In this document: positions 1-64,000 of the stretch, piece by piece | Layout: every line of letters begins with the position of its first letter | Position numbering within the stretch: the first letter of the stretch is position 1 | Source of the DNA: Paraprevotella clara YIT 11840 | GTDB taxonomy: Bacteria; Bacteroidota; Bacteroidia; Bacteroidales; Bacteroidaceae | Reading direction: 5' to 3' | NCBI RefSeq assembly: GCF_000233955.1 | Contig: NZ_JH376578.1 | Coordinates: 1 to 64,000, forward strand | Length of the DNA: 64,000 nucleotides | The notes under the pieces: generated by a model | The model's input: only the letters and a program-made list of their open reading frames with translations | Told to the model about the DNA's origin: nothing | Database searches by the model: none | Position numbers and translations under genes: made by a program

Positions 1-143
1 CGGAAGGACGCGCAGAGGGATTAGCGGAAGGACGCGCAGAAGGCATATTATCCACGGCACAGAACCTGAAAGCCATGGGGCTGTCCATAGAAGATATTTC
101 TCGCGCCACCGGACTCTCCAAAGAAGACATCGTGAAATTGTAG
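1..143 (+). CDS. C-terminal end of an Rpn/PD-(D/E)XK nuclease family protein (partial)
   Basis: Open from the window edge to a TAG at 141-143. The visible 46 residues begin with repeated EGRAEG/EGLAEG units and continue into a short helical segment ending ATGLSKEDIVKL. This tail, an [EGRAEG]n linker followed by a small helix pair with the words MGLSIEDI and ATGLS, is characteristic of the Rpn family of recombination-promoting nucleases (also annotated as PD-(D/E)XK family transposases) common in Bacteroidetes. The catalytic domain lies outside the window, so whether the gene is intact cannot be judged. The family call rests on the tail alone. Confidence 0.7.
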   Translation, partial: EGRAEGLAEGRAEGILSTAQNLKAMGLSIEDISRATGLSKEDIVKL

Positions 144-200
144 GTTTCTTGTAGGGTGTCATTCCGGTTCACACCGTCGCATATATACCCGAAACGAATC

Positions 201-250
201 ATCACAAACCGGAAAACCAATCATAACACAATGGTTTTCCGGTTTGTGGT
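201..250. terminator. Bidirectional hairpin terminator
   Basis: Two 19-nt arms (201-219 and 232-250) pair with one G-T exception around a 12-nt loop. The hairpin lies between two convergent genes (the nuclease tail and the lipoprotein ending at 264), so it probably ends both transcripts. Confidence 0.75.
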
Positions 251-263
251 AAGAATAATTTAT

Positions 264-1247
264 CTATTCAAACTCATAATCCAATACATGTAAATCATTA
301 TCCATTGAAGGACTGAAAATAACCCTTTTGTTTATTTTATCGTAAACCATATGAGACGCTATGATATCTAAGTTTATTTTCTTCATAGGATTCCCCTCAT
401 AGTCATAAACCTCTATGGAAGATGTTCCTGACAATCCAGATGTCTCCACGTCTCCCTGCGACAAAAGGTAAAAGCATTTCTTTCCGCATACCACATCCGT
501 ATAATACCCTCCGTCTTTCATCCTTTCTTCTCCGTCACCCTTTACGGCCAACTCTGGTATCACATGCCGCCCGTCGGACAATGAGGCTATCATAAAACCA
601 TCCTGATAAAGGTAAGCAAATACGGCATACCCAAACGCCACATCATACGAAAAATTATAAAGCGTGGAATTACCACCTTTACTTTCGTCAAAAAAAACAA
701 TCGAATCCGAACATGACAGATTCTCTATATCCGTAATCTCCCATACAACTTCTCGCGGACTATATGAAATATTTCCAAAAGTTGAATATGAGACAAACTT
801 AGGGGAATTTAAAGGCATCTGCACGCCCATATTCTTTTTCTTTTGAATCACATACGAACTGTCGACCTTCGTCACGTCATAGATTCCCCACCGAAAATTA
901 TCAATGACGGTATAAGCAGTATCCGTTATTGGTATCAAGTGAGGAGAAATCCATTCATTCTCTCCGTTTCCTTTACGGCCGAATTTTCCGGTAATCCGGA
1001 AATCATTTGTGTTGAACACATAATAAAATGGTTCGCCACCACCATTCTTACAAATGAGCATTGTATCCACGATACACCACTCTTTTATATTCATAAATTC
1101 ATCTACCACAACCGGATAGGTTTCCATTGAAATGACAGCACCAAACTCACGAGTATTATGTTTCTCTTCCCATCGTGGCGCAGTCTTATCATTATTACAC
1201 GACACTAATGCTGTAACAAACGATACATACAAAAGAACTTTTTTCAT
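264..1247 (-). CDS. Lipoprotein with predicted six-bladed beta-propeller (BF3164/TolB-like)
   Basis: 327 aa. It starts MKKVLLYVSF and has a lipobox ending in Cys17 (LVSC), so it should be lipidated and exported to the periplasm or outer membrane. The body resembles the 6-bladed propeller lipoproteins of Bacteroidales: an early strand with VVDTMLICKNGG, then FGRKGNGENEWISPH, a frequent propeller word in this group. Function is unknown for most of these proteins; they are usually small paralogous sets. The next gene (1454-2500) is a diverged paralogue, but this one has its own consensus promoter and a leader of roughly 120 nt. Confidence 0.75.
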   Translation of the reverse strand: MKKVLLYVSFVTALVSCNNDKTAPRWEEKHNTREFGAVISMETYPVVVDEFMNIKEWCIVDTMLICKNGGGEPFYYVFNTNDFRITGKFGRKGNGENEWISPHLIPITDTAYTVIDNFRWGIYDVTKVDSSYVIQKKKNMGVQMPLNSPKFVSYSTFGNISYSPREVVWEITDIENLSCSDSIVFFDESKGGNSTLYNFSYDVAFGYAVFAYLYQDGFMIASLSDGRHVIPELAVKGDGEERMKDGGYYTDVVCGKKCFYLLSQGDVETSGLSGTSSIEVYDYEGNPMKKINLDIIASHMVYDKINKRVIFSPSMDNDLHVLDYEFE

Positions 1248-1377
1248 GATATTATCATAATTAGACGAATAACAAGTTGTTTTCCACTATATCAAAATGT
1301 GGGGACGGTGCTACTCCATCTTTCACATCGCCCCCATCGGGAAAGTATAAATGTAAGAGTTTCCTTACTTACATCCG

Positions 1378-1408
1378 CAAATATACGAGATTCGATTCGA
1401 AGTTCAAA
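1378..1408 (-). promoter_or_regulatory. Sigma-ABfr promoter of the propeller lipoprotein
   Basis: On the minus strand TTTG (1405-1408), a 19-nt spacer and TATATTTG (1378-1385) match the Bacteroides -33/-7 consensus exactly. Transcription would start near 1371, leaving a leader of about 124 nt that contains a 7-bp inverted repeat (ATGTAAG/CTTACAT). Confidence 0.75.
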
Positions 1409-1453
1409 TAAAAATGCAAAAAAAAGTAAGAAAAAAAGTTTGTATCCCTATTT

Positions 1454-2500
1454 TTATTTCAAATAATAAAAAAAGAGAACCGCCCCCAATCTTGTTTCTT
1501 GAAGTTTGGCCTCGCTGCCGTAATCATCACCGTGAACAGCCCCAACCAACGCTTCACCATACTGCCACTGGGGATAAAAACCGGGGACATCTCGCACAAG
1601 CTTTCCTTGAAGGTGGGATTGTCCGTCGGACAGGTTTTCCATGTGACAATAGACCTCATCCGCATATTCAAAAATACCCAACCAACGGTCGGAGGTCAAA
1701 AAATCATGAAACGTCCCGACCTTTCCCGCGCTCAGGAAGTCTTCCGCCTCCCGACCTTGTTCGGGAGTCAGGCTACCATAGTCCGCACGATAAGCCAATA
1801 CCGGAACCGTATCACGCCAAACATAAATATCGTTGGAAAAGGGTGCTTTCAGGAAAACGTCCCCCTTCGGATTACGGATAAAAGGTTTGCCCACCGGCCA
1901 AATTGCCTGACTTAAATCAGCAGAAAGGAACCTACCCAATACCTTGCCCGATGTATCCGTATGGATAATCAATTCTTCACGGTCTCCGGGAGAGCTGTTA
2001 CTAAGCAAGAATCCGTCATCTACAGGAATAATGTCATGCATCATAAAATCTACAGGCGTACGGTGCAACAAATTCAGGTCTGCATCATAAGAGAGGATAC
2101 ATCTTCCGGAAAAATCCATCAAGTGCACCCGGCCGCCTCCTGAAGCAATAGCGTTTGGCATAATATACTCATTATGCCCCCGTCCCACCGTCCGTATCTG
2201 CTTGCATAATCTCCCTGTACGCAGGTTGAAGGCCGACACGGCTTTCGAAACGTCCAATATATAGACCATGGAATCCAGAAAACACAAATCTCCTATCGAA
2301 GCCATGGCCTTCCCATCCGTATACAACTCTACTGTGTCTATACGTGCCAAAATATCCGACACTTTCAACTCATCTCTCTCGAAAGATTTAATTTCCACAA
2401 CCCACGGTTCGTCTTTTCCTTTCTTTACACCATTTTCGTCTTTGCAGCCCCAACAAGTCCATACCACACCTGCCACGGCCATCCAAACCATTGTCTTCAT
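1454..2500 (-). CDS. Lipoprotein-like protein with predicted six-bladed beta-propeller
   Basis: 348 aa. The N terminus MKTMVWMAVAGVVWTCWGC has a hydrophobic stretch and two cysteines (16 and 19); Cys19 after Gly is the likelier lipidation site, although the lipobox is atypical. The middle contains ILDVSKAVSAFNLRTG and TVGRGHNEYIMPNAI, the strand-turn pattern of six-bladed propeller lipoproteins in Bacteroidales. It is paralogous to the gene ending at 264. No enzymatic residues can be assigned. It could be a binding or scaffolding surface protein. Confidence 0.7.
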   Translation of the reverse strand: MKTMVWMAVAGVVWTCWGCKDENGVKKGKDEPWVVEIKSFERDELKVSDILARIDTVELYTDGKAMASIGDLCFLDSMVYILDVSKAVSAFNLRTGRLCKQIRTVGRGHNEYIMPNAIASGGGRVHLMDFSGRCILSYDADLNLLHRTPVDFMMHDIIPVDDGFLLSNSSPGDREELIIHTDTSGKVLGRFLSADLSQAIWPVGKPFIRNPKGDVFLKAPFSNDIYVWRDTVPVLAYRADYGSLTPEQGREAEDFLSAGKVGTFHDFLTSDRWLGIFEYADEVYCHMENLSDGQSHLQGKLVRDVPGFYPQWQYGEALVGAVHGDDYGSEAKLQETRLGAVLFFYYLK

Positions 2501-2570
2501 TTCGCAGCACCATTATTCTTTTATTTCAAAACCATACAGCATGTTTATCTCAACTTTATGTACACAAATA

Positions 2571-2621
2571 TTTCGGGTCTCTCCCCCGACTGCAATATGG
2601 CAGTGAAAGAGAAACCCGAAA
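2571..2621 (-). terminator. Hairpin after the GH88 gene
   Basis: TTTCGGGT (2571-2578) pairs with ACCCGAAA (2614-2621), with further internal pairing (TCTC/GAGA). It lies just downstream of the GH88 stop codon and probably ends the GH43-MFS-GH88 transcript. Confidence 0.6.
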
Positions 2622-2632
2622 GTTTCAAGTCA

Positions 2633-3883
2633 TCATCCGATGCCTAACACCGGACGTCCTTGCTGCAACCGGCGCAAGCGCAACAAGGCCTCATAATAAT
2701 AGTAATCGGCATAGATGATGGAAGCGTCTATCTCGCTCCCGGCCGGATGGTGTCCCGTACTGTGAAGCAGGAAAGACACGCAACGTTCTCCGCTCTGGTA
2801 GTTCCGGCTCAGGGAGGACAACATGTTTTCTGCCGCCTCACGATATTGCCGTCCCTTCTCTACATCCACATAACCGCTCAACTCCAACAAAGCGGAAGCC
2901 ACCACACAGGCAGCCGAAGCATCCTTGGGTGCCGACGGCGACGGGTCGTCGAAGTCCCACAACGGTACCCAGTCGTCCGACCGTTCGGGCAAACGTTTGA
3001 GGTACACATCCGTCACCTTTTGCGCAAAAGCCAGAAAGCGGGGGTCACGGGTCTCACGATACACCATCGTGTAACCGTAAATGGCCCAAGACTGCCCCCT
3101 CGCCCACATCGACCGGTCCGAATACCCTTGGTGTGTGACACCTTTTATCAACTTACCGCTCACCGTGTCGTAGACCGCCACATGATAGCAAGAGCCATCC
3201 TTGCGGAAATGGTTGTTCATCGTCGTCTCGGCATGACGCACAGCGATGTCGTACAAGTTCTGTCCACCACCATTACGGGAAGCCCAGAAAAGCATCTCCA
3301 AGTTTATCATATTGTCCATGATGGTATTGTGCGGCCATCCTTGTTTTTCGACTTCACGCGGCCAACTCAGAATGGTACCTATCCGGGGATTGAAAAGTTT
3401 GGCCAACTGGTTGGCCGTGCCGACAATGACATCTCGGTAGGACGCACAAGGCGCGATGCGCATCCCGTTGCCGAAACTGCAATGCACCAGAAAGCCCAAA
3501 TCATGGTCGTACGGGTCACGGTCGGCCAAGTAAGCCAGTGAGGCCGTGTAGTTCCGGGCCTGACGTCCGATGTAAGCCTCGCCCCCATATTCATAGTCAT
3601 ACCACAACACGCCCGGCCAAAAACCGCCGCACCACTCTTCGGGTGTAGCCGGACGGCAATTCCACTCCGTCCGGCCCTCCTTCAAATCTTCCGCAAGAAT
3701 GTTACGCGGCATTCGGGTATAATCCCATCCGCCGTCTTTCTTCAAACCTGCCAGTGCACGTGCCACCTGACGATGACAGTATTGCAAGTCTTTCTCTACA
3801 TCGACCCGCTGCTGGGCTGCCACCGGACGGCAGCACAATCCCAACAGCAATACAAATCCTATTTTATAGTTTATCCGTTTCAT
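2633..3883 (-). CDS. Glycoside hydrolase family 88, unsaturated glucuronyl hydrolase
   Basis: 416 aa from the ATG at 3883 (MKRINYKIGFVLLLGLCC, a signal peptide ending near VAAQ). An ATG three codons upstream (3892) is the alternative; longer extensions run into the transporter gene. GH88 enzymes remove the 4,5-unsaturated uronic acid that polysaccharide lyases leave at the non-reducing end, via hydration of the double bond. Visible family features are EEWCGGFWPGVLWYDYE, HDLGF (Asp about 128) and MDNMINLEMLFW (Asp about 190), matching the two essential aspartates of Bacillus UGL, and WARGQSWAIYGY. It is the third gene of GH43-MFS-GH88 (20-bp gap to the transporter). A periplasmic location is expected from the signal peptide. 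Confidence 0.9.
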   Translation of the reverse strand: MKRINYKIGFVLLLGLCCRPVAAQQRVDVEKDLQYCHRQVARALAGLKKDGGWDYTRMPRNILAEDLKEGRTEWNCRPATPEEWCGGFWPGVLWYDYEYGGEAYIGRQARNYTASLAYLADRDPYDHDLGFLVHCSFGNGMRIAPCASYRDVIVGTANQLAKLFNPRIGTILSWPREVEKQGWPHNTIMDNMINLEMLFWASRNGGGQNLYDIAVRHAETTMNNHFRKDGSCYHVAVYDTVSGKLIKGVTHQGYSDRSMWARGQSWAIYGYTMVYRETRDPRFLAFAQKVTDVYLKRLPERSDDWVPLWDFDDPSPSAPKDASAACVVASALLELSGYVDVEKGRQYREAAENMLSSLSRNYQSGERCVSFLLHSTGHHPAGSEIDASIIYADYYYYEALLRLRRLQQGRPVLGIG

Positions 3884-3903
3884 TGTTATCATTCTAAAAA
3901 TCC

Positions 3904-5070
3904 CTATCGTGTACTCTTCACGCCGTATGCGCAGAAAGTGAGATAGAAAGCACAAATCAGCAGCACGCACACACCGGCTGTGATACCGGCCGCGTCCGTA
4001 GCCGCACCAATCAACGGGGTCACCGCACCGCCACCGGCCACCGCCGTAATCATCAGACCGGAAATCAGATTGGCTTTCTCCGGCATGCGCTGTACGGCCA
4101 TGGAGTAGATGATGGAGAAAATGCAGGAGCAGAAGAATCCGATGCCGCCCACACAAATCAGATCCACCGTGGCATCTTCATAGAAAGCCAACACCAGAAT
4201 GGCGGCAATAGCGGCCAGAATATTGATACGGAAATACTTCATCTCGGATATCTTGGTCATGAAGAACACACCGAGGAACGCTCCCACCGTACGGCAAATG
4301 AAGTACACCTGAGGAGCCACACCGGCATCCGATGTATCCCAACCGAAACGGGCTATCATGACTTTCGAACTGATGAAGTTCGTGGCCACGTCGATACCCA
4401 CCACGAAGAAGATACCCAGGAAGAGCAACAGGATGGTACGGTCGGACAGCAAGCCCCACACCTTCCCCATCGTCACGCCGCTGTCTTCCCTTTTCTCATG
4501 AGGTATGGGCGTGAAGTACAGCCAAAGGGCGGACACTAACGTAATGGCACCGAGCACGGGGAAAGCCAGATACCAGTTGTCCTTGTCGCCGCCGCCCAGC
4601 ACGTTCACGGCAAAAAGCATGATGAACGGGCCGCAGAACGAAGAAACAGCCTTGACAACCTGCCCGGCGGTCAGACTGCTGGTCAACAGTTTCTGGTCGG
4701 TCACCACATTATTCAACAAAGGATTGAGCGACACTTGCAGGATGGTGTTGCCGATTCCCAACAGGGCATACCCCACAAGACAGGCCCAATCGGTCTTCAA
4801 CAACGGAATGAGCATACCCACAAGCGTGACCGCCATACTGAGCATGACGGTGTTCTTGCGCCCCCAGGCGTTCATCTTGATGCCCACCGGTATGCTGAAA
4901 AACAGAAACCAAATGAAGACCATCGAAGGCACGAAACCGGCCATGGTATGGCTCCAACCGAACGCTTCGCGCGCATAATCCGACGAAATACCGACAATGT
5001 CACAAAAGCCCATCACAAAGAACCCGAACAGAACGGGAAGGACCGCAAGCATAGATGTTTGTTTTTTCAT
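3904..5070 (-). CDS. MFS sugar transporter, FucP-like (FHS family)
   Basis: 388 aa, about 12 predicted transmembrane helices. The N terminus (LPVLFGFFVMGFCDIVGISSD) and the NAWGRKNTVML loop after helix 2 resemble FucP-type sugar/H+ symporters. It lies between GH43 (36-bp gap) and GH88 (20-bp gap), so it is probably the inner-membrane uptake step for a monosaccharide or short oligosaccharide released by the neighbouring enzymes. The substrate cannot be read from sequence; L-arabinose, a uronate or a disaccharide are all possible. Confidence 0.85.
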   Translation of the reverse strand: MKKQTSMLAVLPVLFGFFVMGFCDIVGISSDYAREAFGWSHTMAGFVPSMVFIWFLFFSIPVGIKMNAWGRKNTVMLSMAVTLVGMLIPLLKTDWACLVGYALLGIGNTILQVSLNPLLNNVVTDQKLLTSSLTAGQVVKAVSSFCGPFIMLFAVNVLGGGDKDNWYLAFPVLGAITLVSALWLYFTPIPHEKREDSGVTMGKVWGLLSDRTILLLFLGIFFVVGIDVATNFISSKVMIARFGWDTSDAGVAPQVYFICRTVGAFLGVFFMTKISEMKYFRINILAAIAAILVLAFYEDATVDLICVGGIGFFCSCIFSIIYSMAVQRMPEKANLISGLMITAVAGGGAVTPLIGAATDAAGITAGVCVLLICAFYLTFCAYGVKSTR

Positions 5071-5106
5071 GTTGTTTTTATATTTTAAAATGAGTGTTTT
5101 TCCCGT

Positions 5107-6795
5107 TTACGGAGTAACTCGGAACCAGTCTACATCCATCCATCCCCGGTTCACCGCAGGTTCGGCATGCGGCTCCACGCATACGAAGCCCACCTTTGCG
5201 CCTATCCACTTGCCCTGACGGGCTTTGAACGGCTTGCCACAGGGAGTAAACGTCTGACCGTCGAGACTGTATGCAAAACGGCACATCCCTTCTTCGGCCA
5301 CTTGTACCCGCAAATAGACCGAACGGCTGACCGTGGGTGAATAAATGATAGTTTGACGTTCGGACGGCTCGAAACCCGCCAATTTTTCCACAGATTCCTT
5401 CCCGCCTTGCTCTGCATCCTTACAAACCCGCTGAATGAGGATGAAACGGTCGCCCTCCCGACGCACGGTCAGTGCCGCATAATCCCATCCCATGACTATC
5501 AGGCCGCCTTCCTGACCGTCTTCCTTGCTCACCATCGTGACTTTTGTCGTAGCCGTAAAAGTCTCGGCGGGGAACTTTTGGAGCAACATATTGGATGCTT
5601 CCCACAAATTTATATACTTTTCGGATAACGGCCAAGAATATAAACGGATAAAACCGTACGGAGTGGTAAATCCGTATAAATCCTGATAATTGGAATGCCA
5701 TTGCCATTGCAATCCAAGCTCCGTAGTGTCGAATTCGTCGTTTTCGGCCGGATTTACCCGGACGGAAGACGGCACGGACGGCTTGCGGTAGGTCAGTACG
5801 GGATTGCCGCAACCGTCACCGTCCTTATCCTCGCCCACCACCGGCCAGTCGTCTTTCCACGTCATGGGTTCGAGCCAAGTCACACGGCCGTAGCATCCTT
5901 TATCCTGAAAGTGCACGAACCAGTCTTCTCCGGATGCGGTCTGCACCCAACCGCCCTGATGGGGTCCGTTGACCGGAGTATCCCCCTGCTCCATGACGCG
6001 ACGCGCTTCGTACGGCCCGTACACGTTGCGGCTGCGGGCGGCCATCTGCCATCCCATTTGCACGCCACCGGCCGGAAACATCAGGTAATAGTAACCGTTG
6101 CGTTTATAAAACTTAGGTCCCTCAGCCGTGTGGTTCACATCATCATTTCCGTCATACACGATGCGGGAAGGGCCGACTACTTTCGTGCCCTCCGCGTTCA
6201 TTTCGGCCACACACAACACGGAATTGATTTGTGCACGGCTTCCGGCCCACGCGTAAGCCAGATAACACTTTCCGTCATCGTCCCACAACGGACAGGGGTC
6301 GATAATGCCTTTGGCAGCCTTGACCAACACCGGATCCGACCATTCGCCGGCGGGGTCTTCCGCCTTGACCATATACACGCCGAAGTCCGGGTCGCCCCAA
6401 TAGATATAGTACTCCCCGTTATGGTAACGGATACTCGGTGCCCATACACCCCTGCCATGCTGCACGGTAGCGTAAAAGTCCGTCGGAACCAGTTCCTTCA
6501 AAGCATAGTTCACGACTTTCCAATTCACCAAGTCCTTGGAGTGAAGGATGGGCAGGCCGGGCACACAGGAGAAACTGGAAGCCGTCAGATAAAAATCATT
6601 CCCCACGGCACAGACATCGGGGTCGGAATAATCCGCATGAATCACCGGATTCTTGTACATGCCATTGCCCAAATCGGGCGACCATACTGCTGACAGGTAT
6701 TCCTGCGTTTGCGCCGCAAGCGGGATTCCTCCGCAAAGGAGGCAACCGCACATCGCCACCCGCAACATACCTCTTGATAAACTTTCTTTCATCAT
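5107..6795 (-). CDS. Glycoside hydrolase family 43 with C-terminal beta-sandwich (arabinofuranosidase/xylosidase type)
   Basis: 562 aa with a signal peptide (cleavage near LAAQ, residue 29). Residues 50-350 form the five-bladed GH43 propeller: catalytic base Asp58 in YSDPDV, pKa-modulating Asp near 166 in GIIDPCPLWDDDG, and acid Glu near 225 in HTAEGPKF. The segment from about 360 is the C-terminal beta-sandwich usual in this type of GH43 (DUF1349-like). The family acts on beta-xylosides or alpha-L-arabinofuranosides. It is first in the operon GH43-MFS-GH88 and has a 15-bp element upstream shared with the distant lyase gene. Two adjacent ATGs (6795, 6792) are possible starts. Confidence 0.9.
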   Translation of the reverse strand: MMKESLSRGMLRVAMCGCLLCGGIPLAAQTQEYLSAVWSPDLGNGMYKNPVIHADYSDPDVCAVGNDFYLTASSFSCVPGLPILHSKDLVNWKVVNYALKELVPTDFYATVQHGRGVWAPSIRYHNGEYYIYWGDPDFGVYMVKAEDPAGEWSDPVLVKAAKGIIDPCPLWDDDGKCYLAYAWAGSRAQINSVLCVAEMNAEGTKVVGPSRIVYDGNDDVNHTAEGPKFYKRNGYYYLMFPAGGVQMGWQMAARSRNVYGPYEARRVMEQGDTPVNGPHQGGWVQTASGEDWFVHFQDKGCYGRVTWLEPMTWKDDWPVVGEDKDGDGCGNPVLTYRKPSVPSSVRVNPAENDEFDTTELGLQWQWHSNYQDLYGFTTPYGFIRLYSWPLSEKYINLWEASNMLLQKFPAETFTATTKVTMVSKEDGQEGGLIVMGWDYAALTVRREGDRFILIQRVCKDAEQGGKESVEKLAGFEPSERQTIIYSPTVSRSVYLRVQVAEEGMCRFAYSLDGQTFTPCGKPFKARQGKWIGAKVGFVCVEPHAEPAVNRGWMDVDWFRVTP

Positions 6796-6839
6796 TGTAC
6801 ACTTTCTGTTTGATTCGATTTATAATCTTTCCTTATTAT

Positions 6840-6854
6840 ATATATACGAACGAA
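6840..6854. promoter_or_regulatory. 15-bp sequence shared with the lyase gene upstream region
   Basis: ATATATACGAACGAA lies 45 bp upstream of the GH43 start. The identical 15-mer lies 24 bp upstream of the heparinase-like gene (13687-13701), in the same orientation. It contains a tandem GAAC/GAAC-type repeat and may be an operator or a promoter of an activator-dependent kind, as no TTTG/TAnnTTTG pair is seen nearby. Confidence 0.5.
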
Positions 6855-6881
6855 GAGCGGATTCTCCCTATTTAAGAATAC

Positions 6882-6923
6882 AAAAAAACCTTGCAAAAAG
6901 CAAAATCAGCTCTTGGCAAGGTT
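6882..6923 (-). terminator. Intrinsic terminator after the GH51 gene
   Basis: On the minus strand AACCTTGC pairs with GCAAGGTT (916-923 and 887-894), with an inner AGC/GCT, followed by a run of seven T. It lies 24 bp past the GH51 stop codon and separates GH51 from the GH43 operon. Confidence 0.8.
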
Positions 6924-6946
6924 CTTTTATGCTAACGGACAAGCCT

Positions 6947-9547
6947 TTAAATCTCAATCAGGCTGAACGAATAAGCCGGAAGCTCATAGTCGAATTCAGG
7001 TTTCACCTTGATGTCGCTCTCCTTCGGACGGGCATTGCGGTCGTCCCAGTTACCGGTCAACACGTGCAGGCGGGCATCCAGACTCTGCGCCTCGCCGAAA
7101 CGGTCTTTCAGGCTCGACAAGTCCAGCTTCCCTTTCACGGGATGGTTCAGGAGGTTCACCATTTTGATGTACACTTTTCCGGTTTTGGAATCACGTACCG
7201 TACTGACCGCCAGACGCTCGCGTACCCCCTTACGGCCTTCGTTCACCGAAAGCGTGCTTTCGATATACTCGTCGCCGCAATAGTTGCCGCAAAGCTTCTG
7301 CACGTAGTAACCTACCGTGGGCTTCACTTCCTTGTTATTGAAATAAATCATGTCGGGATTCCATTGCGTATGGTGTTCTTTGGCCAACAAAGGAGCATAC
7401 GAGCTCATGGCCACCACATCACCGTTGCGCTCCATGCCGCAAATGTGCAGGGCTTCGCACAAGGCCGTCTCTATGTTGTTGGGACGGCCGGGAGTATGAG
7501 CCGCGTATTCGCCCAAATACACTTTGGAACCGTTACGGTCGTATTGGTCATAATAGTCCTGATGATAAATGAACCAACCGGGCGTCTGATAATAATGCTC
7601 GTCGATCATGTCTATCTTATGGTCTTTAGCCAAACGCCAACCGGTCTCGTAATCACTACCTTCCGACCACGGTCCCGACGTACCGCAAACGACGATGTCA
7701 GGATACTTCTCTTTCACAGCCTTGACAATCATCAGATAACGTTCTTCAAACGTTTTGGAAATCAAGTCTTCGTTGCCGATACCGATATACTTCAGATTAA
7801 ACGGTGCCGGGTGTCCTTGCTCGGCACGGAGTTTACCCCATTTCGTAGTCTTGGCGTCTCCGTTAGCCCACTCAATCAGATCCAACACATCCTGTACGTA
7901 TTTCGGCATTTTGTCCATCGGGATACCTCCCTGTTGTCCGTGTCCGCGGTCGCTCGAATTCTGGCAACTCACACCGGCCGCCAGCACCGGAAGCGGTTCG
8001 CACCCCATGTCCTCGCAGAACTGGAAGTACTCATAGTACCCCAAGCCTTTCGTCTGATGGTAGCCCCACAAGTTGCGTTGGGGTTTGCGGGCTTCCAACG
8101 GACCGATCGTCTCCTTCCAATTATAAATGTTGTGCAAACCGTCACCATGAGCCACACAACCGCCGGGGAAGCGCATGAACTTCGGTTTCAAATCGGCCAA
8201 AGCCTGGGCCAAGTCAGCCCGCAGGCCGTTCTTGCGCCCCTTAAACGTCTGTTGCGGGAAAAGCGAAATCATGTCCAAAGCCACCTTGCCCGTCCCCAAC
8301 GGTTCCACTTTGATGGAAGCATGGTCGGCATCGGCATCGGCTTTCAGCACCGCAGTCATTTTTTTCCAGTCCGACTTGGGAGCTTTAAGGGTAGTCTGTG
8401 CCACCACCCGACCATCCTGCACAAGGCTCACCCGTATCTTTCCGCCTTTGCCCTCCAACTGCTTGGCAAACACCGACAAATCGTATTTCTCACCTTCACG
8501 GACGGGAATACCGTCGAAACCTCCATTCAACAAGGCCACCTGACTAGGCTGTTTCACGTCCACGACGGCATAATTAGGGTTGTTCTCGTGGATAGGCTCG
8601 GATGTCCGTATCTCCCACGTCCCGCCGTCGCCTTCCAACGTCCAGGCAAAATCAGCTTTCCATGCCTTGTTTCCACCCTTGACATCGGCTTGGGAATATT
8701 CAAAATCACGATTCTGCACCAACTCGGCATACAAACCGCCGTCGGCAGCGTAATTGATGTCCTCAAAAAAGATACCGATCAATTTATCGCTGATCTTCTT
8801 CGTCCGGCCCGCATCTATCTTGATTGTGGCTTCAAGAGGCTTCAAGCCTCGGAAACGCACTTCATTGTCCCGCGCCAATTCTCCGTTGAGTGCGGCCCAG
8901 TATGCTGCGCTTTCTACAGCCTGTACCATGCGCTCCACTCCGGCATACGGCACCTTGAATACCTGTCCGTTCACCGGCTGCCCGCCCACAAATGCCTGCT
9001 CCGTCACCGAAGGATAAACGGAAGCATCGACTTTGCGCGGCTTGCTGAAATGATAAAAATCTTTGGAAACGGTTTCGTACACCCCGCCATCCTTGGTCTT
9101 GAACACTACCTTATAAGTAGCCGTTGCCGCGTCGTACGACAACACGGGAGCGATACAACTGTTCACCCCTTCCATATAAGGATAGTCCTGCGGCCGCCAT
9201 TTTACCAAATCGGCACTGTAAGCCACGGCAAACTGATTGGCATAATCGTTCACCTGGAACACGCAACGCCACGTCCCGTCCGGCATCTGTATCAGATTCG
9301 GATGGTACATTTTCTTTTCCGGTCCCCATGTCCCGAAGTCGCTCTTAATGAAAGCATGGCCGGGCCCAATCCCCTTCCACACCTGCCGGTTCGCACTCCA
9401 AGCAAAATTCAACCCACCGCCCGCATGCACATTATAGGCCATGAGATACACCGAATCGGGAACAGCCGCCCCAGCAGAACCGGCCGTCCACAATCCGCAC
9501 CCCAACAAGGCCGCAGAAAGAGCCTTGTTCACGAAATGTTTTTTCAT
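6947..9547 (-). CDS. Alpha-L-arabinofuranosidase (GH51) with N-terminal GH43-like propeller segment
   Basis: 866 aa with a signal peptide ending near AGAA. Residues about 30-235 (DSVYLMAY..., SKDFYHFS) look like part of a five-bladed propeller as found in GH43-type enzymes. From about 240 follows an alpha-L-arabinofuranosidase: GIFFEDINYAADGGLYAELVQNRDFEY, a CBM-like insert, then the TIM barrel with acid/base Glu near 593 (GIGNEDL) and nucleophile Glu near 679 (YLGEYAAH). Typical Bacteroides GH51 enzymes lack the first part, so this is about 200 residues longer. It cleaves terminal alpha-L-arabinofuranosyl residues. It probably shares a transcript with the lipoprotein gene 46 bp upstream. Confidence 0.9.
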   Translation of the reverse strand: MKKHFVNKALSAALLGCGLWTAGSAGAAVPDSVYLMAYNVHAGGGLNFAWSANRQVWKGIGPGHAFIKSDFGTWGPEKKMYHPNLIQMPDGTWRCVFQVNDYANQFAVAYSADLVKWRPQDYPYMEGVNSCIAPVLSYDAATATYKVVFKTKDGGVYETVSKDFYHFSKPRKVDASVYPSVTEQAFVGGQPVNGQVFKVPYAGVERMVQAVESAAYWAALNGELARDNEVRFRGLKPLEATIKIDAGRTKKISDKLIGIFFEDINYAADGGLYAELVQNRDFEYSQADVKGGNKAWKADFAWTLEGDGGTWEIRTSEPIHENNPNYAVVDVKQPSQVALLNGGFDGIPVREGEKYDLSVFAKQLEGKGGKIRVSLVQDGRVVAQTTLKAPKSDWKKMTAVLKADADADHASIKVEPLGTGKVALDMISLFPQQTFKGRKNGLRADLAQALADLKPKFMRFPGGCVAHGDGLHNIYNWKETIGPLEARKPQRNLWGYHQTKGLGYYEYFQFCEDMGCEPLPVLAAGVSCQNSSDRGHGQQGGIPMDKMPKYVQDVLDLIEWANGDAKTTKWGKLRAEQGHPAPFNLKYIGIGNEDLISKTFEERYLMIVKAVKEKYPDIVVCGTSGPWSEGSDYETGWRLAKDHKIDMIDEHYYQTPGWFIYHQDYYDQYDRNGSKVYLGEYAAHTPGRPNNIETALCEALHICGMERNGDVVAMSSYAPLLAKEHHTQWNPDMIYFNNKEVKPTVGYYVQKLCGNYCGDEYIESTLSVNEGRKGVRERLAVSTVRDSKTGKVYIKMVNLLNHPVKGKLDLSSLKDRFGEAQSLDARLHVLTGNWDDRNARPKESDIKVKPEFDYELPAYSFSLIEI

Positions 9548-9593
9548 GTCAAATTAATATTGAAAATTAGATAAAAATATATTGCCTAACCGT

Positions 9594-10277
9594 TTAATCT
9601 TCTTCGGCTTTCAATCCCAACTGTTTAATCCGGATGTCCGTCGAAACGCCCCGGCTCTTCAGTTCCAACACGGCCGTACGTTCGGCTGTCGTCGTGTTCT
9701 GGTCCAATTGGTAATGCACAGTATATTTTCCGGCACGCCCGGAAGTGGCAGCCCCGTCGGCCAGACGCACCCACGCAGGCGCTTCTCCCTTGAAAGCCAA
9801 CGTCCAGTCGTCACCGTAAGTCTGGAATATCAGACTGTCACGCACCTGACGGGCCGTATCCTGCAACGTGAACTGGTAGTTTCTGCGCACCGGGCGCTCG
9901 ATATTCAAATAGTGATACTGTGTGTAAGAAGTCACCAGCGTCTTACCGTCGGCATGGAAATAAATGTAACCCGTACGAACCGTGTCCGTGTTGTTCACAT
10001 CCAAGTCCACATCGAGCCTTTTCACCATAAAATATCCTTGGGGAACGGTACCGGACATGGAATCCGCGTCCACATGAATCCAACCTTCCGACACCGAAAG
10101 AGACCAATCATAAGTAGTGGCAAACCTCAAAGAATCAACGGTCTGGTCGGCATAAAGCACAGAACCGTATCCGCTCGGATAAATGATTTGTGCAAAATTG
10201 TAAGAATTCTCCTTATTATCACAAGCCGCAAACAAAACAGCGGCCAAAGCTACTGAAAACCCAAGTACTTTCTTCAT
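9594..10277 (-). CDS. Lipoprotein with two BACON-like Ig domains
   Basis: 227 aa from the ATG at 10277 (MKKVLGFSVALAAVLFAAC, lipidated Cys19); the frame extends further upstream but across the divergent promoter region. Two similar halves follow, each with a W-S/T-L core and a closing V-x-I strand (YDWSLSVSEGWIHV; DDWTLAFKGEAPAWV then RTAVLELKSRG and IRIKQLG), the pattern of BACON domains that bind glycans or mucin or act as spacers. The place before GH51 suggests a surface glycan-binding protein of the cluster in the absence of SusD. No further function can be read. Confidence 0.7.
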   Translation of the reverse strand: MKKVLGFSVALAAVLFAACDNKENSYNFAQIIYPSGYGSVLYADQTVDSLRFATTYDWSLSVSEGWIHVDADSMSGTVPQGYFMVKRLDVDLDVNNTDTVRTGYIYFHADGKTLVTSYTQYHYLNIERPVRRNYQFTLQDTARQVRDSLIFQTYGDDWTLAFKGEAPAWVRLADGAATSGRAGKYTVHYQLDQNTTTAERTAVLELKSRGVSTDIRIKQLGLKAEED

Positions 10278-10303
10278 GATATTTATTTCATTAAAATGAT
10301 GAG

Positions 10304-10351
10304 CAAAGATAAATAAATAATTGAAAGTATCCCCATTTATCATTATCTTTG
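10304..10351. promoter_or_regulatory. Divergent pair of -7 boxes
   Basis: TATCTTTG is present on the minus strand (10304-10311, for the lipoprotein) and on the plus strand (10344-10351, for the small HTH-like gene). The plus-strand box has ATTG at 10320-10323 with a 20-nt spacer as -33 element. The plus-strand transcript would start at or almost at the ATG at 10356. Confidence 0.6.
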
Positions 10352-10355
10352 CAAG

Positions 10356-10700
10356 ATGGAAAACCCTTTTTATAACGATATTTATGAAATCTTGCAGACG
10401 AAGGGCTGCGAAGGACTTCCCGTAGGCATCATCGCCAAACAGGTCTACAATCGGCACGCCGGACTGTTTAATACGGAACTGACCTACGAAAGGGTTTACC
10501 AGAATGTACGTTTCTTTTTATGGGCACAATCTTGCAAACCATCGTCGCCTTTCATGGGGACGGCCAACCGTGGTTGGTATGCCCTGAAGCCCAACGTCTG
10601 CCGACAGATGCGAATCGACTTCACCGAAATTCCATCGGAAGAAGCCACAGAAGTCCCTGAAAAAGAAGAAAAAACGATTGATTACCCCACTCTGTTCTAA
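10356..10700 (+). CDS. Small conserved protein with winged-helix-like (HARE-HTH-type) fold
   Basis: 114 aa. MENPFYNDIYEILQTKGCEGLPVGIIAKQVYNRH reads as a helix-turn-helix start: helix, a short loop with GLPVGIIA, then helix. The second half (YERVYQNVRFFLWAQSCKPSSPFMGTANRGWYAL) resembles the wing of HARE-HTH or restriction-type winged helices. The last 25 residues are acidic and probably disordered. I recognise no specific family with certainty. The divergent position next to the GH51/lipoprotein pair raises a regulatory role, but nothing proves it. The -7 box is so close that the mRNA may be leaderless. Confidence 0.55.
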   Translation: MENPFYNDIYEILQTKGCEGLPVGIIAKQVYNRHAGLFNTELTYERVYQNVRFFLWAQSCKPSSPFMGTANRGWYALKPNVCRQMRIDFTEIPSEEATEVPEKEEKTIDYPTLF

Positions 10701-10772
10701 CCGGAACAAGCGTTTCACCCCAAAATCTCCGAAACGGGAAAAACACCTCCGCGCCACAACTCGGACGGTGCG

Positions 10773-10847
10773 GCTGAGATTGGAAAAAAGTTCTGCGCCA
10801 AACGATTTTTCAATCTCCTGAGATTGATTTTTCGTTTGGCGCAGAAC
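10773..10847. repeat. Intergenic 22-bp-module repeat, copy A (long hairpin)
   Basis: Two 28-nt arms (10790-10817 and 10820-10847) are inverted copies except that the central A/T run is flipped (24 of 28 positions pair). Each arm has the module CTGAGATTG, six A/T, CGTTTGG. A third, degenerate copy precedes at 10774. It sits between two convergent genes, so it could also end transcription. Related copies lie at 20747, 38231, 51061 and 63079. Confidence 0.75.
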
Positions 10848-10906
10848 GAAAAGCCGTTCTCCCGACGATGTCGCGTCCCTCTAATTTTGTAATTTTTTAC
10901 GCCTAT

Positions 10907-13663
10907 TTACCACTTCGCAGGACAGCCCGTTGCCTTTACCTTTTTGGTCTTTCCGCCGCACTTGATTTCGCAAGGGCGACTGGCTGTATAATACCATACC
11001 CCGCCTTTCCGTTCCATGGACACGTCTACCGGTTCGGACGAACGTACCTCTATGCCTTCCGAAAGGAACTGCAAGCCATGCCCCAACAGCAAGCGCACAG
11101 GCCTGCCGTCTTTCTCGCGCAGGCAGGCATACGAAGCGCGGGCTTTCATCTTCCCCCATCCGGTTTCTTTGTCGAAAGACGTAGCAGAGAGAATAAAATC
11201 CTTCCGGCCGTCCTTCAGTGTCACTTCGATACCTGCCGCATCGTCCGCCCCCTCCGGCCGGACAAAGTCCACACGGCTGACAGAGTTGCCTTCCGACGAC
11301 ACGGACGGTTCGAACACCGACACGAACGGGCGCGTCCAAGCCTCGCCCGTCTGGCGGGCTACATACGTCAGGGTCGGTTGCCCTTTTATCTTGTAAGGCA
11401 TGCTCCTGTCGCGGCTCAATCCTTCCGTCTCGGGGCTCAACGCACGGAAAATCTTCCGCCCGGGCATGCCCTGTTGCCACATCGTCATGCGGATGTCGTC
11501 GCCCCCGGCATCGGGGCGTACCGTGAAATCCGCACGGATGTCTTTGTCCGTCTGCACCATTTGCTGGTCGTATATATAAGAATAAGCATACAGGTGTGCT
11601 CCGGCGAAACTCAGTTCCTCCGACGGCGCGAAGTCCAACGGACTGCCGTCGGCCGCCGTCACGCTCATCGTCTGCCCCAAATTATGGTAGAAATAATCGT
11701 GCATCTTGTCACCGCCTTCATGCTTCCGGCTTCGGAATATGTCCACATAATAACCGCCGCCGTCCGTATCCACGATGCTCAACAGGCGTGTCTGGTCGGC
11801 CTGCGACTCCGGTTCACGGAAGTATGTCTCGGTATAACAGACTCCCCTGAAGTAATTCTCCGATGCCAAATTCCGTTCTTCGGCCGTAGACGGCTGGGGG
11901 TAACTGTGCAACAATTTGAACGCATGGTTGCTCTTCATCACGGGATAAGAAGAAATGCCGTCCACACAAACCGTATTGTGACTGGGGAACTGGCTGTAAT
12001 ACTCCAGATAGTCCAGACCGGAATACAAGGATTGCCCGATGCCCGCGTCAGGCCCCAACGTCAGGCCCTTCCCATAGAACTCCACCGACAAGCCGTTGGC
12101 ATGCTGATGGTTGCCCTCGCTGCCGTTCAACGAATACATCAGGCTCCGCCCGGCATCCATGCCGTTGCGCTGCACCAGCCAACTGACCTTCGGCACATAA
12201 AAAGTCGGACTGACATACGTTTCTATGTCACCGGCCGCAATCGTCGTGTCTATCGTCAAATCCTCCTGCGGATAGAGGTTCATCAGGTTCCCGCCGCTCC
12301 TGGGACGGTCTTGCGACGCAGCGAAGTCCGGTTCAAAACAACGCAACATGGCCGTGAAGCGTTCCTCCTGCCTCCGCTTGCCATACCGCCGGGCATTCTT
12401 CACCATGCTGCCGAAGTAGCTCGTGCGCAACGGTCCGGGATGCGTGTCCCCGAATCCTACAATCTTACGGTTGGGGAAGCAGTATTGCGGGGTGGCGGCC
12501 ACGGCTTTTTCTATCACCGGGATTTCGCGGGTCAGGTCGCGCCCAAGGTACTTGTCGAACAGCAAGACAAAATCCGTATAATCATTGACCACGTTGCAAC
12601 TGTATCCCGGGCATTCGTTCCAGATTCCCGTTCCTGCATCGAAACCGTAGTCGGCCAAGGTCTTCAGTCCCCACTGCCGCAAGGTGCTGTCCTGCGCCAC
12701 GACATCGAAATAATATTCCCGTCCCTTTCCGTCTTCGTAAGCTTCATTTTCGTCCAACACCAACGCGATGGCAAAGATAAAACGTGCCTGGATGATATTC
12801 CAATTATTATGGGGCACACCGTTACGGACGATCACGTCGGCCATTTTCTTCAGCGCACCGGCATAAACGGGCATGCAGTCCGCATAATGCCGTTCCATAT
12901 AGGTATAAAGGAAGTCGTAGCATTCGGTAAGGAGGGGCACGATGCCTTCATGGATGACTTCAAAAGATGTCATGCCGACCAACGTCTGTTGGTGGCCATG
13001 GTTCAAGTCCCGGGGCAGGTCGCGGTAATAAATCCCCTGCAAATAAGTATCGAGCACTTTTGCCGCCATCCGGCCATACTTCTCTTCTCCCGTCAGCCAC
13101 CACAGGTAGGCCGCATCGCGTGTATGACGCATGATGTCTATGTTGCCGCTCTCTATCTGCGTGCCTACTTTCTCGGGCCTTACCCATTCCAAAGGCTGAC
13201 CCGGCAAATTACGGTTTTTCATGTAAACGCCTTGTGTCTCGTCGGCATACGGCAAACGTTCTTCTATTCCCGGACGGGCGTACGCCGTGGCGGCAGCCCG
13301 TGCACCGCTGAACATGACCGTAGGCACCGGTGCCTTTTCTTCTCCCACATGGCTGAACCATTCACCACGGATATACACGTCCTTGGCCTGTGTTTTCCAA
13401 TTCATATAAAGCCGCGAACTCAAATAGTCTTCCCCACGCTCCGCATACTTGTCCACATTTTGCCTCAAGGCTTCCACGACCTTGCGCGCCCAATCCTGTT
13501 CCTCTATCAGTTTCAAAGTAGCGGACTTCTCCGAAGGAGTCGTTACGACACACGGATGCCCTGCCTCTCTCCCATCCGGGACAGGGGTGGCCGACATTAC
13601 GGCAAATTCCGTCCCGAGGCTCATGGCCACGAACATAAACCAATTTTTTCCCATAAGTTTCAT
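10907..13663 (-). CDS. Heparinase II/III-type polysaccharide lyase
   Basis: 918 aa. The N terminus (MKLMGKNWFMFVAMSLGTEFAVMSA) is a signal peptide; a second ATG four codons in is possible. Residues about 40-430 form an alpha/alpha toroid (RHTRDAAYLWWLTGEEKYGRMAA; DLNHGHQQTLVGM), followed by the heparinase II/III beta-sandwich with GNHQHANGLSVEFYG near 518-530 and FPSHNTVCVDG, where the family's catalytic His is expected. Such lyases cut uronic-acid polysaccharides by beta-elimination; the PL subfamily cannot be assigned here. Its unsaturated products would be substrates for the GH88 enzyme at 2633-3883, and both gene groups carry the same 15-bp upstream element. Confidence 0.85.
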   Translation of the reverse strand: MKLMGKNWFMFVAMSLGTEFAVMSATPVPDGREAGHPCVVTTPSEKSATLKLIEEQDWARKVVEALRQNVDKYAERGEDYLSSRLYMNWKTQAKDVYIRGEWFSHVGEEKAPVPTVMFSGARAAATAYARPGIEERLPYADETQGVYMKNRNLPGQPLEWVRPEKVGTQIESGNIDIMRHTRDAAYLWWLTGEEKYGRMAAKVLDTYLQGIYYRDLPRDLNHGHQQTLVGMTSFEVIHEGIVPLLTECYDFLYTYMERHYADCMPVYAGALKKMADVIVRNGVPHNNWNIIQARFIFAIALVLDENEAYEDGKGREYYFDVVAQDSTLRQWGLKTLADYGFDAGTGIWNECPGYSCNVVNDYTDFVLLFDKYLGRDLTREIPVIEKAVAATPQYCFPNRKIVGFGDTHPGPLRTSYFGSMVKNARRYGKRRQEERFTAMLRCFEPDFAASQDRPRSGGNLMNLYPQEDLTIDTTIAAGDIETYVSPTFYVPKVSWLVQRNGMDAGRSLMYSLNGSEGNHQHANGLSVEFYGKGLTLGPDAGIGQSLYSGLDYLEYYSQFPSHNTVCVDGISSYPVMKSNHAFKLLHSYPQPSTAEERNLASENYFRGVCYTETYFREPESQADQTRLLSIVDTDGGGYYVDIFRSRKHEGGDKMHDYFYHNLGQTMSVTAADGSPLDFAPSEELSFAGAHLYAYSYIYDQQMVQTDKDIRADFTVRPDAGGDDIRMTMWQQGMPGRKIFRALSPETEGLSRDRSMPYKIKGQPTLTYVARQTGEAWTRPFVSVFEPSVSSEGNSVSRVDFVRPEGADDAAGIEVTLKDGRKDFILSATSFDKETGWGKMKARASYACLREKDGRPVRLLLGHGLQFLSEGIEVRSSEPVDVSMERKGGVWYYTASRPCEIKCGGKTKKVKATGCPAKW

Positions 13664-13686
13664 TTATAATATTTGATTCTCATATA

Positions 13687-13701
13687 ATATATACGAACGA
13701 A
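13687..13701. promoter_or_regulatory. 15-bp sequence shared with the GH43 upstream region
   Basis: ATATATACGAACGAA, identical to 6840-6854, 24 bp before the lyase start codon. It continues to a third GAAC-type unit (GAACGAACG). It supports co-regulation of lyase and GH43 operon. Confidence 0.5.
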
Positions 13702-13718
13702 CGTCACATTATACGCAA

Positions 13719-16586
13719 TCAATACCACTCAATATTTGAACTATAGCTACTTTGTTTTTTCCATTTCAGCACGTCGGCCAGCTCCGAAGCGTTGGCTGAA
13801 AAGGTGAAATTATAGGAAGTATAAGGACTCAACACCACGCTTGCCGACATGGAAAAACAATGTAAGTCGCGTGAAACAGAGGCTGTTGTCATAGACAGAC
13901 GATGATAGTTGAAGTCATATCCCGAAGAATAGGTCAGGTTCCATCCGTCCGAAATACGGATATTCCCCGAAAAGTTCAGCGTATGGGTCAGCTTATATGG
14001 GTAGCGCATCTTCTTCACACGAATCTGTGCACCGGTGTTTTCCGACATAGTCACACCGTAAGATACGGTAAACGACCACGGCAACTGGAATTTCAGATAA
14101 CCGTCTTCATCCACTTCGGCCTTTTGCGGCTCCTTTTTGGCTCCGGCCCGTTCCGACTTCTTACGGTCGGGGTCTATATTCGTGTCGCCCACATCCTCCT
14201 CATCCGTCTCGCCGTCTGTTTCCTTCACTTCTTCACTGCGGCCTTTCCCCCATCCGAAAAGCTTCCTGAAGGTCTCGTTGTTGAACGTATAAGACAAGTT
14301 CTGCGACATACCTTGAAAACGTCCGAAACGTCCGTACGACCATTCCGTACGGTCGCCAACCTGTACTCTTCCGTTTTCGTCGAACTCGTACGCATAAGTG
14401 GCAAACTGGGCGTTCATGCTGAACGTGTAGTTCCAAGGCGTCTTGATACGCACCCTCATGGACAAATCGCTCCACGGCTGACGCTCGGCCGCCATGTTAT
14501 AACTCAGGTTCGCTCCCAGTTCGTCGATAAGGCTGACTTTCCGTACCGAATCGTTCTTCGTACGGACCTTCATCTCGATATTATTGGAGATGTCCATCGA
14601 CACGCTTCCGGTCTTACCCCGCCCCGGCACACCATAGAGGCTGCCGCTATAAGGAGAATAGCTCACCGTAGACACATTGCCGTCTTTATCCGTCTTCACG
14701 TACGACGCATAATAGCCATAACGGGACGTACCGAAATCCGGTGCATAATTAAAGCTTACGGTCGGCGTGAAGACATGGCGGATGGTCTGTATCTTCTTAC
14801 CGAACAGCGGCGTGTAAAAACCGTAAAGTTTGGTCGTGGCCGATACGCTCATATCATAATTATACACGTTCTGGAATCCCCAGATCGTGTCGTTCACCTC
14901 ACGTTGGTTTTCTTCATCCCATCCTTTCATGACCTTATGCGTATACATGCGGTCGGTAAACCTGAATTCCGGCGTGACATTGATATAGTTGAACAAACTG
15001 AACGTCGCACTGATGGGTACGTTATGGCGCATACCGTTACGCCAGTCCTTAATCAGGTTGGACTTGAACAACAAGTCTTCTTTCGTATCTATGCTGTTGC
15101 TCAAGCTTCCGGTGTAGCTTAAAGCAATCTTTTCGTACCACTTTTCTTTCCCCGCAGCCTTCTTGCGCTTGAAAGGATAGAAACGCGCCAATGTAATATC
15201 AAGGCTTGGCAAAGTCATCGACAGGGAAGAATCCTGAATGCTTTGCGACAAGTTAAAGGAGCTGGAAAGCGTCAACCCTATCCGCTCGAAAGTTTTGGAA
15301 TAAGCCACACTCGACGTACGCGTACTCTGCGTGTAGTTCTCCGGATTGTACATACTCGTCAGGTTGTTGCGCTCGTAGTTGGAGGTAGCGAAATTCACAC
15401 TGGCAGAAAAACTTTGCGAAGGATTAGCTTTGGCATCCTGACGATGCGTCCACTGGATTTTGAAACTGGTGGACTTTGAATAATCCGGCATGTTCTTCTC
15501 TCCTTCCACCGTATTCTGATAACTCAGGAAGAAGTTACCATTGAAGCGGTAACGCTTACGGTAATTGGATTGCGTACTCAGTCCCCACGAGCCTTTGGTA
15601 TAAATCTCTCCGATAAGTTTCAAGTCTATCATATCGTTGATGGCGAAATAATATCCGCCATCGCGCAAATAAAACCCACGGATACTCTCATCGCCGAACG
15701 TGGGCATGATGAATCCTGAAGAATATTTCTTACTGAAGGGGAAGAAACCGTAAGGAATGGCCAACGGCAAAGGTACATCCTCCACCACCAGATAGGCCGG
15801 GCCGAAGACGACATCCTTTCCCGGACGTACTTTCGCACGGGTCAATGCCATGTAAAAATGAGGATGCTTGGCGTTACAGGTCGTATATTTCCCGTGACGC
15901 ACGTACATCACGCCTTCCGCATCACGTTTGGACTCCTCGCTAATCAGGAACCCGTCGCCCTGTTGGGTATACACATTATCGATAAAAGCCTTGCGGGTCT
16001 TGAAATTGTAACTGATACGTTCCGGCTCATACTGGTCGCTTCCTTGCTTGAATACCGGTTGGTTCTGCACTTTCCCGGTCGAGTCGGGACGCCCTACGGC
16101 ATGCACGATGCTGCTGTCCATGTTCATCGTGATCCAATCGGCCTGCAATTCCAGATTGGTATAATTTACTTTACTGTTACCATACAAATTGGCATTTCCC
16201 AGTCCGGCCTCGAAAGTCACCGAGTCGGAAGCCGTATATTCTACAGGCTGGTCGAGCACCGACTTGCTCACCTTAGCGGTGTCTTCCGCCACCGAATCTG
16301 TCTGTACGCTGTCTGTGACCACCGCTCCGATGCTATCCGGTGCGGCAACCTTTTCCCGAACACTGTCAGGAACATGTCCGACACTGTCCGCTGCCATTTC
16401 ACGCAAACCGGAAAGTATCGTATCTTTCAGTAAAGAATCCGCCGCTCTACTATCTTTTGCCAGACTATCGGACATTCCTCTTCCTATCTCAACGTAAGAA
16501 GACGAAAGCCCTCCGTTCAATCCGCCTTGCGCCAGCATACAGAATGAACTACCCACCAAAAGGAATATAGCTATTTTTGTTTTCAA
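13719..16586 (-). CDS. lptD: LPS-assembly protein LptD (outer-membrane barrel)
   Basis: 955 aa. Inserts lipopolysaccharide into the outer leaflet of the outer membrane together with LptE. After a signal peptide (MKTKIAIFLLVGSSFCMLAQG) and a Ser/Asp-rich linker, residues about 110-300 form the OstA/LptA-like jellyroll (YTASDSVTFEAGLGNANLYGNSKV; VVEDVPLPLAIPYGFFPF) and the rest is a large beta-barrel rich in aromatic strands ending in NIEWY. The start is a TTG at 16586: an in-frame TGA lies three codons upstream, and the first ATG is residue 17 and would destroy the signal peptide. An acidic insert near residues 780-830 (EEVKETDGETDEEDVGD) is probably an extracellular loop. Confidence 0.88.
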   Translation of the reverse strand: MKTKIAIFLLVGSSFCMLAQGGLNGGLSSSYVEIGRGMSDSLAKDSRAADSLLKDTILSGLREMAADSVGHVPDSVREKVAAPDSIGAVVTDSVQTDSVAEDTAKVSKSVLDQPVEYTASDSVTFEAGLGNANLYGNSKVNYTNLELQADWITMNMDSSIVHAVGRPDSTGKVQNQPVFKQGSDQYEPERISYNFKTRKAFIDNVYTQQGDGFLISEESKRDAEGVMYVRHGKYTTCNAKHPHFYMALTRAKVRPGKDVVFGPAYLVVEDVPLPLAIPYGFFPFSKKYSSGFIMPTFGDESIRGFYLRDGGYYFAINDMIDLKLIGEIYTKGSWGLSTQSNYRKRYRFNGNFFLSYQNTVEGEKNMPDYSKSTSFKIQWTHRQDAKANPSQSFSASVNFATSNYERNNLTSMYNPENYTQSTRTSSVAYSKTFERIGLTLSSSFNLSQSIQDSSLSMTLPSLDITLARFYPFKRKKAAGKEKWYEKIALSYTGSLSNSIDTKEDLLFKSNLIKDWRNGMRHNVPISATFSLFNYINVTPEFRFTDRMYTHKVMKGWDEENQREVNDTIWGFQNVYNYDMSVSATTKLYGFYTPLFGKKIQTIRHVFTPTVSFNYAPDFGTSRYGYYASYVKTDKDGNVSTVSYSPYSGSLYGVPGRGKTGSVSMDISNNIEMKVRTKNDSVRKVSLIDELGANLSYNMAAERQPWSDLSMRVRIKTPWNYTFSMNAQFATYAYEFDENGRVQVGDRTEWSYGRFGRFQGMSQNLSYTFNNETFRKLFGWGKGRSEEVKETDGETDEEDVGDTNIDPDRKKSERAGAKKEPQKAEVDEDGYLKFQLPWSFTVSYGVTMSENTGAQIRVKKMRYPYKLTHTLNFSGNIRISDGWNLTYSSGYDFNYHRLSMTTASVSRDLHCFSMSASVVLSPYTSYNFTFSANASELADVLKWKKQSSYSSNIEWY

Positions 16587-16642
16587 CCGAATTCAGTCTT
16601 GTTCTAAATCAGTAAGCGAATGCAAAATTACACAAAATCCGC

Positions 16643-17194
16643 TTAATGCCCGAGATTTTCCGTAAAAAGTTCCATCCAACACCGAAAACGCCGTGCCCCG
16701 TCCTCGCCATACTTGCTTACGCTCTTCAACGCCTGTTCCGGTGTTTTTTCCCGGTCGGGATGGGATTTGGAATAAAATTTATCCGCATAACAGATGAGCT
16801 GTTCTTCCAAAGTCTCCGGATAATAATCCTGTACGGGTATTGGCAAGCCCTGCGCTACGACTTCTTCCCGTGAAAGCCCCGCGCCGGTATGACGCTCGCA
16901 CACCCTGGCATGGAGCGGAAATCCTTCCGCACGCAACATCTCCGCCCCGAGATAACCGTGGCAAATATAAGGTGCGTCTCCCGTACACAAAATACCGGGA
17001 GCGTGGGTATGCAAAATGCCGATATCATGCAACAAAGCTGCTTCTTCCAAAAATGCCTTGTCCAAATCCAGTTCCGGATGGAGTGCTGCAATTTTCAGGC
17101 AACGGTCGGCCACCTGGCGGCTATGAATCCATAGAAGTTCCCTCAAACGGGGGCTGTCAGCGTAATATTTATCTATCAGGGCTATTGCATCCAT
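16643..17194 (-). CDS. HD-domain hydrolase
   Basis: 183 aa, a single HD domain. The metal ligands are visible: His24 (WIHSRQVAD), His56-Asp57 (LLHDIGILHTHAPG) and later His/Asp in HGYLGAEMLR and CERHTGAG. Compact HD proteins of this length with HDIG signature in Bacteroidales are usually annotated as phosphohydrolases with unknown substrate; nucleotides are plausible. The gene stands 56 bp upstream of lptD on the same strand, and the two may be cotranscribed although the functions do not obviously connect. Confidence 0.8.
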   Translation of the reverse strand: MDAIALIDKYYADSPRLRELLWIHSRQVADRCLKIAALHPELDLDKAFLEEAALLHDIGILHTHAPGILCTGDAPYICHGYLGAEMLRAEGFPLHARVCERHTGAGLSREEVVAQGLPIPVQDYYPETLEEQLICYADKFYSKSHPDREKTPEQALKSVSKYGEDGARRFRCWMELFTENLGH

Positions 17195-17279
17195 TTTATT
17201 TCAGCTCGGATTAATCGCCACAAAAGTACGATAAAAAACAGTGTTTTCCTAAGAACCATCCTTAAAATACATAAAGGCA

Positions 17280-17304
17280 GACCCGGAACTCTCTCATCCG
17301 GGTC
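17280..17304 (-). terminator. Hairpin after the secreted repeat-protein gene
   Basis: GACCCGGA (17280-17287) and TCCGGGTC (17297-17304) form a perfect 8-bp stem with a 9-nt loop, 23 bp beyond the stop codon. The T-run is weak, so termination strength is uncertain. Confidence 0.5.
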
Positions 17305-17326
17305 CACCCACCTTAACGCCAATCGT

Positions 17327-18814
17327 TTACGGGACGATTACTTTTTTCTTATATGTATTACCGTCTTTCGCCGTCAGAGAAACCACATAGATTCCTCGCG
17401 GAAGGACGAAATCTTCAGAAACTTTCAGCCCCTTACGCCGTTCTAACACATATCCTTGCGTATGGTAAACCGAACAATCCCATCCTTCGGCCTGCACCAC
17501 ACGGATATGCCCTTCCGACACCGAGACTTTGATGCCGGACTCTACCCATGAGACACGGGTCGGCACCAATTTATGACACCACAAATACAAGGTGTCCACA
17601 CGTGCACCGTAAGCCAACGCATACAGTTTCCCGTTGGTTTCCGCCTCCATCTTCTGTTCCATCGCGCCTATGGACTGGCCTAAACGGTAAAGCCGTGTCC
17701 CGCTTTCGTCATAGATGTCCATCCGGCAAGGAGCATTCGCTCCCCAGACCAATGAATCACCAGCCTGCGCCGTGACTTCGTAAGCGTAAATCCGGCCTTC
17801 TTCGGGTTGCACGACCATGGCCGAATCACCGTAAACCAAGGAACGGAAATCCAATGCCACCGGAACGTCATAGGCAAACGTGTCGGTACGCGCCTCAGTC
17901 CAACGTCCGGAGGTATCGCCGAAACGCATGCCGAATACCACGTCGTCCGGGCAATAGGCAGTACAAGTTTCCCAATCCACCGTGTAATCCTCCGGGATCT
18001 CATGCGGCACGACACCCTCTACGTCCACCCCAATATCATCCGCCGCAAAAGGATTGGCCGGGGTGACTTCCACCCGTGTGGTTTTTCCGTTGTTGAACCA
18101 ATATTCATAGGCTTCTATACGGTTGTTGGCCAAAGAAGGTTCTGCCTTCACAAAATAACGGGAGAACGGCGCACTCCAACGCCCCGCCTCATCCCGGCTA
18201 CGAAATGACACGCGATGAAGCCCGTAGGACAAATCCGACGTGGAAAGCTCCAGTTCCACCATGCCTCCTTCGGCCGCGCCTTCCACCCGTGCGGCATAAT
18301 CGCCGTCTATCCAGCACTCATAGCTCCGCAGGGTATTGGAAGAATAATCCGGCCCGAGACATACAAAATTACGGGTCATTATCCCTGTCCAACGTCCGGC
18401 TTCGTCGGCAAAGCGGAGCATAAGACGGTGCACGCCCGGCACCAAGCCTGATACGGGAAGCTCCAAATCGAGACGGCCGTCGACCAAAGCGGCCTCCGCC
18501 CATTCGCCACCGTCTATGGCATATTCGCATGTGGCCATGCCGGTGCCGTCATACGCTTTTCCCAAACGGAGGAAATAACGGCAAAACGGACTGCTCCAAC
18601 GCCCCTGCGCATCGCATGCACGGAAGTGAAAACGGTGTATGCCCGGACGTAAATCCGCCACATCTATCTCTATCCCCACGCTTCCTTGTGTCTGCTCCAC
18701 GTACGTACGCTGTGTGTCGTTCCCGTCTGTCCAGTATTCATAACCGGCCATCTGTGCGGCAGCAGAAGCAGGGAAAAGCGAAAGGGCGGGAAGTAACCAA
18801 TGATAGATTTTCAT
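17327..18814 (-). CDS. Secreted repeat protein with C-terminal type IX-like sorting domain
   Basis: 495 aa from the ATG at 18814, chosen because GGAGGT lies 4 nt upstream; an ATG at 18826 is the alternative. Signal peptide MKIYHWLLPALSLFPASAAAQ. Four Ig-like units of about 70-90 residues follow (about 22-90, 92-160, 162-230, 232-330), each beginning with YEYW/CEYAI/YECWI and closing with GRWSSPFCRYF-type strands; the fourth is longer. A linker region is followed by a last domain of about 75 residues (IKVSVSEGHIRVVQAEGWDCSVY to GIYVVSLTAKDGNTYKKKVIVP), which matches the type A sorting signal of type IX secretion. Function unknown; likely cell-surface or secreted adhesin-type protein. Second gene after the beta-helix protein (18-bp gap). 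Confidence 0.75.
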   Translation of the reverse strand: MKIYHWLLPALSLFPASAAAQMAGYEYWTDGNDTQRTYVEQTQGSVGIEIDVADLRPGIHRFHFRACDAQGRWSSPFCRYFLRLGKAYDGTGMATCEYAIDGGEWAEAALVDGRLDLELPVSGLVPGVHRLMLRFADEAGRWTGIMTRNFVCLGPDYSSNTLRSYECWIDGDYAARVEGAAEGGMVELELSTSDLSYGLHRVSFRSRDEAGRWSAPFSRYFVKAEPSLANNRIEAYEYWFNNGKTTRVEVTPANPFAADDIGVDVEGVVPHEIPEDYTVDWETCTAYCPDDVVFGMRFGDTSGRWTEARTDTFAYDVPVALDFRSLVYGDSAMVVQPEEGRIYAYEVTAQAGDSLVWGANAPCRMDIYDESGTRLYRLGQSIGAMEQKMEAETNGKLYALAYGARVDTLYLWCHKLVPTRVSWVESGIKVSVSEGHIRVVQAEGWDCSVYHTQGYVLERRKGLKVSEDFVLPRGIYVVSLTAKDGNTYKKKVIVP

Positions 18815-18818
18815 ACGC

Positions 18819-18824
18819 ACCTCC
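18819..18824 (-). promoter_or_regulatory. Shine-Dalgarno site deciding the start at 18814
   Basis: GGAGGT on the minus strand, 4 nt before the ATG. Such a full site is rare among the genes of this window, most of which lack one. Confidence 0.6.
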
Positions 18825-18832
18825 ATTTCCCG

Positions 18833-19888
18833 TTAGTCTTCGGTTTGCGCCTCTACCGTCATGCTCACTTTCAGCTTGCCGTCGGCGGCCACCGTCGTGT
18901 CGATATGGCTTTCTTTGATTTGGGGTATGGAAGGCGTAGGGTTGTAAGGATAAGGACCACCGTAAAGTCCGACCTGCGTGCCGTCCGTCCCTACGTACTC
19001 TTCGGGATATTTCAGTTTGAATGTTTTCACGCCGTCCCATGCCAGATCGTTCATGCTTTCCTCGAAGATTCCGGCATATTTGCAGTCTACCCAGTTGCCA
19101 GCTCCTATTAGATTATATGGAGTATTATCTATAAAAACACAATTATTAGCCACTACACCACTCGAAATATTAGATGCCTTCACGATACTATTACCTAATG
19201 AAAGCCCAACCAAATTATTTTGATACAAAGAATTTATCAATGAGTGATCAACATTTACGGTACAATACTCTTTAGGAAAATCTATAACCGCGACATAACT
19301 GCCACAAATATAAAAATTTTGATGGTTGCACCAATTACCTGCACCGAATTGCACACCATCACAAACACTTTGCCGTAAAACAAAGTTCTCCGTACTGGAT
19401 TCAAAAAGAAGAGGACGTTCAGAGCCACTTAACTGACATTTCACAATCTGAAAATCCCGAATCACACCTGAGCTTTGAAATAATACATAAGAAAGTTTAA
19501 GACCTTCTAATCGGATTCCATCAACTTTTACACCTTCCTTCACCATTTCACCGTCATCGTCCACTACATCCCGAGGTTTAAAATAAAGACCATCTTCAAT
19601 AATTGTAGGATATATCCCGTTCTCCATGTCTGACACAAAACCATTCCCTACAACAGACAATGATTTTTGAAATTCATGATTAGAAAAAGAAAACACCCCC
19701 GCACTCAACGTAACCACGTCCCCGCTGTCCGCAGCAGCCGTGTAAGCTTCCTCCAAGGCCGTTTTACCGTAATACACACTCACCTCATCCCCGTGTTGAA
19801 GGGTTGCCATGAGGACATCCGTCCCTTGCTGCGCACGTCCCCAAAGAGCCACGCCGCAAGCCATCATCAAGAGAAAAAATTTCTTCAT
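18833..19888 (-). CDS. Secreted right-handed beta-helix protein
   Basis: 351 aa from the ATG at 19888 (MKKFFLLMMACGVALWGRAQQ, signal peptide); a start three codons upstream (19897) is equally possible. Short hydrophobic strands alternate with Asn-rich turns (LSVVGNGFVSDMENG; VDGIRLEGLKLSYVLFQSSGVIRDFQIVKCQL; ANNCVFIDNTPYNLIGAGNW), the pattern of pectate-lyase-like beta-helices without an evident catalytic site. A short C-terminal strand region (ESHIDTTVAADGKLKVSMTVEAQTED) ends the protein. It heads a two-gene transcript with the sorting-tail protein and sits behind a roughly 350-nt structured leader. The A+T content of 19080-19650 is visibly higher than the flanks, hinting at recent acquisition or rapid change of the helix core. 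Confidence 0.7.
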   Translation of the reverse strand: MKKFFLLMMACGVALWGRAQQGTDVLMATLQHGDEVSVYYGKTALEEAYTAAADSGDVVTLSAGVFSFSNHEFQKSLSVVGNGFVSDMENGIYPTIIEDGLYFKPRDVVDDDGEMVKEGVKVDGIRLEGLKLSYVLFQSSGVIRDFQIVKCQLSGSERPLLFESSTENFVLRQSVCDGVQFGAGNWCNHQNFYICGSYVAVIDFPKEYCTVNVDHSLINSLYQNNLVGLSLGNSIVKASNISSGVVANNCVFIDNTPYNLIGAGNWVDCKYAGIFEESMNDLAWDGVKTFKLKYPEEYVGTDGTQVGLYGGPYPYNPTPSIPQIKESHIDTTVAADGKLKVSMTVEAQTED

Positions 19889-19962
19889 ATTCTTCATCTT
19901 TTTTATTGCGTCCGTCAGCCATCCACCGGACTGTTTACAATCATTTTCAAGATTTAAAGAGG

Positions 19963-20131
19963 AGCGTGAGGCTGCTTGCCGGACTGCTTGCCACAATAGC
20001 GGAATCCCCATTCCGGTGAAAACGCAAACAGCCAAACAACAGCCTCACGCTTATGGATATACATGCCCACATCCCCTGACGAAACAGGGAATGCAAGCAC
20101 GGGTATATACATGAAGCGTGAGCATCTGTTG
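19963..20131 (-). promoter_or_regulatory. Structured mRNA leader with mutually exclusive hairpins
   Basis: On the minus strand, segment 2 (20052 to 20037, AAGCGTGAGGCTGTTG) can pair with the earlier segment 1 (20131 to 20114; 9 bp plus 6 bp flanking an internal loop) or with the later segment 3 (19974 to 19963, CAGCCTCACGCT; 12 bp perfect). The loop between 1 and 2 holds a 9-bp hairpin (20093 to 20070) whose one non-Watson-Crick pair is U-G only on the minus-strand RNA. A further 6-bp hairpin lies at 20015-20000. No known riboswitch class was recognised. Confidence 0.6.
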
Positions 20132-20240
20132 TATCACTTTGCGTTCTCATTTAGAATTTGGGGATTTTCTATTGCGACAAAGTAATTTCCAAAAAGACGC
20201 TCTCTTCTATTCTACCATCCCGACACTACGGGACTCGGGA

Positions 20241-20272
20241 CAAAGATAGCGAAAGGTGAGCGCAGAGACAAA
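20241..20272 (-). promoter_or_regulatory. Sigma-ABfr promoter P2 for the beta-helix operon
   Basis: Minus strand TTTG (20269-20272), 20-nt spacer, TATCTTTG (20241-20248): exact consensus. Start expected near 20234, giving a leader of about 346 nt. Confidence 0.75.
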
Positions 20273-20328
20273 CGAAAACAAAGTTTTCCGGCTTGCCTAT
20301 GCCGAACCGCATCCTATCTTCGTGAAGA

Positions 20329-20360
20329 CAAAGATATGAAATTTATTTGGACACCACAAA
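20329..20360 (-). promoter_or_regulatory. Sigma-ABfr promoter P1, upstream of P2
   Basis: Minus strand TTTG (20357-20360), 20-nt spacer, TATCTTTG (20329-20336): a second exact consensus 88 bp upstream of P2. The DNA between holds AAGATAG (20243-20249) and its inverse CTATCTT (20314-20320). Confidence 0.7.
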
Positions 20361-20993
20361 AGAAAAACCGGGACTTTTTCTGCAAGCCGCCAAAAAGGAA
20401 AACGGGGAACTTACTTTTTGTCATTTTGTCCATCGCGTCCACTCGTGGTTTTCATATTCCGGCGTCCACCGCACAGCAGGCACAAACACGCGAATCTCGC
20501 ACCTCATGCCATACCCCAAAAGACAGCTTTTTGTAGAAAAAACGACAAAACGACAGACATGCCCCCTCCTCCTCCGGCCAAAAACCGTCGGACTGTAAGC
20601 CGTAAAGCATTCCGTGCGACATTTTGACACCCCGTACTTGTACATCCGAAATGCCCAAATAGAGATAAAAAACCCGTTTCAGGGCTGCTTTTCCCTTCCT
20701 ACAGCCCTCGAAAATATCGTTTTTACGAGTTTTCACATTCAATCGGCTGAGATTCGTTTTCCGCTTTCAGCCAAACGATTTTTATTTCGGCTCATAAAAA
20801 TCATATTTTCTGCGGACATCCTGCCGCCACCAAGTGAAAAAAAGGGCATTTTTTAGCGGAAATCCATCCTATCTGCTCCTTTTTATAGCGAGTGAAAAGA
20901 CTAAAAAACGCTAATTAAGTAGCAAAAAGATTCATTTTTACCTAATTTTGCCGTCAAAATGATTATAACTCAACCCATAAATCCTCTCTGGAA
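20361..20993. other. Intergenic stretch without recognisable gene
   Basis: About 630 bp between the P1 promoter and yaaA. Short open frames exist (for example 20452-20742 minus) but show no family, no conserved start context and odd composition. Apart from repeat copy B at 20747-20795 and a TAATTTTG box (20943-20950) in front of yaaA, nothing was identified. Confidence 0.5.
20747..20795. repeat. Intergenic 22-bp-module repeat, copy B
   Basis: CTGAGATTCG at 20747 and, inverted, CCAAACGATTTTT at 20771 with GGCT flanks make a degenerate inverted pair of the module seen at 10773, 38231, 51061 and 63079. Confidence 0.55.
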
Positions 20994-21761
20994 ATGCTCA
21001 CATTCATCTCTTGTGCCAAAACCATGACGGAAAAAACGCCGACGGTGCTTCCCCCAGCCTCCTCTCCTCTGTTCATCGAAGAGGCACGTCATATCGCCTT
21101 GTCCATGACGGCCTATACGGCCGGAGAACTGGCCGACATGCTACATGTCAATCCTCAAATCGCGGCACGCACCTGCCTGCAATTCCGCACATTCCATGAC
21201 GAAGGGGCAACCGGACTTCCGGCCTTATCGGCCTACACGGGCATGGTGTTCAGGCACATCGCGCCACAAGATTTCACGGCGGAAGACTGGGCATACGCCC
21301 AAAGCCACCTGTTCATCACCTCATTTCTCTACGGGCTGTTGAGACCGGCCGACCGCATCCGGAACTACCGGCTGGAAGGGCACGTGCGACTGCCGGAGGA
21401 AGAAGACCGTACCCTGTTCGCCTATTGGCGCGCACGCCTGACGGACACCTTCATTTCGGCCATACGGCAACAAGGGGGCATATTGGTGAATCTGGCCAGT
21501 GCGGAAATGAAAAACTTGTTCGACTGGACACGCGTCACCCGGGAAGTACGGGTGATTACCCCGGATTTTTATACTTACAAAGGCGGACGGTTGTCCACCG
21601 TAGTGGTCTATGCCAAGATGTGCCGGGGCGAAATGACACGTTTCATCCTAAAGAACCGTATTGAAAATCCCGAAGATTTGAAAACCTTCGAATGGGAAGG
21701 CTATCGTTTCAATCCCCGTGAAAGCCACGATGACCATTGGGTCTTCACGCCTGGGACATAA
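20994..21761 (+). CDS. yaaA: YaaA family protein (UPF0246, peroxide stress)
   Basis: 255 aa, the usual YaaA length. It begins MLTFISCAKTM, the family's start, and contains LPALSAYTGMVFRHI, FITSFLYGLLRPADRIRNYRLEG, ILVNLASAEM and the C-terminal VVYAKMCRGEMTRFILKN. In Escherichia coli YaaA is induced by OxyR, lowers free iron during peroxide stress and binds DNA. It stands alone, divergent from the beta-helix operon across about 1.1 kb of non-coding DNA. A TAATTTTG box lies 44 bp before the ATG. Confidence 0.92.
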   Translation: MLTFISCAKTMTEKTPTVLPPASSPLFIEEARHIALSMTAYTAGELADMLHVNPQIAARTCLQFRTFHDEGATGLPALSAYTGMVFRHIAPQDFTAEDWAYAQSHLFITSFLYGLLRPADRIRNYRLEGHVRLPEEEDRTLFAYWRARLTDTFISAIRQQGGILVNLASAEMKNLFDWTRVTREVRVITPDFYTYKGGRLSTVVVYAKMCRGEMTRFILKNRIENPEDLKTFEWEGYRFNPRESHDDHWVFTPGT

Positions 21762-21813
21762 CCATGTGCCCGCATCTCCCGGCAAAACCCGCTCCGCCCC
21801 TCACGAGTCCATA

Positions 21814-21849
21814 AAAAAACACGCCCGCCGGAGTCATATCCGACGGGCG
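21814..21849 (-). terminator. Intrinsic terminator of the phosphonate operon
   Basis: On the minus strand CGCCCGTCGGA pairs with TCCGGCGGGCG (one mismatch, 6-nt loop) and is followed by GTGTTTTTTT, 26 bp after the phnW stop codon. Confidence 0.88.
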
Positions 21850-21874
21850 CACCTATCAACACATTTTATCGAGA

Positions 21875-22966
21875 TCAAGCCTCACGGCAAGCCTTCACAG
21901 TCTCTACCAGACGCTCGAAATCTTCAGGATATACGTCGCCGATGTTCCCGATACGGAAAGTGTCGGCCTGGGAAATCTTGCCCGGATATATCACGAAGCC
22001 CTTCGCTTTCAACTCGGCATAGAAAGCCTTGAAGTCGAAATCCTTCTCAGGATAAAGGAACGAAGTGATAACCGGCGACTGTACGGCTGCCGGCAACAAT
22101 GCCTTGAAGCCGAGCGACTCCATGCCTTTTACCAATACTTCGTGGTTCTTGCAGTAACGGGCATAACGGGCTACCACTCCCCCTTCGGCCTTCAGCTCTT
22201 CCATAGCTTCCTTGAAGGCGCGTACCACGTGGGTAGGCGAGGTGAAACGCCACTTGCCATGCCCTTTTTCCATCGTCTCCCACTGGTCGTAGATGTCGAG
22301 CGACAAAGAACGCGACACGCCCTTGCAAGCCATCAGTTCACTGCGACGGGCGATGATAAAGCCGAAACCGGGTACGCCCTGGATACATTTGTTCGCACTG
22401 CTGATGAGGAAATCGATGCCGAGTTCCTGCACATCCAAAGGCACACCGCCGAAACTGCTCATCGCATCCACAATCAGCTTCTTGCCATGCGCCTTGACCA
22501 CACGGGCCAATTCCGGCAGCGGGTTCAGGATACCCGTAGTCGTCTCGCAGTGTACGAAAGCCACGTGGGTCACATCGCCGTGGCGCGACAGGTTCTTCTC
22601 CACCATTTCGGGGTCTACCTGCATGGTTTCCTCGAAAGCCACCATGTCGTAGGCAATACCGTGGCGGTCGGCAATGACTCCCATGCGGTTGCCGTAAGCA
22701 CCGTTGCTGAAGATAAGCAGTTTGTCACCCTGCTTGAGGGCACTGCCCAACACGGCTTCCACACAATAGGTACCGCTACCCTGCATCAGCACGGAAGTGT
22801 ACTCTTCCGGATGTTTCGTGGCCATCTCCACCAGCGATTTGCGGATTTCTTCCACGATTCCCACATTATAATCTTCATCCCAAGTGCACCAGTCACTCAG
22901 CATGGCTTCTTTTACGGTTTCTGAAGTGGTCAACGGACCGGGCGTCAACAAAAGATAAGGTCTCAT
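21875..22966 (-). CDS. phnW: 2-aminoethylphosphonate-pyruvate transaminase
   Basis: 363 aa. Transfers the amino group of 2-aminoethylphosphonate (AEP) to pyruvate, giving phosphonoacetaldehyde and alanine. Class V aminotransferase fold: start [51 protein letters not shown] and the PLP lysine Lys193 in [12 protein letters not shown]. Length and motifs match PhnW rather than serine-glyoxylate transaminases. It is the last gene of DUF5690-phnX-phnW (17 bp after phnX) and is followed by a terminator. Confidence 0.95.
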
Positions 22967-22983
22967 ATTCTTGTTTTTATAAA

Positions 22984-23775
22984 TTATTGATTCATTTTCT
23001 GATTTATCATCTCGATTATTGCCGGAAGTTCCGTAATGTCGTCCACCACATAGTGGGCACCGGCTTCCAACATGCGGCGGCGCACTTCGGCCTTGCGTGC
23101 GTCCAATTCACCGGCCGGCATGGCTGCGACCTCTTCCTGCGTGAGAGCCAGTTCGTTGCTTCCCATAACCACACCCACGGTCCACACTTTGGCGTTCACG
23201 CCTTCTTTGATGTCGGCTATCGTGTCTCCGTACTTCAACACGCAATCCACCGACGGTACGGCCAAATCTATCATATTCCGGTAGACCATATAAGGATAAG
23301 GACGTCCGGCAGGCAGATGATCCGAAGTCACGCAGTTGTCCACTTTGTAACCGGCTTTTTCCGCAGCCGGAATCACGATGTCCATCATCTTGTCGGTATA
23401 TCCGGTAGTGGAGCCTATCTTGATACCGGCCTTGCGCAATGCCTCTACGGTATCCACCACGCCGGGTATCGGTTCGGAATAATTCTCCAAGGTGTCAAAC
23501 AACACGCGCTGAAAAGCCACGTAACGGGCCTGCACGTCCTCATCGGTGTAGTCGCGACCGAACTTCTCGCGGAAAGCAGCCTTGACCCGGTCGATGTTGA
23601 ACAGGGCACGGATTTCCTCAATCTTAGTCAGCCCCATGTAAGCACGGGTCTCTGCAGCCGTCACCGGCACGCCGATCTCGTTGAAACTCTCGATGAAAGC
23701 CGCCACGGGGGCAAAGCAACCGTAATCCACAGCCGTACCGGCCCAATCTAAAATGATGCACTCAATTTTTTTCAT
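22984..23775 (-). CDS. phnX: Phosphonoacetaldehyde hydrolase
   Basis: 263 aa, HAD superfamily. Splits the C-P bond of phosphonoacetaldehyde into acetaldehyde and phosphate. Nucleophile Asp10 ([13 protein letters not shown]), the Schiff-base lysine Lys51 ([13 protein letters not shown]; Lys53 in Bacillus cereus PhnX), the Thr of GSTTGYT and the acidic loop [12 protein letters not shown] are all present. It lies between the transporter-like gene (23-bp gap) and phnW, so the three are one operon for using AEP as a source of phosphate and nitrogen. Confidence 0.95.
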
Positions 23776-23798
23776 GTTTCTATGTTTGAACTAATGGT

Positions 23799-25175
23799 TT
23801 ATCTGTTTTTAATCACTTCCGGGGAAAGGGCATACTCCTCGCCCTCGCAAGGGAACGGCGCAGAGGGAGTATAGACGAAATTCTTCGGGCCACGGTGGCG
23901 TTCCCGGCGGTAACGCCATACGATGTAAGCCGCAGAGCAGGCAAAAGACACACTGCAAATGATGCCCACATAACTGCACGCAAAGTTATAAAATTGCAAC
24001 CAGTTGACATCGGGATTGAAACATTCCTTGAACACCAGAACCAACACCGTACCCATGTAACCGATGAAATCCAGCGTGATAATGAAGAAGCCCACGTTGC
24101 CTTTTATCCTGAAACAAGCGATGAAACGCTCGAAGAAAAGAGTCTGGAAACTCAAATAGACGGTATAGAGGCACAGGCTCTGCAAGAAAAGCCAAAGCGT
24201 GACGGGCAAATTCCAAGCCTCGTAATTGAAGGCCACACTGCTCAACACGGCACAGCCGCAAGTAACCAAGGCCAACAAAAGACAGAGCACCTTGACGTTG
24301 CTCTTCACCATCGACATGGCTGCGAACAGTATGAGGATCACCAAAGTGACCGTAGCGTCGATCTTGGCAAAAGCCCATGAAGACAAACCGGCCGCCTTTA
24401 CGTCGATGATTTTCACGAGGAAGTCTTCTTTAAGGTCTTGCAACACGGTAATGAACAGGTTGGCAAAGAAGAGTATCAGCAACACGGGCATGAAGCTCTT
24501 GAATACGGCCGAACGTCCCTTGCGGTCGAGAGCCACACGCTCCGTACGCAATTCCATGTCGGCCTTCGTAGGATGCGGAAGCCGGGTCATCGCCCATCCC
24601 AACAAAGAAAGCAACGGGAAAGCAAACGCACCGATGAACGCGGGCATCCAGAATTCGCTGACATGAAGCCCGTTCATCACGAAAAGCCCCAACGACTTGG
24701 CCGTACCGGAACTGATGGCGATACTCAAACCCATCAGACTGGCCAATAAATCCGTCACCCGCCGGCCTTCTAAGAAACTGAATATCACACCCCACATGCA
24801 ACCCAACGACAGCCCGTTGAAGAACAAGGCAAAGACATTATAAGGACGGGGCAACGCTCCGAACAACACCAAAGACAATTCGGCCACAGCCACAGAGGCG
24901 ATAATGAACTTCAGCCGGTTCTCTTTTTTCATCTCCGAAATCACCTTGATACCGATGAGTTTGGAGAGGAAATAACCCGCAATCTGCACGATGCTCGTGG
25001 CCGTCTTATAGTCCATTCCGAAAAAATCAAGCCCGTCGAACGTGGCTGCCGTGAAAGGCTTGCGAAGTGCATATACCAATGAATAAGACAACAAAGCCGC
25101 ACCGCCGGCCCACAAGATGAACAATACGTCCGAGAGTGCCTTTTTCTGATTTGCCTTCAATTCCATAATCTCCAT
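23799..25175 (-). CDS. DUF5690/MFS-like membrane protein, candidate AEP transporter
   Basis: 458 aa with about 12 transmembrane helices. The N-terminal third resembles the major facilitator fold (YALRKPFTAATFDGLDFFGMDYKTATSIVQIAGYFLSKLIG, the KPF/Y and SK words of organophosphate transporters; GLSLGCMWGVIFSFLEGRR); the rest is typical of the Bacteroidetes DUF5690 group. Start at 25175 or the ATG at 25166. It is the first gene of the AEP operon, so import of AEP or a related phosphonate is the simplest role, replacing the ABC system PhnSTUV used elsewhere. This is inference; the substrate is not shown by sequence. Confidence 0.75.
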   Translation of the reverse strand: MEIMELKANQKKALSDVLFILWAGGAALLSYSLVYALRKPFTAATFDGLDFFGMDYKTATSIVQIAGYFLSKLIGIKVISEMKKENRLKFIIASVAVAELSLVLFGALPRPYNVFALFFNGLSLGCMWGVIFSFLEGRRVTDLLASLMGLSIAISSGTAKSLGLFVMNGLHVSEFWMPAFIGAFAFPLLSLLGWAMTRLPHPTKADMELRTERVALDRKGRSAVFKSFMPVLLILFFANLFITVLQDLKEDFLVKIIDVKAAGLSSWAFAKIDATVTLVILILFAAMSMVKSNVKVLCLLLALVTCGCAVLSSVAFNYEAWNLPVTLWLFLQSLCLYTVYLSFQTLFFERFIACFRIKGNVGFFIITLDFIGYMGTVLVLVFKECFNPDVNWLQFYNFACSYVGIICSVSFACSAAYIVWRYRRERHRGPKNFVYTPSAPFPCEGEEYALSPEVIKNR

Positions 25176-25282
25176 TTTTCTATCGTTTCTTGGTTTTCGA
25201 CGGCAAAGTTATCATGTATTCCCAAACGGAAAAATGAAATTCTATTATTAATAACTTTCATGTAATCAACGAATTGTTATGT

Positions 25283-25326
25283 AACATTAATGAAACATTC
25301 ATGCAACAGAACTATAACATGAATGT
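25283..25326. promoter_or_regulatory. Candidate operator between the AEP operon and its divergent gene
   Basis: ACATTCATG (25295-25303) and CATGAATGT (25318-25326) form a perfect 9-bp inverted repeat with 14-bp spacing. A further AACATTAATG copy precedes at 25283. A TAACTTTG box for the AEP operon lies at 25204-25211 on the minus strand. Confidence 0.45.
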
Positions 25327-25364
25327 ATTTACTTTGCAGTCGGTAATACAATATAAAAGGTGCA

Positions 25365-26246
25365 ATGAACGAACTTTTTGAGATTTACAAACGCATAGAA
25401 TACTTGAGAAACAACGGAGTGAAGATGAAAGAAATAGCCGACCATACCCAAATGGCGGCCAGCGTACTTTCTTCGCTCTACTCCAGCGTCCTGCCGACCT
25501 TTATCGGCGAAGTAAAGAAAGGCATTGCCGAGGAAGAGGCTTTGGACTATGCCCTCTCGCAAGTGAACAACGTATCCAAGAAACGGCTGCTCGGGAATCT
25601 GGAAGACATGAAAGAAAGGCTTTTTGAACTGGAACCGCCACAAGGCGGAGAAAAGAGAAAAAGCCCTTTTTGGGACATGATGGCCAGGGAATCGCAGGTT
25701 TCCGCACAGGAGGCCTATAATTACAGCGGCATTTATATCAGCTACAGTCTCTCGTCGGCTGCTGACGCCCTGAAAGTGGAACCTTACCTCATCACGGCTT
25801 CCGAAAACAACGAATACGTACGGGTGGTGCACATGAGTGCCTACAACACCACCCATTCCGGCGTGGGGCTTTTCAACAATCACACGAGTTCCTACATCCT
25901 GTTCAACGAGCGTGAGAGTCCGGAACTGGCTCTTTTTACCATCTACCTGCAACTCCCCATGTACGACTTTCCTAAAATGCTGAAGGGGCTTTACCTCTGT
26001 CTCGACTACAACCGTAACCCGATAGCACGCCGGATTCTCTTCGTCAAGCATTCCGACAGCACGGATATGGACGATTTCCTGGCGCTGAAAGGCGAAATCA
26101 TTCCCAAAGAACAAATACCGGACGACCTCTTACCTTATTATAATTATACGTGCCAACCGGGAGATTTCATCAAGACTTGTACCGTCCCGTCTCCGTCATT
26201 GGATACCCAAGACTTGGAACGGGAAAAAAAGATGCTGGAACTCTGA
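25365..26246 (+). CDS. Unrecognised protein with N-terminal HTH-like segment, probable regulator of the AEP operon
   Basis: 293 aa. Not assigned to a known family. Residues about 5-45 (IYKRIEYLRNNGVKMKEIADHTQMAASVLSSLYSSVLP) read as a helix-turn-helix of the XRE/MerR kind. A charged linker (GGEKRKSP) leads to an alpha/beta region (about 115-275: YSGIYISYSLSSAADALKVEPYLI, GLFNNHTSSYILFNERESPELALFTIYLQLPM) that may bind a ligand. No signal peptide or membrane helix. It is divergent from DUF5690-phnX-phnW across 189 bp containing an inverted repeat, which is the classic arrangement of a local regulator. Alternative: an unrelated cytoplasmic sensor. Confidence 0.6.
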   Translation: MNELFEIYKRIEYLRNNGVKMKEIADHTQMAASVLSSLYSSVLPTFIGEVKKGIAEEEALDYALSQVNNVSKKRLLGNLEDMKERLFELEPPQGGEKRKSPFWDMMARESQVSAQEAYNYSGIYISYSLSSAADALKVEPYLITASENNEYVRVVHMSAYNTTHSGVGLFNNHTSSYILFNERESPELALFTIYLQLPMYDFPKMLKGLYLCLDYNRNPIARRILFVKHSDSTDMDDFLALKGEIIPKEQIPDDLLPYYNYTCQPGDFIKTCTVPSPSLDTQDLEREKKMLEL

Positions 26247-26251
26247 AAAAC

Positions 26252-26296
26252 AAAAACCGCGCTTCTGCCCCCGACGGACAAAAGCGCGGCTTCTTC
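26252..26296. terminator. Bidirectional terminator between convergent genes
   Basis: CCGCGCTT (26257-26264) and AAGCGCGG (26282-26289) form a perfect stem, with an A-run before and a T-rich stretch after. It separates the regulator-like gene from carB. Confidence 0.75.
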
Positions 26297-26307
26297 TATC
26301 TTATATC

Positions 26308-29300
26308 TTATTTATACTCCTGCCAACTCTTTATCTGGATCTGTTCCATATCCATCTGACAGAACGCCTCGATGAATGCCTTGGCCAAACGGGCATTCGT
26401 CATCAACGGTATGTTGTGGTCGATAGCGTCGCGACGGATACGGTAACCGTTCGTCAGTTCACGCTTGGTCTGGTCTTTAGGGATATTGACAATCAAATCG
26501 AACTTATGCTGGGCTATCATCGTCAACACGTTGTTCTCGGCTGCCGTATGCTCGTCGGGCCAATGCACGGCTATCGCTTTCACTCCGTTGTCATTCAAGA
26601 AGCGGGCCGTACCCTCCGTGGCATAGATGTCATAACCCTTGGCGGCCAGCATGCGGCTGGGTTCCAGAAGGTCTACTTTAGACTGCACCGCGCCGGACGA
26701 AAGCATCACCGCTTTCTTCGGCACACTGTAACCTGTAGCAATCAAGGCATTCAGCAAAGCCTCATTGAAATCGTCCCCCAAACAACCGACTTCTCCGGTG
26801 GAAGACATGTCCACACCCAACACGGGGTCGGCATTCTGCAAACGGGCGAACGAGAACTGCGAAGCTTTCACGCCGATACGGTCGATGTCGAACACCGACT
26901 TATCGGGACGATCGTACGGTGCATCCAACATGATACGTGTGGCGGTCTCGATGAAGTTGCGCTTCAACACCTTCGACACGAAAGGGAAACTGCGGGAAGC
27001 GCGGAGGTTGCACTCGATGACCTTGATTTGATTTCCCTTAGCCAAATACTGGATATTGAAGGGACCGGAAATGTTTAACTCACGGGCAATGCGGCTACTG
27101 ATTTTCTTGATGGCACGCATGGTTGAAAAATACAAGTGCTGAGCCGGGAACACCAATGTGGCATCGCCTGAATGCACACCGGCGTATTCGATATGTTCCG
27201 AGATGGCGTATTCCACCACTTCTCCGTTCTGTGCCACGGCGTCGAACTCCACTTCTTTCGTTTCCTGCATGAATTGGGACACCACTACCGGGTACTCTTT
27301 CGACACCTCACGAGCCATTTCCAAGAAACGGGTCAACTGTTCCTCATTGTGACATACGTTCATGGCCGCACCGGAAAGCACGTACGACGGACGAACCAAT
27401 ACAGGATAACCCACCTTGTCGATGAAAGCCTTCATGTCGTCCAAGCTGGTCAGCTCCTGCCAAGCCGGCTGGTCGATGCCGAGACGGTCGAGCATGGCCG
27501 AGAACTTGTTGCGGTTCTCCGCACGGTCGATAGACACAGGAGACGTGCCCAGGATGTGTACCGACTGACGATGGAGTTTCATGGCCAAGTTGTTCGGTAT
27601 CTGTCCGCCCACGGACACGATGACACCGCCCGGCTGCTCCAAGTCGATCACGTCGAGCACACGCTCGAAAGACAACTCATCGAAATAGAGACGGTCGCAC
27701 ATGTCGTAGTCCGTCGAAACCGTCTCTGGATTATAGTTGATCATGATGGACTTGTAACCCAACTTGCGTGCGGTCTGTACCGCGTTGACGGAGCACCAGT
27801 CGAATTCCACCGAAGAACCGATACGGTAAGCACCGGAACCCAACACGATGACAGACTTGTCATTCTTGTAATAATTGACATCGTAGCCGTCCGTACCGTA
27901 TGTCATGTAAAGGTAGTTCGTCAGTTCCGGATGTTCGGATGCCACCGTGTTGATGCGCTTCACAGCCGGTAAGATACCCAGTTGCTTACGGTACTGGCGC
28001 ACCTGAAGGTTTTCCTTCTCCATATTGGTGCCTTCCGGCTTGAGCACGAAGCGTGCAATCTGGAAATCGGAGAAGCCCAACCGCTTGGCCTCACGCAATA
28101 ACTCAGGAGTAACGGACTCCAACGTATCATGTCCCTCCAGTTCTTTCTTCATATCGACAATGTTCTTCAACTTGCCGATGAACCACGGGTCTATCTTCGT
28201 CAACTCATAAATACGCTGTATGGTATACCCTTCTTCCAAAGCTTGTGCCATGGCGAAAATACGCAAATCCGTCGGGTTGGAGAGCTCTTCGTCCAGTTGT
28301 TCGAAATGCACGTGGTCATTGCCCACAAAACCGTGCATCCCCTGGCCTATCATACGCAAACCTTTCTGGATAATCTCTTCGAACGAGCGGCCGATAGACA
28401 TGATTTCGCCTACCGATTTCATGCTCGAACCGATGTGACGCGACACGCCCTCGAATTTCGTCAAGTCCCAACGTGGTATCTTGCAAATCAGATAGTCCAG
28501 CGAAGGAGCCACGTATGCTGAGTTGGGCGTCCCCATCTCGCCTATCTGATCCAACGTGTACCCCAAGGCAATCTTGGCAGCCACAAAGGCCAACGGATAA
28601 CCGGTGGCCTTGGAAGCCAACGCCGAAGAACGGCTCAGGCGGGCATTTACTTCAATGACACGGTAATCGTTAGTCTCGGCATTGAAAGCATATTGGATGT
28701 TGCACTCGCCTACGATTCCCAGATGGCGGATACATTTCTTAGACAAATCCTGCAACATCGTCACTTGTTCTTCCGTCAGCGAACAAGTCGGCGCCACTAC
28801 GATGGACTCGCCCGTATGGATACCCAACGGGTCGAAGTTTTCCATGCTGGCTACGGTGAAACAATGGTCGTTCGCATCGCGGATGACCTCGAACTCGATT
28901 TCTTTCCAGCCTTTCAAGGATTCTTCCACCAAAACCTGCGGTGCGAAGGTAAAAGCACTGCCGGCCAATTCGATGAAACGTTCCTCGTCCGGACAGATGC
29001 CGCTGCCCAAACCGCCTAATGCGTATGCAGAACGAATCATGACCGGATAACCGATTTCACGCGCCGCAGCCAAGGCGTCTTCCATATTCTCTACCGCCTT
29101 GCTGACAGGAGTCTTCATCGGGATTTCGTCGAGTTTCTTCACGAAAAGGTCACGGTCTTCCGTGTACATGATGGCTTCCACCGAAGTGCCCAACACTTCC
29201 ACGCCGTATTCCTTCAACACTCCGTTACGATACAGTTCCGTTCCGCAGTTCAGCGCCGTCTGGCCTCCGAATGCCAGCAAAATGCCGTCGGGACGTTCTT

Positions 29301-29532
29301 TTTTAATGATTTCCGTCACAAAATAAGGAGTGACCGGCAAGAAATAGACCTCATCGGCAATTCCTTCGGAAGTTTGAATGGTAGCAATGTTAGGGTTAAC
29401 CAACACAGAACGGACACCTTCTTCACGCAATGCTTTCAGTGCCTGTGAACCGGAATAATCGAATTCACCGGCCTGACCGATTTTCAACGCTCCGGAACCC
29501 AAAACCAAGACCTTTTTGAATTGTTTCTTCAT
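26308..29532 (-). CDS. carB: Carbamoyl-phosphate synthase large subunit
   Basis: 1074 aa, full length. Makes carbamoyl phosphate from glutamine-derived ammonia, bicarbonate and two ATP for pyrimidines and arginine. Two ATP-grasp halves are visible (VLGSGALKIGQAGEFDYSGSQALKALREEG near residue 10 and the second VLGSGAYRIGSSVEFDWCSVNAVQTARKLG near 560), each followed by SxGGQxxxN and the ECN(V/L)(R)AR-type glycine loops (VIEVNARLSRSSALASKATGYPLA; VIECNLRASRSFPFVSKVL). The last 130 residues are the MGS-like regulatory domain. No carA is adjacent; it must lie elsewhere. A TAATTTTG box lies at 29611-29618 upstream. Confidence 0.96.
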   Translation of the reverse strand: MKKQFKKVLVLGSGALKIGQAGEFDYSGSQALKALREEGVRSVLVNPNIATIQTSEGIADEVYFLPVTPYFVTEIIKKERPDGILLAFGGQTALNCGTELYRNGVLKEYGVEVLGTSVEAIMYTEDRDLFVKKLDEIPMKTPVSKAVENMEDALAAAREIGYPVMIRSAYALGGLGSGICPDEERFIELAGSAFTFAPQVLVEESLKGWKEIEFEVIRDANDHCFTVASMENFDPLGIHTGESIVVAPTCSLTEEQVTMLQDLSKKCIRHLGIVGECNIQYAFNAETNDYRVIEVNARLSRSSALASKATGYPLAFVAAKIALGYTLDQIGEMGTPNSAYVAPSLDYLICKIPRWDLTKFEGVSRHIGSSMKSVGEIMSIGRSFEEIIQKGLRMIGQGMHGFVGNDHVHFEQLDEELSNPTDLRIFAMAQALEEGYTIQRIYELTKIDPWFIGKLKNIVDMKKELEGHDTLESVTPELLREAKRLGFSDFQIARFVLKPEGTNMEKENLQVRQYRKQLGILPAVKRINTVASEHPELTNYLYMTYGTDGYDVNYYKNDKSVIVLGSGAYRIGSSVEFDWCSVNAVQTARKLGYKSIMINYNPETVSTDYDMCDRLYFDELSFERVLDVIDLEQPGGVIVSVGGQIPNNLAMKLHRQSVHILGTSPVSIDRAENRNKFSAMLDRLGIDQPAWQELTSLDDMKAFIDKVGYPVLVRPSYVLSGAAMNVCHNEEQLTRFLEMAREVSKEYPVVVSQFMQETKEVEFDAVAQNGEVVEYAISEHIEYAGVHSGDATLVFPAQHLYFSTMRAIKKISSRIARELNISGPFNIQYLAKGNQIKVIECNLRASRSFPFVSKVLKRNFIETATRIMLDAPYDRPDKSVFDIDRIGVKASQFSFARLQNADPVLGVDMSSTGEVGCLGDDFNEALLNALIATGYSVPKKAVMLSSGAVQSKVDLLEPSRMLAAKGYDIYATEGTARFLNDNGVKAIAVHWPDEHTAAENNVLTMIAQHKFDLIVNIPKDQTKRELTNGYRIRRDAIDHNIPLMTNARLAKAFIEAFCQMDMEQIQIKSWQEYK

Positions 29533-29678
29533 CCTCTTTTCAGAATTATAGTTGTTTTACAATCACACGCTTTCGAGAGTCCCGCTTTACACAGAACCCC
29601 AAAATTGGGACAAAATTAAGCATTCTATTTTTTTTCTCCCAGAAATTCACGGGAAAATATCGGCAAAGGGGGAAAAAA

Positions 29679-31316
29679 TCAACGTTTCCGCTCCAACTCT
29701 TGTAAGTTCTCCAATTTTTTCTGTTCCAAAAACTCATAAATGCCGCACAGGTGCTCACGCACCTTTCCATGACCAAATTCGTACACTTTACTAACCAATC
29801 CGTCCAAGAAGTCCCGGTCGTGGCTCACCACAATCAGCGTGCCGTCAAACGCCACCAAGGCTTGCTTCAAAATATCCTTTGTCTTCAGGTCCAAATGATT
29901 GGTAGGTTCGTCCAATATCAACAGGTTGACCGGGTTGAGCAGGAGTTTGAGCAACGCCAGACGTGTACGTTCTCCCCCCGAAAGCACCTTCACCTTCTTG
30001 GTACTTTCCTCGCCCCCGAACATGAAAGCTCCCAACAAATCGCGTATCTTCGTGCGGATTTCCCCTTGGGCCACATCGTCTATCGTCTGGAACACGGTCA
30101 GTTCTCCATCCAACAACGAAGCCTGATTCTGGGCAAAATAACCGATTTGGACATTATGTCCCAACGTCAACGTGCCTTCGTGCTCTATCTCCCCCATAAT
30201 ACATTTCACCAAAGTGGACTTACCCTCACCGTTACGTCCTACAAAAGCAATCTTGTTGCCCCGCTCTACCGTCAGGTTGACGCCGCCGAACACACGATGG
30301 TCGCCGTAACGCTTACCCACGTCCTCCATCGTCACCGGATAGTTCCCACTACGGGGCGAAGGCGGAAACTTCAGCCTCAAAGCCGACGTATCTTCCTCGT
30401 CCACCTCGATAATCTGCAACTTTTCCAGCATCTTCACACGGCTCTGCACCTGCAACGTCTTACTGTATGTACCCTTGAAACGTTCGATATAGTCTTTGGT
30501 TTCCTGAATCATCTTCTGTTGCTCCTCGTACTGTCTCATTTGCTGTTCGCGCCGTTCCTTACGGAGTTCCAGATACTTGCTGTAATTGACTTTGTAATCG
30601 TAGATACGCCCCATCGTGACTTCTATCGTACGCGTCGTGATATTGTCCACAAACTTGCGGTCGTGGCTGATGACCACTACGGCACGGGCACTCTCCGTCA
30701 GAAAATGTTCCAACCACTGTATGCTTTCGATGTCCAAATGGTTGGTCGGCTCGTCCAACAGCAACACGTCAGGCTCCTGCAACAACAATTTAGCCAACTC
30801 GATGCGCATGCGCCAGCCTCCGCTGAAATCGCTCGTAGGCCTCGTAAAGTCCGAACGCTCGAATCCTAATCCCAACAAGGCTTTTTCCACATCTTCTTCA
30901 AAATGGGTCAGGTCGATGGCATAGAACTTCTCGCTCATCGTGGCCACCTTCTCTATCAAAGCCATATAATCCTCGCTCTCATAGTCCGTACGGGTTGCCA
31001 GTTCATTATTCAGGACTTCTATTTCCCTTTCCATTTCCTTCAGGTGGGAAAAGGCCATCGAAGCCTCTTCAAATACCGTACGCCCGTCTTCCGTCATCAG
31101 ATGCTGTGGCAGATAAGCTATCACACAATCCTTAGGAGCCGTGACACGCCCCCGCGTCGGCAGCCTCACCCCGGCCAATATTTTCAATAATGTACTCTTT
31201 CCTGCCCCGTTTTTTCCCATCAAGGCAATACGGTCTTTCTCGTTAATCTGAAAAGAAATATCGCTAAACAAAGTCGTTCCGCCGAATTCCACGGCCAGTC
31301 CGTCTACAGATACCAT
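29679..31316 (-). CDS. ABC-F family ATP-binding protein
   Basis: 545 aa, two ABC domains without membrane segments. Walker A motifs GKNGAGKST (about residue 35) and GRNGEGKST (about 350), signatures DFSGGWRMRIELAKLLL and LSGGERTRLALLKLLL, each followed by LLLDEPTNHLD or LILDEPTNHLD, and a charged P-site linker between (about 245-310, YSKYLELRKERREQQMRQYEEQQK). ABC-F proteins act on the ribosome during elongation or antibiotic protection; this one looks like the housekeeping YbiT/Uup type. It follows malQ by 29 bp on the same strand, so the two probably share a transcript. Confidence 0.92.
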   Translation of the reverse strand: MVSVDGLAVEFGGTTLFSDISFQINEKDRIALMGKNGAGKSTLLKILAGVRLPTRGRVTAPKDCVIAYLPQHLMTEDGRTVFEEASMAFSHLKEMEREIEVLNNELATRTDYESEDYMALIEKVATMSEKFYAIDLTHFEEDVEKALLGLGFERSDFTRPTSDFSGGWRMRIELAKLLLQEPDVLLLDEPTNHLDIESIQWLEHFLTESARAVVVISHDRKFVDNITTRTIEVTMGRIYDYKVNYSKYLELRKERREQQMRQYEEQQKMIQETKDYIERFKGTYSKTLQVQSRVKMLEKLQIIEVDEEDTSALRLKFPPSPRSGNYPVTMEDVGKRYGDHRVFGGVNLTVERGNKIAFVGRNGEGKSTLVKCIMGEIEHEGTLTLGHNVQIGYFAQNQASLLDGELTVFQTIDDVAQGEIRTKIRDLLGAFMFGGEESTKKVKVLSGGERTRLALLKLLLNPVNLLILDEPTNHLDLKTKDILKQALVAFDGTLIVVSHDRDFLDGLVSKVYEFGHGKVREHLCGIYEFLEQKKLENLQELERKR

Positions 31317-31345
31317 AAATTATTTTTGAATATGAATAAAAGCTT

Positions 31346-34033
31346 TCAATCTCTTCCGCTATGCGTAATCAGCATGCGGATTTTCCGGTTCAAGTCGTCG
31401 CACCCCATCAATTCCTCTATCGTCAGGTGCATACGGTAATGCCAGTAGTTTCGCGGATTGGAAGGTACGTTAATACGTTCAAAATCCGCATCGGGATAAC
31501 GCAACCGTTCATCTATCGACATCCAGTCCTGCCACGAAATCAGACAGAGCATCGAAGGAGAATAAAGATGACGTGCCACTACTTCTTCGCACAACCACCC
31601 CGGTATGGAAGCAGGAGCCTCCCCGTCTTTTTGCAACACCTCGTTGAAATATTGTTGCGCGCGCACGGCATCCTCTTCCCACCACCCGCGAAGGGTGGGC
31701 ATATCATGGGTAAATATGGTGGCCACGCTCCGGTAAGGATTTTCTTCCAACCGTCCGAATTTCAGCCCGAACTTCTTGGGCATGGTTTGAATCTCAAGCG
31801 TCAGGATGCGCAGATCGTCCATGACCCAAGGGACGCATTCCGGCACCATGCCCAAATCTTCGGCACACACCAGCATTTGAGTCGCTTCCACCAAGACGGG
31901 CAGTTTACGCATGGCCTGCCCGTACCAGAACTCGTTGTGCCGATGGTAATAATAATCTTCGTATAAGGCATCGAAAGCCCGTTTCTCTTCCTCGCTCAAT
32001 GTCTGGTACAGATAATCGCACCGGGCCGAAATACGCGGATGATATTTGTCCGGCTGTTTCGGGTCGGGAATGAAGAGCACATTACTGATAAGCGCATACA
32101 ACCCCTCACGCAAAGCCGCATCCTCGGCCGAAGACTTTCCGGCAAAAGCCGCTTCCACCTTACGTTGCGTGTCATACTCGGGCTTCAACGCATACCAATC
32201 CATGCCCAAAGCATCCAGATAAACGGCCTTCACTTCCTCGGCACGTTCACCGAACAGTTTATCCAATACCCAATCACTGATATTGGGATGGGTAAAATAA
32301 TTTTTCCGGAACCGAAGCCCATAGCCCTCAATCTCTTCCACACTCATCGGAAGCGAAGGGGAAAAATGTCCCAGCAGACCATGTACCGAGTCGGACGGAA
32401 TCTCCCATATCCGGAAGAATCCCAGCACGTGGTCGATACGATAGGCATTGAAATACTCGGCCATCTTACGGAAACGACGCACCCACCAACTGCAACCGTC
32501 CTCGAGCATGACCTCCCAGTTATAAGTAGGAAAGCCCCAGTTCTGGCCGTTGACCGAAAAATCATCGGGCGGCGCACCGGCCTGGCCATCCAGATTAAAG
32601 TAGTACGGCTCCACCCAAGCCTCCACACTGTTGCGGCTGATGCCGATGGGGATGTCTCCCTTCAGAATGATACCCTTCGCACGGGCATAATCGGAAGCCG
32701 CCAACAACTGTTCATGCAAGCAGAACTGTACATAATAATAGTAAGAGACTTCCTCGTAGGCCGGAGCGGACGGACGACAAAAAGCACGTATGTCTTCCGT
32801 CCTGTATTCCGCATACTCCGGCCATGCGTGGAAATCGGCCGTCCCGAAACGGTCGCGCAACACGCAAAACGCCGCATAGGGCACCAACCAATCTTCGTTC
32901 CGCTTGAAAAAAGCCGTAAAGCGTTCGGAGGACAGCATTTCTTTACCCTCACGACGGAACACGGCATGCAGATACTCTTGCTTCAAGGCACTTACCGCCT
33001 CGTAGTCCACTTGGGGCAAAGCATTCAAAGCCGCCCGCCGCTCTTCGTATTCCGCCATTTCCTTTTCGTCCGCAAGCTTCGGCAACTGGCGCAAATCGAC
33101 ATACTGGGGATGGAGCGCATAAATGGAAATACTATTATATGGATAAGAGTCCAGCCAATTCTTATGAATAGTCGTGTCGTACACAGGCAACAGTTGAATG
33201 ACGCGCATCCGGGTAAGCACCGTCCAATCGACCATAGCTTTCAGGTCGCCGAAATCCCCCACCCCGCAACTGCCTTCGCTACGCAATGAAAAAACGGGTA
33301 TGACCACACCGGCCGCTTTCCAACGGTTTCCCCGAATCCGTAACGGAGGATCCGAGATAACGACCACTTCGTCTTTTGCCACCCCGCTTATCGGCAGCAC
33401 ACGGTTTTCTCCGCCTTCCCACGCCACGAAATCGCCCGTCTTCGCATCAATGACGACATATTTATATTCCATGGGAAAAGTGACACCGGCCGCGCTCAAG
33501 GTCACACTCCACTCGTACAGCCCCGTCTCTTTCATGCGGAACGCAAAGCCCGGATTCCACTCTCCCAACGCCGGTTGGTTCCCAAGGAGAGCCAACGCCT
33601 GCCCTTCCTCAAGCTGAGGAGCACTCACCTTCAACATCAACGTACTGTTGAAATATGGCAGTCCTTCCGTCTCGGCCGTATGCGGACGAACACACTGCGT
33701 AAAAGCGGAAGTATAAAGATGAGACAAGAGGGGGACATCCTGCCAGGCGTCCCGGAACAAATAAGTTTTGGTGATGTCGGCCCTGAAACGGCGAGGTACG
33801 AAGTCCCATTCCGTCCGGAACTTACGGCCTTCCTTATATACACTATAATGATAATGAAAAGACCGGATGCGTCCGTCAGTAATGAGCACTTCTCCCGTCC
33901 ATCGGTGGCCGTCACGGGTTTCCATCGGATAAGTCTGTGTCTGGGTACGTCTCTTTGCATCGACCAACGTCAGGGACACCCTGACGTCTTCCCCCCAATG
34001 CGTCAGATATTCTATCGAGAAATGCAGTTTCAT
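31346..34033 (-). CDS. malQ: 4-alpha-glucanotransferase (amylomaltase, GH77) with N-terminal starch-binding domains
   Basis: 895 aa, longer than bacterial MalQ because two CBM20-like starch-binding modules occupy about residues 1-260 (MKLHFSIEYLTHWGEDVRVSLTL; EGQALALLGNQPALGEWNPGFAFRMKETGLYEWSVTL). The GH77 barrel follows with GSCGVGDFGDL, nucleophile Asp in YRIDHVLGFFRIWEIP, acid/base Glu in LVCAEDLGMVP and the stabilising Asp in IFTHDMPTLRGWWEED. It moves malto-oligosaccharide units between chains in cytoplasmic starch or glycogen metabolism; no signal peptide is seen. The two-CBM layout is shared with plant DPE2 and Bacteroidetes homologues. It has an exact consensus promoter with a 29-nt leader. 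Confidence 0.94.
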   Translation of the reverse strand: MKLHFSIEYLTHWGEDVRVSLTLVDAKRRTQTQTYPMETRDGHRWTGEVLITDGRIRSFHYHYSVYKEGRKFRTEWDFVPRRFRADITKTYLFRDAWQDVPLLSHLYTSAFTQCVRPHTAETEGLPYFNSTLMLKVSAPQLEEGQALALLGNQPALGEWNPGFAFRMKETGLYEWSVTLSAAGVTFPMEYKYVVIDAKTGDFVAWEGGENRVLPISGVAKDEVVVISDPPLRIRGNRWKAAGVVIPVFSLRSEGSCGVGDFGDLKAMVDWTVLTRMRVIQLLPVYDTTIHKNWLDSYPYNSISIYALHPQYVDLRQLPKLADEKEMAEYEERRAALNALPQVDYEAVSALKQEYLHAVFRREGKEMLSSERFTAFFKRNEDWLVPYAAFCVLRDRFGTADFHAWPEYAEYRTEDIRAFCRPSAPAYEEVSYYYYVQFCLHEQLLAASDYARAKGIILKGDIPIGISRNSVEAWVEPYYFNLDGQAGAPPDDFSVNGQNWGFPTYNWEVMLEDGCSWWVRRFRKMAEYFNAYRIDHVLGFFRIWEIPSDSVHGLLGHFSPSLPMSVEEIEGYGLRFRKNYFTHPNISDWVLDKLFGERAEEVKAVYLDALGMDWYALKPEYDTQRKVEAAFAGKSSAEDAALREGLYALISNVLFIPDPKQPDKYHPRISARCDYLYQTLSEEEKRAFDALYEDYYYHRHNEFWYGQAMRKLPVLVEATQMLVCAEDLGMVPECVPWVMDDLRILTLEIQTMPKKFGLKFGRLEENPYRSVATIFTHDMPTLRGWWEEDAVRAQQYFNEVLQKDGEAPASIPGWLCEEVVARHLYSPSMLCLISWQDWMSIDERLRYPDADFERINVPSNPRNYWHYRMHLTIEELMGCDDLNRKIRMLITHSGRD

Positions 34034-34067
34034 AAATTTGTGGGTTTGCTCTTTAAAAGTATTCGTA

Positions 34068-34098
34068 CAAAGATAAGAGATGAAGGGCGGAGAACAAA
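34068..34098 (-). promoter_or_regulatory. Sigma-ABfr promoter of malQ
   Basis: Minus strand TTTG (34095-34098), 19-nt spacer, TATCTTTG (34068-34075): exact consensus, with the start expected near 34062. Confidence 0.8.
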
Positions 34099-34239
34099 AT
34101 AAAAACCTCTCTTTTTACGTCATGAATTAGTTATTTTACACCAAAAAGACATTTAGTTTTCGTCTTTTTCCCAAATACATACAATGAACCGCACAACGAA
34201 TCGTTAAATTTGTATATTACTTAAATATATTTTTATGTT

Positions 34240-37200
34240 ATGAATCACAACCTATTGAAAAACCTATTTACCGCTCTTGCCTTGATGGCGGCCACCAACC
34301 TGATGGCTGCGGATTGGGTTCGGAAAAAAGCTCCCATCATGAGCGAGTGGGGTGAAAAAATCAACCCCGACAAAGTATGGACCGAATATCCGCGTCCGCA
34401 AATGGAACGCAGTGAATGGATGTCGCTCAACGGCCCTTGGGATTACTGCAAGAAGAAGTCGGTAGACCTTAGTTACAACCTATCGCCTACGGCGTTCAAC
34501 CAAAAGATATTGGTGCCCTTTCCCATAGAGTCGGCCCTGTCCGGCATTATGGATACGAATTTCGAAGAAAACACACAGTCTACTTTCGTATATCAACGCA
34601 CGTTCAAACTTCCCAAAGCCTATAAAGGCCGGCACATCCTGCTCCATTTCGGGGCGGTGGACTGGAAATGTGCCGTGTACGTCAACGGACAAAAAGCCGG
34701 AAGCCACAGCGGCGGCAGCGACCCGTTCTCCATGAACATCACACCGCTGCTTCGCGACGGAGAAGAACAGGAAATACAAGTGACGGTCACAGACCCCACG
34801 AACCATGGCGGGCAACCGTTGGGCAAGCAAACCCTCAAACCGGGCGGGTGTTTCTACACTCCGGTAACGGGAATCTGGCAAACCGTATGGATTGAACCGG
34901 TTGACGCCGCACACGTCAGCGGCTACAGCGTGACGTCGGACATCGATGCGGGAACCGTTTCGCTTACGGTCGAGTCCGCCAACACGTCCGCCACGGCCGA
35001 CATCATCGTCAAGGACGGACGGAAAACGGTGGCCACTCTGACCGGAATCCCCGTCAACTCGGCCCGCACGGTCAGCATACCGGATGCCAAATTATGGGCA
35101 CCCGGTTCCCCCCACCTTTATGACATGGACATCCGCCTGTATCATAACGGCACGCAGACCGACCGAGTGAAAGGATACTTCGGCATGCGTAAAATCAGCC
35201 GGGGTATGGTGGACGGTCATCCCTGCATGCTATTGAACAACAAACCGCTGTACCAATTCGGTGTGCTCGACCAAGGATGGTGGCCGGACGGTCTGCTCAC
35301 TCCTCCTTCGGACGAAGGGATGCGCTACGACATAGAAGTCGTACAATCTTTAGGTATGAACATGATACGCAAACACATCAAGGTAGAACCCGCACGCTGG
35401 TACTATTACTGTGACAAGATGGGAATGCTCGTGTGGCAAGACATGCCGAGCAAGAGCTTCGACGAGAACGGCAGTATCGGCAGCCAAGAGTTTATCCGGC
35501 AGAACTTCTACGATGAGTGCACGCGCATCGTCAACACGCTGAAAAATCATCCTTGCATCGTCGTATGGGTAGCCTACAACGAAGGCTGGGGACAGTATGC
35601 TTCGGGCAACGACAGCCATACGCGCCGTGGCGTGGAGGCCATCCGCAAAGCCGACGACACCCGCCTTATCAATGCGGCAAGCGGATGGGTGGACTTCGAG
35701 GCTGGCGACATCATCGACCAGCATAGCTATCCCGTGCCTTCGCTCCAAAGCAATCCGCTCAACGAACGGGTGGCCGTATGCGGGGAATACGGGGGCATCA
35801 CCCTCAAAGTGGAGGGGCATCTGTGGAAAGGCAACGACATGGAATACACTTCCGTAGCGGACAGCAAGGCTTTGGCCGAAAGGTTCAATGCCTACACCGT
35901 CGCCTTGCAAGGATTGCAGGAACAAGGCATCTGGGCATCCGTATATACGCAGACGAGCGACGTGGAGCAAGAACTGAACGGACTGCTTACTTACGACCGC
36001 AAGGTGTTCAAGATAGCCCCGGAAGAACAGGCTTCCGTACGCGAAGAAATCCTGCGCACCATCCACAACCGCTCACGCCAAACTGTAGTGGTCGACGCTG
36101 CGGACACATCGTCCGACGAAGTGTGGAGCTATACCACCGTTACGCCATCCGGTGATTGGTATGCCCCGTCGTTCGACGACAGCCAATGGGACAAAGGACA
36201 AGCCGGTTTCGGTGCCGGCGGTCCGCCCAACACTTTCGTACGGAGCGCGTGGAACACATCCGATATTTACATACGCCGCCACTTCTCCATCGGCAACCTT
36301 TCGCAGGCACAAATCAACGCCTTGCAACTCTGGCTCTACCAAGACGACGACTGCGAAGTCTACCTTAACGGTGTCAAAGCATACGAAGTCAAAGGATGGG
36401 CCACGCGCTATGTGGCGCAACCCATCGCCCCGGAAGCGCTTGCCACGCTGAAACCGAACAGCGACAATGTCATGGCCATCCATGCCCACCAAGGCTACGG
36501 AGGCCAATACATCGACGCGGGCCTGCGCTACACAGAATATATCCCCGTTGAGGAATATTCCGTCGGCCCCATGCCCGGACGGCAAGCCATGCCGGAGGTC
36601 AGGGCCACAGACAGCGTGTACCTCATGTCTTATTTCAAAGCCAGCGCACAGCACTTGTTCTATGCCTATAGCCGTGACGGAAAGACATGGACCGACATCA
36701 ATGGCAGCCGCCCCGTTTTCAATGCTTACGACGACGAAGTCTGGCTGCGCGACCCTTATTTGCACCGTGTCACGCACAATGGTAAAACCAAATTCCATCT
36801 CATACATACTTGGGGCTGGGATCATCCTGCCCTGTTCCACTGGGAGTCCGATGACCTCATTCATTGGACAGCCGCCAACGGCGGTACACGTACCGACGAC
36901 GGGAAAATCATGCTGATGGACGGACACGACGGCGGCCCCGTATCGCCTAACGCCTGGGCACCGGAATTCACTTACGACGGACAGACCGGCACGTTCTATC
37001 TCTACTGGTCCTCCCGCATCGGCGACAGGCAGGTGCATCATTACTGTACCACGAAAGATTGGCTCACTTTCTCCACTCCGGCTGTTTACTTCGACCCGGG
37101 CTTCACAGCCATCGATATGACCATCCTGAAAGAAGGGGACACATACTATGCCTACTACAAGGACGAACGCAACGGAGAGAAGACCATCCGTTGTGCCACG

Positions 37201-37503
37201 TCGAAGAGCCTCGACCCGTGCGTGCAGCGCTTCGAAGGTTCCACTCCGCTACTGCCATCGCGCTACATAGAAGTCGAAGGCCCGGAAGTCTTTCCGGCCA
37301 TAGGCGGCAAAGGATGGTTCCTCTATTTCGACAAGTTCAATGGCGACCGGGGAGTAAGCTATACCGGTTGTACCGACCCGTCGCAACACAAATGGTATCC
37401 TATACCTGACGACGAAATCCGGAATCCTACGGAAGTGAAACACGGCAGTGTGGAAATCATTTCTACCGCCGAACTGGAGAAGCTTCTGGAACATTTCAAA
37501 TAA
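34240..37503 (+). CDS. GH2-family glycosidase fused to a C-terminal GH43-like propeller
   Basis: 1087 aa with a signal peptide (LMAATNLMAA, cleavage near residue 24). Residues about 40-290 are the GH2 sugar-binding and Ig-like domains (WMSLNGPWDYC; FVYQRTFKLPKAYKG). The TIM barrel (about 310-610) carries acid/base Glu448 (VAYNEGWGQY) and nucleophile Glu516 (CGEYGGI). A beta-sandwich (about 625-770, WSYTTVTPSGDWYAPSFDDSQW) links to a propeller (about 785-1065, DSVYLMSYF to SYTGC) of the GH43/GH32 superfamily; WLRDPYLH, NAWAPEF and EVEGPEVFPA may supply its three acidic residues. Both active sites look intact, so it may remove two different sugars. No SusC/D pair is nearby; the gene is divergent from malQ. 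Confidence 0.88.
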   Translation: MNHNLLKNLFTALALMAATNLMAADWVRKKAPIMSEWGEKINPDKVWTEYPRPQMERSEWMSLNGPWDYCKKKSVDLSYNLSPTAFNQKILVPFPIESALSGIMDTNFEENTQSTFVYQRTFKLPKAYKGRHILLHFGAVDWKCAVYVNGQKAGSHSGGSDPFSMNITPLLRDGEEQEIQVTVTDPTNHGGQPLGKQTLKPGGCFYTPVTGIWQTVWIEPVDAAHVSGYSVTSDIDAGTVSLTVESANTSATADIIVKDGRKTVATLTGIPVNSARTVSIPDAKLWAPGSPHLYDMDIRLYHNGTQTDRVKGYFGMRKISRGMVDGHPCMLLNNKPLYQFGVLDQGWWPDGLLTPPSDEGMRYDIEVVQSLGMNMIRKHIKVEPARWYYYCDKMGMLVWQDMPSKSFDENGSIGSQEFIRQNFYDECTRIVNTLKNHPCIVVWVAYNEGWGQYASGNDSHTRRGVEAIRKADDTRLINAASGWVDFEAGDIIDQHSYPVPSLQSNPLNERVAVCGEYGGITLKVEGHLWKGNDMEYTSVADSKALAERFNAYTVALQGLQEQGIWASVYTQTSDVEQELNGLLTYDRKVFKIAPEEQASVREEILRTIHNRSRQTVVVDAADTSSDEVWSYTTVTPSGDWYAPSFDDSQWDKGQAGFGAGGPPNTFVRSAWNTSDIYIRRHFSIGNLSQAQINALQLWLYQDDDCEVYLNGVKAYEVKGWATRYVAQPIAPEALATLKPNSDNVMAIHAHQGYGGQYIDAGLRYTEYIPVEEYSVGPMPGRQAMPEVRATDSVYLMSYFKASAQHLFYAYSRDGKTWTDINGSRPVFNAYDDEVWLRDPYLHRVTHNGKTKFHLIHTWGWDHPALFHWESDDLIHWTAANGGTRTDDGKIMLMDGHDGGPVSPNAWAPEFTYDGQTGTFYLYWSSRIGDRQVHHYCTTKDWLTFSTPAVYFDPGFTAIDMTILKEGDTYYAYYKDERNGEKTIRCATSKSLDPCVQRFEGSTPLLPSRYIEVEGPEVFPAIGGKGWFLYFDKFNGDRGVSYTGCTDPSQHKWYPIPDDEIRNPTEVKHGSVEIISTAELEKLLEHFK

Positions 37504-37519
37504 GCCTGAGACACGAACA

Positions 37520-37551
37520 GCCCCGCCTCTTTTCCGACAAAGAAGCGGGGC
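37520..37551 (+). terminator. Terminator of the GH2-GH43 gene
   Basis: GCCCCGC (37520-37526) pairs with GCGGGGC (37545-37551), with inner pairing of TCTTT with AAAGA, followed by ATTTCATTT. It starts 17 bp after the stop codon. Confidence 0.7.
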
Positions 37552-37585
37552 ATTTCATTTCCTATCTAAAAAAACACGCATTTTA

Positions 37586-37617
37586 TTTGCTTTTTCGGGC
37601 ACAATGACTTATCTTTG
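37586..37617 (+). promoter_or_regulatory. Sigma-ABfr promoter of the structured RNA
   Basis: TTTG (37586-37589), 20-nt spacer, TATCTTTG (37610-37617): exact consensus. Transcription start is expected near 37624-37626, immediately before the paired RNA. Confidence 0.8.
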
Positions 37618-37624
37618 TCATACA

Positions 37625-37808
37625 GAAAAGGGAGCCGCATCGGTTAGATTGGGATACTCATCAATTTATTTCAGAAAACCGAGAATGCTTCGCTCACTAA
37701 TGGCGGGCCACGCCTTCGGGTAGCTTAATTGCCGGTGGATTACAAAGGTGACGGGCGCTCAAATCTTGTTAGCTCGGAGTTTTCATCACATCATCGGTGC
37801 GGCTTTTA
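37625..37808 (+). ncRNA. Structured non-coding RNA, possibly 6S RNA
   Basis: About 184 nt with no reading frame. The ends pair over 11 bp (37633-37643 with 37794-37804, two G-U pairs). After an asymmetric bubble (30 nt on the 5' side, 9 nt on the 3' side) a second helix forms: GAAAA and CCGAG (37674-37683) with CTCGG and TTTTC (37773-37784). An apical domain with CCTTCGGG-type pairing fills the rest. Dedicated promoter, length, rod shape and open central bubble are what 6S RNA (the RNA polymerase decoy) shows. The hallmarks of SRP RNA, tmRNA and RNase P RNA were not found. That it is an RNA gene is fairly sure; 6S identity is a guess. Confidence 0.6.
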
Positions 37809-37815
37809 CCATAAA

Positions 37816-37849
37816 GGGGATACTTTTTAGAAAGTGTCCCCTGTTTTTT
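37816..37849 (+). terminator. Intrinsic terminator of the structured RNA
   Basis: GGGGATACTTT (37816-37826) and AAAGTGTCCCC (37831-37841) form an 11-bp stem with a TTAG loop, followed by TG and six T. A textbook factor-independent terminator. Confidence 0.9.
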
Positions 37850-38439
37850 ACCCTTACCCGTATCCGGTATTGACACTTTGACAAAAAGACAAAGCCATGC
37901 CCTCCAGAATCGCATATTTGAATCCACAACCCTGCCTGAAGGAAAATACGCGATTCTCGTCGCAGCAGGCCCAAGACGGCATGTCACCCCCGACGCCTCA
38001 TTCCCTTACGTTATGACAGGCGTTTTCCTTCCCTACTCCGCATGTTTTCCCGTTCGCGCAAGCCTAAGACGTTTCCTGATGTACATTTTGTTTTTTCATC
38101 TTTGCTTCCGCAAGGCCACCGTTTAGAGAAAAAACGGCAACCCAAGTCGTTTTTTTAACGTATTTCCGCAAAGATTTCCGGCCATTTGCAGACAGCTCCG
38201 CACCCACATGCGGAGAAACGTATTGCATACGACTGCAAACGAAAAATCAATCTCAGTCGAACGATTTGAATATATGCAAAGGAAAACGCATAAACAAGGC
38301 GAAAAACGAATAATTATGCAAAAGAAACACGTGGAATGCCCCTGTTTTCTTATTTTTCGTCAACTCTAAAACTTGAAAAATCTGTCTTTTTGAAAGAGAA
38401 CAGGATATAAACAGAGATATTTTGACAGTAGCCTATCCA
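37850..38439. other. Intergenic stretch without recognisable gene
   Basis: About 590 bp between the RNA terminator and the GT2 terminator. One short frame (37878-38126 plus) has no ATG start and no recognisable family. Repeat copy C lies at 38231-38278. Nothing else was identified. Confidence 0.5.
38231..38278. repeat. Intergenic 22-bp-module repeat, copy C
   Basis: One well-kept module in inverse orientation (38235-38256: GCAAACG, then AAAAAT, then CAATCTCAG) followed directly by a degenerate second 22-bp unit (TCGAACGATTTG...). Related copies lie at 10773, 20747, 51061 and 63079. Confidence 0.65.
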
Positions 38440-38484
38440 CAAAAAACGCCCGTCCGGAAGAAAAATCATGGCATCGGACGGGCG
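38440..38484 (-). terminator. Terminator of the DUF368-ArnT-GtrA-GT2 operon
   Basis: CGCCCGTCCG (38447-38456) and CGGACGGGCG (38475-38484) form a perfect 10-bp stem; on the minus strand it is followed by a run of six T. It lies 10 bp beyond the GT2 stop codon. Confidence 0.9.
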
Positions 38485-38493
38485 GTTGAAACT

Positions 38494-39459
38494 TCAATCA
38501 TGCGGCTCCTGTATCCCCGCAGTCTGTTCTATGAAATAACGCGGCCGCCGCTTTACCTCTTTATATATCTTGCCCACATACTCCCCGATGATGCCCAAAG
38601 CCATCAGGATGGTTCCTCCGATGAACCACACGGAAACCAGAAGGGAAGTCCATCCCGGAATGGTATTGCCTTCTACATACACCACGATACCATAGGCTAT
38701 CGCTACCAAAGAAATGAGGATGAACAACAGGCCGAGCATGGAAATATAACGCAACGGACGGACGGAAAAAGACGTGATGCCGTCCAACGCAAAACTGAGC
38801 ATCTTGCTGAAAGGATATTTCGACTCGCCGGCCATACGCTCCTTACGGTCGTAATACACCCGTGCCGAAGGATAGCCCAAAGCCGACACCATCCCGCGCA
38901 AAAACAAATTCCGTTCAGGATAAGCCATCAAAGCCTGCAACGTGCGGCGGCTCATCAGGCGGAAATCGGCATGATTGTAAACGATGTCTCCTCCAAGGGC
39001 ATTCATCAGCTTATAGAAAGCCAAGGCCGTATTTTTCTTGAAAAAAGTATCCGTCGTACGCTCCCGGCGCACGCCGTACACGATGTCGGCTCCTCCGCGC
39101 CAGGCATCCACCATCCCGACGATGGAGCGCACGTCGTCCTGCAAGTCGGCATCGATGGACACGGCGGCATCCGCATGGGAAGCCGCCCACTCCAAACCGG
39201 CCCACAACGCCTGCTGATGACCGACATTGTGCGCCAGCTTCAGCCCGGTCACACTTGGATGTGTTTTGGAAAATCCCCGGATAAGTTCCCAAGTGCGGTC
39301 GCGCGAACCGTCGTCCACATAGAGAATCTTACCTTCGTCTATCTTCCCGTCCGAAAGCAATTCATCCACCACCGAAGAAAGCTGACGGGTCGTCTCGGCC
39401 AACACTTCTTCTTCATTATAACAAGGCACCACGATTACCAGTTTCATTGTCTCACTCAT
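38494..39459 (-). CDS. GT2 glycosyltransferase, polyprenyl-phosphate sugar synthase (ArnC/GtrB/DPM-like)
   Basis: 321 aa. The GT2 domain shows VVPCYNEEEVL, DDGSRDRTWELI and SIDADLQDD (the DxD-type nucleotide-sugar site). Two C-terminal transmembrane helices follow (YISMLGLLFILISLVAIAYGIVV and LLVSVWFIGGTILMALGIIGEYVG), as in ArnC, GtrB and YkcC. These enzymes load a sugar from UDP- or GDP-sugar onto undecaprenyl phosphate on the cytoplasmic face. The start at 39459 overlaps the gtrA-like gene by 8 bp; MKLVIVVPCY at 39447 is an alternative without overlap. Last gene of the operon. Confidence 0.9.
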   Translation of the reverse strand: MSETMKLVIVVPCYNEEEVLAETTRQLSSVVDELLSDGKIDEGKILYVDDGSRDRTWELIRGFSKTHPSVTGLKLAHNVGHQQALWAGLEWAASHADAAVSIDADLQDDVRSIVGMVDAWRGGADIVYGVRRERTTDTFFKKNTALAFYKLMNALGGDIVYNHADFRLMSRRTLQALMAYPERNLFLRGMVSALGYPSARVYYDRKERMAGESKYPFSKMLSFALDGITSFSVRPLRYISMLGLLFILISLVAIAYGIVVYVEGNTIPGWTSLLVSVWFIGGTILMALGIIGEYVGKIYKEVKRRPRYFIEQTAGIQEPHD

Positions 39460-39835
39460 TTTTAGATGTAAATACGAAACGTACCAATATGAAATTCACG
39501 GGAACGGTTATGGCGTAGACCGGAAGAGGAGCCCACACCTCATCTACCCCCGTCCAGAGAAAAAAGTTCAATAACCCGATTTGCAGCAGGTAGTTCACTG
39601 CGTGCGCCCCTCCCATGCCGAACAACTTGCGCCACGAAGGCGATGTGCCGAAGGTAAAATAAGACGTCAGGTAGAAGTTGGCCACGAAGCCCAACAGATA
39701 ACCGACCGTAAAGGCCGCATTGGCCCCCATTATAAAATGCAGGAGGTAATAAAGGCCGTAATGGAGCGCTGTGGCCAACACCCCGACCATGCCGAAACGG
39801 ACAAACGTGGCAAAGAGTTTCTTTCTCTGTATCAT
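39452..39835 (-). CDS. GtrA family membrane protein, probable lipid-linked sugar flippase
   Basis: 127 aa, four transmembrane helices (FVRFGMVGVLATALHYGLYYLLHF, AAFTVGYLLGFVANFYLTSYFTF, AHAVNYLLQIGLLNFFLW, VYAITVPVNFILVRFVFTS), the GtrA size and pattern including the FxxVG and NF(Y)xxxYFTF words. GtrA proteins are thought to move undecaprenyl-phosphate-linked sugars across the inner membrane. It lies between the ArnT-like gene (9-bp gap) and GT2 (8-bp overlap), which fits a synthesis, flip and transfer series. Confidence 0.88.
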   Translation of the reverse strand: MIQRKKLFATFVRFGMVGVLATALHYGLYYLLHFIMGANAAFTVGYLLGFVANFYLTSYFTFGTSPSWRKLFGMGGAHAVNYLLQIGLLNFFLWTGVDEVWAPLPVYAITVPVNFILVRFVFTSKNE

Positions 39836-39844
39836 AAAGACATT

Positions 39845-41578
39845 TTAAGGTTCTGCCTGCTTCCGGCTGAAACGGTAAAGGACGTTATACCGCTTATCGT
39901 CGCAACTACGGTGATTGGAGGCATACACTTCTTCCAACGAGAACTCCGCACCGTAACGTTCCAAAAACGGTGCCGCCATCTCGCCTCCCATAAACACGTA
40001 TCCTTCCGCCGGGGGCGTGAAACAATCGAACGGCACCATCCGGTCGCCCAAATAGAAGTTGACCGTGAACGGATGCATGCGGTTCCCCTCCACCACATCG
40101 GTACGGAAGGAATACAACCTGCCTTCGGGCACGATGCGGCGCACTTCCTCCGCCACGGCACGGTCTGACTTCACATTCAGGATGACGGGCTGGTACACCC
40201 CATCGAGCGCAAAGAAGATGGAAAATATCACGGCAATAAAGGCGTAAATGATGCCGTTGTCGGCCGCATTACGCCGCTGGACACGGAAATACCAACAAGC
40301 AGCCGCCACGGGAACCAACACACCGAGGACCGCGAATACCGTCAAGGGAAAGTCCTCCAATGCGTGCATATAGGCTATGTTCTCCGCCGCATGCCGCCCG
40401 GCAAACAGGGAGTCGGGCACCCATCCCATACGGACCGCACCGAAAACCAACAGCAACAGCATGGCCAATGAGGCCATGATACTGCCGAAAACACGTAAGG
40501 CATTCAAATGACGATGGCGCAGATAAATGATATATTCAGCCAGAAAATAAGCAATAAATGGGTATATCGGCAACAGGTAGACACTACGTTTGCTCTTCGG
40601 AATGCAGTAGAACGTGAAAATAATGACGATGCACAACAACGAATACAGACGGGCATCGTCCATATTACGGATATAGGCCACGAAGCGCGACCACCACGTA
40701 CGTACCCGTCCCTGCGGTTTCCGGTACCTCAAAAAGAACAAGGAGACAAGCCCCAATAAAGTGTAGGGCGCGTAACCGGCCACCACCGTCATTACATTGT
40801 ACCAGGCCGGATTCTCATGCGAGGCATAGGTCATCTTTCCCAAAAAACGATAGACGTTCTCTTCCAACACAAGGTCAAGGAAATGGTCACCACCCTGCTG
40901 ATAAGCTGCCCAATACCATACGGCCGGCAACACGCAGGCTAACACGGCTACCATCAGGAAAGAAAAGAAAATGCGCAGGAACTTCCTCCCCCTGATCCAC
41001 AGGAATACGGCAGGGACCAGACAAGGCAGGACGATGCCTACCGGCCCTTTCGTCAGGGCCGCCGCACTCAAGCAGAGCACGGCCACCCAAGGCACGCCTT
41101 TCAGGTCTTTCTCTCCCCATTTATAAAGCTGGTACAACGCGATGACCATCATCGCCGTCAGCACCATGTCCACACGGCAGGCCACTCCGGCACGGTGTAC
41201 CTCGAAATTGGTCAACGTGAGCAAGGCGGCAATAAAGGCCACTTCGGCACCGCGCCTTTTGGCATAGAACACATACCCGACCAGTACCATGGCCGACAAG
41301 GCCAAAGCCGAAGGCATGCGGGAGGTGTATTCATTCACCGCACCGGCCACCGTAGAAATCGCTGCGATGCACCAATGGAAAAAAGGAGGCTTGAATGCCA
41401 ACTCGACCCCATTGTTCACCGGCAGCACCCAGTTTCCCTGTTGCAACATAGAAAGAGCCACCACAGCTTCGCGCGGCTCTCCACGCGTATTGAAAAACGT
41501 TTGTCCCAAAAACAAAAAGAGGGATACGACACACAATGCTACCAACGGCCAAAAGTAACTTTTCTTATACATCTCCAT
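39845..41578 (-). CDS. ArnT/PMT-like GT-C glycosyltransferase
   Basis: 577 aa with about 11-12 transmembrane helices in the first 460 residues and a periplasmic C-terminal domain. The first periplasmic loop carries GEPREAVVALSMLQQGNWVLP and LAFKPPFFHWCIA, the acidic residue plus KPP pattern of ArnT and related PMT_2 transferases, which move a sugar from a polyprenyl-phosphate donor onto lipid A or another acceptor at the outer face of the inner membrane. The sugar and acceptor are unknown; glycosylated lipid A or glycoprotein are both possible. Start 41578 or ATG 41572. Confidence 0.88.
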   Translation of the reverse strand: MEMYKKSYFWPLVALCVVSLFLFLGQTFFNTRGEPREAVVALSMLQQGNWVLPVNNGVELAFKPPFFHWCIAAISTVAGAVNEYTSRMPSALALSAMVLVGYVFYAKRRGAEVAFIAALLTLTNFEVHRAGVACRVDMVLTAMMVIALYQLYKWGEKDLKGVPWVAVLCLSAAALTKGPVGIVLPCLVPAVFLWIRGRKFLRIFFSFLMVAVLACVLPAVWYWAAYQQGGDHFLDLVLEENVYRFLGKMTYASHENPAWYNVMTVVAGYAPYTLLGLVSLFFLRYRKPQGRVRTWWSRFVAYIRNMDDARLYSLLCIVIIFTFYCIPKSKRSVYLLPIYPFIAYFLAEYIIYLRHRHLNALRVFGSIMASLAMLLLLVFGAVRMGWVPDSLFAGRHAAENIAYMHALEDFPLTVFAVLGVLVPVAAACWYFRVQRRNAADNGIIYAFIAVIFSIFFALDGVYQPVILNVKSDRAVAEEVRRIVPEGRLYSFRTDVVEGNRMHPFTVNFYLGDRMVPFDCFTPPAEGYVFMGGEMAAPFLERYGAEFSLEEVYASNHRSCDDKRYNVLYRFSRKQAEP

Positions 41579-41586
41579 CCAATCCG

Positions 41587-42483
41587 TTATGCCTTTTTAG
41601 CTGAAATCTTTTCCAATACATACACCAAAATAAAACCGATAAGCATCAGTACGACAGCCTCGGCCACCTCCGTATTCGGGGCGATATTATGCTCTATCAT
41701 CACCTCATGACCATCTGAAACTAATTTCTCTACTTCTTTCCAAGGCCACACTTTATTCAACGAACCCAGCATGAAGCCGGAAAGGACAGACAAGGTAATA
41801 TTACGGAAATTCTTCAAAGCGTATGACAAAACACGGGAAAAACTGGTGATCCCCAAGGCTGCACCGAAGGCAAAGACACCCAAAACGACCAGGTCTAACG
41901 TCTTCACCGCCTCCATGACATAAAAATATTTACCCAACAGTACCAATATAAAGCTGCCGGATATGCCGGGAAGTATCATCGCACAAATGGCAATGGCACC
42001 ACAAAGGAATATAAACATAAGATTAGTGGACGTTTCTGCCGGAGTGGCCACCGTGATGTAGTATGCTATCACAGCACCACCCACAAAACCGGCCACGGTT
42101 TTCCAGTTCCATCCCTTGATGTCTTTGGTGACGAACCACGTGGAAGCCAGCACCAAACCAAAAAAGAAAGACCACACCAATACCGGCTCGTTAAGTAACA
42201 AATAAGTAATCAGCTTGGCCAGAGAAAACACACTGATAGCGATGCCCAACAGCAAGGCAAACAGGAAATTTCCATTTACGGCCTTCCAGAAAGCCGCTAT
42301 TTTTCCCGTAAACAACAGTTTCAGGGAGTGCATGTTAATACTTTTGATGGAGTTGATAAGCTCATCATAAATACCGGCAATGAAAGCAATCGTCCCTCCG
42401 GAAACTCCGGGCACTACATCGGCCGCCCCCATAGCCATCCCTTTTAAGGTCAAAACAGCATAATCTTTAATTCTTCTTTCCAT
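41587..42483 (-). CDS. DUF368 protein, PopT-type polyprenyl-phosphate translocase
   Basis: 298 aa with about 8-9 transmembrane helices. Family words are present: MGAADVVPGVSGGTIAFIAGIYDELI and AMILPGISGSFILVLLGKY, two inverted PGxSGG-type repeats. DUF368 proteins (PopT) were recently shown in Firmicutes and Vibrio to bring undecaprenyl phosphate back to the cytoplasmic face. It heads an operon with the ArnT-like, GtrA and GT2 genes (8 bp before the next start), all of which use the same carrier, so a carrier-recycling role fits well. The terminator at 42545-42580 separates it from the ribosomal operon upstream. Confidence 0.85.
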   Translation of the reverse strand: MERRIKDYAVLTLKGMAMGAADVVPGVSGGTIAFIAGIYDELINSIKSINMHSLKLLFTGKIAAFWKAVNGNFLFALLLGIAISVFSLAKLITYLLLNEPVLVWSFFFGLVLASTWFVTKDIKGWNWKTVAGFVGGAVIAYYITVATPAETSTNLMFIFLCGAIAICAMILPGISGSFILVLLGKYFYVMEAVKTLDLVVLGVFAFGAALGITSFSRVLSYALKNFRNITLSVLSGFMLGSLNKVWPWKEVEKLVSDGHEVMIEHNIAPNTEVAEAVVLMLIGFILVYVLEKISAKKA

Positions 42484-42544
42484 TGAAATCGCGATTTAAT
42501 TCAACTGATGAATAAGTATAATATTTATTGATACAAAGTAAAAC

Positions 42545-42580
42545 AAAAAAAGGTGTATTGACAAACAATACACCTTTTTA
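42545..42580 (-). terminator. Terminator of the thrS-infC-rpmI-rplT operon
   Basis: AGGTGTATTG (42551-42560) and CAATACACCT (42566-42575) form a perfect stem with a 5-nt loop, flanked by A-run and T-run on both strands. It lies 28 bp after the rplT stop codon on the minus strand. Confidence 0.92.
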
Positions 42581-42607
42581 TCTTGAAATCCGTTCAGATT
42601 TCCCTTC

Positions 42608-42952
42608 TTACTTTATTTTTGCTACCACAGCCTTGAATGCTTCAGGATGATTCATGGCCAGGTCGGCAAGCACCTTGCGGTTGATTTCGATACCGGCCTT
42701 GTGCAAAGCTCCCATCAACTGAGAGTATGACATCCCCTCCAGACGTGCGGCTGCGTTGATACGCTGAATCCACAAAGCACGGAAGTTACGCTTCTTGTTC
42801 TTACGGTCACGATAAGCGTAAGTCAAACCCTTCTCCCAAGTGTTCTTAGCTACGGTCCATACGTTCTTACGCGCACCAAAGTAACCTTTGGTCAAACCTA
42901 AAATTTTCTTTCTTCTTGCTCTTGAAGCAACATGATTTACTGATCTTGGCAT
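42608..42952 (-). CDS. rplT: 50S ribosomal protein L20
   Basis: 114 aa, normal length. Begins [30 protein letters not shown], the L20 N-terminal extension that threads 23S rRNA, and ends in the globular part with [18 protein letters not shown]. An early assembly protein of the large subunit. Last gene of thrS-infC-rpmI-rplT. In many bacteria L20 represses its own operon through a leader; the 118-bp gap between rpmI and rplT is larger than usual, but no mimic was identified. Confidence 0.97.
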
Positions 42953-43070
42953 AATTTTTAATCTTTTTGAATGTTAGCGCCATCCCCCCTCTTCTGTGAG
43001 TCTGTTTACGGATGAACTTCAGGCTAAAGCATTCGGTTAATAACTTTGTTAATACGACCTACACTTTTAA

Positions 43071-43268
43071 TTAACGCAGACAGAGGAGGTCACGAACCTG
43101 CTTCATGTTCTCAGTTACTACGATATCATCGTGAACCAAGTTTCTTTTCTGCTTCTTAGTCTTCTTTGTCAAGATATGACTGTGGAAAGCGTGATGTCTC
43201 TTAACTTTACCTGTTCCGGTAAGACGAAATCTCTTTTTGGCACCGGAATTAGTCTTTACTTTTGGCAT
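43071..43268 (-). CDS. rpmI: 50S ribosomal protein L35
   Basis: 65 aa. [33 protein letters not shown] is the L35 signature; the length is standard. It binds 23S rRNA in the large subunit. It lies between infC (79-bp gap) and rplT (118-bp gap) in the usual order. Confidence 0.97.
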
Positions 43269-43347
43269 TTTGTTTAATATTTAAGTTATTATTCAATGTG
43301 TGGCAACGCATATACCAAGGCGTTACGCACTTACTCTTCCCTTTCAA

Positions 43348-43992
43348 TCAATCTTCGCCTTCCACACGCGGCCCCTTATATTCTTTGGGAGCATTGGCTT
43401 TCGGCTGGCTCCGTTCCGCTTTCTGCACTGATGCCTCAACCACAGGCTCAGCCTGTTTCTTGGCTTGCGCCTGCTTTTTCGGAGCGATGAAGATTGTCAT
43501 GCGCTTCCCTTCAAGCACCGGCATCTGTTCCACCTTGCCGTATTCCTCCAAATCGTTGGCGAAACGAAGCAACAAGACTTCACCTTGTTCCTTGAAAAGA
43601 ATGCTGCGCCCCTTGAAAAACACGTATGCTTTCACCTTGTCTCCATCTGAAAGGAACCCTTGCGCATGCTTCAGTTTGAAGTTATAGTCATGATCGTCCG
43701 TCTGGGGACCGAAGCGGATTTCCTTTACGTCTACCTTCACCTGTTTGGCCTTCATTTCTTTCTGGCGCTTCTTTTGCTGGTAGAGGAACTTGCTGTAGTC
43801 TATCAAACGACAAACAGGAGGAACTGCATTCGGGGAGATTTCCACGAGGTCTACGCCTTGTGCTTCCGCCATTTGCAGTGCCTTAGCCGTCGGCATAACC
43901 GTAGATTCCACATCATCGCCCACTATCCGGACTTCACGCACACGTATCTGTTCGTTGATACGATATTGCTGTTTTAAATTGTCTTTCTTCAT
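43348..43992 (-). CDS. infC: Translation initiation factor IF-3
   Basis: 214 aa. The N-domain ([24 protein letters not shown]) and C-domain ([38 protein letters not shown]) are complete. IF-3 prevents subunit association and checks the start codon. It begins with ATG, not the rare ATT found in enterobacteria. About 40 extra residues at the C terminus ([20 protein letters not shown]...) are rich in Lys, Ala and Pro and are typical of the Bacteroidetes form. Second gene of the thrS operon. Confidence 0.96.
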
Positions 43993-44063
43993 TCAAAAAT
44001 GTTGTTCTCTTCTGTTTTTATTTTCCGATTACGACTATTGAGTTTTAAAAATCGGGTGCAAAT

Positions 44064-46007
44064 TTAATATTTATTTGTCATATTACGAACCTCTTCGTTG
44101 ATTTTCTTTGCAAAATCTTCGAATTTCATGCTTCCCTGGTCGCCTTCGCCCTGCTTACGTACGGAAACCGTACCGTCGGCTGCTTCTTTTTCTCCCACAA
44201 TCAGCATGTAAGGTATGCGCTTCATTTCGTTGTCACGTATCTTGCGTCCGATTTTCTCATTACGGTCGTCCACAATGGCACGCACGTCTTGTTCATCAAA
44301 ATACGCGCAAAGTTTTTGAGCGTAATCGTTGAACTTCTCGGAAATCGGAAGGATAGCCACCTGGTCGGGTGTCAGCCACAAGGGGAAATGACCGGCCGTA
44401 TGCTCGATAAGTACGGCACAGAAACGCTCCATGGAACCGAACGGTGCGCGGTGTATCATCACCGGACGATGTTTCTGGTTGTCCTCGCCCGTGTATTCCA
44501 GTTTGAAACGTTCGGGCAAGTTGTAGTCCACCTGTATCGTACCCAACTGCCAACGGCGTCCGAGGGCATCTTTCACCATGAAGTCGAGCTTAGGACCGTA
44601 GAATGCAGCTTCGCCATATTCTACTTTGGCATTCAGGCCTTTCTCCTTGCAAGCTTCGATGATGGCATTTTCAGCTTCTTCCCAAACCTCGTCCGAACCG
44701 ATATACTTCTCACGGTTGTTCGGGTCGCGCAAAGAAATCTGCGCCTCGAATGTATCGAAATTCAATGCACCGAAAATAATCTGGATAATCTCCATCACGC
44801 GAATGAACTCATCTTTCACCTGATCCGGACGACAGAAGATATGGGCATCGTCTTGCGTAAACGAACGTACACGTGTCAGTCCGTGCAACTCTCCGCTCTG
44901 TTCATAACGGTACACCGTTCCGAATTCGGCGATTCGCAAGGGCAGGTCTTTATATGAACGCGGCTTCCAGGCATAAATCTCACAATGATGCGGACAGTTC
45001 ATCGGCTTCAACATATACTCTTCGTCGGCCTCCGGCGTATGAATCGGTTGGAAAGAATCTTTCCCGTAGTGGGCATAATGTCCGGATGTCACATAAAGGT
45101 TCTTACCGCCGATATGAGGCGTCATCACCTGCTGGTAACCGTAACGCTTTTGAATTTTTTTCAGGAAATCTTCCAGACGCAAGCGCAAAGCCGTACCTTT
45201 CGGCAACCACATCGGCAATCCTTTCCCGACACGTTCGGAGAACATGAAAAGTTCCATTTCCTTTCCTATCTTACGATGGTCGCGCTTCTTGGCTTCTTCC
45301 AACAACGTCAAATACTCGTCCAGCATCTTCTTTTTCGGGAAAGAAATGGCATATACGCGAGTCATCTGCGGACGCTTCTCGTCTCCGCGCCAATACGCTG
45401 ACGATACAGCCGTCACTTTCACGGCTTTGATAACACCCGTATTCATCAAGTGCGGACCGCGGCACAAGTCTGTGAAAGCTCCTTGGGTGTAAGTAGAGAT
45501 ATGCCCGTCTTCCAAGTCTTCTATCAATTCGTTCTTGTACGTCTGACCGCGCTCACCGAAAAACTTCAAGGCGTCGGCTTTGGAGATTTCAGCCCGCACG
45601 ACCGGTTCTTTACGCTGTGCCAACTCCAACATCTTCTTTTCAATACCGGCAAAGTCGCTTTCACGGATAACCGTGCCCGCAGGAGGCATCACATCGTAAT
45701 AAAAACCGTTTTCTATGGCCGGACCGATACCGAACTGCATACCCGGATAAAGTTCCTGCATAGCCTCAGCCATCAAGTGAGCGGAAGTATGCCAGAAAGC
45801 ATGCTTTCCTTCCGCATCCTCCCACTTGTAAAGCACCACGGAAGCATCCTCGTTAATCGGACGATTCAGCTCGACAATCTCACCATTCACCCCGCAAGCC
45901 AGCACATCCTGTGCCAGTCTGGAAGAAATACTCTCAGCAATTTGTAAACCTGTCACACCGGCCTCGTATTCACGCACAGAGCCGTCAGGAAAAGTTATCT
46001 TTATCAT
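44064..46007 (-). CDS. thrS: Threonine-tRNA ligase
   Basis: 647 aa, full length. TGS domain (about 1-60), editing domain with [11 protein letters not shown] (about 73-83) and a later C-containing site, class II catalytic core with [10 protein letters not shown] (zinc Cys), [12 protein letters not shown] and [11 protein letters not shown], and a C-terminal anticodon-binding domain. First gene of thrS-infC-rpmI-rplT, with a TATTTTTG box at 46038-46045 as possible -7 element. Confidence 0.97.
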
Positions 46008-46100
46008 AATTATACGTATTGTCCGTTTTCAAAGTTGCAAAAATAGTTATTTTTCATGAGACAGTGGCACAATCCATCAAAAAAGTAGCTGTTTTTTAGC

Positions 46101-48113
46101 TTATTCCACTTCGGTAGCAGCCTTGTCCCTATACCTCTTAATCAAATTATAAGCCTTATATAAGCCCATCTCACCTGCCCGACTTAAATCGGGAATACCG
46201 GAAGCGTAGTCGCCCGAAAGGATATAAGCCACCCCTCGGTTGTAGTAGGCTTCGGCATAATCCGCATGAAGCTTAATGGCCTGCGTATAAGCCTTAATGG
46301 CTTCCGGCCATAACTTCAACTGCATGTATATATTACCTTTATTATAATAGCAACCGGCAAAATCAGGCTCCCGGGCCAATATCCGGTCGCAATCGTCTAA
46401 TGCAGCCTGATATTCGGAACAGGAAGCGTCGAACGTCCATTTCACCTCTCCAGCAGAAGGAACCTCTGACTTTTCCGCCATCCGGACTTCCTGATTTTTC
46501 ATTCTAATCTGTACCCTCATATAATAAGCAAGCAAGTAAGAACTATCCAGCTCAATGGCACGGTCGGCATCGGCCAATGCTTTCTCGAAGTCTTGCACAA
46601 GATATTCATCTATGGAACGGGCCAAATATAATAATGTATTGTCCGGCTGCCGGGCAATCTTGTCGGAAAGGGCCTGAATGGAGGAAAAATGTTTTTGTAT
46701 ACGGGCTTCATCCAGTGACACTTCGTCGTGAGTCAATACCAGACGTGCCGGCAAGACACCCAAACGATTCAGACGTTCGAGTTCCTTATTGTACATCTTG
46801 CGTTGAAAATCGTTCTGCCCCGTATAATAGGTCAGAACCAAAGCCGGTTCCGGAGTCAATTCCGTCCTGCGGTTCTGCACTTTGCCGCGATATTCGCTTT
46901 CATACGTCGGCGATTCATCTTCCGAGGTATCAGCCTCCACCAGTTTGTTATAATCTTCCATCGTACGGTCGCTCACCTTTCGGGTCCGCTTCGTATTCTG
47001 CGGTTTCTTTCCGCCGTAACGTTGGTCCATCTGGGCTTTCAATACCTTGAATTCATCCAACTCGGCTCCTTTGGTATCGCCCATCTTCCGGCGCACCTCA
47101 GCCCGGAACTGATAACCGGTCCAGAAATTAGGAAACTCCTTGATGACGGCATTTATATCCCGGATAGCTCCCCGGTAATCTCCAGTATTGTTCAACATCA
47201 ACGCACGGTTGAACAACGCAATCATATTATCCGGTTCCAATTTCAGCACGAAATTGAAGTCCTCGATGGCACGGTTGTCGTCGCCCACCTGCGCCCGAAG
47301 CAGACCACGGTTGAAATGACCGATATAATTGGCGGAGTCCATTTCCAGTGCCGTATCATAGTCCGTCATCGCCCCACGTAAATTACGCTGATGATAACGC
47401 GCCAATGCACGGTTGATATAATGTCCGGCCTCACGAGGCATCTGCTGTATGGTCTTATCCAAAGCCTCTTCGGCCAACTTATATTCCTCCCGCCCGGCAT
47501 AGACCGCCGCACGCATGCTCCAAGCCTGTCCCTCGTATGGATTGATTTCCAATGCCCGGTCTATACTCGCCATGGCTGCGGCTGTATCTTTTTGGGCGAA
47601 ATAAGCCTGTGCCTTTAAAGTATATAGGGGGGCTTTTTGCGGCCAGTAGCCCAACATGCGGTCTATACATTCCACCGCCTTGTCGTACTCCTTGAGTTGC
47701 AAATAACATAAGGTCATATTATGCCATCCGCTCTCGTCCTTGGGTTCGATTTCAAGCAACTTCACGTAATCCGAAACGGCTTCTTCATAACGTTTCAGAT
47801 TGATACGGCACAACCCTCGCAAACGATAATTATCGGGCAAAAAAGGATTGCGGTCTATAGCAGCCCCGCAATCCTCCTCAGCCCCGGTATAATCCTCTAA
47901 ATAAAATTTGGCCAATCCACGGTAAAAATACGGCTCTGACAAATAAGGCTTGGCCGAAATCACCATATTGAAGCGGCGTATGGAAAGTACATAATCCTCA
48001 TAGTAGAGCGCATTACGCCCCATCAGCATCATCCGGTCGGTATTAATCTGTGCCATGGCCGACACGGAAAAAAGCCAAAAGAAAAGAAGATATACTTTCC
48101 GGCTCCCCTTCAT
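46101..48113 (-). CDS. Secreted tetratricopeptide-repeat protein
   Basis: 670 aa with a signal peptide (VYLLFFWLFSVSAMAQ). About eight TPR units occupy residues 30-365 (YLSEPYFYRGLAKFYLEDYTGAEEDCGAAIDRNP, NYRLRGLCRINLKRYEEAVSDYVKLLEIEP and so on) and four more the last 170 residues; a charged linker (about 370-440) with KPQNTKRTRKVSDRTMEDYNKLVEAD lies between. Probably a periplasmic scaffold; no partner can be named. Its ATG overlaps the def stop codon by one base (TAATG), which suggests translational coupling to def. Third gene of ruvX-def-TPR. Confidence 0.85.
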   Translation of the reverse strand: MKGSRKVYLLFFWLFSVSAMAQINTDRMMLMGRNALYYEDYVLSIRRFNMVISAKPYLSEPYFYRGLAKFYLEDYTGAEEDCGAAIDRNPFLPDNYRLRGLCRINLKRYEEAVSDYVKLLEIEPKDESGWHNMTLCYLQLKEYDKAVECIDRMLGYWPQKAPLYTLKAQAYFAQKDTAAAMASIDRALEINPYEGQAWSMRAAVYAGREEYKLAEEALDKTIQQMPREAGHYINRALARYHQRNLRGAMTDYDTALEMDSANYIGHFNRGLLRAQVGDDNRAIEDFNFVLKLEPDNMIALFNRALMLNNTGDYRGAIRDINAVIKEFPNFWTGYQFRAEVRRKMGDTKGAELDEFKVLKAQMDQRYGGKKPQNTKRTRKVSDRTMEDYNKLVEADTSEDESPTYESEYRGKVQNRRTELTPEPALVLTYYTGQNDFQRKMYNKELERLNRLGVLPARLVLTHDEVSLDEARIQKHFSSIQALSDKIARQPDNTLLYLARSIDEYLVQDFEKALADADRAIELDSSYLLAYYMRVQIRMKNQEVRMAEKSEVPSAGEVKWTFDASCSEYQAALDDCDRILAREPDFAGCYYNKGNIYMQLKLWPEAIKAYTQAIKLHADYAEAYYNRGVAYILSGDYASGIPDLSRAGEMGLYKAYNLIKRYRDKAATEVE

Positions 48114-48670
48114 TACTTTTTCGTCTTGACCTTATAAGCACAACGGAAATTTCCTTTCAGCAAATTTCCCAATTTACCTTTCACCATCTGTTTGCGCAGC
48201 ATGGACAAATGGTCCACGAACATTTTCCCGTCAAGATGGTCGAACTCATGTTGCATGACACGAGCCAAATATCCTTCCACCCATTCGTCATGGGGCTGGA
48301 AGTCCTCGTCCAAATAACTCACACGAATGCGTGTGGGACGACGCACAGGCTCGTGGATGCCCGGCAAACTCAAACACCCTTCTTCCATTGAATCCGTTTC
48401 CGTGTCATCGTACTCCAAAATATGAGGATTGATAAACGCATGTACAAATCCTTTATATTCGGGCAGGTCATCGGAAATCAAATCCAAATTAATCACCACC
48501 AGACGAATGGACAAGCCGATTTGGGGAGCTGCCAGCCCAATACCCTCAGACCGCTCCAAAGTTTCGTACATATTGTCTATCAAAGTTTTCAACTCCGGAT
48601 AGTCCGGTGTAATATCTTCGGCCACCTTTCTCAACACGGGCTGACCAAAAGTATAAATTGGTAATACCAT
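48113..48670 (-). CDS. def: Peptide deformylase
   Basis: 185 aa. Removes the N-formyl group of nascent proteins with a bound metal. All three motifs are present: [20 protein letters not shown] (metal Cys) and QHEFDHLDG (two metal His and catalytic Glu). Second gene of ruvX-def-TPR, 6 bp after ruvX. Confidence 0.97.
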
Positions 48671-48676
48671 ATTATT

Positions 48677-49111
48677 TTATATATTATTTTTTTTCAGCAT
48701 CATACGGGATTCCATCCAACCTTGCAGGATAATCGTCGCACTGATTTCATCCACCAAAGCTTTATTTTGCCGGGCTTTCTTCCTTAAACCTCCCTGCAAC
48801 ATAGCCTGATGAGCCAACACGGAAGTATAACGTTCATCGAAAAATTCAACCGGAATCTCCGGCAGGCGTTCATGCAAACACCGCACAAAAGAATTTATCC
48901 GGCCCATATTTTCAGAATCTTCCCCATTGGCTTGTTTCGGCAGCCCCACCACAATCCGCTCCACATGTTCCTGACGGACATAAGACACAATAAAATCCAT
49001 GACAGACGACGTAGAAACCGTGGTCAACCCGTTTGCAATCAACTGCAACGGATCCGTCACTGCGACTCCCGTGCGTTTTTTCCCGTAATCAATAGCTAAA
49101 ACCCTTCCCAT
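48677..49111 (-). CDS. ruvX: Putative pre-16S rRNA nuclease / Holliday junction resolvase-like YqgF
   Basis: 144 aa, RNase H-like fold. Begins MGRVLAIDYGKKRTGVAVTDPLQ with the catalytic Asp8, then VGLPKQANGED, VEFFDERYTSVLA and DEISATIILQGWM (terminal acidic residue). The family finishes 16S rRNA 5' processing in E. coli. First gene of ruvX-def-TPR. Confidence 0.95.
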   Translation of the reverse strand: MGRVLAIDYGKKRTGVAVTDPLQLIANGLTTVSTSSVMDFIVSYVRQEHVERIVVGLPKQANGEDSENMGRINSFVRCLHERLPEIPVEFFDERYTSVLAHQAMLQGGLRKKARQNKALVDEISATIILQGWMESRMMLKKNNI

Positions 49112-49195
49112 ATAGGTTGCAAAATTAATGAAAACAGACGAAACAAACGTCGGTATAAAAACAAATAATTCTTAATAATCAAAACAGACTTCTCT

Positions 49196-49241
49196 ATACG
49201 ACACACGGGAGCAAATGAAAACTCGCTCCCGTGTATCGTAT
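49196..49241 (-). terminator. Hairpin after the SPOR lipoprotein gene
   Basis: 17-nt arms (49196-49212 and 49225-49241) with a single mismatch and a 12-nt loop, 24 bp after the SPOR stop codon. The T-run is poor, but the stem is very strong. Confidence 0.75.
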
Positions 49242-49265
49242 AAACTATATATTATTCTAAATCTA

Positions 49266-49766
49266 TCATTTAGACAAAAGCAGCCATGCGTCGGGATAAG
49301 TGCCGCGCAACGTATTACGCGACTGCACGGCAGCAGCCTTGTCATCGTAAGTAGAAGCCACCACACGATACATGTTCTTTGCTTCGTTGTATGCAATCTG
49401 CGCATTATAACCCGCATTCGACAATGTCTTCTGCAAACCTTCAGCATTGGCTTTCAGACTGAAACTTCCGCAAACCACGCTATAAGCTTTCAGACCGTTT
49501 CCGGAAACCACTGTCACATTCTCACTCTGCACACGAACCGTATTCACGTCTGCATTAGTGGCCGTGGAGGTTGTTGTCGAGGGAGTAACAGGCGTCACTT
49601 CCACCTGAGTGGTCGTCTGTGTCTGAGTCGGCTCCTGTTCCGTAGCCACAACCTGCTGCTGCTTTGCCTTTTCATACGCCTTTTTGTACGCGCTCTCGGA
49701 AGACTTACAAGAGGTCATTGCAAAAACCGCACTCAACCCAAGTCCCATCACAAAAAACTTTTTCAT
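49266..49766 (-). CDS. SPOR-domain lipoprotein
   Basis: 166 aa. Signal peptide with lipobox AMTSC (Cys20). A Gln/Thr-rich low-complexity linker (about 35-80, TQTQTTTQVEVTPVTPSTTTS) leads to a C-terminal SPOR domain (about 92-166: KAYSVVCGSFSLKANAEGLQKTLSNAGYNAQIAYNEAKNMYRVVAS). SPOR domains bind denuded peptidoglycan strands at the division septum, so a septal outer-membrane lipoprotein is likely. Transcribed alone. Confidence 0.9.
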   Translation of the reverse strand: MKKFFVMGLGLSAVFAMTSCKSSESAYKKAYEKAKQQQVVATEQEPTQTQTTTQVEVTPVTPSTTTSTATNADVNTVRVQSENVTVVSGNGLKAYSVVCGSFSLKANAEGLQKTLSNAGYNAQIAYNEAKNMYRVVASTYDDKAAAVQSRNTLRGTYPDAWLLLSK

Positions 49767-50024
49767 ACTTCTTCTACTTATTTTTTAATTAAATGATTCT
49801 CTTAAACCACACTGTAGATGTTACCGGTATTTTCATGGCAAATAACATCCACATCGAAAGACAAAGGTACACATTATTTATATATGGTAAAAGGCCCGGC
49901 ACAAAAAAAAGGTTAAATCAACAATGCAAAAAAAATAATCAAAAAAAAGTGATAAATATGAGGTTTATATCAAGAGAATTTATAACTTTGTAAATGTAAT
50001 CAACTCAAATAAAATAGAAATAAT

Positions 50025-50234
50025 ATGAAAGCATTAAGTTTTTTAGCAGCATTCATTGGCGGCGCAGCCGTAGGTGCAGCAGTAGGAATTTTGTTTGCTC
50101 CGGAAAAAGGAACTGAAACTCGTGATAAAATAGCAGAAGCATTGCGTAAACGCGGCATCAAGCTCAATCGTAAAGAGATGGATTCTCTCGTAGACGAAAT
50201 TGCAGATGAAATCAAATCCGCTGAAGAAGTGTAA
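50025..50234 (+). CDS. YtxH domain protein
   Basis: 69 aa. MKALSFLAAFIGGAAVGAAVGILFAPEKGTETRD is the YtxH signature: a Gly/Ala-rich membrane helix followed by LFAPxxG, then a charged amphipathic tail. Function is not established; members are often stress-induced. It is first of three small genes on the plus strand (10-bp gap to the next). A TAACTTTG box lies at 49983-49990. Confidence 0.85.
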   Translation: MKALSFLAAFIGGAAVGAAVGILFAPEKGTETRDKIAEALRKRGIKLNRKEMDSLVDEIADEIKSAEEV

Positions 50235-50244
50235 ATGACATTTT

Positions 50245-50613
50245 ATGTTTTCTAATAGTAAAAACATAGAAAGTATAGGCAAACTCTTGCTGGAATTTAA
50301 GAAATATCTTGAGCTCCAGAAAGAGTTTGTCAAATTGGATGCCACAGAAAAAATGACGGTCATCCTTTCGGCCATTTTGATTGTAACCGTCTTGCTATTA
50401 TTAGGTTCTATCGTTTTACTCTTCCTCACCTTCGCATTAGCCTATTATTTAGGAGATGTATTAGGAAGCCTTTCACTCGGATTCGGCCTCATTTCCGCTT
50501 TCATCCTGTTACTGACCGTCATATTCTATTTAAACCGAAACCGCATGGTCATTCAGCCCATGGCACGTTTCATGACCAAACTAATCCTTACCAAAGAAGA
50601 TGGCAGCAAATAA
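50245..50613 (+). CDS. Phage-holin-family-like membrane protein (PF07332 type)
   Basis: 122 aa with two long transmembrane segments in one region (MTVILSAILIVTVLLLLGSIVLLFLTFALAYYLG and LGFGLISAFILLLTVIFYL) preceded by an amphipathic helix, as in the holin-X superfamily. Outside phages this family is a widespread envelope protein of unknown role that co-occurs with ytxH and a DUF883-like gene. It overlaps the next gene by 14 bp. Confidence 0.75.
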   Translation: MFSNSKNIESIGKLLLEFKKYLELQKEFVKLDATEKMTVILSAILIVTVLLLLGSIVLLFLTFALAYYLGDVLGSLSLGFGLISAFILLLTVIFYLNRNRMVIQPMARFMTKLILTKEDGSK

Positions 50614-50869
50614 GATTCCTTCTCATCAAACCGAAGATGTTTTACAAGAAATCCGTACTCGTAAGGCTGAAGTAAAAAGCCAGATAAAAGAAAGTGCGGA
50701 CTTCATTAAAACAACTACCCATAAACTATTCACTCCTCCCCCACAAGCTACATCCAAATTAGGCTCATTCATGAATATGGTAGACCAAGGATTAGCCGTA
50801 TATGATGGTGTGATGATGGGAATGAGAGTAGCACGTAACATACGCCGGATTTTTGGAAAACGGAGATAA
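50600..50869 (+). CDS. Small unrecognised protein of the ytxH operon
   Basis: 89 aa, not assigned to a family. A charged N-terminal helix (HQTEDVLQEIRTRKAEVKSQIKESADFIK), a Pro-rich break (LFTPPPQATSK) and a C-terminal segment with Met/Val (MVDQGLAVYDGVMMGMRVARNIRRIFGKRR) that may be amphipathic rather than transmembrane. It overlaps the holin-like gene by 14 bp and is probably coupled to it. Such third genes are usual in this operon type in Bacteroidetes. Confidence 0.75.
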   Translation: MAANKIPSHQTEDVLQEIRTRKAEVKSQIKESADFIKTTTHKLFTPPPQATSKLGSFMNMVDQGLAVYDGVMMGMRVARNIRRIFGKRR

Positions 50870-51018
50870 CCGTTTGCCCCAAAAGCCGTTTCATAAAATA
50901 GCCGGTAAAAAACACTATTGCCAGTACAGGTATGACCCACCTCCTACACTGGGATTTTGTAAAAAGCCCCTTCATCTTTCAGTTCGAGCACTAAAGCATT
51001 CATTATGTTAAGATTACA

Positions 51019-51049
51019 GGCTGAAAGATACTTCAGCCATCTTTCAGCC
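51019..51049. terminator. Perfect inverted repeat after the ytxH operon
   Basis: 11-bp arms (51019-51029 and 51039-51049) with a 9-nt loop, no clear T-run. Probably a terminator for the ytxH operon or part of the repeat block that follows. Confidence 0.45.
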
Positions 51050-51060
51050 ATGCTTCATTT

Positions 51061-51133
51061 CAATCTGCTGAGAACGAAAAATCGTTCGACTGAGATTGAA
51101 AAATCGTTTGGCTGAGAACTTTTTATCGTTTTC
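51061..51133. repeat. Intergenic 22-bp-module repeat, copy D (three tandem units)
   Basis: Three direct units of exactly 22 bp: 51068-51089, 51090-51111 and 51112-51133. All begin CTGAGA; unit 2 is CTGAGATTG, AAAAAT, CGTTTGG; units 1 and 3 have AAC in place of TTG. Unit 1 is also self-complementary around AACGAAAAATCGTT. This is the clearest copy of the family. Confidence 0.85.
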
Positions 51134-51354
51134 CGCCATGAAAGGAAGCTGAAAGGTGACCTTCCTGCCTTTCATTCCGTAGTACGTTATGTGACAACTA
51201 CTTACCGTATCACCTGAAAGATGAAGGGCATTTTGCAAAACTCATTGGGGGAAGCATAAGAGGAATAAAATTTTTCCGGAAGGAACTGCATGGAATTAAG
51301 AATTATCGTGTAACTTTGCGTTGTTTTTAAACTCTACAAACAAAGATTACAATT

Positions 51355-51825
51355 ATGATGAACGAATGGTTTGAATGCAAGGTAAGATACGAAAAAACAT
51401 TAGAAAACGGCTTGGTCAAGAAAGTCACGGAGCCCTATCTGGTAGATGCCCTGAGCTTCACTGAAGCCGAAAGACGTTTTATAGAAGAAATAGAACCGTT
51501 CATGTCCGGCGAATTTCAAGTGACAGACATCAAACGGGCCAAATACGCCGAATTGTTCGAAACGGACGAAGATGCGGCCGACCGTTGGTTCAAAGCCAAA
51601 GTGGCTTTCATCACCCTTGATGAAAAAAGCGGGGCGGAAAAGAAAAGCAACCAAAACATGCTGATACAAGCTTCGGATCTGCGCGATGCCGTAAAACGCC
51701 TTGACAAAGGAATGGAAGGCACCATGGCCGACTACGAAATCGCCTCTATTGCAGAAACGCCTATTATGGACGTGTTCCATTACAAAGCCGAAGCGGACGA
51801 GAAACCGGAATTCCCCGAAGCATAA
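51355..51825 (+). CDS. DUF4494 domain protein
   Basis: 156 aa. WFECKVRYEKTLENGLVKKVTEPYLVDALSFTEAERRFIEEI is the DUF4494 start; the whole protein is this domain, common and of unknown function in Bacteroidetes. No signal peptide or membrane segment. The gene lies 26 bp upstream of yggS, probably in one transcript, which is a recurrent pairing in this phylum. Confidence 0.88.
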   Translation: MMNEWFECKVRYEKTLENGLVKKVTEPYLVDALSFTEAERRFIEEIEPFMSGEFQVTDIKRAKYAELFETDEDAADRWFKAKVAFITLDEKSGAEKKSNQNMLIQASDLRDAVKRLDKGMEGTMADYEIASIAETPIMDVFHYKAEADEKPEFPEA

Positions 51826-51851
51826 TCCCGTTTCATTGAAACCATAACGCC

Positions 51852-52523
51852 ATGTCACAGATTCAGGACGAAATAAAACGTATCACGGCCTCGCTTCCCT
51901 GCGGTGTCCGGTTGGTAGCCGTGTCCAAATACCATCCCGAAAGCCACATCGAGGAGGCATACGCTGCCGGACAACGCGTCTTCGGCGAAAGCCATGTACA
52001 AGAGCTTCGCCGTAAATACGATAACCTCCCCAAAGACATCGAGTGGCACTTTATCGGACACTTGCAAACCAATAAAGTGAAGTATATCGCTCCATACGTA
52101 GCCATGATACATGCAGTAGATTCCATGAAACTACTTCTTGAGATAGATAAACAAGGAGAAAAGTCCGGACGGGTGATACCCTGTCTGCTTCAACTTCACG
52201 TAGCCAAGGAAGAAACCAAATTCGGTTTCACACCGGACGAATGCTGCAAGTTAGTAGCGGATGGAGAATGGAAAAAGCTGGCACACGTCCGAATTTACGG
52301 CTTGATGTGCATGGCTTCCAATACGGACGATATGGCACAAGTGCGGTCTGAATTCCATCTGGCTTATGCACTGTTCAAGGAACTGAAAACCGGAGCTTTT
52401 GCAAATGCTCCCTATTTCAAAGAATGTTCATGGGGCATGAGCCATGATTATCCCATTGCAATAGAGGAAGGTAGTACGCTTATCCGCGTGGGAAGTAAAA
52501 TATTTGGTGAAAGAGTGTATTAA
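51852..52523 (+). CDS. PLP homeostasis protein, YggS/PROSC family
   Basis: 223 aa, single-domain alanine-racemase-like TIM barrel. The PLP lysine is Lys26 (VAVSKYHP); FGESHVQELRRK, WHFIGHLQTNKVK, GLMCMAS and MSHDYPIAIEEGSTLIRVGSKIFGER are standard family words. It binds PLP without known catalysis and affects vitamin B6 and amino-acid balance. Confidence 0.95.
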   Translation: MSQIQDEIKRITASLPCGVRLVAVSKYHPESHIEEAYAAGQRVFGESHVQELRRKYDNLPKDIEWHFIGHLQTNKVKYIAPYVAMIHAVDSMKLLLEIDKQGEKSGRVIPCLLQLHVAKEETKFGFTPDECCKLVADGEWKKLAHVRIYGLMCMASNTDDMAQVRSEFHLAYALFKELKTGAFANAPYFKECSWGMSHDYPIAIEEGSTLIRVGSKIFGERVY

Positions 52524-52535
52524 AAGCATATTATT

Positions 52536-52567
52536 CTTGCTTTAATCGTTTTTTCTCCTTAGTTTTG
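52536..52567 (+). promoter_or_regulatory. Probable promoter of the acyl-CoA ligase gene
   Basis: CTTG (52536-52539), 20-nt spacer, TAGTTTTG (52560-52567). The -7 box fits the consensus exactly; the -33 box has one mismatch. Confidence 0.55.
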
Positions 52568-52591
52568 CACAAAATAAAAAGAATTGTGCAA
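52565..52591 (+). promoter_or_regulatory. Inverted repeat covering the start of the acyl-CoA ligase gene
   Basis: TTGCACAA (52565-52572) and TTGTGCAA (52584-52591) are perfect 8-bp arms. The first overlaps the -7 box and the second ends on the A of the ATG. It may be an operator or an mRNA hairpin that hides the start codon. Confidence 0.5.
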
Positions 52592-54255
52592 TGGAAAAAC
52601 TTAGTTTTAACGAACAAATAGAACAAAGCATCAAGGACAACTGGGATCTTGATGCTTTGTCTGACTATAAAGGAGAAACCTTTCAATATAAAGATATAGC
52701 CCGAATCATAGAGAAACTTCACATTATCTTTGAATACAGCAACGTAAAACCGGGAGACAAGATAGCCCTTTGCGGACGGAACAGTGCCCATTGGGGAGCC
52801 GTATTTTTTGCGACGCTGACATACGGGGCTGTGGCCGTGCCTATCTTACACGAGTTCAAAGCCGATCAGGTTCATAACATTGTGAACCACAGTGAAGCCA
52901 AACTACTTTTCGTAGGTGATCTGGTCTGGAAGAATCTCGACGCCAATGAAATGCCTAATCTGGAAGGGATCATCAACATCGCAGATTATTCACTCCTTGT
53001 AGGTCGCACGCAGAAAGTCGCGTATGCACGGGAACATCTGAACCAATTGTTCGGCGAACGTTACCCCATGAACTTCCGCAAACACCATATATCATATTAT
53101 AAAGGAGCACCGGAAGAACTGGCTGTCATCAACTATACTTCAGGCACGACAAGCCGTTCGAAAGGCGTAATGATTCCCTATCGCGCCCTTTGGTCCAATC
53201 TGGAATTTGCCAAGGAAGTATTAAGTCCGCACATGAAAATCGGAGACAACGTGATTTCCATGTTGCCCATGGCTCACATGTACGGGATGGCTTTTGAATT
53301 TATCTTTGAGTTTTGCACGGGATGCCACATCTACTTCCTGACCAAGAACCCGTCCCCCAATGTTCTTTTTGCGGCATTTGCCGAGTTGAAGCCGCGTATC
53401 ATCATCGCCGTCCCCTTAATCATAGAAAAGATTATTCGCAAGGCGGTTCTTCCTAAAATTCAGGGTACAACCGTAAAGATGCTATTGAAAGTCCCATTAG
53501 TCCGTCAAAAAATCAAAGACAAAATCTGCGAACAGCTCAAAACGGCGTTCGGAGGAAATTTCTATGAAATCATCATAGGCGGGGCAGCTTTCAATCATGA
53601 AATAGAAATGCTGCTTCACGACATTGGTTTCAATTACACCGTGGGCTACGGCACCACGGAGTGCGCCCCGATTATCTCATACGCAGACTGGAATATTTTC
53701 GCACCCGGTTCTTGCGGCAAGGCGGCTCCACGTATGGAAATCAAGATTGACAGCAATGACCCGCAACACACTGTAGGAGAAATCCTCACCCGAGGCGCCA
53801 ATGTCATGTTGGGATACTATAAAAACGAAGAAGCAACCCAAGAAGCATTTCGAGACGGCTGGTATCGTACAGGCGACCTCGGTATCATGGACGAAAATGG
53901 CAACCTTTTCATCAAAGGCAGAAGCAAAAACATGCTTTTAGGTGCCAGCGGACAAAATATCTATCCGGAAGAAATTGAAGATTTGCTGAATAACCTGACT
54001 TTGGTCAACGAAAGCATCGTCATCCAAAAAGGAGAAAAACTTTACGGACTGGTGTACCCGGACTTTGAGGAAGCGCACAATCTGGGTTTACAAGACTCGG
54101 ATTTGGCCAACGTCATGGAACAAAACCGGACTGAACTAAACAGTATGTTGCCCGGATATGCCCAGCTTTCCGGTATCAAAATCTTCCAAGAGGAATTCGA
54201 GAAAACCCCTAAGAAAAGCATCAAACGTTATTTGTACACGGATTGCCAGATATAG
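52591..54255 (+). CDS. Long-chain acyl-CoA synthetase (AMP-binding ligase)
   Basis: 554 aa, adenylate-forming superfamily. P-loop YTSGTTSRSKGVMIPY (about 182-197), GYGTTECAP, DGWYRTGDLGIMDENG, the hinge IKGRSKNMLLGASGQNIYPEEIE and the catalytic C-terminal lysine in KTPKKSIKRYLY are all there. It activates a fatty acid with ATP and CoA; chain length cannot be read from the sequence. No signal peptide. It stands alone between yggS and the iron alcohol dehydrogenase with its own promoter-like region. Confidence 0.92.
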   Translation: MEKLSFNEQIEQSIKDNWDLDALSDYKGETFQYKDIARIIEKLHIIFEYSNVKPGDKIALCGRNSAHWGAVFFATLTYGAVAVPILHEFKADQVHNIVNHSEAKLLFVGDLVWKNLDANEMPNLEGIINIADYSLLVGRTQKVAYAREHLNQLFGERYPMNFRKHHISYYKGAPEELAVINYTSGTTSRSKGVMIPYRALWSNLEFAKEVLSPHMKIGDNVISMLPMAHMYGMAFEFIFEFCTGCHIYFLTKNPSPNVLFAAFAELKPRIIIAVPLIIEKIIRKAVLPKIQGTTVKMLLKVPLVRQKIKDKICEQLKTAFGGNFYEIIIGGAAFNHEIEMLLHDIGFNYTVGYGTTECAPIISYADWNIFAPGSCGKAAPRMEIKIDSNDPQHTVGEILTRGANVMLGYYKNEEATQEAFRDGWYRTGDLGIMDENGNLFIKGRSKNMLLGASGQNIYPEEIEDLLNNLTLVNESIVIQKGEKLYGLVYPDFEEAHNLGLQDSDLANVMEQNRTELNSMLPGYAQLSGIKIFQEEFEKTPKKSIKRYLYTDCQI

Positions 54256-54322
54256 TCCCGGCATCCCCTATAAAGACGAAAATCACAAATCTACCCAAGA
54301 AAAAACATAAAAGCAAAGGACA

Positions 54323-55504
54323 ATGAAAGATTTCAATTACTACGCCCCTACGCAGGTCGCTTTCGGAAGAAAAGCGGAACAGGCGACAGGCCGATTGGTA
54401 AAACAATACGGCGGAACAAAAGTATTGGTACATTACGGAGGCAAAAGTGCAGAACGTTCCGGACTGTTAGACGCAGTATGCCATGCACTCGAAGCCGAAC
54501 ATCTCCCTTATGTGAAGTTGGGAGGGGTCGTCCCCAACCCACGTCTCTCAAAAGTACACGAGGGCATCGATTTATGCCGTGCCGAAGGTGTAGATTTCAT
54601 CTTGGCTATCGGCGGCGGCAGCGTAATCGATTCCGCTAAAGCCATCTCCATGGGGGTAACCTACGAAGGAGACGTTTGGGATTTCTTCACCCATAAAGCC
54701 GAAGTGGACACTTGCCTCCCCTTGGGAGCCATGCTCACCCTCCCGGCAGCAGGCAGCGAAATGAGCGACGCCACGGTCATTACCAACGAAGACGGCGACC
54801 TGAAAAAAGACTACGGCAGCGATAAGCTCCGCTGCAAGTTTGCCGTAATGAACCCGGAGCGTACCTTTACATTGCCTCCCTATCAAACAGCAGCCGGCGT
54901 AGTAGATATCATCATGCACACGTTGGAACGCTACTTCTCCCACGATGATGACATGACCGTAACCGACTCCATTGCCGAAAGCCTCATCCGCACCGTACAA
55001 GACAGCGCGTTCAAAGTACTGCAACAACCGGACAACTACCTGCATCGCGCCCAAATCATGTGGGCGAGCAGCCTTTCTCACAACGGTTTGACCGGTTGCG
55101 GTACCACTTCTGACTGGGCCACGCACTTTCTGGAACACGAACTCAGCGGCATGTTCGACGTAACCCACGGTGCAGGCCTGGCCGCCGTATGGGGCAGTTG
55201 GGCGCGTTACGTCTACCTTGAAAATCCCACCCGTTTCGCACAATTCGCTGTCAATGCCATGGGAGTACGAAACAACTTCAAGTCGGCAGAAGAAACAGCC
55301 TTGGCCGGTATCGAAGCATTGGAACGCTTCTTCCGGGCCATCGGCATGCCTACCAGCATACACGAACTCATCGGACGCGAAATCACAGACGAGGAAATTC
55401 GCGAAATGTCCCGTAAATGTAGTTATGACGGTACCCATTCTATCGGAGGCTTCAAAGTTTTGAACCGCGAGGACATGGAGCACATCTACCGTGCGGCACG
55501 TTAA
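54323..55504 (+). CDS. Iron-containing alcohol dehydrogenase (BDH/YqhD type)
   Basis: 393 aa, type III alcohol dehydrogenase. Cofactor loop GGGSVIDSAKAISMG, and metal ligands in DIIMHTLERYFSH and HFLEHELSGMFDVTHGAGLAAVW (His residues) match butanol dehydrogenase and YqhD, which reduce aldehydes with NAD(P)H. The start YAPTQVAFGRKAEQATGRLVKQYG is typical. It follows the acyl-CoA ligase by 67 bp; a joint role in aldehyde metabolism is possible but not shown. Confidence 0.93.
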   Translation: MKDFNYYAPTQVAFGRKAEQATGRLVKQYGGTKVLVHYGGKSAERSGLLDAVCHALEAEHLPYVKLGGVVPNPRLSKVHEGIDLCRAEGVDFILAIGGGSVIDSAKAISMGVTYEGDVWDFFTHKAEVDTCLPLGAMLTLPAAGSEMSDATVITNEDGDLKKDYGSDKLRCKFAVMNPERTFTLPPYQTAAGVVDIIMHTLERYFSHDDDMTVTDSIAESLIRTVQDSAFKVLQQPDNYLHRAQIMWASSLSHNGLTGCGTTSDWATHFLEHELSGMFDVTHGAGLAAVWGSWARYVYLENPTRFAQFAVNAMGVRNNFKSAEETALAGIEALERFFRAIGMPTSIHELIGREITDEEIREMSRKCSYDGTHSIGGFKVLNREDMEHIYRAAR

Positions 55505-55551
55505 ACCTACGGGTATTCATACGGGGAACCCTCATGGAAACGAGACACACA

Positions 55552-55585
55552 AAAAAGGGAAAGAGCGACACGCCTTTCCCTTTTT
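55552..55585. terminator. Bidirectional terminator between the dehydrogenase and TonB-C genes
   Basis: AAAAAGGGAAAG (55552-55563) and CTTTCCCTTTTT (55574-55585) form a perfect 12-bp stem with a 10-nt loop, between convergent genes. Confidence 0.92.
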
Positions 55586-55647
55586 CTTAGGTTGCAGCCC
55601 CACTGCAAACCAGGACTTTCAGATTCCTGTACCGACTCTTCCAACCC

Positions 55648-56892
55648 TCATTTCTTCTTTCCTTTTAACGCAAACATTATGGGAGCGGTGAACTTCACTG
55701 ATACCGGCTTGCCGTCCAACCGTGCAGGTTTCCATTTCGTCATGGCCATGATGACCCGCACGGCTTCCGCACTCAGGCGCACATCAGGACTTTTCACCAC
55801 TTGCGGGCGCGTCACGTTCCCAGCCTTATCCACCACGAAAGAAACCATCACCCTGCCTTCGACTTTTTCCTTGACACAGGCCTCAGGATAGTGGATATTA
55901 GACGACATATATTCCATCAGGGCGTTTATTCCTCCGGGATATTGCGGAGGAACATCAGCTTTCTCATACACCTTGTCGGCTGCATACATATCCGCCACAG
56001 ACAAACCTTCCACACGCAGGAACATCGGCTTCATCACGCGAAGCACCTGCTGTTCCAAATCATCGTTTTCCACGCGCTTCCACACCTCGGTAGCCACACC
56101 CCGTCCGTTGAACCACGACATCTCAAACGTGTCGTCCGATAACCATTTCACCTTGTTGCGCCCACCGCGCTCCTTGATGATGCTGTCACCCTCCGACGTG
56201 AAAGTTCCGGCATGTCCCTTAAAATATACACGGTCTTCCCCGGTTCGATTCGGGGTAAAGCCCAAGAAGTAGCCGTCACCATACCATTTATAGCTCTTCA
56301 ACTTGGGTGGTATCAGTTCACCCGTCAACGGTTGCCGCAAGCCTTGTACTTCCCACATGCCAGTGTAACGTCCGTCTACCTCGTGGGCATCGCGCATCCC
56401 TTGGTGTATGGCGGCCAATCCCGAGGGCATGGGATACCGCTCCCACCCCTCTTCATAGTCCGTCTCCCCTACAGAGGAACGACCTGTCCATGAAAGTTCG
56501 AACATGTCTTCTGAGCGTGTCTTGATTTTCAATTTCCCGCCGCCTTCGCGAATGGCTTTCTTCGACATATACTCAAACGTGGTGTATCCTCCTTCGAAAT
56601 CCACGTCCACATCGTTGATGCCTACATACCACACGGAAAGCGACACCATATGGTCTTCTCCATAATACTTGTAATGCACGAACGGTTGGGAACCCTTATG
56701 TGAATCCCCTTTCTTCCGAATCCAAGTCTTTTTCCAAAATCCTTCCAAAGGATGTCCTGTTTCCGCCTCGTCAGCCGACATCGTTACTACGGACTCCCCA
56801 AGGCCGCTTTCAGCCCTCATGGCTGGAGTGACCAACAATCCGGCTGCGCCGCACATACCGACCAGAACCAAGCGAACGCTTTTCTTTTTCAT
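55648..56892 (-). CDS. Periplasmic TonB C-terminal-domain protein with two DUF4488-like repeats
   Basis: 414 aa from the ATG at 56892 (MKKKSVRLVLVGMCGAAG, signal peptide ending near MRAE); a start at 56913 adds seven residues. Two similar lipocalin-like units follow: about 45-160 (GFWKKTWIRKK ... FELSWTGRSS) and 175-275 (GMWEVQGLRQPL ... FEMSWFNGRGVATEVWKRV). The last 100 residues are a TonB C-terminal domain (FPPQYPGGINALMEYMSSNIHYPEACVKEKVEGRVMVSFVVDKAGNV). There is no N-terminal membrane anchor, and no Pro-rich spacer, so it is unlikely to be a classical energy transducer. Exact role unknown. Confidence 0.82.
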   Translation of the reverse strand: MKKKSVRLVLVGMCGAAGLLVTPAMRAESGLGESVVTMSADEAETGHPLEGFWKKTWIRKKGDSHKGSQPFVHYKYYGEDHMVSLSVWYVGINDVDVDFEGGYTTFEYMSKKAIREGGGKLKIKTRSEDMFELSWTGRSSVGETDYEEGWERYPMPSGLAAIHQGMRDAHEVDGRYTGMWEVQGLRQPLTGELIPPKLKSYKWYGDGYFLGFTPNRTGEDRVYFKGHAGTFTSEGDSIIKERGGRNKVKWLSDDTFEMSWFNGRGVATEVWKRVENDDLEQQVLRVMKPMFLRVEGLSVADMYAADKVYEKADVPPQYPGGINALMEYMSSNIHYPEACVKEKVEGRVMVSFVVDKAGNVTRPQVVKSPDVRLSAEAVRVIMAMTKWKPARLDGKPVSVKFTAPIMFALKGKKK

Positions 56893-57018
56893 TAGGTTAA
56901 CTCTACAATCCATAAATAAAAGATTTAATGTTTATAAAAACACCGAAAGTTAGCAAATATTATATTTACAAACAAGACTTACAGGCAAGAAATCATTATT
57001 ATAATATATCAAGGTACA

Positions 57019-57057
57019 CAAAAACACCGGATATTCTCATCAAGAACATCCGGCGTT
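57019..57057 (-). terminator. Terminator of the lepA-crp transcript
   Basis: On the minus strand CGCCGGAT (57048-57055) pairs with ATCCGGTG (57025-57032) and a T-rich run follows. It starts 38 bp after the crp-like stop codon. Confidence 0.8.
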
Positions 57058-57094
57058 TCCATATATAAGGCCATCTCATTACCTTAACAAGTCC

Positions 57095-57718
57095 CTAAGA
57101 CTCTGTGGACGGCTTTTCACTTCTCTCCTTTTTCGACTCTTCCAAATGAGCCGCACGCACGCGGCTTAATGTTTCAGGCGACATTTGCAAGTAAGAAGCC
57201 ACATGGAGCATCGGCGCACGCAACAAAATCTCGGGTTTCGTATTCAAGAGACGAAGGTAACGTTCCGTAGCGTTCTCAAAGCGCTGGCTGTCAGCATAGA
57301 CTTGGGAACTGATTAAGGCATGTTCCATAATCTTACGGAACAGCAGCTCAATCTCTTTATTCTCGTCTGCCAATTCCTGTAAGGCATCATACGGAATACC
57401 GTAAAGCCTGCTGTTTTCCAACGCCTCGACAATCAGCCGTGAAGGTTCCTGTTTCAAGAAACTTTCAATGCAAATCACGATTCGCCCTTCATAAGAAAAG
57501 TGTTCCGTTACATCACGCCCACCTTTATAATAATACTGTCTCACCATTCCGCGCTCTACGAAATACATGTGACGACACGTTTCTCCTTCAGGCAATACCA
57601 CATCGCCTTTCGAATATTTGAAAGGTACGAGTATCTCAGACAATGCCTCGATGCCCGATGGAGACAAACGGCAATAAATACGGGCTATTTCACGGGCCAC
57701 GTCGCGTCTTAAATCCAT
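57095..57718 (-). CDS. Crp/Fnr family transcriptional regulator
   Basis: 207 aa. A cyclic-nucleotide-binding-like N domain (SPSGIEALSEILVPFKYSKGDVVLPEGETCRHMYFVERGMVRQYYYKGGRDVTEHF) and a C-terminal helix-turn-helix (MLHVASYLQMSPETLSRVRAA). No FNR cysteine cluster, so no Fe-S sensing; the effector is unknown. It lies 22 bp after lepA on the same strand. The last 15 residues are charged and probably disordered. Confidence 0.9.
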   Translation of the reverse strand: MDLRRDVAREIARIYCRLSPSGIEALSEILVPFKYSKGDVVLPEGETCRHMYFVERGMVRQYYYKGGRDVTEHFSYEGRIVICIESFLKQEPSRLIVEALENSRLYGIPYDALQELADENKEIELLFRKIMEHALISSQVYADSQRFENATERYLRLLNTKPEILLRAPMLHVASYLQMSPETLSRVRAAHLEESKKERSEKPSTES

Positions 57719-57740
57719 AGTCTATAAGGTTTTTATTAGG

Positions 57741-59522
57741 TTAATCCAACTTCAGCACAGCCAAGAAAGCTTTTTGCGGCACTTCCACATTACCAATCTG
57801 TTTCATCCGTTTCTTTCCTTTCTTCTGTTTCTCAAGCAATTTTCTTTTCCGGCTGACATCTCCTCCGTAACATTTCGCCGTCACGTCCTTACGCAACTGC
57901 TTCACCGTCTCGCGGGCGATGATCTTGGCACCGATGGCCGCCTGTATGGCAATATCGAACTGCTGGCGGGGCAACAACTCCTTCAGCTTCTCACACATCC
58001 GCCGCCCGAAGTCCACCGCATTGTCGATATGCGTCAAAGTGGATAACGCATCCACCGGTTCCCCGTTCAACAAGATATCCAACTTCACCAGTTTAGACGG
58101 CCGGAAACCGTCCTGATGATAGTCGAAAGAGGCATACCCCTTTGATATGCTTTTGAGCTTATCATAAAAATCAATCACAATCTCACCCAAAGGCATGCTG
58201 TAATGGAGTTCCACACGGTTTCCGCTGATATACTCCTGTTTCAACAACTCCCCCCTTTTCCCCAGGCACAAGGTCATGATGGGACCGATGAAGTTGGTTG
58301 TCGTAATGATGGAAGCCTTGATGTACGGCTCCTCTATATGGTCGATCAGTGTCACTTCGGGCATGCCTGCCGGGTTATGCACTTCTTTCACCCCGCCCTG
58401 CTTGTCATATACGAGATAAGACACGTTGGGCACGGTCGTAATTACATCCATATTGAACTCGCGATCCAAACGTTCCTGCACGATTTCCATGTGAAGCAAG
58501 CCGAGGAAACCGCAACGGAAACCGAAGCCCAACGCCACGGACGATTCCGGCTGGAAAGTCAGCGACGCATCGTTCAACTGCAATTTTTCCAAAGAGGCCC
58601 GGAGATTTTCAAAATCCTCGGTCTCTATGGGATAAAGCCCGGCAAAAACCATAGGCTTGACTTCCTCGAAACCGGAAATGGCTTTATCGCACGGACGCTC
58701 CACGTGAGTAATCGTATCGCCGACTTTCACCTCCGTAGCCGTCTTAATACCGGAAACGATATACCCCACATCCCCGCAATGCAATTCCTTACGAGGGGAC
58801 ATTTCCATCTTCAAGACTCCAATCTCATCAGCCGTGTATTCCTTGCCTGTATTGATAAAAGCCACTTCGTCGCCCGACTTGATACTGCCGTTCACGATTT
58901 TGAAATAAGCGATAATCCCACGGAACGAGTTGAACACGGAATCGAATATCAATGCCTGCAAAGGAGCGTCCTCATCCCCTTCCGGATGGGGGATACGTTC
59001 CACCACAGCCTGTAATATTTCATCCACTCCCATTCCCGTACGTCCCGACGCACGGATAATCTCTTCACGTTTACATCCCAACAGGTCTATGATTTCATCC
59101 TCCACTTCCTCCGGCATGGCGTTCACCATGTCGCATTTGTTAATAACCGGGATGATTTCCAAGTCGTGCTCTATGGCCATATACAAATTGGAGATGGTCT
59201 GAGCCTGCACGCCTTGCGTGGCATCCACAATCAACAACGCCCCCTCGCAAGCCGCGATGGAACGCGAAACCTCGTATGAGAAATCCACATGCCCCGGCGT
59301 ATCAATCAAATTCAACGTGTACTTCTCTCCTTTATGTATATATTCCATCTGGATGGCATGGCTTTTAATCGTGATGCCACGCTCCCGCTCCAGATCCATA
59401 TCGTCGAGCATTTGCCCTTCGGTGACCTTTATCGTATTCGTATATTCAAGCAAACGGTCGGCCAAAGTAGACTTACCGTGATCTATATGTGCAATAATAC
59501 AGAAATTCCTGATGTTCTTCAT
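57741..59522 (-). CDS. lepA: Elongation factor 4 (back-translocating GTPase)
   Basis: 593 aa from the ATG at 59522 ([26 protein letters not shown]); the frame has an in-frame TTG two codons upstream that is not needed. G motifs [28 protein letters not shown] and the LepA-specific C-terminal domain ([48 protein letters not shown]) are complete. It helps stalled or mistranslocated ribosomes. Cotranscribed with the Crp-like gene. Confidence 0.97.
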
Positions 59523-59628
59523 CTTCAATCAAAAAAATGCTATGCAAAGATAGTGCAAACCGGAAAAAATACAAAATCCAAAACCTTATTTTTATATAAA
59601 GCACTGCGAATCCGAAGAAATGTTTGTC

Positions 59629-59651
59629 TTTTGCTAAAAATGATAGCAAAA
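59629..59651. promoter_or_regulatory. Inverted repeat upstream of gdhA
   Basis: TTTTGCTA (59629-59636) and TAGCAAAA (59644-59651) are perfect 8-bp arms with a 7-nt loop, 20 bp before the gdhA -33 box. A third TTTGCTA lies at 59680 within the promoter spacer. The following T-run would also make it terminator-like, but no plus-strand gene precedes it. Confidence 0.45.
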
Positions 59652-59671
59652 AGATTTTTTTTCTCGTTTTT

Positions 59672-59703
59672 ATTGGCAGTTTGCTATTAAATGCTTAACT
59701 TTG
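59672..59703 (+). promoter_or_regulatory. Sigma-ABfr promoter of gdhA
   Basis: ATTG (59672-59675), 20-nt spacer, TAACTTTG (59696-59703). The -7 box is exact. Leader of about 100 nt. Confidence 0.6.
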
Positions 59704-59807
59704 GCAACTGAAAACCAAGAGAGAGATTTTTCTTATATATAATAAGGAGAAATAAGGTAGAAAAGATAAAGTTAACGAATAATATTAATTAAAAAAGGAT
59801 TTATCAC

Positions 59808-61142
59808 ATGGATGCAAAAAAAGTTCTGGAAGACTTGAAACGTCGTTTCCCTAACGAACCTGAGTATCATCAGGCTGTAGAAGAAGTTCTCAGTACGATC
59901 GAAGAGGAGTACAACAAACACCCTGAGTTCGAAAAAGCCAATCTGATTGAACGTCTTTGTATTCCTGATCGCGTTTATCAATTCCGCGTCACTTGGATGG
60001 ACGATAAAGGCCAGATTCAAACCAACATGGGTTACCGTGTACAGCATAACAACGTAATCGGTCCCTATAAAGGCGGTATCCGTTTCCACAGTTCCGTAAA
60101 CCTCAGCATTTTGAAGTTCCTGGCTTTCGAGCAGACTTTCAAAAACTCTCTGACCACTCTTCCTATGGGTGGCGGCAAGGGCGGTTCCGATTTCTCTCCG
60201 CGCGGCAAGAGCAACGCCGAGGTGATGCGTTTCTGCCAGGCTTTCATGCTCGAACTCAATCGCCATATCGGTCCCGATACTGATGTGCCGGCCGGTGATA
60301 TCGGCGTAGGCGGACGCGAAGTCGGTTACATGTTCGGCATGTATAAGAAACTGACCCATGAATTCAGCGGCGTATTCACCGGCAAGGGACTTGAGTTCGG
60401 CGGTTCGCTCATCCGTCCCGAAGCTACAGGGTACGGTAACGTGTACTTCCTCATGGAAATGCTGAAGACCAAAGGCACCGACCTTAAAGGCAAGACAGTC
60501 CTCATCTCCGGTTCCGGCAACGTGGCTCAGTACACGGCCGAAAAGGTACTTCAACTCGGCGGAAAGGTACTCACGATGTCCGACTCAGACGGCTACATCT
60601 ACGATCCGGACGGAATCGACCGCGAAAAGCTCGACTACATCATGGAACTTAAGAACCTGTATCGCGGACGTATCCGTGAATATGCAGAGAAATACGGTTG
60701 CAAATACGTAGCAGGCGCACGGCCTTGGGGCGAAAAGGCAGACATCGCACTGCCGTCGGCCACTCAGAACGAAATCAACGGCGACCAGGCTCGCCAGTTG
60801 GTAGCCAACGGCGTAATGGCCGTGAGCGAAGGCGCCAACATGCCTTCTACTCCGGAAGCCATCCGCGTATTCCAGGAAGCCAAGATTCTGTACGCACCGG
60901 GCAAGGCAGCCAATGCCGGCGGCGTATCGGTTTCAGGTCTCGAAATGAGCCAGAACTCAGAACGTCTGTCTTGGACATCGGAAGAGGTAGATGCCCGTTT
61001 GCACGCCATCATGGAGAACATTCATCAGAATTGCGTGAAGTACGGAACGGAAGCCGACGGTTACGTCAACTACGTGAAGGGTGCCAACGTCGCCGGTTTC
61101 ATGAAGGTAGCCAAGGCTATGATGGCTCAAGGCATCGTATAA
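59808..61142 (+). CDS. gdhA: NADP-specific glutamate dehydrogenase
   Basis: 444 aa, the hexameric class I enzyme. Substrate and catalytic residues are in GPYKGGIRFHSSVNLSILKFLAFEQTFKNSL and PMGGGKGGSDFSPRGKSN (catalytic lysine); PAGDIGVGGREVGYMFG and the dinucleotide fold GSGNVAQYTAEKVLQLGG complete it. It joins ammonia to 2-oxoglutarate and is the main nitrogen entry in Bacteroides. It has a strong promoter, a leader with an inverted repeat and a 14-bp terminator. The codon usage is visibly biased (frequent GGC, GGT, AAG, CTC), as expected for high expression. Confidence 0.96.
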   Translation: MDAKKVLEDLKRRFPNEPEYHQAVEEVLSTIEEEYNKHPEFEKANLIERLCIPDRVYQFRVTWMDDKGQIQTNMGYRVQHNNVIGPYKGGIRFHSSVNLSILKFLAFEQTFKNSLTTLPMGGGKGGSDFSPRGKSNAEVMRFCQAFMLELNRHIGPDTDVPAGDIGVGGREVGYMFGMYKKLTHEFSGVFTGKGLEFGGSLIRPEATGYGNVYFLMEMLKTKGTDLKGKTVLISGSGNVAQYTAEKVLQLGGKVLTMSDSDGYIYDPDGIDREKLDYIMELKNLYRGRIREYAEKYGCKYVAGARPWGEKADIALPSATQNEINGDQARQLVANGVMAVSEGANMPSTPEAIRVFQEAKILYAPGKAANAGGVSVSGLEMSQNSERLSWTSEEVDARLHAIMENIHQNCVKYGTEADGYVNYVKGANVAGFMKVAKAMMAQGIV

Positions 61143-61162
61143 GATTTAATCATAGTATCCAT

Positions 61163-61201
61163 AAAGGGACGGGGAAGTATCTGTATTTTCCCCGTCCCTT
61201 T
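61163..61201 (+). terminator. Terminator of gdhA
   Basis: AAAGGGACGGGGAA (61163-61176) and TTCCCCGTCCCTTT (61188-61201) form a perfect 14-bp stem followed by TTTC and TTTG. Confidence 0.93.
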
Positions 61202-61261
61202 TTCTTTGTCCGTTTTCTTACCAGCCGATGCCCCGAAACCGGACGATTACCCATTCGGATG

Positions 61262-61801
61262 TCACAGTGCCGTCCCTCGTCCGGGCACAAAGAAACCCTT
61301 CAAGTCTGCCCCCTCCAGATTCAGAAGCCGGACTTTACGTTCAAGCCCTCCGGCATACCCTGTCAAACTTCCGTGACTGCCCACGACGCGATGGCAAGGT
61401 ATAATGACAGACACCGGATTATGCGCCACGGCTCCTCCTACAGCCTGTGCAGACATGCTCCGTATTCCACGCTTCCGGGCTATTTCTAAAGCCAAGTCGC
61501 GATAAGTGACCGTTTCTCCGTAAGGAATCTTTTGCAACATCTCCCACACAGCCAACCGGAACGGCGAGCCTTGCAAATGCAGCGGCAGCATGAAATCCGG
61601 CTTCCGGCCGCTGAAATAACCGTCAAGCCACGTCCGGGTTTCTTCAAACACCGGCAATGATTTCTCCTCATGCGCAACCGCCAAAGCGGCAGCATAGTAT
61701 TTCTGTCCCTCGAACCAGGCACCCGTCAATGCCTCCCCGTCGGAAGCCAACAGCATTTCCCCTAAAGGCGACAAGTATTTACATGTGTATTGCATCGTCA
61801 T
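61262..61801 (-). CDS. ogt: Methylated-DNA-protein-cysteine methyltransferase
   Basis: 179 aa. The C-terminal domain has the active-site Cys in VIIPCHRVVG, with SLTGYAGGLERKVRLLNLEG. It removes O6-alkyl groups from guanine in a suicide reaction. The N-terminal ribonuclease-like half is complete. It lies 7 bp after the MFS gene and probably shares its transcript. Two start ATGs (61801, 61795) are possible. Confidence 0.94.
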   Translation of the reverse strand: MTMQYTCKYLSPLGEMLLASDGEALTGAWFEGQKYYAAALAVAHEEKSLPVFEETRTWLDGYFSGRKPDFMLPLHLQGSPFRLAVWEMLQKIPYGETVTYRDLALEIARKRGIRSMSAQAVGGAVAHNPVSVIIPCHRVVGSHGSLTGYAGGLERKVRLLNLEGADLKGFFVPGRGTAL

Positions 61802-61808
61802 GATTAAC

Positions 61809-63053
61809 TTATAAAATTCGTTTTTTCTCTTTCATATCAGGCAGAAAACCCGCGATGATGCCCAGCAAAGGCAACCAAGCACTCACCCGGAAAATGAAAT
61901 CTATACTGGTCCTATCGGCCAACCAACCGAAAAAGGCCGAACCGATTCCGCCCAACCCGAACATCAAGCCAAAGAAAATGCCCGAAATCATCCCCACTTT
62001 CCCCGGCATCAAATCCGTGGCATAAACCAGAATGGCCGAGAAAGCCGAAGCGATAACCAACCCGGTTATCACCGCTACCGTAATGGTCCAGAACAAACCG
62101 ACGTAAGGCAAAACGAGCGCAAAGGGAGCCGCACCGAGAATGGAGCCCCATATCACATACTTACGCCCGAATCGGTCGCCCAACACTCCACCGAACAAAG
62201 TCCCGACAGCCAATGCCGCCAGAAAGGCGAACAAACAGACTTGGGAATGCTGTACGGACATACCGAACTTGTCCATCAAGAAGAACGTGAAATAGCTCGT
62301 CATGCAAGAGATATAAAAGTATTTCGAGAATATCAGCACGACAAGAATCAAAAGCGACGTCCGGACCCGGCTTTTCGACAGCCCGCCTGCCACCGCAGAA
62401 ACAGCATGACGCTGCCTTGTGACGGTGGCCAGCTTCATGCCATACCATCGCCCCACCCTTGCCAATATCAAAGAAGCCAGCACTGCCGCCATGGCAAAAC
62501 AACTGATAGCAGGCTGTCCGAAAGGTATGATAATCAAGGCTGCCAGCAAAGGCCCGATAGCACTGCCGCCATTTCCTCCCACTTGGAAAATAGACTGTGC
62601 CAAACTCTTTTTACCGCCCGAAGCCAACTGCGCCACGCGCGACGCCTCCGGATGAAAAACGGACGAGCCCCATCCGATGATGCTCACGGCCAGAAGTATC
62701 AGCATAAAATTATAAGCAAAAGAAAGCAACAACAATCCGGCCAACGTGAAACACATGCCCAACGAGAGTGCATAAGGACGGGGATGACGGTCGGCATAAC
62801 GCCCCACAAAAGGTTGCAGGATGGAGGAAGTCAACTGGAACACCAGCGTAATGACACCAATCTGCGCAAAGGAAAACCCGAACTTATCCTTTATCATCGG
62901 ATAAATGGCCGGAATGACCGACTGTATCATGTCGTTCAACAAATGGGCAAAACTGATGGTGAACAAAATGGCATAAGCCGTGCCCTCCGTCACGTCGGGC
63001 TGCCCTTTGATACGGGCGCATAAGGTTCTTATCGTCATATCGTACTTTTTCAT
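61809..63053 (-). CDS. MFS transporter, fosmidomycin-resistance-like family
   Basis: 414 aa from the ATG at 63053 (MKKYDMTIRTLCARIKG); an ATG at 63038 is also possible, and longer frames run through repeat copy E. Twelve transmembrane helices; LLNDMIQSVIPAIYPMIKDKFGFSFAQIGVITLVFQLTSSILQPFVGRYADRHPRP and GWGSSVFHPEASRVAQLASGGKKSLAQSIFQVGGNGGSAIGPLLAALI are family words of Fsr. Fsr-type proteins export fosmidomycin and other compounds; the natural substrate here is unknown. First gene of the MFS-ogt pair. Confidence 0.88.
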   Translation of the reverse strand: MKKYDMTIRTLCARIKGQPDVTEGTAYAILFTISFAHLLNDMIQSVIPAIYPMIKDKFGFSFAQIGVITLVFQLTSSILQPFVGRYADRHPRPYALSLGMCFTLAGLLLLSFAYNFMLILLAVSIIGWGSSVFHPEASRVAQLASGGKKSLAQSIFQVGGNGGSAIGPLLAALIIIPFGQPAISCFAMAAVLASLILARVGRWYGMKLATVTRQRHAVSAVAGGLSKSRVRTSLLILVVLIFSKYFYISCMTSYFTFFLMDKFGMSVQHSQVCLFAFLAALAVGTLFGGVLGDRFGRKYVIWGSILGAAPFALVLPYVGLFWTITVAVITGLVIASAFSAILVYATDLMPGKVGMISGIFFGLMFGLGGIGSAFFGWLADRTSIDFIFRVSAWLPLLGIIAGFLPDMKEKKRIL

Positions 63054-63078
63054 ATATACAGACAATCCGAACAAGCAA

Positions 63079-63156
63079 AATCGTTCGCCTGAGAAATGAA
63101 AATCAATCTCAGGCAAACGATTTCTCATTCTCCTGCAAACGATTTTTCATTCTGCG
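63079..63156. repeat. Intergenic 22-bp-module repeat, copy E
   Basis: Two direct 22-bp units in inverse orientation (63113-63134 and 63135-63156, both starting GCAAACGATTT) preceded by an opposed unit. TCGTTCGCCTGAGA (63081-63094) and TCTCAGGCAAACGA (63107-63120) form a hairpin with 13 of 14 pairs. It lies 26 bp upstream of the MFS start codon, thus in its leader or promoter. Confidence 0.8.
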
Positions 63157-63254
63157 GAGAAAAACAAGAGGCTCTCAGCATTGTCTCAAACATCTATCAA
63201 CCAATCATTTACAAAATTCGTATTCTTATTCTACCAATAAGCCATAAATCCTTA

Positions 63255-64000
63255 CTATTCCACTCCGGGAAGCATGACCACTCCTTCTTTTTTCATCCCG
63301 TCCACCTTGATGACCACGGGAGAGGAAAAGCGCACGTGACGCACGTGAGCCGTTTCTTCCACGGCCGGTTGGCTGTTCAGGAAAGCCTGGTTGTATACCC
63401 CGTCGCCCAAAAAGTCATTCACCGTAAAATATCCCACGCCGAAACTGGTCAGGTTTTGGAAGAAGTGTGTGCCTTGGCTGGGGTCTACACGGTAATTCGT
63501 CAACCCAGACTCCACAATGACGCGGGCGGCTGAAATATTGGGCCATTTCACCGGAACGCCTAACCAAGGGTCGCTACTGCCCCACCGTCCCGGGCCGACC
63601 AATACATAGTTGCGCCCCTCCTCCAGGAAGCGGCGGTTGATACGGTCTATCTCGTCGGCTATGGCCGGATTGTTGTAGGCGGAATAATCGTCGGTCTTCA
63701 CATAGACCACATCGTAGACTTCATTGCTCACCCCTTGGCCGATGGCGTTATGCGAACGTATCAGCGTCTTCTCATCGGGAATCTCCGTCAAGTCTTCGTC
63801 GAGCATCATCTTATTGTCCACCATCGGACGTATCTGCAACAAATAGAACACCCCAGTACGGTCGGGATTCAGCTTCACGGCAAATTCTATCTCCACCTCG
63901 CGGCGCATGCTCTCACGCCCAAGTTTCAGAATCAGCCGCAAAAGCTCCGGAAGGGGAAACACCCCCTGTTGCAACACGCCGCAGAAGGTGACGAGTTTAC
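63255..64000 (-). CDS. PEP/pyruvate-binding domain protein (C-terminal part, cut by the window edge)
   Basis: About 248 visible residues, open through 64000 without a stop. VLVGPGRWGSSDPWLGVPVKWPNISAARVIVESGL and FAVKLNPDRTGVFYLLQIRPMV (the IRPM motif of the PEP synthase/PPDK ATP-grasp region) place it in the large Bacteroidetes protein of about 990 aa with a PPDK N-terminal-type domain. The reaction is uncertain since the N-terminal and swivelling parts are outside the window. The C-terminal end (VDGMKKEGVVMLPGVE) is complete. Confidence 0.82.
   Translation of the reverse strand, partial: KLVTFCGVLQQGVFPLPELLRLILKLGRESMRREVEIEFAVKLNPDRTGVFYLLQIRPMVDNKMMLDEDLTEIPDEKTLIRSHNAIGQGVSNEVYDVVYVKTDDYSAYNNPAIADEIDRINRRFLEEGRNYVLVGPGRWGSSDPWLGVPVKWPNISAARVIVESGLTNYRVDPSQGTHFFQNLTSFGVGYFTVNDFLGDGVYNQAFLNSQPAVEETAHVRHVRFSSPVVIKVDGMKKEGVVMLPGVE

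Follow-up and report, generated by a model that had tools for sequence, protein, structure and literature searches.

The question raised by this locus is what kind of device, if any, is formed by a long and strongly folded RNA leader in front of a gene of Paraprevotella clara YIT 11840. We define "the window" as the whole 64,000-nucleotide stretch of DNA that was analysed. The leader lies on the minus strand at 20248-19888, from a promoter to a start codon at 19897 or 19888. Its promoter -7 element, TATCTTTG (TAnnTTTG; 20241-20248, minus strand), was identified from the sequence and is conserved in the family described below. An earlier sequence-only reading had put the length of the leader at about 346 nt; about 340 nt would fit if transcription starts a few bases past TATCTTTG. 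The folding energy of the 352-nt leader is -143.8 kcal/mol, versus -96.4 ± 5.2 for shuffled sequences (z = -9.15), and none of 100 shuffles equalled it.

The gene that follows (18833-19897, minus strand, from the ORF list) has a signal-peptide-like start. It had no Pfam match at E ≤ 0.1, and the proposal that it encodes a beta-helix protein was not confirmed. The second gene of the putative operon (17327-18826, minus strand) has a weak, sub-threshold match to a T9SS sorting tail (Por_Secre_tail, E = 0.031). Elsewhere in the window, the minus-strand genes at 21875-25175 are what we take to be a 2-aminoethylphosphonate degradation set (transaminase-like, phosphonatase-like hydrolase and transporter), and two almost fully overlapping ORFs of 933 and 918 amino acids occupy opposite strands at 10868-13669, where the minus-strand ORF looks real.

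The leader can adopt two alternative folds. Fold I is one long hairpin composed of the helices A2':D2', arm5:K loop, B2':C2', B:C and A:D. Fold II consists of two hairpins, the first formed by A:B and A2:B2 and the second by C:D and C2:D2, which leaves arm5 and the K loop available for a kissing interaction. The folds are mutually exclusive because segment C is wanted by both B and D. Read from 5' to 3', the order is promoter, H0, A, A2, arm5, B2, B, H3, C, C2, the K hairpin (arm3), D2, D, a U-run, H5 with segment E in its loop, and the start codon.

All of these features are on the minus strand. H0 (20217-20234), a short hairpin near the expected 5' end of the transcript, was found by folding and has counterparts in both copies of a related genome, G005, and by eye in other members. 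It is followed by segments A (AGAGCGTCT; 20195-20203), A2 (20174-20188) and A2' (20168-20176), by arm5 (AAATCCCCAAATTCTA; 20152-20167; z = -11.7), which pairs with the K loop either in the long helix of fold I or possibly as a kissing loop in fold II, and by B2' and B2 (20131-20151, placed by a sliding map). Segment B (AGATGCTCACGCTT; 20114-20127) is the upstream copy of the pairing sequence, segment C (AAGCGTGAGGCTGTTGTTTG, with GCGUGGG; 20033-20052, sliding map) the contested central copy, and segment D (CAAGCAGCCTCACGCT; 19963-19978) the downstream copy, which forms the 3' strand of a terminator-like stem and has A and E as alternative partners. Between B and C is H3 (20051-20116), a variable upper hairpin with a TGTATAT/TATAT-type stem that is almost missing from short members such as L103 and L104. 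C2 and C2' (20016-20033, sliding map) precede the K hairpin (CCGGAATGGGGATTCCG; 20000-20016), which was found by folding and has a loop complementary to arm5, and D2' and D2 (19980-20001) lie between K and D. After D comes a U-rich tract (TCCTCTTTAA; 19954-19963), recognised by its T count, which is interrupted in the window and more regular in many members. H5 (19910-19931, -9.4 kcal/mol) is a hairpin ahead of the start codon whose loop contains segment E (GGCTG, 19920-19916), which can pair with the 5' half of D (duplex energy -10.6 kcal/mol).

The three pairing copies are located where the sequence-only reading had put them (upstream 20131-20114, central 20052-20037, downstream 19974-19963), and the U-G pair of the nested hairpin at 20093-20070 is indeed used on the minus strand, as judged from sequence and fold. 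The pairings themselves are more extensive than had been described. The 12-bp downstream pairing exists as the foot of a 27-bp stem with an inner 6-bp hairpin (20054-19963, -52.3 kcal/mol), which is the second hairpin of fold II and ends like an intrinsic terminator, and the upstream pairing of 9 plus 6 bp is part of a hairpin of about 180 nt. The near-repeats of CATGTATAT are present as sequence, but the suggestion that they mark a ligand or protein site did not hold: they form the two strands of the H3 stem, and therefore provide no evidence of a ligand site.

In the window, the long hairpin over 20207-19963 has an energy of -114.8 kcal/mol, versus a sum of -101.8 kcal/mol for the separate hairpins with loop-loop pairing uncounted; the arm5:K duplex alone contributes -14.4 kcal/mol. 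The two folds are near in energy across the family (means of -84.3 versus -70.1 kcal/mol, kissing uncounted). On geometric grounds, a loop-loop helix of about 26 bp would be incompatible with both stems being closed.

The family was difficult to detect by sequence similarity. A BLAST search of the P. clara genome with the leader returned only the leader itself below E = 0.1, together with 15 weaker, short matches up to E = 10. When 18 genomes of the genus were searched, strong relatives (below E = 1 × 10-6) numbered two, both in G005; the same two were recovered in a search of 61 genomes, where every other match was short and weak. These two relatives first suggested a rare element, an idea that was overturned by matches to RNA models. 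Model R1, a covariance model of three sequences (the window copy and the two G005 copies) built on fold I, matched 38 of the 399 sampled family genomes. Because R1 also gave a score to the palindrome's antisense strand (52.7 bits), its matches were accepted only once the sequences had been read (17 loci and the flanks of members) and aligned (31 members). Inspected by eye, the 17 loci have the segment order and motifs of the window copy. Model R2 was made from 28 members on a weak RNAalifold consensus of nine C:D pairs over 240 positions, and acted mainly as a sequence profile.

With R2, and with the best five candidates per genome scored, 337 of the 399 family genomes match at E ≤ 0.001, including 177 of 207 good-quality genomes and 25 of 30 genera. 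More than one match was obtained in 280 of the 337, a row count that may include antisense echoes. The P. clara genome itself contains 14 forward copies at E ≤ 3.6 × 10-6, plus one antisense echo and one partial copy at higher E, among the best 150 of 617 candidates. For the genus to which G415 belongs, matches at E ≤ 1 × 10-5 were obtained in 99 of 119 genomes, with up to 17 matches among the best 17 candidates scored. A phylum-wide sample yielded matches in 16 of 345 genomes at E ≤ 1 × 10-6, the window's own genome counted in; by eye, eleven of these loci have the same layout in a shorter form. An exact two-part pattern of 25 bases occurs in at least 119 stretches of GTDB genomes, and among the matches listed, the 80 pattern loci all belong by name to Bacteroidales groups or Bacteroidia, apart from one MAG labelled Clostridia. 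Named hosts among the matches listed include Bacteroides finegoldii, Parabacteroides distasonis, Coprobacter secundus, Butyricimonas synergistica and Dysgonomonas, and one IMG/VR contig matches the 25-base pattern. The leader is one copy of a large RNA family that is widespread in Bacteroidales and sparse in other Bacteroidota.

Both folds left a record of covariation in this family. We compared the pairing energies of segments from the same RNA with those obtained after segments had been exchanged at random among the RNAs. For the larger set, of 101 forward rows in 59 clusters, the z scores for fold II are -7.0 for A:B, -12.1 for A2:B2, -10.3 for C:D and -10.7 for C2:D2, and those for fold I are -6.2 for B:C, -15.2 for B2:C2 and -19.4 for A2:D2, while nine control pairings ranged from +1.3 to -2.5. 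H3 scored -10.4, and arm5:arm3 -11.0 for a helix under-sampled for variation, since 78 of the 100 loci scanned for this set came from an exact pattern that holds arm5 and the K loop. Two pairings were weak, A:D (z = -2.7) and the K stem (z = -2.5), the latter equal to the poorest of the controls. The scores in the first set, of 28 members in 19 clusters, were A2:B2 -7.6, C2:D2 -6.8, C:D -6.7 and A:B -3.5 for fold II; B:C -5.0, B2:C2 -4.9, A2:D2 -4.3 and A:D -0.5 for fold I; arm5:arm3 -10.4 and H3 -4.4; and 1.5 to -1.7 for six control pairings.

Each helix was located by the sliding map, and helices of both folds were recovered by a de novo scan of alignment columns, among them A2':D2' (sliding windows with z of -11 to -24) and the K stem (181-187:192-198). 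Segment C scores with both of its partners: in the map, its window 145-153 has a z of -8.1 with the D side and -4.5 with the B side. The B, C and D columns are all pair-compatible in 93 of 101 rows. An independent counting tool found 85.5% of cells paired for fold II and 85.6% for fold I, with covariation scores of 0.308 and 0.360, versus 0.204 and 0.193 after shuffling and at most 0.107 for slid controls. Across its five measures, the shuffle reached only the number of pair types of fold I (1 of 500).

The signal is less clear where the same nucleotides are asked to serve both folds. A four-column ring test of the nucleotides shared by A2, B2, C2 and D2 was weak (63 of 94, versus a shuffled mean of 56.8 and maximum of 64), which indicates that the covariation of the lower stems comes largely from neighbouring rather than shared nucleotides, and that the case for exclusivity depends chiefly on C, A and D, the strands that are shared. 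RNAalifold, applied to the 28-sequence alignment, kept only the nine C:D pairs.

The way in which members were collected bears on these numbers. R1 members were found through fold I, and the alignment leans towards C:D because R2 contains it; A:B, A2:B2, C2:D2, A2':D2' and D:E are in neither model. Seven of the 108 rows were antisense echoes; they were dropped from the covariation, sliding-map, promoter and U-run, de novo and ring tests and were kept in the counting-tool test. The first set omitted L045, L047, L052 and L060 as near-duplicates, along with R1 matches that had no locus, and the 100-locus scan omitted L196-L197. The sequence-only reading had proposed two exclusive long stems, and both sets of pairings are kept in homologues by compensatory changes. 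Conservation of the bases without the pairings would have counted against it; the opposite was found.

We suggest, with a probability of roughly 0.7, that the leader belongs to a family of cis-acting, bistable transcription attenuators, in which fold II would correspond to termination and fold I plus D:E to read-through. In this model, A and A2 of the nascent RNA would pair with B2 and B to form hairpin 1, and C and C2 with D2 and D to form hairpin 2, which together with the U-run would stop RNA polymerase. In this off state arm5 and K could bring the loops of the two hairpins into a kissing contact. In the alternative state, C would be captured by B, and the hairpins would merge into a single long hairpin (arm5:arm3, A2':D2' and B2':C2'), freeing D for A or for the downstream segment E, so that no terminator forms and the downstream gene, often one for a surface protein, is transcribed. 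Hairpin 1 would presumably be made first, favouring termination by default, and the capture of C by B would need help. The signal that sets the balance could be a metabolite, a NusG-type factor or a protein that binds RNA, each of which would fit. The layout of attenuators and riboswitches had already been noted in the sequence-only reading, and the conserved exclusive stems, one of them terminator-like with a U-run, would favour an attenuator.

The promoter has a consistent place in the family. Of 58 members, 54 have the motif TAnnTTTG in the 130 nt ahead of A, versus 19 of 277 background windows. This observation bears on the proposal that the locus is a DNA element (an invertible promoter, MITE or palindromic repeat) with no RNA function, which its inverted repeats and the recombinase-like genes upstream of some copies might recommend, but which we consider hardly credible. 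The promoter precedes the repeats, the pairings include G-U pairs, a U-run and co-directional genes follow, and the copies within the P. clara genome are too diverged for BLAST yet are found by an RNA model. Two specific forms were rejected. An invertible promoter should lie between the repeats, and TAnnTTTG lies ahead of segment A (at 20248-20241 in the window), although the interval between the repeats was scanned in only some members. A MITE or recent mobile repeat should leave near-identical dispersed copies, and these are absent from the BLAST search of the P. clara genome.

Attenuation of a downstream gene, the reading that we prefer, predicts that the RNA is positioned as a leader. In 73 of 80 loci the first ORF after the RNA runs in the same direction (four opposite, three none), and it starts within 110 nt of the approximate end of the RNA in 56 of the 73 and farther away in 17. 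A second set, which shares some of these loci, has a co-directional ORF in 47 of 53; there the window itself (L084) was scored as opposite only because the script preferred an antisense ORF to the true gene. The orientation of the upstream neighbour varies: it is the same in 46 of the 80 loci and opposite in 24, with no neighbour in 10, and it is the same in 33 and opposite in 17 of the second set. The U-run is also a family feature, with a mean of 5.42 T in the 8 nt after D, versus 2.39 in the background (59 members). Position, promoter, and two mutually exclusive conserved structures of which one is a terminator-like stem with a U-run are all what is expected of an attenuator; the points against it include the interrupted U-tract of the window (TCCTCTTTAA), the 7 of 80 and 6 of 53 loci without a co-directional downstream ORF, the 17 ORFs that start farther away, the weak covariation of A:D and of the K stem, the weak ring test, and the z of -2.4 for a reversed control of D:E.

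A promoter and a U-run of its own would equally suit an independent small RNA with an intrinsic terminator, for which the downstream gene is a bystander. We regard this as unlikely, given the co-directional ORFs and their proximity, the D:E complementarity, which sits past the U-run, and the occurrence of tandem copies, 93-101 nt apart (L178, 4475-5007; L152, 370-901; L135, 6463-7024). Terminated leaders could also act in trans, so that the two readings are not exclusive.

The complementarity between D and the sequence beyond the U-run is conserved: across 59 members, pairing between the 5' half of D and a segment located 12-75 nt downstream has a z of -9.9, versus -2.4 for a reversed control. 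In the attenuator model this pairing would help to keep D out of the terminator. The same conservation, and the position of H5 and E (19931-19910) just ahead of the ATG at 19897, would also be expected of a translational or mRNA-stability switch in which H5/E and the alternative folds govern decay or the access of ribosomes, and the U-run has no role of its own. The strong stem-plus-U-run layout across the family argues against this, and we give such a switch little chance of being the correct description.

If the leaders are attenuators, the genes that follow them might indicate the signal. Using simple scripts rather than trained predictors for gene calling and signal peptides, we found signal-peptide-like starts in 35 of 73 downstream proteins versus 11 of 62 upstream neighbours, the 8 of 70 upstream proteins that lack an initial M having been left out. 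A Pfam scan of 64 of the 73 downstream proteins (nine that were short, distant or cut were left out) identified 11 BspA-type leucine-rich repeat proteins (LRR_5), 3 dynamin-like GTPases and 2 with a T9SS tail, and the rest were scattered; no common theme for a trigger emerged beyond LRR_5 in 11 of 64. In the P. clara genome, with L108, L113 and L115 left out, ten downstream proteins were scanned: carboxypeptidase-regulatory-like, FG-GAP (two), T9SS-tail, WG-repeat, BspA-LRR and NusG/KOW (one) domains were found, and three proteins had no match. Homologous leaders do precede other secreted repeat proteins, a point that the sequence-only reading had proposed to check, but the downstream genes are too varied to indicate a ligand. 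That the whole family senses one common signal, either a metabolite or an RNA-binding protein, and thereby sets the surface proteome, with kissing hairpins terminating and the merged hairpin reading through, in a large overlooked class with more than 10 copies in some genomes, is a tentative proposal that we think could be right but would not bet on.

Several neighbourhoods contain features worth recording. The NusG/KOW-domain gene follows one P. clara copy (L109, 735-1508, minus strand) and may be a candidate antitermination factor under the control of a family member. Similar small helix-turn-helix-like proteins of about 70-115 amino acids, alike by eye, follow the RNA in L111, L115, L123, L130 and L190; the one in L111 had no Pfam match. 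Serine-recombinase-like genes, named by eye, lie directly upstream of the RNA in L144, L151 and L166 (Bacteroidales). A near-perfect palindrome (CTCAAGCGATTCACATTTTTT...) is shared by the two G005 loci and lies near the RNA in each (L040, about 9092-9146; L039, about 566-620). One of these RNA copies adjoins genes that by eye resemble the HD-domain and large outer-membrane-type genes of the window, but about 840 nt devoid of genes come after it. The second lies ahead of a similar signal-peptide start and reaches the contig end, where (L039, 1-110) the signal-peptide start is joined to an unrelated coiled-coil-like coding sequence, either a misassembly or a real fusion.

The sequence-only reading recognised no known class of RNA in the leader, and searches with Rfam 15 (4227 families) agree. 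At gathering thresholds the leader matched no family when the whole window was searched, and 20 member loci yielded only a tRNA that lies away from the RNA. With E values up to 10, the leader matched six unrelated families, far below their gathering scores. The parts of the literature covered by our search contain no description of the family. Members may be included among unassigned structures, namely the 64 structured 5' regions reported in Flavobacterium psychrophilum, some of them conserved and lacking Rfam hits (PMC9723704), and the Bacteroidetes motifs that a 2010 survey lists with no Rfam number (PMC2864571). A 2020 B. thetaiotaomicron transcriptome paper notes long 5' UTRs and assigns riboswitches by homology (PMC7366714).

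Most of the genomes sampled from this bacterial family carry the structured leader, placed before adhesin-like and lipoprotein genes among others, and if the attenuator model is correct it would represent a major unrecognised layer of surface-protein control in gut bacteria. Some of the long 5' UTRs described for Bacteroides could be explained in this way, and identification of the trigger would open a regulon. The leader is in addition a natural system for studying how an RNA exchanges two hairpins for one, with both states visible by covariation.

The trp-type attenuators have a 1:2 / 2:3 / 3:4 layout. Like them, the leaders described here have four ordered segments in which neighbours are complementary, the last pair and the U-run being terminator-like and the middle pair the alternative. 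Unlike them, the family has far longer stems, two hairpins that carry complementary loops and can merge, an extra segment E that competes for D, and no leader peptide conserved in the three copies aligned; a 67-aa ORF in the window (20150-19947), considered as a trp-type leader peptide, was rejected as it is frame-shifted by an indel in L040 (G005). Transcriptional riboswitches include kissing-loop and tandem types. The leaders resemble these in being structured, in having an alternative terminator-like stem and loop-loop complementarity, and in some tandem copies, but they match no Rfam family and precede diverse genes rather than a ligand-related set.

Leaders of Bacteroides capsule operons under UpxY/NusG control are described as sites of premature termination in the untranslated region of surface loci (PMC12118408), and one P. 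clara copy precedes a NusG-domain gene; that system, however, belongs to capsule operons and works with a cognate factor, whereas the family precedes many unrelated genes. FopS/GibS and a second RbpB-bound sRNA family of B. thetaiotaomicron are likewise multicopy RNAs with their own promoters. FopS is set apart in that it is described as consisting of a 5' stretch that is single-stranded and a terminator hairpin (PMC11697453). The second family is reported there to have six paralogous members adjoining transposases or invertases (PMC11697453), namely BTnc020, BTnc054, BTnc075, BTnc172, BTnc213 and BTnc266; some copies of the leader have serine-recombinase-like genes upstream, and a possible link to an RbpB-type protein is only a lead. 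Bacteroidales-1 RNA (RF01693), for which a 6S-like role has been suggested, is another structured Bacteroidales RNA and is present in the window (37633-37810, plus strand, 160 bits), but the leader does not match its model. An attenuator is a known kind of device; the RNA family and its two-hairpins-to-one layout appear to be new.
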